From Eubacteriales Family XIII. Incertae Sedis bacterium (GTDB taxonomy: Bacteria; Bacillota; Clostridia; Peptostreptococcales; Anaerovoracaceae): a stretch of 40,592 bases of DNA. How positions within the stretch are numbered: the stretch's first letter is position 1; every line of letters starts with the position of its first letter. The stretch spans positions 1 through 40,592 of the forward strand of contig JAIRPE010000040.1 of the NCBI GenBank assembly GCA_031257175.1, written 5' to 3'. Below the pieces are notes generated by a model. That model saw only the letters and a program-made list of their open reading frames with translations, was not told the DNA's origin and made no database searches. The translations under genes and the position numbers were made by a program. Positions 1 to 40,592 of this stretch are shown piece by piece.

Positions 1-8
1 GGCGCTCC

Positions 9-653
9 CTACACCACGACATAGTCGCCGCTGATTTCCCCCACCTTCGCCGTCGGGTCGATCTTTAGCTTGCCGCAGCAATCCACCCTCTCGATCTCGC
101 ACTCCCGCCCCACGGTCACGTCGCGCCCGGACACGGATACGGCCTTGACGTATTGAAGCTCCACCGTCGTCGCTTCGATAAGCTCAACCTCCGAAAATTC
201 AAACATCTTAAATCTGCGTCCTATGCCGAACAGTAGCTTGGCCAAGCCCCTTCTCCAAAAGGACTTGATGACAATGCGGTCTCCCACTATTTCGCGCGCC
301 GATATCTTGCCGTCAGCCTCTATGACGTCCGCCGAAATTTCCCCTTTGACGGTCAGCAGGCCTTCGCAGCGGATGTGGTCCGCCTCCAGCTTCGCGCCCC
401 CGACGGACACGACCCCTTCCACGTCCATCTCTCCGGCGCGGGCGTTCCCATGTATGGTCAAGACCCCCTTGCAGTCCAGATGCCGCGCCGTAACGTCGCT
501 TTCGCATGTGCAAACCCCGTTCACGCTCACAAGCCCCGCCTCCAGCGGGCCTAAAACAGTGCAGACCCCGTTCACGTCGAATTCGTCATAAGTCCCGCCC
601 CGCACCGTGCTGACGCCCTCCGCCTTGCCTCTTGCCCTATCTTCCTTCGCCAT
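9..653 (-). CDS. Bactofilin / polymer-forming cytoskeletal-like protein (YhbE/YhbF-like)
   Basis: ORF 9..749 with likely start MAKEDRARGK at 653. Repetitive beta-rich pattern (VNGVCTVLGPLEAGLVSVNGVCTCESDVTARHLDCKGVLTIHG). Lies directly downstream of a YhbD-like gene. Confidence 0.65.
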   Translation of the reverse strand: MAKEDRARGKAEGVSTVRGGTYDEFDVNGVCTVLGPLEAGLVSVNGVCTCESDVTARHLDCKGVLTIHGNARAGEMDVEGVVSVGGAKLEADHIRCEGLLTVKGEISADVIEADGKISAREIVGDRIVIKSFWRRGLAKLLFGIGRRFKMFEFSEVELIEATTVELQYVKAVSVSGRDVTVGRECEIERVDCCGKLKIDPTAKVGEISGDYVVV

Positions 654-745
654 CTCTCTCACTTCCTTCCATCCATCGCGACACGCGCCCATACGCGGCG
701 GCGTCCAATCCCGTAGTTCCCTTCCCACGCTCCTCAGCCGCCCGT

Positions 746-1381
746 TCATGGGCGCCGGGAGGAGAAAAGCGCCGGATGGCTCGCCCTAACGCGCTCCAGC
801 GCGTCAGCCACCCGTGCCAAACGGAATCCCTTCAACCCGTCGTCGCACGCCAAAGGGCAGTCCGCGCCGACGAACAAAAAATGCGGCTCCCCGCCTGTCT
901 CGAAGAACACCGCCTGGGCAGGCGGCGAGGGCATCGCCGCCACCTTCGCCACCGTGTCCCCGACGAGCGCGATAAGCCTGTCCGAGCGCAGGCCGAAATC
1001 CAACCCCGCCTCGTAAACCCAAAGCACGCAAGCGAACACTTCAGGCGCCAGCAGTTCCAAATGGGGCTCTATGTCCAAGCGGGCCCAAAACGCCGCCGCC
1101 GCGCCTGTAATCTCCGCCAAGCCCTCACGCAACGCCACTGCCGCGCCGTCAGCGCGAAGGCGCTCGCGGATCTCCTCCAGGGAGCAGGAGTCCTTTAAGG
1201 CCAAAATCGCCCGGACGCGATTGACAGTGCGCTCACGGGGGAAAAACGTCTCCTGTCCCGTGAACGACGGTCGTTTCACGAACCATTCTTCCGGAATCAG
1301 GGCTTCCCTTTTCCAGCGGTAAAGCTGTCCATAAGAAATGCCCGTCTCTTTTAGCAAGTCTTTTTTGGAAATCTCATCCAT
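746..1381 (-). CDS. YhbD-like (DUF4004) MerR-like HTH regulator
   Basis: MDEISKKDLLKETGISYGQLYRWKREALIPEEWFVKRPSFTGQETFFPRERTVNRVRAIL: N-terminal MerR-like HTH. ATG at 1381. Confidence 0.7.
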   Translation of the reverse strand: MDEISKKDLLKETGISYGQLYRWKREALIPEEWFVKRPSFTGQETFFPRERTVNRVRAILALKDSCSLEEIRERLRADGAAVALREGLAEITGAAAAFWARLDIEPHLELLAPEVFACVLWVYEAGLDFGLRSDRLIALVGDTVAKVAAMPSPPAQAVFFETGGEPHFLFVGADCPLACDDGLKGFRLARVADALERVRASHPALFSSRRP

Positions 1382-1405
1382 GCCAGTCTTCTCCCGAATA
1401 AAACA

Positions 1406-1443
1406 AAACAATGTTACGTAACAAATATAACATAACATTGTTT
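1406..1443. promoter_or_regulatory. Inverted-repeat operator candidate
   Basis: AAACAATGTTA (1406-1416) and TAACATTGTTT (1433-1443), perfect 11 bp arms, 16 bp spacer, overlapping the -10. Confidence 0.6.
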
Positions 1444-1457
1444 CGCAATTTTGTCAA
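1429..1457 (-). promoter_or_regulatory. Sigma70-type promoter for the YhbD-like operon
   Basis: Minus strand TTGACA (1457-1452), 17 bp spacer, TATGTT (1434-1429). Confidence 0.65.
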
Positions 1458-1490
1458 GAGAATTTTGAACTTATCCGTCTCCGTCTTTGA

Positions 1491-2192
1491 CTACCTTTCG
1501 CGTTCCCTTATTAAAAGCAGCCGAGCCAGAGTAAGCACGGCGGACGCCATGGCGGCTACGTAGGTCAAAGCCGCCGCGGACAACACTTTCCTGACGCCTG
1601 GCATGTCCTCGGGGGGCACCAGGCCCAGAGCGTCGATCTGCAACCTGGCGCGTTTGCTGGCGTTGTATTCCACCGGCAGGGTCACGCCCTGAAAAAGCAC
1701 CACCGCCACATAGAGCGCGATCCCCAAGTCGAACAGCAGCGGGCCGAACCCGGCGTATCTGGAATTGACAAGGAACATCCCCAGCAATATCAAAACCCAT
1801 GAGCATTTGGACGCGACCGACGCAACCGGGGCAATGCCGCTTCTTATCGCGAGAGGCATGTAGCCTTCGCCGTGCTGGATGGCGTGCCCCGCCTCGTGGG
1901 CGGCTATGCTCACCGCCGCCACGGTCGAGCCCCTGTACACCTCCTCGGACAGCGCCACCACCCGCTTTCGCGGGTCGTAGTGGTCTGAAAGCCTCCCCCT
2001 GACCATAACGACGCCCACGTCCCGCAGACCGTTGCGGTCCAGAACCGTCCTTGCCGCCTGGGCCCCCGAAACCCCGCGCCTGTTGCGCGTGGCCGCGTAT
2101 CTCCCGTAAGCCGAAGTGACCATGAATTGAGCCGCCATCGAGAAAGCGACGGCGGGCAACAACAGCAGAATCGTGTAGTCGTAGTAAATCAT
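1491..2192 (-). CDS. YugP-like zinc metallopeptidase, membrane protein
   Basis: HEAGHAIQH zinc motif plus several TM segments. Start MIYYDYTILLLLP at 2192 preceded by a purine-rich SD. Confidence 0.85.
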   Translation of the reverse strand: MIYYDYTILLLLPAVAFSMAAQFMVTSAYGRYAATRNRRGVSGAQAARTVLDRNGLRDVGVVMVRGRLSDHYDPRKRVVALSEEVYRGSTVAAVSIAAHEAGHAIQHGEGYMPLAIRSGIAPVASVASKCSWVLILLGMFLVNSRYAGFGPLLFDLGIALYVAVVLFQGVTLPVEYNASKRARLQIDALGLVPPEDMPGVRKVLSAAALTYVAAMASAVLTLARLLLIRERER

Positions 2193-2397
2193 AAGCGCCC
2201 CTCCCCTTTGCATACTCGCTGTCTCCCATTATATCATCTTTAGCGGGCGTCGCCAATAAGCGTTCCGATGAGGTCGGGAGGTGAAATGGATGATATTGGA
2301 AAACGAACATTGAAATAGCAGGCGCGTTAATGTATTATATATAGATACGGTGGCGGCGGCCACGCCGCCTGGGACGGTCGGCTCGATAACAGTACCC

Positions 2398-2976
2398 TCA
2401 ACCCGCCAAAAAAACCGCGTCGAAAGCCCGACGGGCGGACTCGTAGATGTCGTAGGAGCCGTTTTTGGACGCCCAATCTATGATTACACCTATCAGGGCA
2501 GTGTTGAAAAGCCAGACCATCGTCTCGCCGTCCGCGTTCCTGTTCAACTCCCCGCTTTCCTGGGCCAGCTTCGCGTACTCTATGTTCATCTTGAATACCA
2601 TGGACAAGTCGCCGCCTGTGCCGCTTATGTCGGGCGCGAAGGTTTTCAGGCCGTTTTTGCTGTCCGTGACGAACAGCGCCCTTAACAAATCCGCGCCCAG
2701 CCACTCAGAGGCGTCTATGTAGAACTCCGACAGGCGCCATATCCTCTCTCTGTAACTGTCCAGCCTCATTATTTCAGGCATTATGTTCAACACGTTGGAT
2801 GATTTCGCGTCGTAGTACTCCAAGATAAGATCGTCTTTCGAGGCGTAATGATAGTAGAATGATTTTTTCGTTATGCCGCAAGCGTCGCATATCATGTTGA
2901 TCGACGTGTTCTCATAGCCCCAGAGCTTGAACAGCTCTATGGAATTTTCCAATATCTGTTGCTTTGTGTTCTCCAA
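2398..2976 (-). CDS. TetR/AcrR family transcriptional regulator
   Basis: MENTKQQILENSIELFKLWGYENTSINMICDACGITKKSFYYHYASKDDLILEYY: canonical TetR HTH. Confidence 0.88.
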   Translation of the reverse strand: MENTKQQILENSIELFKLWGYENTSINMICDACGITKKSFYYHYASKDDLILEYYDAKSSNVLNIMPEIMRLDSYRERIWRLSEFYIDASEWLGADLLRALFVTDSKNGLKTFAPDISGTGGDLSMVFKMNIEYAKLAQESGELNRNADGETMVWLFNTALIGVIIDWASKNGSYDIYESARRAFDAVFLAG

Positions 2977-3069
2977 AACGCCGCCTCATTTCGTGGGCGC
3001 AAAAATAATCTTGCAGAAATTTGAAGTTATGCTTGCCTTTTGCGCCAAACCATTATATAATAATGCCAT

Positions 3070-3087
3070 GTAAACTGCGGTATACAT
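3070..3087. repeat. Direct repeat copy 1 (GTAAACTGCGGTATACAT), operator candidate
   Basis: 16/18 identical to 3215-3232. Lies just upstream of a TATAAT (minus strand, 3057-3052) facing tetR. Confidence 0.5.
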
Positions 3088-3214
3088 TTCTCGGTACTGG
3101 GTGCGCCTTAGTCACGTCGGCGCTCCGCGGCCTCTAGCCCCAATACCGCGCCGCGATAGTTTAAGTATAGCATTTGTGGAACGTTTGTCAAGAGGATTAC
3201 AGATAATCATTTTG

Positions 3215-3232
3215 ATAAACCGCGGTATACAT
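3215..3232. repeat. Direct repeat copy 2 (ATAAACCGCGGTATACAT), operator candidate
   Basis: 16/18 identical to 3070-3087. Lies upstream of the 2-hydroxyacid dehydrogenase gene. Confidence 0.5.
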
Positions 3233-3327
3233 GCCGAACATGTACCCATCCGGCCAAGGGGTGCGTCCCGCGCCTCGCCCTGGTCGCGCGGGGTTCGGAA
3301 GCCGCCGACGATTATAGGAGAACGCTG

Positions 3328-4329
3328 ATGCTTAACCTTTTGAAGCCTTTTGGTTCCGTGAGCAAGTTGGAGAAATTGTTGGAAGGACTGCCCGTGGAGG
3401 TGGTGGGAGTGAGCGCCACGCCACCGCCGCAAGGCGAGCTGGACGATAAGCTCGCCCGTTGCGACGTGCTGGTGGCGGACGTGGACATATCCGTGGACAG
3501 GGCGTTGGTGGCGCGGGCCCCAAGGCTGAAAGCTGTCCTATGCATGAGCATAGGCGTGGATTATGTTGACCAGGAGGCGTTGGACGAGCGGGGCATCCTG
3601 CTGGCGAACGACCGTGATTTCTGCGTCACTGCCGTGTCCGAGTTCACCATGGGGCTCATCTACGCCCTTTTGCGCCGCATACCTGCGGGGGTGGAGGCGC
3701 TGAAGGCCAAACGCTGGGGCACCAGGAGCGCGCTCGGCGGCGTTGAACTTCAGGGGCGCGTTCTGGGGCTGGTGGCTTTCGGCCACATCGGGCGGGACGT
3801 GGCCAGACAGGCTATAGGCATAGGCATGAAGGTAGTCGCCTACAGCCCCAACATCGACAAGGAGGTGGCGCGGAGGATGGGCGTGGAGCCGGTGTCCTTT
3901 GAGGAATTGCTCAGAACTGCCGACATCGTGAGCCTGCACATGCCCCTGAACGCGGCCACCCAAGCCATGATAGGAGCGAGGGAGCTGGGCATGATGAAGT
4001 GCGGCTCTTATCTGATAAACGTGGCGCGAGGCGGCGTGGTGGACGAGGCGGCGCTGCTGGACGCCATAAAGAGCGGCAAACTGGCAGGCGCGGCGCTGGA
4101 CGTGCTGGAAAACGAGCCGCCCAAGCCAGGCGACCCGCTGTCGGCGCTCATGGGCGGGGAGAACGTGATAATAACCCCCCACATCGCCTGGCACTCGCAC
4201 GACGCGTCCCAGAAAGCGCTGACCCGCATTCGGGAACAGGTGGAGTCCCTGTTGCGCGGTGAGACGCCAAAAGATTGTTTAAACGCCAATAAGGGGAGAC
4301 CCTTTGATATTAAGACGGTATCAGATTGA
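3328..4329 (+). CDS. D-isomer-specific 2-hydroxyacid dehydrogenase
   Basis: GRVLGLVAFGHIGRDVARQAIGIGMKVVAYSP (Rossmann) and LINVARGGVVDEAALLDAI. SD ATAGGAGAA upstream. Confidence 0.9.
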   Translation: MLNLLKPFGSVSKLEKLLEGLPVEVVGVSATPPPQGELDDKLARCDVLVADVDISVDRALVARAPRLKAVLCMSIGVDYVDQEALDERGILLANDRDFCVTAVSEFTMGLIYALLRRIPAGVEALKAKRWGTRSALGGVELQGRVLGLVAFGHIGRDVARQAIGIGMKVVAYSPNIDKEVARRMGVEPVSFEELLRTADIVSLHMPLNAATQAMIGARELGMMKCGSYLINVARGGVVDEAALLDAIKSGKLAGAALDVLENEPPKPGDPLSALMGGENVIITPHIAWHSHDASQKALTRIREQVESLLRGETPKDCLNANKGRPFDIKTVSD

Positions 4330-4562
4330 AGGAAGCCTCCGGCGGCGGCAACGCTTATCGGCGGTTCTTGGCGTCGGGCGGTCGAGCCTGTCGGAAGGGT
4401 TCTGAGAACGGTGTGCCACGCCAAAACGGAAAGGAGGTGCGCGCTTATTGTACGTATAGCGGCGTATCGGCATCATATCATAGGTTATTGTCTCATTTGA
4501 CCGCGGCCTGACAATGGGGCCGCACGACATGGACCAATTGATTATGCAGAAAGGAGACCAAA

Positions 4563-6023
4563 ATGACGATTCTTGTTGTTTTAGGGATTTATTTGATTGT
4601 CATGCTGGGCGTGGGGCTTTATTTCAAAGGCAATATCTCGACGCCCGAGGACTATTACGTGGCAGGCAGGACACTCCCCTGGTGGGTGGTCATGCTGACC
4701 ATGTCCGCCACCTACATCGGCGCCACGGCGACCCTGGCAAAAACAGGCCTGGGGTACAACAACGGTTACTCCTCCATGATGACCACCATAGCGGCGATGA
4801 TCGGCATGGCTATTTTCGGCCTGCTGTCGCCCAAGGTGAGCCGTATCGGCACCAAGTACAAGATTCTGTCCGTCTCGGGCCTAATAAACTTCAGGTTCGG
4901 GAAAGCCGCCTGCGTCATCTCGGCCTTCGTGGTGGCCTGGGCGCTCATAGGCACTCTGGCCGGCCAAGTGGTAGGCGCGGGGAGCCTGTTGCCTGTGGTT
5001 TTCAAAAACGTCGGCCTGACCGTCTCCTATGAGCTGACCATCTTCATCCTGGTGCTGGTCATGATAGGCTACACGTTGCTTTCGGGCATGTTCGGCGTGG
5101 CCTACACGGATGTCATACAGGTGACGATACTCCTTATAGGTCTGGGCATCATCCTGCCTGCGGTGATGATAAGTTACGCGGGAGGCTGGGGCGCCATAAC
5201 GGCCAGCCTGCCCGAGGGCTATCTGAGCTTCAAGCCCGGCATGTACATCATCGGGCTTATGTTCTCCTACTTCATGTATTTCATGTCGGGGCCGCCCTAT
5301 TGGCAGAGGGCCTTCGCCGCCAAGACGGGCGGCGGCTCGCGGGTGGCCATAGTCGCCGCCTCCGTCCTCATCATCGTCTACTCGTTCATGGTGACCATGG
5401 TCGGCATGACGGCCAAGAGCATGTACCCCGAGCTGCCCGAAAGCATAACCAGCGCCGACTCCATCATCATCTACGCGTTGCTGCAGCACTTCCATCCCAT
5501 ACTGGTGGCTATCGTGGTCGTGGCCATAATGGCGGCCATCATGTCCACCATGGACAGCTACCTCCTGACCGCCGCCCAAGCGATTTTGACGGACATCTTC
5601 AGGCGGTTCAAGGACATCTCGGAAAAACAGGAGCTGTTTTACGCGAAAGTTCTGGTCGCCGCCATAGCTATCCTGAGCTTCGTCTTTGCCTTGTTCGTGC
5701 GAGACATACTCAAAGCCCTGCAACTGGCCATGGGGTTCTATTCTGCCACTATGGCGGCCCCGCTCATCGCCGCGGTGTTCTGGAAGAGCGCCACGAAGCC
5801 TGCCTGCTTCGCCTCCATGTTCGGCGGTTGCGCCACTTACCTGTTGTGGAATTACGCTTTGGGGAAACCCTGGGGCATGGACTCAGCCATACCTGGCGGC
5901 ATAGTGAGCATACTGCTCATGGTGGTGGTGTCCCTCTGCACGGCTAAGGCTTATCCTTCGCCGTATTTCGAGGGCGTGGACGCCAAAGGCGTCCCCCAGG
6001 ACGAGGCTCCGATAACGGCCTGA
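4563..6023 (+). CDS. Sodium:solute symporter (SSS) family transporter
   Basis: 486 aa polytopic protein. N-terminal YFKGNISTPEDYYVAGRTLPWWVVMLTMSATYIGA is typical of SSS. SD AGAAAGGAG. Confidence 0.9.
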   Translation: MTILVVLGIYLIVMLGVGLYFKGNISTPEDYYVAGRTLPWWVVMLTMSATYIGATATLAKTGLGYNNGYSSMMTTIAAMIGMAIFGLLSPKVSRIGTKYKILSVSGLINFRFGKAACVISAFVVAWALIGTLAGQVVGAGSLLPVVFKNVGLTVSYELTIFILVLVMIGYTLLSGMFGVAYTDVIQVTILLIGLGIILPAVMISYAGGWGAITASLPEGYLSFKPGMYIIGLMFSYFMYFMSGPPYWQRAFAAKTGGGSRVAIVAASVLIIVYSFMVTMVGMTAKSMYPELPESITSADSIIIYALLQHFHPILVAIVVVAIMAAIMSTMDSYLLTAAQAILTDIFRRFKDISEKQELFYAKVLVAAIAILSFVFALFVRDILKALQLAMGFYSATMAAPLIAAVFWKSATKPACFASMFGGCATYLLWNYALGKPWGMDSAIPGGIVSILLMVVVSLCTAKAYPSPYFEGVDAKGVPQDEAPITA

Positions 6024-6047
6024 CATCCCAAAGCGGAGGGGAAGCAT

Positions 6048-6500
6048 ATGACCTACTACATATCGACGTTTCGCTATAAGATAGCCTTCCTGTGCTGGGC
6101 GGGGGCAGTCATGACCGTAGCCAACGGCTTTCTAAACCAGATTCCCTTGACGGAGCTACTGGGCAGGTACGGCGTATCGGTGGCTGTCATGGCTCTGGCA
6201 GGCTGTCTGCTGTGGCGCCCCGCCTTCAAGTACGCAGGTGACTCCGCCGACAAGGTCTGGGGTATGTGGGGTGACGTGGCTCGAAGCAAACCCCGCGCGG
6301 ATTTTGAGGGCATCCGGTTCGAGAGGTTTTACAAAAACACGAAATACGGGCTTCTGAGAGACCCTGCGGGATACAGGGTGGGGACTACCTTAGCCTCCTG
6401 CACATGCAGAGATTTTCGGGAGAGGCGCGTCCCTTGCGCCCATATGTACAAATTGGCTGATTTGCTGGGTGTGTACGACGAATGGGACGACGGCGCTTAG
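6048..6500 (+). CDS. Small membrane protein with C-terminal SWIM-type zinc finger
   Basis: Two predicted hydrophobic helices, then SCTCRDFRERRVPCAHMYKLADLLG (CxC...CxH, SWIM signature). Confidence 0.65.
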   Translation: MTYYISTFRYKIAFLCWAGAVMTVANGFLNQIPLTELLGRYGVSVAVMALAGCLLWRPAFKYAGDSADKVWGMWGDVARSKPRADFEGIRFERFYKNTKYGLLRDPAGYRVGTTLASCTCRDFRERRVPCAHMYKLADLLGVYDEWDDGA

Positions 6501-6697
6501 CGCTGCGGGCCACTGGCGTTTGGACGGGGCGACGGCCGACATGGCCACCGCCTCGGCCATGCGCGTGAATATGTGTTTGGCTATCCCGTCCGCACCTTGT
6601 CCCGCCTATATCCGGAATAGGTCGAACAAGGACGGTCGCGATGCGTATAGATTACATTGTTCGAGGATATTGTGTCTTTAGAGTAAGGAGGATTGAG

Positions 6698-7657
6698 ATG
6701 AAGTACATAGTTGCGGCTTGCCAGCCGAATATCGCCCAAGGCGACAAAGCCGCTAATTTGAAGAAGGCGCTGGCCATGATTGACGAGGCCGTGGAGCAGG
6801 GCGCGAAGGTGACAGTTTTCCCCGAGTATTTCCTGACCTGGCCACCCACTTCCGCCATGACGAAGGCGGACATCGACGACATGGCCGAGACCATACCCGG
6901 CCCGTCCACGGACGCCATAGCCAAGAAATGCGTCGAAACGGGCACCTACTGCGTGTGCGGCACTATTATCGAAAAATGCGATGACGGCAAGCTGCGCAAC
7001 ACCAGCGCCATCATCGGGCCTGACGGCAAGATCATAGGCAAGTATCACAAAGCGCAGCCCGAGAACGCCCCCGCGAAGTTCGAGCCCGGCAGCGGCATAT
7101 GGCCTGGCAACGAGCTGCCTGTGTTCGAGACGCCCCTGGGCCGCTGGGCCATCATGGTGGACATGGATTTCTCGAACCTGGAGATACCCAGGGTGTATGG
7201 CCTTAAGGGCGCCGACGTAATTTTTGCCCCCGTGTGCTGGAGCGCGAAGTTCGTGCCCGTCATCGAGACCCTGGCCAGGGCCTCGGGGCTGCAGAGCCAC
7301 GCCTACATAGTGGCGTCCAACCCCGTGGGCTGGAGGAAGAGCATCCCCGTCCACGCCTGGGCTTTCGCGGCCCAGTCTCAGGAATCCGCCAACAGCGTGG
7401 ATCTGTCCTACGGCGGCGGCTCCTGCATAGCCCTTGGCAACAATCTGATAGGCAAGGCATGTAATTTCGCCGAAGGTATAGCCTACGCAGTGGTTGACAG
7501 CGCCACACCGTCGGCGGGCAGAGCTAACGATGCCAGCATTTACCCGTTCTGGAGAAGGCCGGATCTGTATTCTGAAATCGTCAAGCCCGAGACCGCCCAA
7601 CCTTGGGGGACTAGCGTGAAGCACGACGTACCCACCCACATCGAACCGAAAAAGTAA
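6698..7657 (+). CDS. Carbon-nitrogen hydrolase (nitrilase superfamily)-like protein, catalytic Cys replaced by Asp
   Basis: VFPEYF (Glu), GKYHKAQPEN (Lys); the Cys region reads LGRWAIMVDMDFSNLEIPR. Start MKYIVAACQPN with SD AAGGAGG. Confidence 0.82.
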   Translation: MKYIVAACQPNIAQGDKAANLKKALAMIDEAVEQGAKVTVFPEYFLTWPPTSAMTKADIDDMAETIPGPSTDAIAKKCVETGTYCVCGTIIEKCDDGKLRNTSAIIGPDGKIIGKYHKAQPENAPAKFEPGSGIWPGNELPVFETPLGRWAIMVDMDFSNLEIPRVYGLKGADVIFAPVCWSAKFVPVIETLARASGLQSHAYIVASNPVGWRKSIPVHAWAFAAQSQESANSVDLSYGGGSCIALGNNLIGKACNFAEGIAYAVVDSATPSAGRANDASIYPFWRRPDLYSEIVKPETAQPWGTSVKHDVPTHIEPKK

Positions 7658-7675
7658 GTGAGACCTGTGGCTGAA

Positions 7676-7727
7676 AAAGGCTTCCAAAACCGTCGCCGCG
7701 GATTTGGCGGAGGTTTTGGGGGCCTTT
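7676..7727 (+). other. Intercistronic stem-loop ahead of the PreA-like gene
   Basis: AAAGGCTTCCAAAACC (7676-7691) and GGTTTTGGGGGCCTTT (7712-7727): 14 Watson-Crick plus 2 G.U pairs as RNA, followed by GAAGGAGG. Confidence 0.6.
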
Positions 7728-7740
7728 GAAGGAGGAGACT

Positions 7741-8898
7741 ATGTTAGCGGTTGATTTTGCGGGGTTGAAGCTAAAGAACCCCGTCATCGTGGCCTCGGCC
7801 ACCCCATCCATACACGCGGACGCCATAAAGCGGGCGGCGGCCAACGGCGCGGGAGCCGTTGTGACCAAGTCCGTCATATTCGCGGACGCCAACGGCAAGC
7901 CGGCGGGAAACAACGCCAAGCCCAGATTCCAGCTGTACAACACGCCCAACGGGTACGACCCGCGGCTGACGGAAAAAGGCGGCATGTTTTCTTTCTTCCG
8001 TTTTCAGGAGCCTTACCCCACGCCTGAGAAAATGGCCCACATCCTGGACGACGTGAAGAAGGGAGGCGTGGACATTCCCGTCATCGTGAGCATATGCGGC
8101 TTCACCGACGACTACGATTCCTGGCGTAAGCTGGCCCGCCTCATGGAAGACGCGGGCGCCGACGCGCTGGAGCTGAACGGCCACATGTGGAGCCCCGTGG
8201 TGAAGTACAGCGACCCCGCCATAGCCACGGTGGTGAAACGTGAAGTGAAGATACCCGTTATATACAAGATGATGGGGGCCACGGAGGAACCCGCCAAGGT
8301 GGCGCCCCAGTTGGTCGCCGCAGGGGCCGACGCCCTCACGGGCCTTGGGACTTTCGGGTTCCGCGCGCTGGAGGTGGACGTGGAGAACGAGAAGCCTTGG
8401 ATGGAGATGGCGCACGGGCTTGGCGGCACCTGGCTTCGCGCCGTGAGCCTGGCCTTCGTCTCGTCCATGGCCCAAGCCGTGGACGTGCCCATATCGGGCG
8501 TGACGGGCATACAGTCCTGGGAGGACGCGGTGAAATACATCCTGCTGGGCGCCACTACGGTACAGGTCTGCGCGGCCATATATGCCCGAGGTTACAAGGT
8601 TCTCCAAGAGATAAACGACGGCATGGAGGCTTACATGAAGCGGAAAGGCTACGGCTCCATCGAGGATTTCAGGGGCAAGGCGCTGGCGAAAATAGCGAAA
8701 TCCAGGCCCAACGACCTGCCAATCCGCGCCGTGGTCAATGAAAAATGCACGGGTTGCGGCATGTGCAAGGATTCCTGCATGTTCGACGCGATACGCTTCG
8801 AGAACAGGAAGACATCCATCACCGAGGCCTGCGACGGTTGCGGCGTATGCTGGTCTCTTTGCAATTTCCGCGCTATAGAGATGAGGAGTTTCGCTTAG
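7741..8898 (+). CDS. PreA/dihydroorotate dehydrogenase-like flavoprotein with C-terminal 2x[4Fe-4S] ferredoxin domain
   Basis: MLAVDFAGLKLKNPVIVASATPS (DHOD/PreA N-terminus), VTGIQSWEDAVKYILLGATTVQVCAAIY, CTGCGMCKDSC and CDGCGVCWSLC. SD AGGAGGAG. Confidence 0.85.
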   Translation: MLAVDFAGLKLKNPVIVASATPSIHADAIKRAAANGAGAVVTKSVIFADANGKPAGNNAKPRFQLYNTPNGYDPRLTEKGGMFSFFRFQEPYPTPEKMAHILDDVKKGGVDIPVIVSICGFTDDYDSWRKLARLMEDAGADALELNGHMWSPVVKYSDPAIATVVKREVKIPVIYKMMGATEEPAKVAPQLVAAGADALTGLGTFGFRALEVDVENEKPWMEMAHGLGGTWLRAVSLAFVSSMAQAVDVPISGVTGIQSWEDAVKYILLGATTVQVCAAIYARGYKVLQEINDGMEAYMKRKGYGSIEDFRGKALAKIAKSRPNDLPIRAVVNEKCTGCGMCKDSCMFDAIRFENRKTSITEACDGCGVCWSLCNFRAIEMRSFA

Positions 8899-8926
8899 GC
8901 GCCGCAAGGCGCGATGGAGGCGTGAA

Positions 8927-9319
8927 ATGGATAAGTATGTTTTGAGGTTTGAGAGGGGCGGGGTTTTTGAGGTGCGTTTCCTGGAAGACGCCGCTCCCGC
9001 CACGGTCGCCGCTTTCAAGGCCGCCCTGCCCCTGTCGGGAGGGTGCCTGCAGGCTAGATTCGCGGGGGACGAGTTCTTTTTCAGCGCCCCCTCCATTGAA
9101 GTGGCGGAAGAGAACGCCGTGGCGCCCTACCATGGCGCCATAGCCTTTAACAGCGACCCGCAATGGCGGGCGGTGTGCGTGTATTACGGCTCTACCATCA
9201 AAGGGACGTATTACAGCCTTTTCGCAGAAATCAAGGAAAACCTTGATGAGCTTCGGGAGGTGGGCATGAGAGTGTGGAAGAGGGGCGAGGAAAAAGTATT
9301 TTTTGAAAAGATTCAGTAA
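8927..9319 (+). CDS. DUF3830-like (cyclophilin-like fold) protein
   Basis: LRFERGGVFEVRFLEDAAPATVAAFKAALPLSG...GDEFFFSAPS resembles the DUF3830 pattern. By-eye assignment only. Confidence 0.55.
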   Translation: MDKYVLRFERGGVFEVRFLEDAAPATVAAFKAALPLSGGCLQARFAGDEFFFSAPSIEVAEENAVAPYHGAIAFNSDPQWRAVCVYYGSTIKGTYYSLFAEIKENLDELREVGMRVWKRGEEKVFFEKIQ

Positions 9320-9497
9320 AGGCGCCAATTTTCGCCGTGGCGTTGTTGCGGCGTAGGCGATCGCCCTCACACGCTGGCCCGTACGCTCCGCTAGCCCGCC
9401 TGTGCCGCGCCTAGCCACAAAAAATCCATAGCCTTTTGTAAGAAATAGGCGTCGGTTCGAGGAAAATCCGCCTTTTTTCGCGGAAAGTCGCCGTCTC

Positions 9498-9537
9498 GGC
9501 GCCACGCTTGGGCCAGGCGGCTCTTGCACGTGGCGCC
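9498..9537. promoter_or_regulatory. Inverted repeat overlapping the internal promoter
   Basis: GGCGCCACG (9498-9506) and CGTGGCGCC (9529-9537), perfect 9 bp arms, right arm within the promoter spacer. Confidence 0.5.
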
Positions 9538-9552
9538 TTTCTTACATATAAT
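9524..9552 (+). promoter_or_regulatory. Internal promoter upstream of Fe-ADH gene
   Basis: TTGCAC (9524-9529), 17 bp spacer, TATAAT (9547-9552). Confidence 0.65.
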
Positions 9553-9640
9553 GGATGTATGAGGCCATGGGGCTTCTCACGGGGCGTAGGACGGCCACGT
9601 GCCATAGTTGTGTGCTTATTATTAAGAAAAGAGGGACGCT

Positions 9641-10816
9641 ATGAAAGATTTCATTTTCAAAATGCCTACGCGAGTGATTTTCGGCATAGGCAAGGCCAAC
9701 GACATAGGCGCCATCTGCGCGGAGCAGGGTTATAAGAACGTGTTCGTGCTGACCGGTCCCCATATCGGCAAGTCCGAGCTGCTCGTCAGGGTCAAGTCCT
9801 CCATCGAGGGGGCGGGAATAGCCTGCGACTATTACGATAAAACCGCCTCCGACCCCACCGTGGAACTGACGGACGAGGTGGCGGGCGTCGTCAAGGCGGC
9901 GGGCGCGGACGCGGTGGTAGCCTTAGGCGGCGGCAGCCCCATCGATCTGGCCAAGGCGGTCTGTATGCTGCAGACCAACGAAGGCTCCGTGAGGGACTAT
10001 TTGTTCGGCGGCACGAAAACCGTCACGAACGCCCCCATACCCCTCATAGCCATCCCCACCACGGCGGGCACGGGCAGCGAGGTGACGGCCGCTTCCGTCA
10101 TAACTGACACCAGCAAGAACATAAAGCTGTCCGTCACCCATGAGTCCCTCATCCCGAAAATCGCGCTGATAGACCCCTCATTGCATTTGGGGATGCCCCA
10201 GCTTATCACCGCGTCAACGGGCATGGACGCCCTAACCCACGCCATCGAGTGCTATGTCTCCCTGAACGCCGAGCCCTTCAGCGACGCCTACGCCCTCTAC
10301 GCCATGCGCCTGATAGGCGAGAACCTGCGTGTGGCTGTGGCGGACGGGTCTAACCTGGCGGCCAGGACTAATATGGCTCTGGCCAGCACCATAGCCGGCT
10401 GCGCCTTCCTCAACGGCGGGCTGGGCGTAGTCCACGGCATAGCCCAGGCCATGGGCGGCCTGCACGGCACGCCCCACGGCATAGCCAACGGCCTGATACT
10501 GCCTTACGCCATGGAGCGCAATTTCGTGGGCAATCTGGCGAAATTCAGGGATATCGCCGTGGCGCTGGGCAAAAACGTGGAGGGCTTGAGCCTGAGGGAA
10601 GCCGCCTATGAGGCCGTGGAGGCCGTCTTCGATCTGGTAGAGGACATTCACGTCCCCTCGAGCTTGAAGGATTTGGACATCGGCCCCGAAGATTTCCCGC
10701 CCATAGTGGAGGGAACCATGAATTTCAGACTGCTGGCCATCAATCCCTGCAAGCTGTCGGCAGGGGACGTGGAAAAGATTCTGCTCAGGGCGCGCGAGGG
10801 AAGATACGCCCTGTGA
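9641..10816 (+). CDS. Iron-containing alcohol dehydrogenase
   Basis: GGGSPIDLAKAV, PTTAGTGSEVT, NGGLGVVHGIAQAMGGLHGTPHGIANG metal-binding region. Confidence 0.92.
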   Translation: MKDFIFKMPTRVIFGIGKANDIGAICAEQGYKNVFVLTGPHIGKSELLVRVKSSIEGAGIACDYYDKTASDPTVELTDEVAGVVKAAGADAVVALGGGSPIDLAKAVCMLQTNEGSVRDYLFGGTKTVTNAPIPLIAIPTTAGTGSEVTAASVITDTSKNIKLSVTHESLIPKIALIDPSLHLGMPQLITASTGMDALTHAIECYVSLNAEPFSDAYALYAMRLIGENLRVAVADGSNLAARTNMALASTIAGCAFLNGGLGVVHGIAQAMGGLHGTPHGIANGLILPYAMERNFVGNLAKFRDIAVALGKNVEGLSLREAAYEAVEAVFDLVEDIHVPSSLKDLDIGPEDFPPIVEGTMNFRLLAINPCKLSAGDVEKILLRAREGRYAL

Positions 10817-10910
10817 AGCCGCAACCCCGCAACAGCGCGGGAGCGGTAATGCAAAAAACAAAAAGCGACATTATACGAGGAAAATACAAATAGTTTAGGC
10901 GCGGTTTTTC

Positions 10911-10930
10911 TCGTGCCTGGCCAGGCACGA
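10911..10930. promoter_or_regulatory. Perfect 20 bp palindrome ahead of acyl-CoA dehydrogenase gene
   Basis: TCGTGCCTGGCCAGGCACGA, flanked by T-rich sequence on the left and an A-tract on the right. Confidence 0.6.
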
Positions 10931-10950
10931 AAAAAACAAGCCAGGAGGAT

Positions 10951-12099
10951 GTGGATAAAATGGAATTCAGCTACTCAGAAACCCAGCAAATGCTAAAAAA
11001 AATGCTTAAGGACTTCTCTGAGAAGGAGATAGCCCCCTACTGCGAGGAATGGGACGAGAACGCGGTTTACCCCGCTGAATCCATCTCCAAGCTTGCCGAT
11101 CTGGGCCTGATGGGGATGCCCTTCCCTTCGGAGTACGGCGGCGCGGGGCTGGACTACGTGACCTACGTCATGGCTATAGAGGAGCTTTCCAAAGTCAGCG
11201 GTTCCCACGGCGTGATAGTCCAGACTCACAACGCGCTCTGTTGCTGGCCGATTTTCACCTACGGCACGGAAGAGCAGAAACGCAAATACCTCCCCAAGCT
11301 TCTTTCGGGGAAACACCTGGGCGCCTTCGGCCTGACCGAGCCTAGCGCGGGAACGGACGCGGCCATGCAGAAAACCAGGGCCGAGGACAACGGCGACCAT
11401 TGGTTGCTAAACGGCACGAAGATTTTCATATCGGGCGGCGACATCGCGGACGTGCTGGTCATAATGGCTATGACGGACAAGAGCCAGGGCGTCAAAGGGA
11501 TAAGCTCCTTCATACTGGAAAAAGGGATGCCTGGCTTCAGGGTGGGCAAAAAAGAGAACAAGATGGGCATACGCGCCTCTCATGCCGCTGAGCTGATATT
11601 CGACAATTGCCGGATTCCCAAGGAGAACCTGCTGGGTGAGGTCGGCAAGGGTTTCAAGGTGGCCATGACGTCCCTGGACGTGGGCAGGCTGGGCATAGCG
11701 GCCCAGGCGCTGGGGATAGCCCAGGGCGCCTTCGACCAGACGGTGGCCTACATGAAGCAACGCGAGCAGTTCGGCCGTACCCTGGACAAGTTCCAAGCGC
11801 TGGCCTTCGAGATGGCATCCATGAAAGCGCGAATCGACGGCGCCCGCTTCCTGCTTTACCACGCGGCCTGGCGCAAGGAGCAAGGGCTGCCCTTCACCGC
11901 CGAGGCGGCGGCAGCGAAGCTGACATGCTCCGAGACCGCCATGTACGTGACCACCAAAGCCGTCCAGTTCCATGGAGGCTACGGCTACATCAAGGATTTC
12001 CCCGTCGAGCGCATGATGAGGGACGCGAAGATAACTGAGATATACGAGGGCACCTCCGAGGTGATGAAGATGGTCATGGCAGGCGAGATATTCAAGTGA
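10951..12099 (+). CDS. Acyl-CoA dehydrogenase
   Basis: FGLTEPSAGTDA, ISGG, IYEGTSEVMKMVM. Start is GTG 10951 or, with better SD spacing, ATG 10960. Confidence 0.94.
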   Translation: MDKMEFSYSETQQMLKKMLKDFSEKEIAPYCEEWDENAVYPAESISKLADLGLMGMPFPSEYGGAGLDYVTYVMAIEELSKVSGSHGVIVQTHNALCCWPIFTYGTEEQKRKYLPKLLSGKHLGAFGLTEPSAGTDAAMQKTRAEDNGDHWLLNGTKIFISGGDIADVLVIMAMTDKSQGVKGISSFILEKGMPGFRVGKKENKMGIRASHAAELIFDNCRIPKENLLGEVGKGFKVAMTSLDVGRLGIAAQALGIAQGAFDQTVAYMKQREQFGRTLDKFQALAFEMASMKARIDGARFLLYHAAWRKEQGLPFTAEAAAAKLTCSETAMYVTTKAVQFHGGYGYIKDFPVERMMRDAKITEIYEGTSEVMKMVMAGEIFK

Positions 12100-12140
12100 C
12101 CCGCGTCGGCGCACGGCCCACGAAAGGAACGGTGCGAATT

Positions 12141-13349
12141 ATGAAACAATGCGTAATAACAGGGGCGGCCCGCACGGCCGTCGGAGCCTATCTGGGCAGC
12201 CTGAAGACAGTGGAGGCGCAAGACCTCTGCGCCGCCGTGATTAAAGCCGCCGCTGATCGATCGGGCATCGGGCTTGAAAGCCTAGACCAGGTCGTCATGG
12301 GCGACGTGTACGGCTACACGCCCAACGTGGCCAGGTGCGCCGCGCTGATAGCGGGCGTGCCCATCGAGACTCCCGCCTACGAGGTGGATCGGCAGTGCGC
12401 CAGCTCATTGCAGGCCGTCGTCAGCGCCTGTCACGAGATAAACGCCGATGAGGCGGAGGTGATCATGGCGGGCGGCGTGGAGGTCATGTCCAGGCTCACC
12501 TATTATCTGGATCCCTCCACGCGCTACTCGCCCATGCGGCTGGGAGACAAGCCCCTGTACGACACTTTCACCCACGGCGTCACCATGGTGCAACCGCCTT
12601 CCCTCTACCCCGGGCTGAACATGGGGCTGACCGCCGAGAACGTGGCGGAGCAGTACGGCATAAGCAGGGATGAGCAGGACTCCTTCGCCTACGACAGTCA
12701 AATGAAGATGAAGGCGGCCAAGGAGGCGGGGAAATTCAAGGACGAGATAGTCCCCTTCCAGGTCGTGGACAGGAAGAAATCCTTCATCTTCGACACGGAC
12801 GAGCACAACACTCCCGACACCACCTTGGAGTCGTTGGCGAAGCTGAGACCGGTGTTCAAGAAGGACGGGACGGTCACTGCGGGGAATTCTTCAGGCATGA
12901 ACGACGGAGCCTCCGCGGTGGTGGTCATGTCCGAGGACAAGGCCAAGGCGGCCGGAGCCAAACCTCTGGTTAGGGTGGTCTCCATGAGCAGCACGGGTTG
13001 CGATCCAAGGATAATGGGCATAGGGCCCGTGTCGGCCATAAACAAGGCATTGGCGAAGGCGGGGCTGAAAAAGGAGGACATAGGGCTTTATGAGCTGAAC
13101 GAAGCTTTTGCGGCTCAGAGCCTGGGTTGCCTGAAGGCACTGGGCATGGGCCCCGGCACGGAGCTTTACGAACGGGTCAACGTGAACGGCGGCGCTATCG
13201 CCCATGGCCACGCCCTGGCCAGCAGCGGCACCAGGCTGCTGACCACCCTGATATACGAGATGAAGCGGCGAGACGTCAGATATGGGCTGGCGTCCCTGTG
13301 CATAGGCGGCGGGCAGGGCATGGCCCTCATAGTGGAGAACGCGCGGTAG
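12141..13349 (+). CDS. Acetyl-CoA acetyltransferase (thiolase)
   Basis: VDRQCASSLQAV, NVNGGAIAHGHALASSGTR, SLCIGGGQGMA. ATG at 12141 after GGAAC. Confidence 0.94.
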   Translation: MKQCVITGAARTAVGAYLGSLKTVEAQDLCAAVIKAAADRSGIGLESLDQVVMGDVYGYTPNVARCAALIAGVPIETPAYEVDRQCASSLQAVVSACHEINADEAEVIMAGGVEVMSRLTYYLDPSTRYSPMRLGDKPLYDTFTHGVTMVQPPSLYPGLNMGLTAENVAEQYGISRDEQDSFAYDSQMKMKAAKEAGKFKDEIVPFQVVDRKKSFIFDTDEHNTPDTTLESLAKLRPVFKKDGTVTAGNSSGMNDGASAVVVMSEDKAKAAGAKPLVRVVSMSSTGCDPRIMGIGPVSAINKALAKAGLKKEDIGLYELNEAFAAQSLGCLKALGMGPGTELYERVNVNGGAIAHGHALASSGTRLLTTLIYEMKRRDVRYGLASLCIGGGQGMALIVENAR

Positions 13350-13365
13350 CCGCAGGGAGGGAATT

Positions 13366-14220
13366 ATGCTATTGAAGAAGGTCGGCGTGGTCGGCGCGGG
13401 GATGATGGGCGCAGAAATCGCCTTGTGTTTCGCGCGAGCGGGTATGGACACGGTCTTGAGCGACGTGAGCATGGACTTCGTCCGGAAAGGCATGAAACGC
13501 CAGGAAGAAATATTAGATAAATCAGTAAAAAAAGGTAGAATAACCCTCGAGGACAAAGAGGCGGCCTTGGGCCGCGTCACGGGAACCGCCGACATGACAG
13601 TCATGTCGGACAGGGATCTGGTCATCGAAGCCGTGTCAGAGGTGTTTGAGGTGAAGGCCCAGGTGTTCGGCCGTCTGGACGAGGTCTGCGGGCCTGACAC
13701 GATTTTTGCCAGCAACACCTCCAGCATATCTATAACGAAGCTGGCCTCGTCGGCGTCGCCGGTCAGGCGCAAGCGCTTCCTGGGGACTCACTTCAACTCC
13801 CCCGCCAGCGTGATGAAGCTGGTGGAGGTCATCCCCGCCCTGCTCACGGAGGAAGAAGCCGTCCGTGACGTGACCCGCGCACTGGAGGAAATCGGCAAAG
13901 AGCCTGTCCGCGTGAAGGACGTGGTGGGCTTCGGGCTTAACAGGCTCTTCCACGTGTTCTACCTGGAGGCCTGCCGTCTGGTGGAGGAGGGCGTCTGCTC
14001 CGTGGAGGACGTAGACAAGATATGTATTCACGGCCTGGGGCATCCCATGGGCATTTTCAGGCTGCTGGACATCACTGGGCACGACCTGAACCTAAAGGTG
14101 GACGAAATCATGTTCGACGCCTACGGCGAACGTTACCGCCCCAGTCCGCACATAAGGAAGCTGGTGGATTCGGGGATGCTGGGCAGAAAGACAGGCGCGG
14201 GGTTTTATGAATATGAATGA
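13366..14220 (+). CDS. 3-hydroxyacyl-CoA dehydrogenase
   Basis: KVGVVGAGMMGAEIALCFARAGMDTVLSD, ASNTSSISIT, FLGTHFNSPASVMKLVEV. Confidence 0.94.
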   Translation: MLLKKVGVVGAGMMGAEIALCFARAGMDTVLSDVSMDFVRKGMKRQEEILDKSVKKGRITLEDKEAALGRVTGTADMTVMSDRDLVIEAVSEVFEVKAQVFGRLDEVCGPDTIFASNTSSISITKLASSASPVRRKRFLGTHFNSPASVMKLVEVIPALLTEEEAVRDVTRALEEIGKEPVRVKDVVGFGLNRLFHVFYLEACRLVEEGVCSVEDVDKICIHGLGHPMGIFRLLDITGHDLNLKVDEIMFDAYGERYRPSPHIRKLVDSGMLGRKTGAGFYEYE

Positions 14221-15436
14221 GCGGAGCGTGACGTCAAAAGAATTGTTGAAAAAACTGACCGCACTGCATTACGAAGGCGCGGCCAAGGCGAAGGCCGAGG
14301 GACGCCCCGTAGTATGGGCCACGTCGATCAGCCCCCAGGAGCTGCTGGAGACCATGGATTTGGCCACGGTGTACCCGGAGAACCACGCCGCGGCCATCGG
14401 CGCCCGCAAGGAGGCGCTTGTTTTCATCGACGAGGCGGAGCGCGACGGCTATTCCCAGGACATATGCTCCTACGCGCGGGTGAATATCGGCTACGCGGGC
14501 GTAGGTAAATCGGAGGCCCAGGACATACCTCTGCCTGACCTCCTGTTCTGTTGCGGCAACATATGCGGCACGGTGATAAAGTGGTACGAGAACCTGGCCA
14601 AAGAGCTGCGCGTCCCCATGATATTCATCGACATGCCTTTCAACCATTCCTTCCACGTCCCAGCCCACAGCAGGGCGTACATGCGCGGGCAAATAGAGGA
14701 TGCCATAGAGCAGTTGGAAGCATTCACGAAAAGGCGCTTTGACAGGGACAAATTCAGCGAGGTCATGAGGCTTTCCAACGCTACCTGCGAGTGGTGGAAA
14801 AAAGCCACGGATTTGGCGAAGGCTAAGCCGTCGCCCCTGAACGGCTTCGATATGTTCAACTACATGGCCATCATCGTGTGCATGAGGGGGAGCAAAGAGG
14901 GCTACGAGCTGTTCAAGCTTTGGCACGACGAGCTGGCGGCTAAGGCGGCAGCGGGCATGGGCCCCTGGAGCTCCGCAGAGGAGAAATACCGCGTGATGTG
15001 GGACGGCATCGCCTGCTGGCCCCACCTCTCCACCACCTTCAACGCGCTGAAAAAGCACGGCATAAACATGGTCACATCCAGCTATCCCGAATCCTGGAAC
15101 CTGCGCTACGAGACTAATGATCTGGAGGGGATGGCGGCGGCGTACTCGTCCATATATGCCAACCGCAACCTGGACTACGACATCGGTTACATGAAGAAAT
15201 TGGTTGACGAGTTTCGGCTGGACGGCATAGTGTACCATTCAAACAGAAGCTGCAAATTGATGGATTTCCGCCAATACGAAGTACAGCGGCGCGTAGGCGA
15301 GCTGACGGGCGTCCCCTCGGTGATATTCGACGGGGATCAGACCGATCCCAGGAGCTTTTCGGAGGCGCAATACGAGACCAGGATACAGGCGCTGGCGGAG
15401 ATGATGGAGCGCGGCAAAGGAGGGATGGGCCTATGA
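14207..15436 (+). CDS. 2-hydroxyacyl-CoA dehydratase subunit (HgdA/BcrC-like)
   Basis: YPENHAAAIGARKEA...GYSQDICSYARVNIG, LLFCCGNICGTVIKWYE. Overlaps the upstream gene by 14 bp. Confidence 0.88.
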   Translation: MNMNERSVTSKELLKKLTALHYEGAAKAKAEGRPVVWATSISPQELLETMDLATVYPENHAAAIGARKEALVFIDEAERDGYSQDICSYARVNIGYAGVGKSEAQDIPLPDLLFCCGNICGTVIKWYENLAKELRVPMIFIDMPFNHSFHVPAHSRAYMRGQIEDAIEQLEAFTKRRFDRDKFSEVMRLSNATCEWWKKATDLAKAKPSPLNGFDMFNYMAIIVCMRGSKEGYELFKLWHDELAAKAAAGMGPWSSAEEKYRVMWDGIACWPHLSTTFNALKKHGINMVTSSYPESWNLRYETNDLEGMAAAYSSIYANRNLDYDIGYMKKLVDEFRLDGIVYHSNRSCKLMDFRQYEVQRRVGELTGVPSVIFDGDQTDPRSFSEAQYETRIQALAEMMERGKGGMGL

Positions 15437-16623
15437 GCTACAGAGAGACCGTGACAAAGCTTAGAGAGAGGGCCTTAGACCCGGCCAAAAGCGCGGCGGC
15501 TCTGACGCGTGAGACGGGAAAGCCCCTGATAGGCTGTTTCCCCGTGTACGCGCCTGAGGAAATCATCTACGCGGCGGGGGCGTTGCCAGTGGGCATGTGG
15601 GGGGGCAAGACGGAGTTGAAGCTGGCAGACCGCTATCTCCAAAGCTTCTGTTGCTCAGTCATGCGCGCCAATCTGGAGCTGGGACTTAAAGGAAGTTACG
15701 GCGCCCTGCGGGGCGTGGTCATCCCCACCTTCTGCGACAGCCTCAAATGCGTGTGCGAGAATTGGAAAACAGCCGTGCCGCAGCTCCCCGCCCTGCCGAT
15801 AGTCTATCCCCAGAACCGCTCTGCGGCAGGGACATTATACATGAAAGACGAGCTGGCCCGCTTCAAGGGGGAAGCGGAAAAACTTTTGCGCGTCAATATC
15901 AGTGAGGAAGCCCTGATGGCGGCTTGGGAGACCTACGAGGATTGCAGGGCCGCTCAGCGCGGCTTCGTGGCCGCCGTCGCCCGGCACGCGGGCGCCATAG
16001 ACGCGGAAACCCGCCACCTCATTCTGAAGGCGGCTTATTTCAGCGACAGAGCCGAATACGCCCGTCTTTTGCGCGTGATAACCGAGGGTCTGGCCAGCGA
16101 GGCTGAGGACAGCACAGAAGCCTCGCCAGGAATCAGGCGGCGGGCCTACGGCATTAAAGCCGTTCTGACCGGATACATGTCCGAACCTGCGGAAATACTG
16201 AGGATATTGGACGAGAACGGCGTGGCTGTCGTCGGCGACGACCTTGCCCACGCCTCCAGACAGTTCCGCGTCGCGGGTCGGCGTGAGGGTTGCTTCTGGG
16301 AGCTAATGGCGGGCAGGATGGCCGACCAAAGCGGCTGCGCGTTCCTGTACGACCCGAATAAAAGCCGCGGGCGCAATCTGTTGCATATGGTAAGAGAGGC
16401 GGACGCGGATGCGGTCATAGTGTTCATGATGAAATTCTGCGACCCTGAGGAATTCGACTACCCCATATACAGGAAGGAATTGGAGGCCGCCGGCGTACCC
16501 GTCCTCTGCCTGGAGGTAGACCAGCAGACCGACTCCTTCGAGCAAATCAGGACGAGGGTGCAAAGCTTCGCGGAGACTCTGGGGACGGCGCCCCTCGGAG
16601 TGCGCGCGGGAGGCAAGGCTTGA
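15433..16623 (+). CDS. 2-hydroxyacyl-CoA dehydratase subunit (HgdB/BcrB-like)
   Basis: GKPLIGCFPVYAPEEIIYAAGALPVGMWGG, VVIPTFCDSLKCVCENWK. ATGA overlap with the upstream gene. Confidence 0.88.
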   Translation: MSYRETVTKLRERALDPAKSAAALTRETGKPLIGCFPVYAPEEIIYAAGALPVGMWGGKTELKLADRYLQSFCCSVMRANLELGLKGSYGALRGVVIPTFCDSLKCVCENWKTAVPQLPALPIVYPQNRSAAGTLYMKDELARFKGEAEKLLRVNISEEALMAAWETYEDCRAAQRGFVAAVARHAGAIDAETRHLILKAAYFSDRAEYARLLRVITEGLASEAEDSTEASPGIRRRAYGIKAVLTGYMSEPAEILRILDENGVAVVGDDLAHASRQFRVAGRREGCFWELMAGRMADQSGCAFLYDPNKSRGRNLLHMVREADADAVIVFMMKFCDPEEFDYPIYRKELEAAGVPVLCLEVDQQTDSFEQIRTRVQSFAETLGTAPLGVRAGGKA

Positions 16624-16735
16624 GGCGGCTCGGCGGAGCGGGTAGCGCGACGGGATACTGCGCGGCGACGGTTCAGGCGGTCATACGTAAAGATTTAGAA
16701 TTACAGCCGCCCGCTCCAGGCGATAGGAGGAGAGC

Positions 16736-17515
16736 ATGTTCGCAGGGATAGACATAGGCTCGTCCTCTTCAAAAGCGGCCATTATCGGCGACGACGGCAG
16801 GTTGCTGTCCGTATCCGTCCATAATCAGGGCGCGGGCACCGACGGCCACAGGCAAGCGCTGGAGCGGGCCTTGGCACTGGCCGGGGCCGAAAGAAGCGAC
16901 ATCCGCTTCTTGGTCGCCACAGGATACGGACGTATGCGTTACGAGGGGGCCGACAGGCAGTTGACGGAAATCAGTTGCCACGCCAAGGGCGTCGCCTGGC
17001 TCACCTCAGGCGCCCGAACCATAATAGACGTGGGAGGGCAAGATTCGAAGGCCATCAAACTGGACGCGGCGGGGAACGTGGCCAATTTCGCTATGAACGA
17101 GAAATGCGCCGCAGGAACGGGCCGTTTTTTAGAAGTGATGGCGCGGGTTCTGGACTGTCGAGTTGACGAGCTTTCCGAGATAGCCGCCGCCTCCGTCAAA
17201 GAAGTCCCCATCAGCAGCGTCTGCGCCGTTTTCGCAGAGAGCGAGGTGATATCCCGCCTTTCCTCGGGGGAACGCCCCGAGGACGTGGCCAGGGGCGCCC
17301 ACGTGTCCATAGCCAGGCGCATAGCCGGGCTTGCGGGCAGGATAGGCTGCCAGCCCGAAATAGTCATGACAGGCGGCGTGGCTCTCAACGGGGACGCGGT
17401 GGCCTGCCTGTCCAAGGAACTGGGGCACGAAGTGCTGGTGGCGCCCCACGCCCAGGCGATAGGAGCCGTAGGCGCCGCCGCCTTCGCTTGGGAAATGGCG
17501 CGAGCTGCAAAATAA
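16736..17515 (+). CDS. 2-hydroxyacyl-CoA dehydratase activator ATPase (BadF/BcrA/HgdC family)
   Basis: MFAGIDIGSSSSKAAIIGDDG, IDVGGQDSKAIKL, NEKCAAGTGRFLEVMA, SSVCAVFAESEVI (cluster Cys residues), MTGGVALN. Confidence 0.94.
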   Translation: MFAGIDIGSSSSKAAIIGDDGRLLSVSVHNQGAGTDGHRQALERALALAGAERSDIRFLVATGYGRMRYEGADRQLTEISCHAKGVAWLTSGARTIIDVGGQDSKAIKLDAAGNVANFAMNEKCAAGTGRFLEVMARVLDCRVDELSEIAAASVKEVPISSVCAVFAESEVISRLSSGERPEDVARGAHVSIARRIAGLAGRIGCQPEIVMTGGVALNGDAVACLSKELGHEVLVAPHAQAIGAVGAAAFAWEMARAAK

Positions 17516-17593
17516 AAGCCGCTCCGCCCCGCCCATAGATCTGATCGGCCTGAAATCGGAACGCGACACGGGAAGGGTTTAAAAGGAGAGCAT

Positions 17594-18031
17594 ATGGACG
17601 TTTTGATGGGAAAAGAAAAAATCAAGAAAATAATACCGCACAGGGAGCCTATGCTCCTTGTTGACGAAGTGTTGGAAATGACGGCGGGAGAGCGCATAAG
17701 GACACGCCTTAGCCTGAAGCCTGATATGATGTTCTTCAAGGGGCATTTCCCCGATGCTCCCGTGCTGCCAGGCGTCCTGACTGTAGAGGCCATGGCGCAG
17801 ACGGCTGACATACTGCTGCTCTCCATGGAGTGCTACGCGGGGCTGACGCCGCTGTTCATAGGTATTGACAAGGTTTCCTTCAAGAAAAAGCTGGAGCCTG
17901 GCGACGTGCCGGAGATCACCGCCTACGTGATACGGATTAACGAACCAAAGGCCGTGGTCACCTGCGGCGCGGAGGTGTTTTGCGACGGGGGGATCGTTGC
18001 CACAGGGGAAGTCACCCTGGCCATGAGATAA
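17594..18031 (+). CDS. FabZ-like hotdog 3-hydroxyacyl dehydratase
   Basis: IIPHREPMLLVDEVLEM...FFKGHFPDAPVLPGVLTVEAMAQTA, with catalytic His and Glu preserved. Confidence 0.88.
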   Translation: MDVLMGKEKIKKIIPHREPMLLVDEVLEMTAGERIRTRLSLKPDMMFFKGHFPDAPVLPGVLTVEAMAQTADILLLSMECYAGLTPLFIGIDKVSFKKKLEPGDVPEITAYVIRINEPKAVVTCGAEVFCDGGIVATGEVTLAMR

Positions 18032-18068
18032 TATACGGAAATCAAATCATTAATTACAAGGAGAGGGT

Positions 18069-19391
18069 ATGAATACCAACTGGAAAGACCTTTACGATCA
18101 GCGCCTCGTCACCGCTCAGGAGGCGCTGAGACACATCAAGTCGGGAGACAGCATCATAACCTCCCACGCGGCGGCCGAGCCTCAGTACCTGATAGAACAG
18201 CTGTTGCTCAGGAAGGACGAGCTAGAGAACGTCCAAATCATAAACGGGCTGAACATAGGGAAGGCGCGTTACGCCGAGCCGTCCTATCGGGGCCACTTCG
18301 TGAACGTGAGCTTCTTCCTGGGAAAAAACAACAGGGCCTGCATACAGGAGGGGCGTGGCGAGTTCCTGCCTATACATTTTTATGCCCAGCCCCGCGCCAT
18401 ACGCGAGGGCAACATCCCCTGCGACGTGGCGCTGATACAATGCGCCCCGCCTGACGTCAGCGGTTACGTGAACATGGGCGTGTCCTGCGACCAGACCAGG
18501 CTGATAGCCGAGAAGGCGCGGCTCACGGTCGCGCAGGTGAACGCTAAAATGCCGCGCCTGTGCGGGGACACCCTGATCCACGTGTCGGAAATAGATTATT
18601 TCGTCGAATACGACGAAGACATCTACGAGTTGCCGCAAATCAACGGCGACGACCCCATAGCCGAGAAGATCGGCCAAAACATCTCCACGCTGATAGACGA
18701 CGGCGCCACTCTGCAAATGGGCCAGGGCACCATACCCAATGCCATACTGAAGTGCCTGGGGGACAAAAAAGACCTAGGCGTCCATACCGAGGTTTTCTCC
18801 GACAACCTGTTGCCCCTCATAGAGGCGGGCATCATCAACGGACGCAGAAAAACCCTGAACAAGGGGAAAATCGTGGCCACCTTCGTGCAGGGCACACGGG
18901 CCTTCTACGATTTCGTGGACAACAACAACATGATCCAGCTGATGCCGGTGGACTACACCAACGACGTGGGCGTAATAGCGCGAAACGACAACATGGTGGC
19001 CATCAACTCCGCGCTGGAGGTGGATTTGATGGGGCAGGTGGTGGCCGACTCCATAGGGAGCAAGACCTTCAGCGGGGTGGGCGGCCAGCTGGACTTCCTG
19101 CGCGGGGCGGAGCAATCGAAAAACGGCAAACCCGTTATAGCTTTGCCCTCCACGGCGAAAAACGGCAAAGTATCCAGGATATGCGCAGCGCTGAAGCCCG
19201 GCACCCCCGTGACCACCACCAGACAGGATGTCCATTACGTGGTGACCGAATACGGCGTGGCGCAGCTTTTTGGGAAAACCATAAGTCAAAGAGCTGAGGC
19301 GCTGGTGGGCATAGCCCATCCTGATTTCCGCGAGGAGCTGCGGAGGGAGTTCCGTGAGTACTGCGAGGGCGCGGGGCGAATCTGGTTTTAG
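18069..19391 (+). CDS. Acetyl-CoA hydrolase/CoA-transferase family protein
   Basis: LQMGQGTIPNAILKCLGDKKDLGVHTEVFSDNLLPLIEAGIINGRRK; GVGGQLDFLRGAEQSKNGKPVIALPSTA; YVVTEYGVAQLFGKTISQRAEALVGIAHPDFREEL. Confidence 0.93.
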   Translation: MNTNWKDLYDQRLVTAQEALRHIKSGDSIITSHAAAEPQYLIEQLLLRKDELENVQIINGLNIGKARYAEPSYRGHFVNVSFFLGKNNRACIQEGRGEFLPIHFYAQPRAIREGNIPCDVALIQCAPPDVSGYVNMGVSCDQTRLIAEKARLTVAQVNAKMPRLCGDTLIHVSEIDYFVEYDEDIYELPQINGDDPIAEKIGQNISTLIDDGATLQMGQGTIPNAILKCLGDKKDLGVHTEVFSDNLLPLIEAGIINGRRKTLNKGKIVATFVQGTRAFYDFVDNNNMIQLMPVDYTNDVGVIARNDNMVAINSALEVDLMGQVVADSIGSKTFSGVGGQLDFLRGAEQSKNGKPVIALPSTAKNGKVSRICAALKPGTPVTTTRQDVHYVVTEYGVAQLFGKTISQRAEALVGIAHPDFREELRREFREYCEGAGRIWF

Positions 19392-19397
19392 GGGGCG

Positions 19398-19456
19398 GCA
19401 TAGTATTCGAAGGGGCTCGGATATCTGGCGCGATGGCCCTCCCCTTCATACTATGC
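19398..19456. repeat. Imperfect inverted repeat after CoA-transferase stop
   Basis: GCATAGTATTCGAAGGGG (19398-19415) and CCCCTTCATACTATGC (19441-19456): 16 bp pairing with a 2 nt bulge. Confidence 0.55.
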
Positions 19457-19495
19457 GCACACAAAACGCGGGACTGCGCTCAAATCCCACACTCA

Positions 19496-19549
19496 CCGAA
19501 GCGACATGTCCGCCGACGGGCTTACCCGTCGGCGGACATGTCGCTTCGG
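19496..19549. repeat. Perfect 25 bp stem with 4 nt loop
   Basis: CCGAAGCGACATGTCCGCCGACGGG - CTTA - CCCGTCGGCGGACATGTCGCTTCGG. Confidence 0.85.
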
Positions 19550-19806
19550 CGTTCACGCCGCCATTTTCCCTACGCTTTAGCGGCATAGCCTGCCGCGCTG
19601 AAATTCAAGAGAGAAAAGCAACAACGCATGGCGGACAGAATACCACCTGGAGGCGCACAAGAGATCTTTTGAAGCCTCCACAAGAGAAGCCTGTTAGCGC
19701 GACGGACAACTTGCCGGATGCCTGCCGTCGCCTTATCTCCAGAAAACAGGCTACGCCAAAGGGTCACGTAAAAATGCAAATAAAATCGACTGCCAGTCAG
19801 CATTTG

Positions 19807-20451
19807 CTAAAAATACCTGAACACGCCTCTGACCAATCCCAGTATTTTCACGTCGTTGACTATTATAGGGCTCATGCTCGGATTTTCGGGCTGAAGACGT
19901 ATCCTTCCGTCCTCCTTGTAAAAAGTTTTAACAGTAGCCTCGCTCTCGAACCCGTCAACCATGGCAACAACTATCTCGCCGTTCTCAGCGGTGCTTTGTT
20001 GCCTGACCAAAATATAGTCGCCGTCATTTATCCCCACGCCCGTCATGCTGTCGCCTCTGACGCTGAGCATGAAGCTCGTTCCGCTTGGCGCGAATCTGGC
20101 GGGTATAGGAAACGCGTCTTCAATATTCTCATCCGCCAAGATCGGCGTACCGGCGGCAATCCTGCCAACGACAGGGACATTCACCACGTCCGCCTTTCTA
20201 AAATGGGAGAACATGTTTTCGCCATCCTCTTTCAGCGCCTCATCTGTCAGCATCAGAGCCCTGGGTTTAGAGGGGTCTCGCTTTATGTATCCGTTTATTT
20301 CTAATTGCAGGAGGTCATTGTGCGCCGTGGATGTGGATTTTATGCCCAACGCGTTGCACACTTCCCGCACGGTGGGCGGATAACCTTTTTGGCGTATCTC
20401 GTTTTTTAAGAAATCCAACATCTGCTTCTCGCGTTTTTTCAGCTCACGCAT
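19807..20451 (-). CDS. lexA: LexA repressor
   Basis: MRELKKREKQMLDFLKNEIRQKGYPPTVREVCNALGIKSTSTAHNDL (HTH), GRIAAGTPIL (cleavage region), SVRGDSMTGVGINDGDYILV. Confidence 0.95.
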   Translation of the reverse strand: MRELKKREKQMLDFLKNEIRQKGYPPTVREVCNALGIKSTSTAHNDLLQLEINGYIKRDPSKPRALMLTDEALKEDGENMFSHFRKADVVNVPVVGRIAAGTPILADENIEDAFPIPARFAPSGTSFMLSVRGDSMTGVGINDGDYILVRQQSTAENGEIVVAMVDGFESEATVKTFYKEDGRIRLQPENPSMSPIIVNDVKILGLVRGVFRYF

Positions 20452-20677
20452 CTGAACACACCTTCCCTTTCGCAAAACAACCAATGCGCCTCTGGCTCAA
20501 GCGCGCTAACCGTGCTGCCATCGCTTTTGAATCTCTCTCTGCCGCGCATCGACAAGAGACATGTTTCGCCAGCCGCTTAGACCAACTGCAACCTCTCCGG
20601 TAGCTAATGCCCGGTCCCTTCCTAGCTCGATATTTTTCCACGACCGATCTGCCGCCGACGATAAGCGGCTCGCGCGT

Positions 20678-20692
20678 AGAACCATCTGTTCT
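20678..20692. promoter_or_regulatory. Palindrome at predicted lexA +1 region
   Basis: AGAAC-CATCT-GTTCT: perfect 5 bp arms with N5 spacing. Confidence 0.45.
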
Positions 20693-20697
20693 TTTTA

Positions 20698-20726
20698 AGT
20701 ATATCATATTACGCGATATTTGTAAA
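20698..20726 (-). promoter_or_regulatory. lexA promoter
   Basis: Minus strand TTTACA (20726-20721), 17 bp spacer, TATACT (20703-20698). Confidence 0.65.
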
Positions 20727-20735
20727 CATGCGTTC
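20724..20735. promoter_or_regulatory. SOS-box-like site overlapping lexA -35
   Basis: Minus strand GAACGCATGTTT versus Gram-positive GAAC-N4-GTTC: one deviation. Confidence 0.5.
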
Positions 20736-20857
20736 TTTGGTGATGTCTGAAAATTTACGCAACTGCACATAATACTGCTCTCTCTTCAAAAGATGGCTGT
20801 CTTTGCAGTCTTTTCTCGCCATCTGCAGGCTTCACCGCCTTACCGCGCGCGGCCTGT

Positions 20858-21718
20858 TCACCTAGGCACGAACACGCGACCCATGGAGGTTCCTGCCAGG
20901 CCTTTCATCTCGAGGACAGTAATGAGCCCGTTTATGTATTGCGCTTTTATGCCTGTTACCGAACACAATTCGTCAGCAGTCATCTCGCCGTTGTAAACTA
21001 GAGCCTCGTAAACTTTTTTCTCGTCTATCCCCAACTGCGCGCTTCTTATCTCAGCAACCGTGTCATTGGTCGCGCCCAAATCCATGGCCACGTCATCCAA
21101 TGTAGCTATGGCCATGGCTCCGTCCTGGATAAGCCTGTTGCAACCTAGGCTGGACGCCTTGTTGATATTGCCCGGCACCGCATATACATGTCTTCCTTGT
21201 TCGGCGGCACGTTCGGCTGTAATAAGCGATCCGCTTTTTATGCCGGCCTCCACTACCACTGTAGCCAAGCATAGACCGCTTATGATGCGATTTCTCATAG
21301 GAAATGTGAATCGTGTCGCGTGCATCCCCGGCTCCAGTTCAGATACTATCAGCCCATATCTGGAAATATCATCCATCAAACGCAAGTGTGCTTTGGGATA
21401 GCATATATCCACCCCGCACCCCAACACCGCCACCGTCTTGCCATCCGCTGCCAGCGCTCCCTTGTGCGCCCATGCGTCAATGCCCTCCGCCATGCCGCTG
21501 ACCACCGTCAACCCATGTTCCGCCAATGATTTCGCGAGGTTGTAGGATACGTTAACGCCATATTCCGTCGCTTTCCTGGCTCCCACCACCGCCACCGCGC
21601 TAGTCATGAGCAGACTGACGTCACCCCTGTAGTAAAGCCTGGCAGGCGCGTTCGGAATGCGTCTCAGCAACTCGGGATATCGTATGTCATCTATGTCTAC
21701 GTGTTGATAAGTCGCCAT
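20858..21718 (-). CDS. dprA: DNA-processing protein DprA
   Basis: AVVGARKATEYG, VSGMAEGIDAWAHKGAL, FPMRNRIISGLCLATVVVEAGIKSGSLITAERAAEQGRHVYAVPGN. Confidence 0.94.
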   Translation of the reverse strand: MATYQHVDIDDIRYPELLRRIPNAPARLYYRGDVSLLMTSAVAVVGARKATEYGVNVSYNLAKSLAEHGLTVVSGMAEGIDAWAHKGALAADGKTVAVLGCGVDICYPKAHLRLMDDISRYGLIVSELEPGMHATRFTFPMRNRIISGLCLATVVVEAGIKSGSLITAERAAEQGRHVYAVPGNINKASSLGCNRLIQDGAMAIATLDDVAMDLGATNDTVAEIRSAQLGIDEKKVYEALVYNGEMTADELCSVTGIKAQYINGLITVLEMKGLAGTSMGRVFVPR

Positions 21719-21741
21719 GCCTTGCAAACCCTCCTATGCAA

Positions 21742-23244
21742 TCACCCATGCGGATTCCTGTAACGTATCGCTTCAGCCAAATGAGCGAATCCGATATCTA
21801 CGGAACCCGCCATGTCCGCCACAGTTCTCGCCACCTTGAGAATCCTGTTATACGCCCGTGCGGATAATGAGAATTTCTCATAAGCGGCTCTCATGAGCTT
21901 ACCGCTTTCCTCATCGATGCCACAGTGCGCCTCTATCATTTCATGGCTCATGCGAGCGTTCACCGTGCCCTGTCTGCTTAACTGCACTTCCCTGGCGATC
22001 ATTACACGCTCGCGAATCGCGCTGGAGGGCTCATTTTCCCCTTTTGAAGTCAATTCTTCGTAATCCACGGGCGGCGCTTCTACGTAAATGTCTATTCTGT
22101 CCATGATAGGTCCCGAAATTCGTCCTCTGTAGTTTTTTACTGAATCGCAAGAACATTCGCACTTGCCGCTGGGATGCCCGTACCATCCGCATTTGCAGGG
22201 ATTCATGGCGCAAACCAGCATAAAATCCGAAGGATAAGTGACGCTTCCGCTGGCTCTTGTTATGGTCAACCGCCCGTCCTCTATAGGTTGTCTGAGGCTC
22301 TCCATCACTTCTCTCCTAAACTCGGGAAATTCGTCCAGGAACAGCACTCCGTTGTGAGCTAGGCTCATCTCCCCGGGCCTCAACGACTTACCGCCTCCTG
22401 CTATGCCCGCGCTCGACACGGAATGATGCGGCGCGCGAAACGGCCTGTGCGGCAACAGAGGCGCCGCCTTGCCTGTCATTCCGGCTATTGAATGAACCGC
22501 CGTGCTTTCAATCATCTCATCCATGCTCATAGGCGGCAGTATTGACGGTATCCGTTTTGCCATCATGCTCTTGCCGCTGCCCGCCATGCCGCACAATAAG
22601 ATGTTATGCGCCCCGCTAACGGCCACTTCCAGAGCCCTGCGCATGCCCGGTTGCCCTTTAACATCGGAAAAATCGTGGTATGTCTCTTCGTCCTCTTTCG
22701 CCGCATATTCTCCTGCTCGTTTGATCTCGTTAATTCCTTGCAGATGTTCCACAATCTCTGAAACATGCTCCGCCGGGTAGACAGTTATGCCCCGCACTAG
22801 CGCCGCTTCGGCGGCGCTGTCCTTTGGGACGAATATTTCTTTCGCTCCGTGCTTTCGCGCGGACAGCGCGATGGGCAGCATGCCTCTTACCGGACGCAGG
22901 GAACCTTCCAAAGACAGTTCTCCCACGAACACGCAATCCTTGGGTATGCCCTCTAACTGGCCGCTTGCCTCCAATATGCCCAAGGCGATGGGCAAGTCGT
23001 ATATAGGCCCTTCCTTCCTGGTGTCCGCAGGCGCCAAGTTCACCAAGATACGCTTCAACGGAAATTCGAAACCTATGTTCTTCAGGACGACCCTGACTCG
23101 TTCCCTTGATTCTTGTACCGAGCTGTCCGGAAGCCCTACGATGATAAAAGCCGGAAGCCCGCTGCTTATACTGGTCTCCACTTCCACTTTGTAGCCCTCC
23201 AAGCCTGCCAACCCTATAGAAGTTATGTTATTCCTATTCCTCAT
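21742..23244 (-). CDS. YifB/ComM-family Mg chelatase-like AAA ATPase
   Basis: LLCGMAGSGKSMMAKRIPSILPPM, FRAPHHSVSSAGIAGGG, NGVLFLDEFPEF. Start MRNRNNITS at 23244. Confidence 0.94.
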   Translation of the reverse strand: MRNRNNITSIGLAGLEGYKVEVETSISSGLPAFIIVGLPDSSVQESRERVRVVLKNIGFEFPLKRILVNLAPADTRKEGPIYDLPIALGILEASGQLEGIPKDCVFVGELSLEGSLRPVRGMLPIALSARKHGAKEIFVPKDSAAEAALVRGITVYPAEHVSEIVEHLQGINEIKRAGEYAAKEDEETYHDFSDVKGQPGMRRALEVAVSGAHNILLCGMAGSGKSMMAKRIPSILPPMSMDEMIESTAVHSIAGMTGKAAPLLPHRPFRAPHHSVSSAGIAGGGKSLRPGEMSLAHNGVLFLDEFPEFRREVMESLRQPIEDGRLTITRASGSVTYPSDFMLVCAMNPCKCGWYGHPSGKCECSCDSVKNYRGRISGPIMDRIDIYVEAPPVDYEELTSKGENEPSSAIRERVMIAREVQLSRQGTVNARMSHEMIEAHCGIDEESGKLMRAAYEKFSLSARAYNRILKVARTVADMAGSVDIGFAHLAEAIRYRNPHG

Positions 23245-23398
23245 CTCCCCCTCCGACTGCGCCTGCCCGTTGCCCCCTCTCCGGCGCAACATCGGACAGT
23301 TACGCTTATGAACTCCCGCTCCTGCAAACTCTCCGGCCGTTCGGCAATTGCCGCGTGAAACTTCCCGAATATTTGCGCGCCCACGCCAAGCGCGCTTG

Positions 23399-23791
23399 CT
23401 AGGCGCCCGCGTCTCCTATTCTGAAGGCGTCTCTTATGTGGCGTAGCCAAGCCTTGCCGTTAAGCAAAAGAATCTCGATCACGTCAAATCTGTGTTCAGG
23501 CATGTTTCCCAAACTTGCCCTCACTGAATTCAAAGACATGTAATAGGCCGCGACCATAGAAAGCCGCCTCATCTTATGTTTGTTGACCGCTTCGCATGGC
23601 AATCCCTGTGATAATCCTGCTCTGGTTTTGACCTCGATGAACAGAACTGTTTTGTTATTCTCCAAGGCAATAATATCTATTTCCCCTATCTTGCTTCTGA
23701 AATTTGTTTCAACCAGTTTTATTCCTTCGCTTCGCAGATATTCCGCCGCGCGCCGTTCCCCCCACGCTCCCATAGTAATCTTTTCGCCCAT
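23399..23791 (-). CDS. YraN/UPF0102 family protein
   Basis: GAWGERRAAEYLRSEGIKLVETNFRSKIGEIDIIALENNKTVLFIEVKTR. Confidence 0.92.
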   Translation of the reverse strand: MGEKITMGAWGERRAAEYLRSEGIKLVETNFRSKIGEIDIIALENNKTVLFIEVKTRAGLSQGLPCEAVNKHKMRRLSMVAAYYMSLNSVRASLGNMPEHRFDVIEILLLNGKAWLRHIRDAFRIGDAGA

Positions 23792-23835
23792 GCCGTCGTA
23801 TTCGCGCCTCCCGCCTTAATGGCTTATTGCCTCGT

Positions 23836-23865
23836 CTTATGCTTATCCTTTTTTAATTCCGCCCA
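23836..23865. repeat. Dispersed intergenic repeat copy 1
   Basis: CTTATGCTTATCCTTTTTTAATTCCGCCCA; 29/30 identical to 39655-39684. Confidence 0.7.
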
Positions 23866-24053
23866 GTTTCCGGCGCGAGACGCCACCCATATCAATATTA
23901 CCATATATTTAAATTAATGTCAATATATCCCATAAAGGGCGAAGCGCGCTTGCCCGCGCCCACACGCAAAAAACAAACGCTTACGCGTAACGTCGAATTT
24001 CTTATGCTCTTCATGAAATTGAGATGTAATAACACCGATCTGCTTTTACAATG

Positions 24054-24091
24054 CCGTTTTGCCCCGCGCTTCAGCGCGGCCGGAAAAACGG
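24054..24091. repeat. Composite stem-loop in yraN-polC intergenic region
   Basis: Outer CCGTTTT/AAAACGG, inner CCGCGC-TTCA-GCGCGG. Confidence 0.5.
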
Positions 24092-24418
24092 ACAGCGAAG
24101 CGAACGTAGTGAGCATAGGCGGAACCCGATCCTATCGCCTGCAGTCGTTGGCAGGCTTTATTCTAGATGCGCAACGCTTCAACGCGTGGCTTTTTGCCGT
24201 AAAACCGAGCCCTGCTGTGGCGATTTATCATGGCCCTTTATCGCTTTCTGTCATCCGCCCGGTATTTTGGGGCAGACTTTAACCGAGAAATGGCATGAAA
24301 ACAGATGGTTTTTTTGTTCTAGGCGCAATACGTAGGCAAGTCCGTAGATTCTGCGGAGCTTTTCAACGAATAGTGACGAAAAATACCGTCCTGCAACCAT
24401 GTTTCACGCATTTCCCCC

Positions 24419-27400
24419 CTACCCCAACTCCCCAAAAAACGATATCTGGTTCGACTCGGGAAGCCCCGACAAAGCCCCGCAGCCGGAAAGCGCCTCCAGC
24501 GCCGTCTTGTTCACCTTCGCCCTGACCCGCAGATCGTCAACAGAAATAAAAGGCGACGCGTCGAAAGCCTCCTTGATCCCCCGCGCCGCGTTGACGCCCA
24601 CCCCCTGCAACGCGGCCAGCGGCGCCCGCAGCTTGCCGTCTTCGATGGCGAAATCGCAGCTGTCGGAAAAACTAACATCAGGAGGCAGAAGCTCATAGCC
24701 CCTGGCGTACATCTCGTAAACCACCTCCAGGACTGTCGCCTCGTCCTGCTCCTTCTTGGTGGCGTTCTTGCCTTTCGCCTCCACCAGCTTCACCTTGTCC
24801 AGCGCGGCCTTAAGGCCCAGCAACGCCGTCGCCACGTCGAAATTGTCAATGGCCGCCGTGAAATACGCCGCGTAAAAAGCCAACGGGTAGTACGCCTTGT
24901 AGTACGCTATGCGGTAAGACATCAGCACGTAGGCCACCGCGTGGGCCTTGGGGAACATGTACTTAATGCGGCGGCAGGACTCCACGTACCACTCAGGCAC
25001 GCCGTGGGCGCGCAGCATCCCCGCCTCCGCGTCCGTCACCCCCTTGCCCTTGCGCACGTTCTCCATTATCTTGAAGGAATCCCCGTCGGGCACCCCTTTG
25101 GAGATGAGGTAATTCATGATGTCGTCCCTGGTGGAAATCGCCTCGTCCATGGCCGCCTTCCCTGACTTAATCAGCTCGTGGGCGTTGTTCGTCCACACGT
25201 CCGTCCCGTGGGAAAACCCCGAAATCCTCACCAAATCGGACAGCTTCCTCGGCTTGGTCACGTCCAGCATCTGCCGCACGAAACGGGTGCCGAACTCGGG
25301 TATGCCGTAGCTGCCGTGGCTGAAGGCGTAGCGCGGCGCCTTTATGTCCAGCCCCTCAATGCCGTTGAAAATGCTGTTGACCCTCTCGTCGTTCAAGGGG
25401 ACGGAAAGGGGGTCAACCCCCGTCAAATCCTGCAACCGCTTTATCATCGAAGGCACGTCGTGCCCCAATATATCCAATTTCAGCAAATTCTCGTCAATAG
25501 AATGGTAGTCGAAATGAGTGGTGACCACATCGCTGCCCGCGTCGTTGGCCGGGCGCTGTATGGGGCAGAACTCGTATATCTCGTGGCCCTCGGGCACTAT
25601 GATGATGCCGCCGGGGTGCTGCCCCGTGGTGCGCCGCACGTCCGTGCAAGCCTCCGTCAACCGCTCGACCTCCCATTTATTCACGGGAATCCCCTGCTCC
25701 TCGTGGAACTTCCTCACGAACCCGTAGGCCGTCTTGCTCTTTATGGTGCTGATAGTCCCCGCCCGAAACACGTTCTGCTTGCCAAACAGCTCCTCCACGT
25801 ACTTGTGCGCCTGGGTCTGGTACTCCCCCGCGAAATTGAGGTCAATATCCGGCTCCTTGTCCCCTTCAAAGCCCAAGAACGTCTCAAAAGGTATGTTAAA
25901 GCCCTCCTGCCTGAACCTGGCCCCGCAATTCGGGCAATCCCTCGCGGGCATGTCCGCGCCGCAGCCGTAAGCCTCCGCATCCCCCCACTCCAGCCGCCTG
26001 CAATCCGGGTTGGGGCAAATATAATGGGGCGGCAACGGGTTCACCTCCGTTATCCCCGCCATGGCGGCGGCCAATGAAGACCCCACCGATCCCCTGCTGC
26101 CCACCAAATAGCCGTCCTCCAGGGATTTTTTCACCAATTTCTGGGCGGACACGTACATCACCGCGTAATTATTGCTGATAATAGAATTCAATTCCCTGTC
26201 CAACCGCTCCTGCACGGGCCCTGGCAAAGGCCGACCGTACAGCTCCCACGCCGTCTCGAGGCAGCTGCTCCTCAAAATCTCGTCCGAATTCGCTATCTTG
26301 GGCGGGAATTTCCCCTTGGGCACCGGCCTTATCGGCTCAACCATGTCCGCTATCCCCGCAGGCGCCTTAACCACCACCTCGAAGGCCGTCTCCGCGCCCA
26401 GATATGCGAACTCCTCCAGCATTTCCTCAGTGGTTCGGAAATACAGGCCGTTGTCCCCTTCCAAATCCTTGTAGCCCTGCCCCGCCAGCAGGACGTTCCG
26501 ATACTTCGCCTCGTGTTTTTCCAAATAATGGGAATCGCAAGTGGCCGCCACGGGCTTTCCGTACTTCCTGCCTAAGTCAACTATGCGTCGATTGATTTCC
26601 ATCAATTCGTTCACGCCCTGCACGTAGCCCTTGTCCACCAGAAACGCGTTGTTAGCCAACGGCTGTATTTCCAGATAGTCGTACAGCTCCAACAGGCGCT
26701 CCGTCTCCGCCTCGGAGGCCCCGTCCTTGACCGCCTGGTACACCTGCCCCGCCACGCAGGCCGAGCCGATGAGCAACCCCTCCCGATATTCCAGCAACAG
26801 GGATTTGGGTATGCGCGGCTTCTTGTAAAAATATTCCATATGGGACAATGACACTAATTTATATAAATTCTTCAATCCTACGGCGTCGCGGGCCAGCAGT
26901 ATGACGTGGCTGGTCTGCCCCGTCTTGTACTGCTTCCTGTCCGATCTGCCGGGGACGCCGTTGTCGAGCAGATAGCCCTCCAAGCCGTAGATTATCTTTA
27001 TGCCCGCCTTCTCCCCCGCCTTCGCCGCCTCGGGGAACGCCTGCGCCACGCCGTGATCCGTTATGGCCACGGCCTTGTGGCCGAACCTGGCCGCCAGGGC
27101 CACAAGCTTCGAGACCTCCGCCAGCCCGTCCATGGCGCTCATCTTAGTGTGGGCGTGCAGCTCCACCCGCTTCTCAGGCGCGGAATCCGTCCTGGCCACG
27201 GGCGCCAGCTTTTCCACCCCCCTGGCGCGGATGATGATTTCGTGGTCGTAATAATCCATGGCGGTCACGCCCGCCACCCTGACCGCCGCCCCAGGCGCCA
27301 AAACCCCCTCCAGCTTCCCCCAGGTTTTCCCGTCGGCCAATATCTTGACGCAGGCGGAGTTCTCATAGTCCGTGATGAGCAGCCCCGCCAGCTTTTTCTT

Positions 27401-27940
27401 GCCCTGGTCGAACACGTCCCTGACGTTCACGGCGAAAATATCGCCCTCCACCACGACGCTCTTGTCCTCCGCCAAAGCCGAGATGGGCGTTATGGCCGTT
27501 CCCGCCGCTATGGCCTTGCCAAACACCGACGTCCCCGCCCTGCGGCCTCCCGTCGCGGCTTTCCCCGCAGCAACGGCGGGCGCCCGCCCGATTTTGGCCG
27601 CGCCCTTGGGACGCCCGCTTCCGACGCCCGACGCAGGCCCGACGCCCGACGCGCTCCCGTCCCCGGCAACCGCGCCGGCCGGCCGCGCCTCACCCTCGCC
27701 CTCGCCGACGTAGCTGATGTTGAAGGCCACGTCCTCCAGCCCCTCCACCTGGGCCAGCATGTGCCGCCTCGCCTCGGCCAGGCTTTCCTCTGGGATTCGG
27801 AAATTCGCGCTCACATCCACCGAAAGGGCAGCCGTACCTCTCAAGACGACTGCCCTATCCACGGACAAACTCAACTCCCGACCGGGCCGTTCCTTTGCGG
27901 CGGCCTCCCAGTCAATATATTGTCTTAGTATTTCTTCCAA
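24419..27940 (-). CDS. polC: DNA polymerase III alpha subunit PolC, without recognisable exonuclease insertion
   Basis: [15 protein letters not shown] (PHP), [47 protein letters not shown]...CPNCGARF zinc motif. C-terminus [14 protein letters not shown]. Confidence 0.95.
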   Translation of the reverse strand: [1173 protein letters not shown]

Positions 27941-27955
27941 TTTAAACGCCCGCTT

Positions 27956-28885
27956 CTATTTCGCCAATTCCGATATGGATGTTATCAACCCCGCCAAGCC
28001 CTGTATGTTGGAAGGCACTATAATCTTCGTGGCCTGGCCGTCGGCCGCCTTGACGAAGGCCTCAAGCCCCTTCACCGCTATGACCGGCTCCGTCGGGTTG
28101 GCCTCGACCAGCATGCGCAGACCGTCAGCCGTGGCCTTCTGCACCAGCATTATGGCCTGCGCCTCGCCCTCGGCCTCTCTTATCTGCGCCTCACGCTTGG
28201 CCTCCGCCGACAGTATCTGCGCCTCTTTGTTCGCTTCCGCCTCCAGGATGACCGCCTGCTTGTTGCCTTCCGCTATGAGTATGGCCGCCTTCTTCTCGCC
28301 TTCGGCCCTCAGTATGGACTCCCTCCGTTCCCGTTCGGCCCTCATCTGCTTCTCCATGGCGGTCTGTATGTCCCTGGGCGGCATGATGTTCTTGACCTCG
28401 ACGCGCTTTATCTTAATGCCCCAGGCGTCAGTGGCCTCGTCCAGCACCTCCCGCATCTTCGCGTTGATATACTCGCGGCTGGTCAGCGACTCGTCCAGCT
28501 CCAGCTCGCCTATGATATTCCTGAGGGTGGTGGCCGTCAGGTTCTCGATGGCCGCCATAGGGTACTCCACCCCGTAGCAATAAAGCTTGGGGTCGGTTAT
28601 CTGGTAGTAAATGACCGTGTCGATCTCGATGGTCACGTTGTCCTTGGTAATCACGGGCTGGGGCGGGAAATCCACCACCTGCTCCTTCAGCGACACCTTC
28701 TTGGCCACCTTGTCTATCAAAGGTATCTTAAAGTGCAGCCCCACAGGCCAGGTCTCGCTGTAAGCCCCCAGCCTCTCAATCACGTAAGCCTTGGCCTGCG
28801 GCACGATGCGGATGTTAGCCGTCACCAAAAGCACGATGACGACCAGCAGCAACACGACGCCAACGGCGCTCATCACATCACCCAT
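27956..28885 (-). CDS. SPFH/stomatin-like (QmcA-type) protein
   Basis: N-terminal TM, IRIVPQAKAYVIERLGAYSETWPVGLHFKIPLIDKV, IIGELELDESLTSREYIN, ERERRESILRAEGEKKAAILIAEG. Confidence 0.93.
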   Translation of the reverse strand: MGDVMSAVGVVLLLVVIVLLVTANIRIVPQAKAYVIERLGAYSETWPVGLHFKIPLIDKVAKKVSLKEQVVDFPPQPVITKDNVTIEIDTVIYYQITDPKLYCYGVEYPMAAIENLTATTLRNIIGELELDESLTSREYINAKMREVLDEATDAWGIKIKRVEVKNIMPPRDIQTAMEKQMRAERERRESILRAEGEKKAAILIAEGNKQAVILEAEANKEAQILSAEAKREAQIREAEGEAQAIMLVQKATADGLRMLVEANPTEPVIAVKGLEAFVKAADGQATKIIVPSNIQGLAGLITSISELAK

Positions 28886-28916
28886 AGTAGTCTCCTCCTT
28901 GCTAAATCCACTCCCC

Positions 28917-29492
28917 TCAGCCTATCTCCTCCGGGTAATCAAAATAAACGTCCTTTATCCCCGACTCCCTGAAAAGGCGCGGGATAGGATCCGTCGCCAG
29001 CAGCATCGGCGTCCGCTCGACCTTCTCGCCGCTCTCCAGGTCCGTCCGATAAAACGCGCCCGCCTCCATCCTCGCCTCATCCTCGGGGACCACCCTCGGC
29101 GGGTTCGCCAGGCTCACCTCGTACCACTGGCCGCACTCCTCGCACTGGTCCTTCATGAACAGGCGCGGGTTCCGCGCGTAGTCGTACCGCAACACGTTCA
29201 ACGCCCGCAACAAATAAAAACCCGGGGATTGGGGGATTTTGACGAAGCCCAGCCCCTTCAGCCCGTGTTTCACGTAGGCGGCCACGAACCGTTCCGAGAC
29301 TATCATGGGGCCGTCCCAGCAGTGGGACAGCGTGTAGTGCTTCTTTTTCACCCGAAATCTGCTGACGCTTAGGGCCGTCGCCTCTTCCCTGTTGTAAATC
29401 AAGCCGCATTTGGGGCAATGCTTCAAAAACTCGTCATTCATGTAGTAGAATTCCGAATTGTTGTCCGTCCCGGTGACGGAATAGTATTTCAT
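28917..29492 (-). CDS. Double-CXXCG zinc-ribbon-like protein of unknown function
   Basis: HCPKCGLIYN and QCEECGQWYE motifs. Possible resemblance to the Gmx_para_CXXCG immunity-like family, by eye only. Confidence 0.6.
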   Translation of the reverse strand: MKYYSVTGTDNNSEFYYMNDEFLKHCPKCGLIYNREEATALSVSRFRVKKKHYTLSHCWDGPMIVSERFVAAYVKHGLKGLGFVKIPQSPGFYLLRALNVLRYDYARNPRLFMKDQCEECGQWYEVSLANPPRVVPEDEARMEAGAFYRTDLESGEKVERTPMLLATDPIPRLFRESGIKDVYFDYPEEIG

Positions 29493-29543
29493 CTGTCTGC
29501 CTCCTATGTTTTGATGATAACCGCCCGCTCAAGCCCCTTCCCC

Positions 29544-29987
29544 TCACTCGGGCTTGACAATAATCTTGACGCCGTCGATGCGCATGACGCGAACCTTGCT
29601 GCCCTCGGGTATCCGCGCCTCAGGCGAGTCGCCCACGGCAGTCCAGACCACCCCGTCCACCTTCGCCTGGCCGGAACCGAAAGGGATGATGGTCTCAGTC
29701 ACCAGCCCCAGCCTCCCCTGCATCTGCTCCGTAACGTTCTTCTCCTTGCCCAATTTCAGTTTTTTCACGGCGATAGGCCTGGTAAAAATGACCAGTACTA
29801 TCGATACCGCAAGAAAAACCGCCACCTGCAACGGCACGGCGCCCCCCGCCCATGCCGTCCCGCAGGCCGCCGCCGCCCCTATGGCGAACCAGATGGTGGT
29901 CAGCCCCATGGACAGCGCCTCCACTGCCAGCAACACGATGAAAACCGCCACCCAGACCAACCTCATGTTGTCAAGTATTATATCCAT
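29544..29987 (-). CDS. NfeD-like membrane protein
   Basis: Hydrophobic N-terminus, then GRLGLVTETIIPFGSGQAKVDGVVWTAVGDSPEARIPEGSKVRVMRIDGVKIIVKPE (OB-fold). Confidence 0.85.
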   Translation of the reverse strand: MDIILDNMRLVWVAVFIVLLAVEALSMGLTTIWFAIGAAAACGTAWAGGAVPLQVAVFLAVSIVLVIFTRPIAVKKLKLGKEKNVTEQMQGRLGLVTETIIPFGSGQAKVDGVVWTAVGDSPEARIPEGSKVRVMRIDGVKIIVKPE

Positions 29988-31083
29988 AATATGTCTCCTC
30001 CAACAGCTTCGACAGCTCCTCGGCTATGTCCGCCTCGTCCACGGTCTTCACTATCCTGCCTCCCATGAAAATCGCGCCCTTCCCGTCTCCGCAGGCCACC
30101 CCCATGTCGGCGTCGGCGGCTTCTCCCGGCCCGTTCACCGCGCAGCCCATGACCGCCAGGGTGAGCGGCCTCCGTCCGGCGCCGGCCGCGCCCGCCAGCC
30201 GTTTTTCCGCCCGTCGGGCCGCCTCTTGGACGGAGCGGGCTATCGGCTCCAGGCTCACCCGGCACCTGCCGCAGGTGGGGCACGAGACCACCTGGATCAA
30301 GCCCTCCCTCAGCCCCAGGCTCCGCAATATCTCCAGAGCCAAGCCCACTTCGGCCTCAGGGGCGCCGGTCAACGAGACCCTCAGCGTGTCACCTATGCCG
30401 CGTAGCAACAACGCGCCGACGCCTATGGCCGACTTCACCCTTCCGCTCTCCCCCACTCCCGCCTCAGTCACGCCAATGTGGAAGGGGTAGGGCGTTTTCG
30501 CCGCCACTATGCTGTGGGCCTCCAGGTTGGCCCTCAAATCCGTCAGTTTTATGGAAACCACTATATCCTCGAAGCCCAGGCTCTCCATCATGGCGATGTG
30601 GGAAAGCGCGCTCTCCGCGGCCGCGGCGGCCGTGGCGCCGCCGTGTTTCTCCCTCAGCGCCTTCTCTATGGAGCCGCTGTTGACGCCGACGCGTATGGGC
30701 ACGCCCCTTTCCTTCGCCTTGCGGGCCACCGCGCCCACGGCCTCCCGCCCGCCGATGTTGCCTGGGTTTATGCGCACCTTGTCCGCGCCGCACTCGATGG
30801 CCTCCAGCGCCAGCCTGTGGTCGAAATGTATGTCGGCCACCAGCGGCAGGGGGCTTGCGCGCCTGATTTCCCTCAGCGCCTGGGCGGCCTCCGAATCCGG
30901 CACGGCGCAACGGGCTATCTGGCAGCCCGCGTCGGCGAGGGCGCGTATCTGGGCCAGCGTGGACTTCACGTCTCTGGTGTCCGTGTTGGTCATGGACTGG
31001 ACGGATATGGGCGCCCCGCCGCCTATGGGGACGCCGCCGCAATTCACCCGCCTGCTGGGGCGTCTCTCAGCTTCATGTCCCAT
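29971..31083 (-). CDS. ispG: 4-hydroxy-3-methylbut-2-en-1-yl diphosphate synthase
   Basis: SVQSMTNTDTRDV, VADIHFDHRLALEAIECGADKVRINPGNIG, SCPTCGRC, MGCAVNGPGEA. Confidence 0.95.
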   Translation of the reverse strand: MGHEAERRPSRRVNCGGVPIGGGAPISVQSMTNTDTRDVKSTLAQIRALADAGCQIARCAVPDSEAAQALREIRRASPLPLVADIHFDHRLALEAIECGADKVRINPGNIGGREAVGAVARKAKERGVPIRVGVNSGSIEKALREKHGGATAAAAAESALSHIAMMESLGFEDIVVSIKLTDLRANLEAHSIVAAKTPYPFHIGVTEAGVGESGRVKSAIGVGALLLRGIGDTLRVSLTGAPEAEVGLALEILRSLGLREGLIQVVSCPTCGRCRVSLEPIARSVQEAARRAEKRLAGAAGAGRRPLTLAVMGCAVNGPGEAADADMGVACGDGKGAIFMGGRIVKTVDEADIAEELSKLLEETYYGYNT

Positions 31084-31086
31084 TAT

Positions 31087-32127
31087 TTACCATATTCCAT
31101 GCCCCAAGGCCGCTCTGGCGATATCCTGCACCAGCACGAAGGCCATCAGCCCGAACAGCAGGGCCATTCCCACCAAATGCACGCGGCCTTCCATCTCGTC
31201 GGTGAAACGTCTGCCCGCTATTTTTCTTATTATCAGGAACACCAGCCTGCCCCCGTCCAGCGCCGGCAGGGGCAGCATGTTCACTATCGCCAGGTTCAGG
31301 CTTATGAACGCGGTCAGCCGCATGAGCATGGCGAACCCGTTCTGGGCCGCCTGCCCCATCAAATTCACTATGCCCACAGGCCCTGTCAAATCCTTGACGG
31401 AGGCTTCCCCCGTGAACAGCATTTTCAGCCCGTACAATATCAGGCCGAACATGTCCCCCGTGGCCTGCGCCCCCCTCTTCAGGGATGGCAGAAAATCCGA
31501 GGCTTCCACCTTGGTGGCGGGGTTGAATCCTATCTTCCGGGCGCCGTCGCCGTCCAGGTAGCTCCCCGTCTCCAGGGACAGCTCCTGCCCGTCGCGGAGG
31601 ATTTCAAGCTCGACGCGCTCCCCCGCCTTCCCGATATGGCTCTTCATCTGCTCCCAGCCCTCGACCGCGGCGCCGTCCACGCCTATTATCTCGTCCCCCG
31701 GCAACAGGCCCGCCTCAGCGGCGGGGGTGTCGGGCACGACTTGGGCTATCACGTTGGTGGGGACTCCGTTCGTGAAAGCCACCACGGAGAGTATGACCAA
31801 GGCCAGCAGGAAATTCATGGAAGCACCGGCCACGATAATCAGGGCCTTTTGGGCGACATTTTTCTTATTGAAGGCTTTGGGGTCCTCCGAGTCCGCGTCC
31901 TCGCCCTCCATGGCGCAGAATCCCCCGATGGGGAAGGCGCGGAGCGTGTACTCCGTGTCCCCCTTTCGGAATTTCAGCAGCTTCGGCCCCATGCCCAGGG
32001 CGAACTCGTTCACTCTGACCCCTGTCGCCTTCGCCGCCGAGAAATGCCCTATCTCATGGGCGAATATCAGCAGGCAGAATATGGCGACTCCGTATATGAT
32101 AGTTAGCGCGATAGACAAAATATTCAT
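31087..32127 (-). CDS. rseP: RIP metalloprotease RseP (M50)
   Basis: FAHEIGHFSAAKATGVRVNEFALGMGP, PDZ segment, MLPLPALDGGRL. Confidence 0.94.
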   Translation of the reverse strand: MNILSIALTIIYGVAIFCLLIFAHEIGHFSAAKATGVRVNEFALGMGPKLLKFRKGDTEYTLRAFPIGGFCAMEGEDADSEDPKAFNKKNVAQKALIIVAGASMNFLLALVILSVVAFTNGVPTNVIAQVVPDTPAAEAGLLPGDEIIGVDGAAVEGWEQMKSHIGKAGERVELEILRDGQELSLETGSYLDGDGARKIGFNPATKVEASDFLPSLKRGAQATGDMFGLILYGLKMLFTGEASVKDLTGPVGIVNLMGQAAQNGFAMLMRLTAFISLNLAIVNMLPLPALDGGRLVFLIIRKIAGRRFTDEMEGRVHLVGMALLFGLMAFVLVQDIARAALGHGIW

Positions 32128-33281
32128 GACAGGCTTCCCTTAACCTCCTTTTTTACCCGCGCGTCCAGCTCCAAAACCTCTTCCACGTCATGCAACGCGA
32201 AGGGCTTGAAGCCGTCCAGCGCCCTGGCGACCCCCTCCTGTATGTCCGTGAACCCTATGCGGCCCTCCAGGAACATGAGCGCCAACGCCTCGTTCGCGGC
32301 GTTGAGCACGGTCGGGTAACCGCCCCCCATGGTCAGCGCTTCCCGCGCCAGCCTCAGGCAGGGGAACGCCTCTTCGTCAGGCGCCTCGAAGGTGAGAGCC
32401 CCCAACGTCCTGAAATCCAGCCTCGCGACGCCCGTTTCCCAGCGTTCGGGGCAGGAGAGCGCGTAGGCGATGGGCGCGCGCATGTCGGGCGCCCCCAGCT
32501 GCGCCATCACCGCGCCGTCCTCGAACTCCACCATGGAGTGGATCACGCTCTGGGGATGAACCACTGTCTCCAGCCTGTCGGCCTCCAGGCCGAAAAGCCT
32601 GGCCGCCTCTATTATTTCCAGCCCTTTGTTCATCATCGTCGCGGAGTCCACCGTTATCTTCCTTCCCATGCTCCAATTCGGGTGCGCCAGAGCCTGCTCC
32701 GGCGTCACCGTTCTCAACATCTCTTTATTATACCCACGAAAAGGCCCGCCAGACGCGGTTAGGATTATTTTTCGCGGGCGGTTCCCCTCGTTGCCGCGCA
32801 ATGCCTGGAAGATGGCGCTGTGTTCGCTGTCCACGGGCGTGATTTCCAGCCCTCGCCGCGCGGCCTCCGCCATCACCAGCTCCCCTGCGGCCACCAGCGT
32901 CTCTTTATTGGCCATGGCCAGGCTCCTGCCGCTTTTCAGCGCCGCCCAGGCGGGCCGCAGCCCTGACACGCCGCTCACGGCGTTGAGCATGACGTCGTAG
33001 TCCCCCTGCGCCGCTGCCGTGAGCAAACCTTCCTGCCCTGTGAGGAACCGCGTTTTGGGGAATCGGCCCGCCAGCTCCGCGACCGCGGCCCCCGTCTCGC
33101 GGCTTTCGGCCGCGACCACGGCCATCTCAGGGCCCAGCAGGGCTATCTGCCGCGCCAGGGACTCGACGTCGCTCCCGCAGGCCAGCACGGCGGCCTTCAG
33201 GCGGTCGGGATGCCTGGCTATTATATCTGCGGCCTGAGTCCCGATGGAGCCGGTGGAGCCGAACAAAGCCACCCGTTTCAC
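32124..33281 (-). CDS. dxr: 1-deoxy-D-xylulose 5-phosphate reductoisomerase
   Basis: VKRVALFGSTGSIGTQ with GTG start at 33281; ALANKETLVAAGE-type MANKETLVAAGELV; WSMGRKITVDSATMMNKGLEIIEA. Confidence 0.95.
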   Translation of the reverse strand: MKRVALFGSTGSIGTQAADIIARHPDRLKAAVLACGSDVESLARQIALLGPEMAVVAAESRETGAAVAELAGRFPKTRFLTGQEGLLTAAAQGDYDVMLNAVSGVSGLRPAWAALKSGRSLAMANKETLVAAGELVMAEAARRGLEITPVDSEHSAIFQALRGNEGNRPRKIILTASGGPFRGYNKEMLRTVTPEQALAHPNWSMGRKITVDSATMMNKGLEIIEAARLFGLEADRLETVVHPQSVIHSMVEFEDGAVMAQLGAPDMRAPIAYALSCPERWETGVARLDFRTLGALTFEAPDEEAFPCLRLAREALTMGGGYPTVLNAANEALALMFLEGRIGFTDIQEGVARALDGFKPFALHDVEEVLELDARVKKEVKGSLS

Positions 33282-34105
33282 GACAGCCCCCCCAAGACCA
33301 GCGCGCCGTAGTAATACACGACGGGCGCGGTGAACAGCAGGCTGTCCGCCCTGTCCATGACGCCGCCGTGCCCCGGTATGAGGTCGCCGTAGTCCTTGAC
33401 TCCCAGCTTCCTCTTGAACACGGACGCCGTCAAATCCCCCAGCTGCGCCGCCACGCCCCCCAAAACGCCTATGGCCGCGCAATGAGCCAGGGCGTGGGGC
33501 ATGAACAGCGCGCCGAACAAAACGCAGAACGCCACGCTGCCTATAAGGCCGCCCACGGCGCCCTCAACCGTCTTTTTCGGGCTTATCCACGGGCAAAGCT
33601 TGTGCTTGCCCAAGGCCGACCCGACCAGGAAAGCCATTATGTCCGTGCCGAAGGCGGTGATGAAGATCAGCCACTTCAGCAAGCCGTCGGGCAACTGGTC
33701 GGCCAAAGCCACGTGGAACGAGAAAAACCCTATGTACAAAAGCCCCGCCGCCGTGGCCAGCCCGTCCTCGGCGCCGCCCTCCTCCGCCTTGAACATGCCG
33801 ATGAAGGACGCGGCGACGGCCGCAACGACCCAAAGGGCGTACAGACGGCCCTCCGCCGCCGCGCCGCCGCCCGGCCCCCAGGCGGAAAAAGTCGGCCAGA
33901 AGGCGTTCGCCAAATACAGCAGGCACAGAAAAACGTAGGCCACGGCCTTCGAAGGCCTGACCCCCTTCGCCTCAAAGGCGCGGAAAAACTCAGTGACGGC
34001 CGCCGCGCCCACCGCCAGGCAGACCGCCAGCAACGTTCGGCCCCCCACATATACCACCAACAGCAACGGCAACATCGCCAGCGCTGATATCACGCGTTTC
34101 TTCAT
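33278..34105 (-). CDS. cdsA: Phosphatidate cytidylyltransferase
   Basis: Polytopic; CPWISPKKTVEGAVGGLIGS...QLGDLTASVFKRKLGVKDYGDLIPGHGGVMDRADSLLF. Confidence 0.94.
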   Translation of the reverse strand: MKKRVISALAMLPLLLVVYVGGRTLLAVCLAVGAAAVTEFFRAFEAKGVRPSKAVAYVFLCLLYLANAFWPTFSAWGPGGGAAAEGRLYALWVVAAVAASFIGMFKAEEGGAEDGLATAAGLLYIGFFSFHVALADQLPDGLLKWLIFITAFGTDIMAFLVGSALGKHKLCPWISPKKTVEGAVGGLIGSVAFCVLFGALFMPHALAHCAAIGVLGGVAAQLGDLTASVFKRKLGVKDYGDLIPGHGGVMDRADSLLFTAPVVYYYGALVLGGLS

Positions 34106-34165
34106 AATAACACACACACATGCGGGCCTCACCCGCCGCCCACGTCCCCGCGAGGCGCCCGCGTC

Positions 34166-34876
34166 TCACCCGCGCCCGCCGAACCTGCGGCTTCGGCCCT
34201 GATATTCCTCTATGGCTTTCTCAAACTCCTTCGGCGTGAAATCCGGCCACAGCACGTCCGAAAAGACCAACTCGCTGTAAGCCCCCTGCCAGAGCAGGAA
34301 ATTCGACAGCCGCTTCTCCCCGCCGGTCCTGATGATAAGCTCCGGGTCGGGCGCCCCCGCCGTGTAAAGCCGCGAGGCCAGCGCCTCCTCGTCCAGCAGC
34401 GCCTCGTCCAGAACCCCCGCCGCGCAATCCCTGGCGACAGCCCGCGCGGCCCTCAAAAGCTCCGCCCGCCCGCCGTAGTTCAGCGCGATGTTGAACCTCA
34501 TCCCGCTGTTGCCCGACGTGGTCGCCAGCGTCCTCTCCAGGCTCCTGACGGCCTTCACGGGCAGGCTGCCGTAGTCGCCTATGACGCTCACCCTGACATT
34601 GTTGCGGTGAAGCTCGGCCAGATCCCTGTCCACATAGGTCACGATAAGCCCGAAAATCCCCGACACCTCGTCGGCGGAGCGCTTCCAATTCTCGGTGGAG
34701 AAGGCGTACACCGTCAGATGCCCCACGCCCAAATCGGACGCGTGGTTCACTATGGCCTTCATGGCCTTCATGCCCGCGTTGTGGCCGTACAGCCTGGGCA
34801 TCCCCCTGGCTGCCGCCCAGCGGCCGTTGCCGTCCATCACCACGGCTATATGCTTGGGTATTCTGCCAACATCCAT
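34166..34876 (-). CDS. uppS: Isoprenyl transferase (undecaprenyl diphosphate synthase)
   Basis: IPKHIAVVMDGNGRWAAARGMPRLYGHNAG, TVYAFSTENWKRS, IRTGGEKRLSNFLLWQGAYSELVF. Confidence 0.95.
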   Translation of the reverse strand: MDVGRIPKHIAVVMDGNGRWAAARGMPRLYGHNAGMKAMKAIVNHASDLGVGHLTVYAFSTENWKRSADEVSGIFGLIVTYVDRDLAELHRNNVRVSVIGDYGSLPVKAVRSLERTLATTSGNSGMRFNIALNYGGRAELLRAARAVARDCAAGVLDEALLDEEALASRLYTAGAPDPELIIRTGGEKRLSNFLLWQGAYSELVFSDVLWPDFTPKEFEKAIEEYQGRSRRFGGRG

Positions 34877-34900
34877 GCCACGCCCCGCCAAGCCCCGCCG

Positions 34901-35215
34901 TCACGCGACGCAGACCAACAACTCCACACAATTCAACGCGCCATCAAAGCGCGCTCTGATGACGCGAAGCTCGCCATCCCACGTCTTTCCGCGCCGCCTC
35001 TCGCCAGCCTCCCCCGTCGGCTCCTGAGACGGGCCCTCGGGGGCCGCGCCTGCCGTCCCGCCTGGCGGCGAGGTTCTGAGCCTTGGGGCGGGCCCGAAGG
35101 GCGGCTTGGTCTCGACCGCCGTCCATCTAAGCCCCAAAGAGCCCAAGACGGCCTCGGCGTCCGCCAGGCGGAAGCCCGTCAAATCCGGGAGCGCGGTGGG
35201 CGTCACGTCTGCCAT
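34901..35215 (-). CDS. Small PASTA-like protein between frr and uppS
   Basis: LPDLTGFRLADAEAVLGSLGLRWTAVET and ...GELRVIRARFDGALNCVELLVCV resemble the two halves of a PASTA domain. ATG 3 bp after the frr stop. Confidence 0.5.
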   Translation of the reverse strand: MADVTPTALPDLTGFRLADAEAVLGSLGLRWTAVETKPPFGPAPRLRTSPPGGTAGAAPEGPSQEPTGEAGERRRGKTWDGELRVIRARFDGALNCVELLVCVA

Positions 35216-35218
35216 GGC

Positions 35219-35776
35219 TCAGACCTCCATGATTTCTTTCTCTTTTTCAGCCACTATGTCGTCGATTTCCTTGATCTTCTTGTCGGCTTTCTTCTGGACC
35301 GCCTCCAACTCTTCCTCCAGGTCGTCCTCCGTAAGTTCTCCGGCCTTTTCCTGCCTTTTCAACTCGTCGTTGGCGTCGCGCCGCTCGTTTCTTATGGCTA
35401 CCTTCGCTTCCTCCCCGTATTTGTGTATGACCTTGGTCAGCTCTTTCCTCCGCTCCTCTGTGACGGGCGGTATGGCCAGCCTGATGACCCTGCCGTCATT
35501 TGAGGGGTTTATGCCCAAATTCGCCATGTTGACGGCCTTCTCTATGTCGTGGAGCGACTTGGGGTCGAAGGGCGTTATGAGCAGGTTGCGCGGGTCAGGC
35601 GCGGTTATGTTGGATATGTTCTTGAGCGGGGCGGGCGAGCCGTAATACTCCACCGTCACCTTATCCAGCAACGCGGGGTTAGCCCTCCCCGCCCTGACCG
35701 TGTTAAGGTTCTCCTTCAACGCGGCTATGGTTTTGGCCGACCGCTCTTCCATCTTTTGTTGGACGTCAACTCCCAT
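35219..35776 (-). CDS. frr: Ribosome recycling factor
   Basis: MEERSAKTIAALKENLNTVRAGRANPALLDKVTVEYYGSPAPLKNISNI; RRDANDELK. Confidence 0.97.
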   Translation of the reverse strand: MGVDVQQKMEERSAKTIAALKENLNTVRAGRANPALLDKVTVEYYGSPAPLKNISNITAPDPRNLLITPFDPKSLHDIEKAVNMANLGINPSNDGRVIRLAIPPVTEERRKELTKVIHKYGEEAKVAIRNERRDANDELKRQEKAGELTEDDLEEELEAVQKKADKKIKEIDDIVAEKEKEIMEV

Positions 35777-35862
35777 TTATATCCCTCCTTCGCGATTGCG
35801 ATTCACGCGGCGGCCATGCCTGAGGCCGCTTTCTGCCAGCTTGCGGCGGCGCCCCTGCGGCG

Positions 35863-36576
35863 TCACCTTATTACGGTCCCGATTTCTTCCCCGTGTATGG
35901 CCCTGAGTATGTTGCCCAGCTCCGCGAGGCTGAAAACGTGGATAGGTATGCCGTTGTCCCTGCACAGGGAAGCGGCGGTGGAATCCATGACCCCCAGACC
36001 CTTCTCCAGCACCTCCCGGTGGGTAAGCTCCTTATACTTCACCGCCCTGGGGTTCACCTCCGGGTCGTCCGAATACACCGCGTCCACCTTCTTGGCCAGC
36101 AGTATCACGTCCGCCCCCACCTCCGCCGCCCTAAGCGCGGCGGTGGTGTCCGTGGAAAAAAACGGGCTGCCTATGCCGGCGGCGAATATGACCGCCTCGT
36201 TTTTTTCCAGGCGTTCTATGGCTTTTCTCCTGACGTAAGGCTCGGCCACCCCTCGCATCTCTATGGCGGTCTGCGCGCTGGCCTTGACGCCCGCGGCCTC
36301 GATGGCGTCCTGCAGGGCCAGGGCGTTGATCACCGTGGCCAGCATTCCCATATAGTCCGCCGTGGCCCTGTCCATGCTCCCGCTGCTGCGCCCGCGCCAA
36401 AAGTTGCCGCCGCCCACGACGATGGCGGTCTGGACCCCCAACTCCATGACTTCTTTTATCTGGGAGGCCACCAGCCTGAGCATATCGTCGCTCAACCCGA
36501 ATTTTTCGGGGCCGGCCAAAGCCTCCCCGCTGATTTTCAGAACCACTCTTTTGTATTTTAAGTTTTCCCGCGACAC
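35863..36576 (-). CDS. pyrH: UMP kinase
   Basis: [55 protein letters not shown] start at 36576. Confidence 0.95.
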
Positions 36577-37258
36577 GCCCACCCGTCCTTTCAAGGCTCC
36601 GCCGCGACCGGCAAGCTGATGCTCAAAGCCGCGCCACAACAGGGCCTGTGGCCATTATACCACGGATTTGTTTAATTTACAAGGGTGTGCTGGGGTATAT
36701 GGTAGTTAGGGTGAATTGTAAGTTTAAGCGTCGTGGGTTTTTATGGCATTCCCCGAAATATGTGTGTCCAAGCCATTTCTAAGGCTACCCGCGTCGGCCT
36801 CGCGCGGGGCGGCGCGCAAGGGCTAAAGCCCGTCAATCTGCCTGGAATCGACGATCTTATGGGATTTTGGGCCGTTCGGGACAAGGAAAGGGCCTTTTTA
36901 ACCGCCGAACCGGAACAGACAAGACAGACGGCTACGCAGAAGCCGGGAGCTTCCACGGTCAGGTTCCACAACAGGAAATCTACGCCAGGCGGGAAATTTC
37001 CGACTTGAAGAAATCGGAATCTTATCTGAAAATGCTGAGGGAAACGAGGGAAAATAGGGGCCTAATATATGCCTCATTTTATCACGTGACTAATCTGCGA
37101 TGACATCACCATTTGAAGCCCGTCACGTGGGCGGAACGCTGACATTTTTCTTATGCTTCTGTATTTCTCGCGCGGCGTTTCTAACGACCCGTTTGTCCGC
37201 CACGCCAAAACACACGGGCGCCCCGTCCACGCCGTGGATCTTGGACGGAGCGGGCCGC

Positions 37259-37915
37259 TCAGCCGAAAACCTTGTGGCTCTCGTTGTTTTTCATGAATCT
37301 GGCGGGATTGCCAAACGCGATGACGTCGTCGGGGATGTCTTTGGTCACCACGGAACCCATGCCTACTATAGTCCTTGCGCCTATGGTCACGCCCTGCATC
37401 ACGGGGGCGCCCATGCCGATGTAAGTCTCAGAGCCCACCACGCACCCGCCCCCAATGTTGGCGGAAGGGGAAATGACCGAATGGGCGCCTATATTGGTGT
37501 CATGCCCCAACATGCAATTGGGCTGGAGCAGGACGTTTTCTTTCAGTTCCACGCCCGTGGACACGAAAGCGCCGAAGCACACGAGGCACCCCGCACCCAG
37601 CACCGCGTCGGGGCTTATCAGGGAGCGGGGGTGCGTCAACGTCTCCAGAGAAAACCCTGCGGCCAGCGTCTTGTCGCGCAACATTTTTCTGGCATAGGGC
37701 TCGCCAACGGCGATGACTATTTTTAGCGGCTGATACACGTACTTCTCCTGCATTTCCTCAAAGCTAAAAACAGGCGCGCCGTTTATAGTCCTGCCGAAAT
37801 TGTAGTCGTCGATGAAGATGAACCGCTCGAATTTCTTGACCGGCCAGTTCACGTCCTCGGCCAGCTCCAAAATCTCCCGGCCAAGCCCTCCAGCTCCGTA
37901 GACCGCCAATATCAT
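37259..37915 (-). CDS. NeuD/PglD-like sugar O-acyltransferase (left-handed beta helix)
   Basis: MILAVYGAGGLGREILELAED, then hexapeptide repeats (LGHDTNIGAHSVISPSANIGGGCVVGSETYIGMGAPVMQGVTIGARTIVGMGSVVTKDIP). Confidence 0.85.
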   Translation of the reverse strand: MILAVYGAGGLGREILELAEDVNWPVKKFERFIFIDDYNFGRTINGAPVFSFEEMQEKYVYQPLKIVIAVGEPYARKMLRDKTLAAGFSLETLTHPRSLISPDAVLGAGCLVCFGAFVSTGVELKENVLLQPNCMLGHDTNIGAHSVISPSANIGGGCVVGSETYIGMGAPVMQGVTIGARTIVGMGSVVTKDIPDDVIAFGNPARFMKNNESHKVFG

Positions 37916-38110
37916 GCCGCCACCCCCTTCCGCAAGGGTCGATGTCCCACGCCCCTGAGCAACCTGCCTCCTATTGACTATTGTAGCGCTATTTTTTATT
38001 CTAAGCAACTGAGAGGGGAGTAAGAATGTGGTTGATTTGTAATAATGTCATCATGTGAAGTAATCGAGGAAAATACCGCTCATCTGATTCCCCTCTCGCC
38101 ATCCCGTCCG

Positions 38111-38139
38111 TTTACTCGCCCCGTCGTATGCTGTATAAT
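38111..38139 (+). promoter_or_regulatory. Promoter for MBL hydrolase gene
   Basis: TTTACT (38111-38116), 17 bp spacer, TATAAT (38134-38139). Confidence 0.65.
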
Positions 38140-38154
38140 ATTAATGGATTCTCA

Positions 38155-38188
38155 GGGCGCGATTTTTCCGTTCGGCAAAATCGCGCCC
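38155..38188 (+). promoter_or_regulatory. 5' leader stem-loop of MBL hydrolase gene
   Basis: GGGCGCGATTTT - 10 nt - AAAATCGCGCCC, perfect 12 bp stem between promoter and start codon. Confidence 0.65.
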
Positions 38189-38209
38189 GCGGAAAGCGAG
38201 GTGCGGACG

Positions 38210-38800
38210 ATGACGAAGCTTTATTACCAAGGGCATGGAAGTTACCGCTTCACGACGGCTGACGGCCGGGTCGTATACTTCGATCCCTATGCGGGCGACG
38301 GCTACGATTTGCCCGCCGACATTATCCTCGTGACCCACGGTCACGGCGACCACAACCAGATCGGCCTCGTGGCGCGGAAGCCGGGGTGCCGCGTCATCAC
38401 CTACGAGGACGCCCTCGCGGGGGACAGGCATAACAGCTTCGACGTGGACGGGTTCCTGGTCGAGGCGGTGGAAGCCAAGAACCTCATTCACAACCCCAAG
38501 AGCTGCGTCGGCTACATCCTGTCCTTCGACGGGCTGAAAATCTACTGCTCCGGCGACACGTCAAAGACGGGGCAGATGGCCGCGTTCGCCGCCCGAGGGC
38601 TTGATTACGCCATATTCTGCGGCGACGGCGTGTTCAATATGGGCCTTAGGGAAGCGGCGGAATGCGCCCGTATCGTCGGGGCGAAACGCAATATCGTCAT
38701 CCACTTGAAGCCGGGCGCGTTGTTCGACCGAGCCAAGGCTGACAAGTGGGACGCGCCGAACAAGCTGATAATAGAGCCTGGAGAGGAAATAGCGCTATAA
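38210..38800 (+). CDS. MBL-fold metal-dependent hydrolase
   Basis: MTKLYYQGHGSYRFTTADGRVVYFDPY, VTHGHGDHNQ, YCSGDTSKTGQM. Start 38210 with SD GAGGTG. Confidence 0.85.
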   Translation: MTKLYYQGHGSYRFTTADGRVVYFDPYAGDGYDLPADIILVTHGHGDHNQIGLVARKPGCRVITYEDALAGDRHNSFDVDGFLVEAVEAKNLIHNPKSCVGYILSFDGLKIYCSGDTSKTGQMAAFAARGLDYAIFCGDGVFNMGLREAAECARIVGAKRNIVIHLKPGALFDRAKADKWDAPNKLIIEPGEEIAL

Positions 38801-38864
38801 CCGCCGACCGCCGCCGATGGGGAATACGAAAGCCGCGTTCGCCTTGCATTAGGAGTACGGATTT

Positions 38865-38927
38865 ATGGACATGCCAAGGTTAGAGAAAAGCTCTCGCGCG
38901 CCGACAGCGCCTGCGGCGTCGCGATGA
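38865..38927 (+). CDS. 20-codon leader ORF overlapping VanZ start
   Basis: AGGAG SD at 38851; ATG 38865 encodes MDMPRLEKSSRAPTAPAASR, and its TGA overlaps the downstream ATG (ATGA). Confidence 0.4.
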   Translation: MDMPRLEKSSRAPTAPAASR

Positions 38928-39484
38928 GAATTACCGACATAATGCCCCTCGGGGCAGTTTCCCTGGTTGCGGCCATGTTGACCGTTGCCGCCCGCAAGGG
39001 GCGCGGGAATGCGCCCGCATCGACGGCGTATTTTTTCGCGGCGCGGTTTTTCGGGCTGTGGTACCTGCTGACCGCCGCCACCCTTTTGTTCAAACTCGCC
39101 ACGATAGGCTTCGTGGTCGGCGGCGTGGCAAGCCCGTTGCTACGGGCGAATTTTGTTCCGTTTAAGATGATCGCGCTGTATGTCAAGCGGCGGAACGCGG
39201 TCCAGTTTTGGGGGAACGTCGTCGCCCTGTTCCCCTTCCCCATATTGCTGTATCTGAATTCCCCTGAAACGCGGTTCCGGAAAAACGTTCTGATATCCAT
39301 CATCGTGACAGTGTGTATTGAACCGCTGCAACTGCTTATGAACGTCATTCTCCGCGCCCCGTACAATGTCATAGACATAGACGATTTTTTGCTAAACGCG
39401 GTCGGAACCGCGCTCGGGTTGCTCACGGTTAGGCTGGTTATGGCGGCCAAAGCGCGGGCGAGCCGAACCGGAATCAAGCCGTAA
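38924..39484 (+). CDS. VanZ-like family membrane protein
   Basis: NFVPFKMI, FWGNVVALFPFPILLYL, IDIDDFLLNAVGTALGLL. Confidence 0.8.
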   Translation: MRITDIMPLGAVSLVAAMLTVAARKGRGNAPASTAYFFAARFFGLWYLLTAATLLFKLATIGFVVGGVASPLLRANFVPFKMIALYVKRRNAVQFWGNVVALFPFPILLYLNSPETRFRKNVLISIIVTVCIEPLQLLMNVILRAPYNVIDIDDFLLNAVGTALGLLTVRLVMAAKARASRTGIKP

Positions 39485-39654
39485 AGCAGGACGCCGCACA
39501 ATGAATTACACGGACATACCGCGTCGCGCTGACGGGACGCAGCGCACAGGCCGGACTAACGATAAGACTCGTCGGGTTGGCGCACGACAGCGGCAGGCGC
39601 CCCCTCTTCCCACGCTCTTCGGCCCTATTGAACCCTCCCTGCTTATTTGCTATA

Positions 39655-39684
39655 CTTATACTTATCCTTTTTTAATTCCGCCCA
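39655..39684. repeat. Dispersed intergenic repeat copy 2
   Basis: CTTATACTTATCCTTTTTTAATTCCGCCCA; 29/30 identical to 23836-23865. Confidence 0.7.
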
Positions 39685-39718
39685 AAATTATTGGACGGAT
39701 TCCGGAAGACGGTATCTG

Positions 39719-39756
39719 CTAATCCGCTTCAAGATAACATTTCAAACGCGGATTAG
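39719..39756. repeat. Inverted repeat
   Basis: CTAATCCGC (39719-39727) and GCGGATTAG (39748-39756), followed by TATTT; terminator-like on the plus strand but weak. Confidence 0.4.
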
Positions 39757-39909
39757 TATTTAACCGCGAGGGGCCGCCGCGTCGCGCGGGTCGGCGCGTC
39801 CCGTTGGGCGTTTGCCCGAGGCTTCGGTCGCCGCCGTCCGGGATGGGGCTGGCGCCGATAAATGATTGGCTAGTTTGCGCGATAGGGATTGTTGGAGGGG
39901 AATTGTGGT

Positions 39910-40592
39910 ATGAATGATGATTTTAGGGGAAAAGACGCGGCTCCGGGCTTAACCCGGGTCTCTGAAAAGGACATGGCGGGTGGCTTGCCCGACGGCAGGC
40001 GCGCGTGGCAATGCCTGTCCGGCGGGGCGCTTAAGCTCATCGGGGCGGCTATGATGGTCGTGGACCATCTGCATCAGATGTTTTACAATGTGTGGGCCCC
40101 CGACTGGTTCACCTGCATAGGCAGGCCGGTGGCGGCCATGTTCCTGTTCATGTCCGCCGAGGGCTTCGCCCATACCCGCAGCAAGGGGCGTTATCTGCTC
40201 AGGCTGTTCATCGGCTTTGAATTCATGGGCCTGGTCTCATATTTGCTGTCGCGCGCCCTGCCCAACGAAAATGTGGTTCTGATGAACAACATTTTCGGCA
40301 CGTTGCTTCTGGCCGCCGTGTACATGCTTCTGACCGACTGGCTGAAGGAAGGGTTCAAGAAACGCAAGCCTTTGCTCGTTCTGTCGGCGGCGGCGTTGAT
40401 GGTTCTCATCGTCGCGGCGAGCGTGGGGATGATGCTCCTGATGAACGCGCCTGCTTTGCCGCATCTCGCCCTCGCTTTGCTGGTAAGCTGCGCGCCGAAC
40501 GTCATTTTGACTGAGGGCGGCTTTCCCCTCGTGCTTTTGGGCGTCTTGTTTTATCTGCTGAGGAAGCATAGGTTGGCGCAAATGGCGGTGGT
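39910..40592 (+). CDS. TraX-like family membrane protein (3' end truncated by window)
   Basis: Frame open from ATG 39910 to the window end (absent from the ORF track because no stop). LSGGALKLIGAAMMVVDHLHQMF...IGRPVAAMFLFMSAEGFAHTRSKGRYLLRL. SD GGAGGGG. Confidence 0.75.
   Translation, partial: MNDDFRGKDAAPGLTRVSEKDMAGGLPDGRRAWQCLSGGALKLIGAAMMVVDHLHQMFYNVWAPDWFTCIGRPVAAMFLFMSAEGFAHTRSKGRYLLRLFIGFEFMGLVSYLLSRALPNENVVLMNNIFGTLLLAAVYMLLTDWLKEGFKKRKPLLVLSAAALMVLIVAASVGMMLLMNAPALPHLALALLVSCAPNVILTEGGFPLVLLGVLFYLLRKHRLAQMAV

Follow-up and report, generated by a model that had tools for sequence, protein, structure and literature searches.

A putative catabolic operon of anaerobic bacteria encoding a nitrilase-fold protein with aspartate in place of the catalytic cysteine, a PreA-like flavoprotein and a DUF3830 protein

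Introduction

The stretch of DNA analysed here (henceforth the window; 40,592 nucleotides) comes from an assembly of an Eubacteriales Family XIII. Incertae Sedis bacterium, whose genome is represented by 138 contigs (2.04 Mb, 88% complete). At positions 6698-9319 it contains three adjacent genes that at first sight recall pyrimidine catabolism, and they raise the question of what such a set could do if its members are not the conventional enzymes. The original prediction proposed that the first two genes, nitrilase-like and PreA-like, had each lost their hallmark cysteine, and that together with the third, DUF3830-like, they encode a dedicated complex acting on a non-pyrimidine substrate, with the product passed to a CoA-ester module downstream. 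The gene calls and coordinates of this trio were confirmed, and family matches as well as alignments agree with the identity of all three products.

Gene content of the locus

The trio is tightly spaced, with 83 bases between the nitrilase and PreA-like genes and 28 bases between the PreA-like and DUF3830 genes, and each gene is preceded by a Shine-Dalgarno-like stretch. Upstream, on the same (forward) strand, lie genes for a D-2-hydroxyacid dehydrogenase (3328..4329; PF02826/PF00389), an SSS-family Na+/solute symporter (4563..6023; PF00474) and a small SWIM-domain protein (6048..6500; PF04434). The importer predicted to precede the trio is therefore present, but the SWIM-domain gene intervenes. 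A TetR-type regulator (2398..2976, reverse strand; PF00440) is divergent from the operon, and between it and the dehydrogenase gene we found two direct copies of the 17-base sequence TAAACYGCGGTATACAT (3071-3087 and 3216-3232, i.e. 3071..3232; 16/17 identical, spacing 145), a candidate operator for the TetR protein.

Downstream, again on the forward strand, follows an iron-containing alcohol dehydrogenase (Fe-ADH, 9641..10816; PF00465). The gap of 321 bases that separates it from the DUF3830 gene makes a single transcript across this junction only putative. The next genes encode an acyl-CoA dehydrogenase (10951..12099), nearest to the acryloyl-CoA reductase AcrC yet below the cut-off (NF042972, 524 of 640 bits), a thiolase (12141..13349; PF00108/PF02803), a 3-hydroxyacyl-CoA dehydrogenase (13366..14220; PF02737/PF00725), the HadB-like (14207..15436; PF06050; NF052455, 515 of 750 bits) and HadC-like (15433..16623; by family and profile matches) subunits of a 2-hydroxyacyl-CoA dehydratase, its activase (16736..17515; TIGR00241, 261.6 bits, above cut-off) and a CoA-transferase (18069..19391; PF13336/PF02550), all on the forward strand. 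The window thus has the two HGD-D subunits and the activase that mark a 2-hydroxyacyl-CoA dehydratase module. In the interval between the activase and CoA-transferase genes there is also a 145-aa ORF (17594-18031) that by eye resembles a FabZ-type dehydratase. Rfam gave no matches.

The nitrilase-fold protein

The first protein of the trio (6698..7657, forward strand) has a clear CN-hydrolase domain (PF00795, E=5.4e-36). Its hallmark cysteine is indeed gone, but this is not a simple loss: alignments to solved structures and a 25-sequence alignment place Asp155 of the motif VDMD (codon GAC) opposite the catalytic Cys of ICYD. Aspartate occupies this position in all four module nitrilases and cysteine in all 21 comparators, while Glu43 and Lys118, the counterparts of the catalytic Glu and Lys, are invariant in the four module members, giving Glu43-Lys118-Asp155 in place of Glu-Lys-Cys. 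By eye the cysteine had first seemed to be replaced by methionine, a view that was abandoned, as the alignments to solved structures and 21 nitrilases put Asp155 there. The protein shares its family match and the active-site Glu and Lys with the nitrilase-superfamily amidases (NIT2, formamidase, N-carbamoylputrescine amidase, beta-ureidopropionase), from which its group differs by the invariant Asp at the site of the nucleophilic Cys. The structure model (pLDDT 53.1) is too poor for active-site geometry, and its fold matches carry little weight.

The nitrilase and PreA-like genes are under strong purifying selection, with dN/dS of 0.08-0.15 and 0.07-0.11, respectively (only pairs with unsaturated dS were used); since these values are low, the genes are not decaying. 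The nitrilase subfamily is scarce. Among 394 genomes of the order, the host alone has a match at E<=1e-60 (the sister genome G024, discussed below, is not among the matches there), and when 399 genomes of the phylum were searched, the highest score of any non-host match was 125.9 bits, compared to about 660. Searches of plasmids found nitrilase and PreA homologues that were distant only (about <=32% identity among the matches listed), and the viral contigs searched had no matches. Among the titles and abstracts listed by a literature search on nitrilases that lack the catalytic Cys, none addressed the point.

The PreA-like protein

The second protein (7741..8898, forward strand; PF01180, E=8e-25) consists of a DHODH domain and a C-terminal 4Fe-4S dicluster, whose two [4Fe-4S] motifs comprise eight cysteines that are invariant in our alignment (A1). 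This architecture, a DHODH-like flavin domain followed by a two-[4Fe-4S] motif, is that of E. coli PreA and the C-terminal half of DPD. Nonetheless, the window protein is only about 28% identical to E. coli PreA, its best NCBIfam match (PreA, 184.6 bits) falls far below the equivalog cut-off of 335 bits, and in the tree it belongs to a clade of its own (support 100/100), apart from both canonical PreA and another Cys-less clade. The NLSC segment of DPD, an instance of the NxSC motif with the active-site Cys, aligns with NGHM in the window protein. The predicted absence of the cysteine therefore stands for the window, which has Met, and the position is Ala in G024, the second host cluster C43, G028 and Emergencia timonensis; but it is not a common trait, because the digester MAG L040 retains Cys (NMHCW), so that its loss does not define the group. 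The L041 and G028 proteins are identical and were counted once. The clade was found in 4 of 351 family genomes.

Another clade of PreA-like proteins without the NxSC Cys (L007/L037 8934-10049, L010, L011, L013, L014) is represented in G078 near genes that by eye resemble a cytosine/purine permease and a deaminase.

The DUF3830 protein

The third protein (8927..9319, forward strand; 130 aa) matches PF12903 with 45.9 bits (cut-off 26), and its model (pLDDT 92.8) has a cyclophilin-like fold. Foldseek matched it to 3kop, then to KslB and McbB, and then to TM1367; compared to the Pictet-Spenglerases KslB and McbB, the TM-score over the query is 0.72-0.87, as expected of a cyclophilin-like domain. 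The fold is thus that of the DUF3830/TM1367-like proteins and of the cyclophilin-like domain of KslB/McbB, from which the window protein differs in being stand-alone, without the helical domain: it matches DUF3830/Cyclophil_like only, and not the helical bundle (Cucumopine_C) of Pictet-Spenglerases. A genome search with PF18631 matched nowhere at all and is hence uninformative. Glu62-Asn63 is invariant in nine sequences, and Glu62 is also aligned in 3kop, TM1367 and KslB. The passages of PMC12513458 on McbB and KslB give their reactions, and do not state the catalytic residue.

By PF12903, DUF3830 at first appeared rare (2 of 147 order genomes), a view overturned by our profile A3, which detects it in 40 of 351 family genomes; because of this wide occurrence DUF3830 alone is not specific for the module. 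Among eight of the 40 loci that were inspected, one (G019) belongs to the module and one (G023) has a distant DUF3830 gene beside those for a dihydropyrimidinase and a carbamoylase-type amidase, and the remaining six had no matches to module proteins beyond DUF3830 itself and general ABC ATPases. In the plasmid search neither the window DUF3830 nor the helical partner described below had a match, and a second DUF3830 gave one weak match. A full-text literature search for DUF3830 found no paper in the library searched.

Recurrence and regulation of the cluster

The trio also occurs in G024 and L040, so its genes do co-occur elsewhere, as the original prediction required. Four loci, spread over three genomes (the window and C43 in the host, G000; G024; L040), encode both the nitrilase and the PreA-like protein; DUF3830 is present at three of the four, and the symporter and the dehydrogenase accompany the pair at all four, in three gene orders. 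The window has dehydrogenase, symporter, SWIM, nitrilase, PreA, DUF3830; G024 keeps this order, with Fe-ADH, a sigma54 activator, HGD-D and CoA-transferase ahead of it; C43 has dehydrogenase, symporter, SWIM, PreA, nitrilase, activator, without DUF3830; L040 has nitrilase, dehydrogenase, PreA, symporter, DUF3830. C43 (L034 8396-13755) is a paralogous second copy (nitrilase 70-71%, PreA 77% identical) and adjoins eutABC and a BMC gene.

DUF3830 lies beside or near the PreA-like gene in the window, G024, L040, E. timonensis, G028 and G019, where the contig begins inside the apparent C-terminus of a PreA-like protein directly followed by a 61% identical DUF3830. The clusters of E. timonensis and G028 combine PreA and DUF3830 with an importer that by sequence is of the ABC type, an M20 peptidase, extra DUF3830 genes and a helical partner; these two genomes lack the Asp-type nitrilase and have distant nitrilases only. 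Downstream of the E. timonensis cluster (L042 18790-19908) is encoded an AlaDh_PNT_N-domain protein, possibly opine-dehydrogenase-like.

The trio is therefore a recurring association but not an obligatory one, since C43 has PreA and nitrilase without DUF3830, and PreA is paired with DUF3830 in E. timonensis, G028 and G019; because E. timonensis and G028 have no Asp-type nitrilase, a fixed three-protein complex is unlikely to be the general unit. What is conserved extends beyond the three genes: it includes the D-2-hydroxyacid dehydrogenase (homologues at 45-63% in the other module loci) and the Na+/solute symporter (74% in G024, 53% in C43, 44% in L040), and often Fe-ADH (71% in G024, 56% in the E. 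timonensis cluster, 44% in G028) and a PAS/sigma54 activator (61-64% among G024, C43 and E. timonensis, 41% in L040). The SWIM-domain protein, a zinc-finger match, has homologues in C43 and G024 (48-50%) and none at E<=1 in L040, L036, L041 or L042. The cluster is rare, yet it recurs among anaerobic bacteria. A literature search found no paper in which three of the combined terms of the module occur.

The link to the CoA-ester module was also seen in G024, whose cluster encodes homologues of the HadB-like HGD-D subunit (71%) and the CoA-transferase (70%). As the regions retrieved around C43, L040, E. timonensis and G028 showed neither of the two, this link comes from two related genomes.

Exact matches to the -24/-12 pattern TGGCACG-N4-TTGC are found closely upstream of the dehydrogenase gene in G024 (L078 7560, with the dehydrogenase gene beginning near 7626) and C43 (L034 13922, minus strand, with the dehydrogenase gene beginning at 13755). 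Because shuffled sequences yield no fewer -24/-12-like matches per locus, it is their exactness and position that speak for these sites. The window has the divergent TetR gene and the 17-base repeat pair instead of the sigma54-type arrangement.

Proposed pathway and alternative chemistries

Gene content, active-site residues, recurrence and purifying selection were observed directly. To explain them, we propose a dedicated catabolic operon that would take up a nitrogenous compound, convert it to a 2-oxo acid and feed this into 2-hydroxyacyl-CoA fermentation, a reading to which we give about even chances. The symporter would import an organic acid or amide that contains nitrogen and is probably cyclic, and the PreA-like flavoprotein would add electrons to it or take them from it. 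The DUF3830 protein, with its invariant Glu62, and the Asp-type nitrilase might then open or cleave the compound and set free a 2-oxo acid, which the D-2-hydroxyacid dehydrogenase would reduce to an (R)-2-hydroxyacid. The CoA-transferase, the 2-hydroxyacyl-CoA dehydratase with its activase and the acyl-CoA dehydrogenase would turn this into an acyl-CoA for fermentation, and Fe-ADH may take care of an aldehyde or hydroxyacid by-product. Substrate, individual steps and their order are all conjectural. The second half of the scheme fits the joint presence of the dehydrogenase, the HadBC-like dehydratase, the activase, the CoA-transferase and the AcrC-like enzyme, families whose roles in converting 2-oxo acids to acyl-CoA in fermentation are established. 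The same components make up the known HadBC-type fermentation (of the lactyl-CoA to propionyl-CoA kind), from which the window differs in the unusual trio alongside and in the scores of its dehydratase and acyl-CoA dehydrogenase, which stay under the equivalog cut-offs. That the trio produces the 2-oxo acid is what we infer.

More tentative, and perhaps rather to be doubted, is the proposal that the nitrilases form an active Glu-Lys-Asp family that works with the PreA-like and DUF3830 enzymes in a new anaerobic catabolism of nitrogen compounds. It is similarly possible, although not what we would expect, that the Asp-type nitrilase assists the PreA-like protein as a non-catalytic partner or as a subunit that binds a ligand: the nucleophile is gone, and E. 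timonensis and G028 keep the PreA-like protein without it. However, the invariance of Asp155, Glu43 and Lys118 in all four members and the low dN/dS would rather be expected of an enzyme, even if they could be reconciled with a binding role.

A specific form of the operon explanation, and an unlikely one, is the breakdown of an opine-like or tetrahydro-carboline-like condensation product that a 2-oxo acid forms with an amine or amino acid, and from which DUF3830 would release the 2-oxo acid by a cleavage of the retro-Pictet-Spengler type. The modelled similarity to KslB and McbB (TM up to 0.87) is suggestive of it, as is the A3 profile, which matches KslB with E=0.0024 and aligns the invariant Glu62 with KslB chain position 245. 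In E. timonensis and G028, moreover, the extra DUF3830 genes are followed by that of a helical protein that matches Cucumopine_C below the threshold. However, this match reaches 23.6 bits against a cut-off of 27, KslB is not recovered when the PDB is searched with a profile of the helical partner, no partner of this kind lies beside DUF3830 in the window, and cyclophilin folds serve many functions.

An equally improbable scenario is a variant of reductive cyclic-ureide (pyrimidine or hydantoin) degradation, where the PreA-like protein would reduce the ring, DUF3830 would take part in ring chemistry and the nitrilase would act on the opened N-carbamoyl product. Counterparts of all three genes are found in or near such pathways, and in G023 the distant DUF3830 adjoins a dihydropyrimidinase (508 bits, over the cut-off) and a hydantoinase/carbamoylase-type amidase. 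On the other hand, the module loci that were retrieved showed no dihydropyrimidinase, and the host has none above the cut-off; Asp replaces the catalytic Cys of the ureidopropionase-type enzyme; the PreA-like clade is far from true PreA in the tree; and pyrimidine breakdown is not known to yield an obvious 2-oxo acid. Conventional uracil degradation by this cluster is unlikely, as originally predicted, since the host genome, which is 88% complete, yielded neither canonical PreA nor a hydantoinase above the cut-off.

Conclusions

If the proposed roles are true, a pathway role would be assigned to DUF3830, the nitrilase active site would be able to hold a carboxylate instead of a thiol, and the module would point to fermentation of a nitrogen compound by rare anaerobes. 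Emergencia timonensis is one of these, and as a named strain it makes part of the module accessible in culture.
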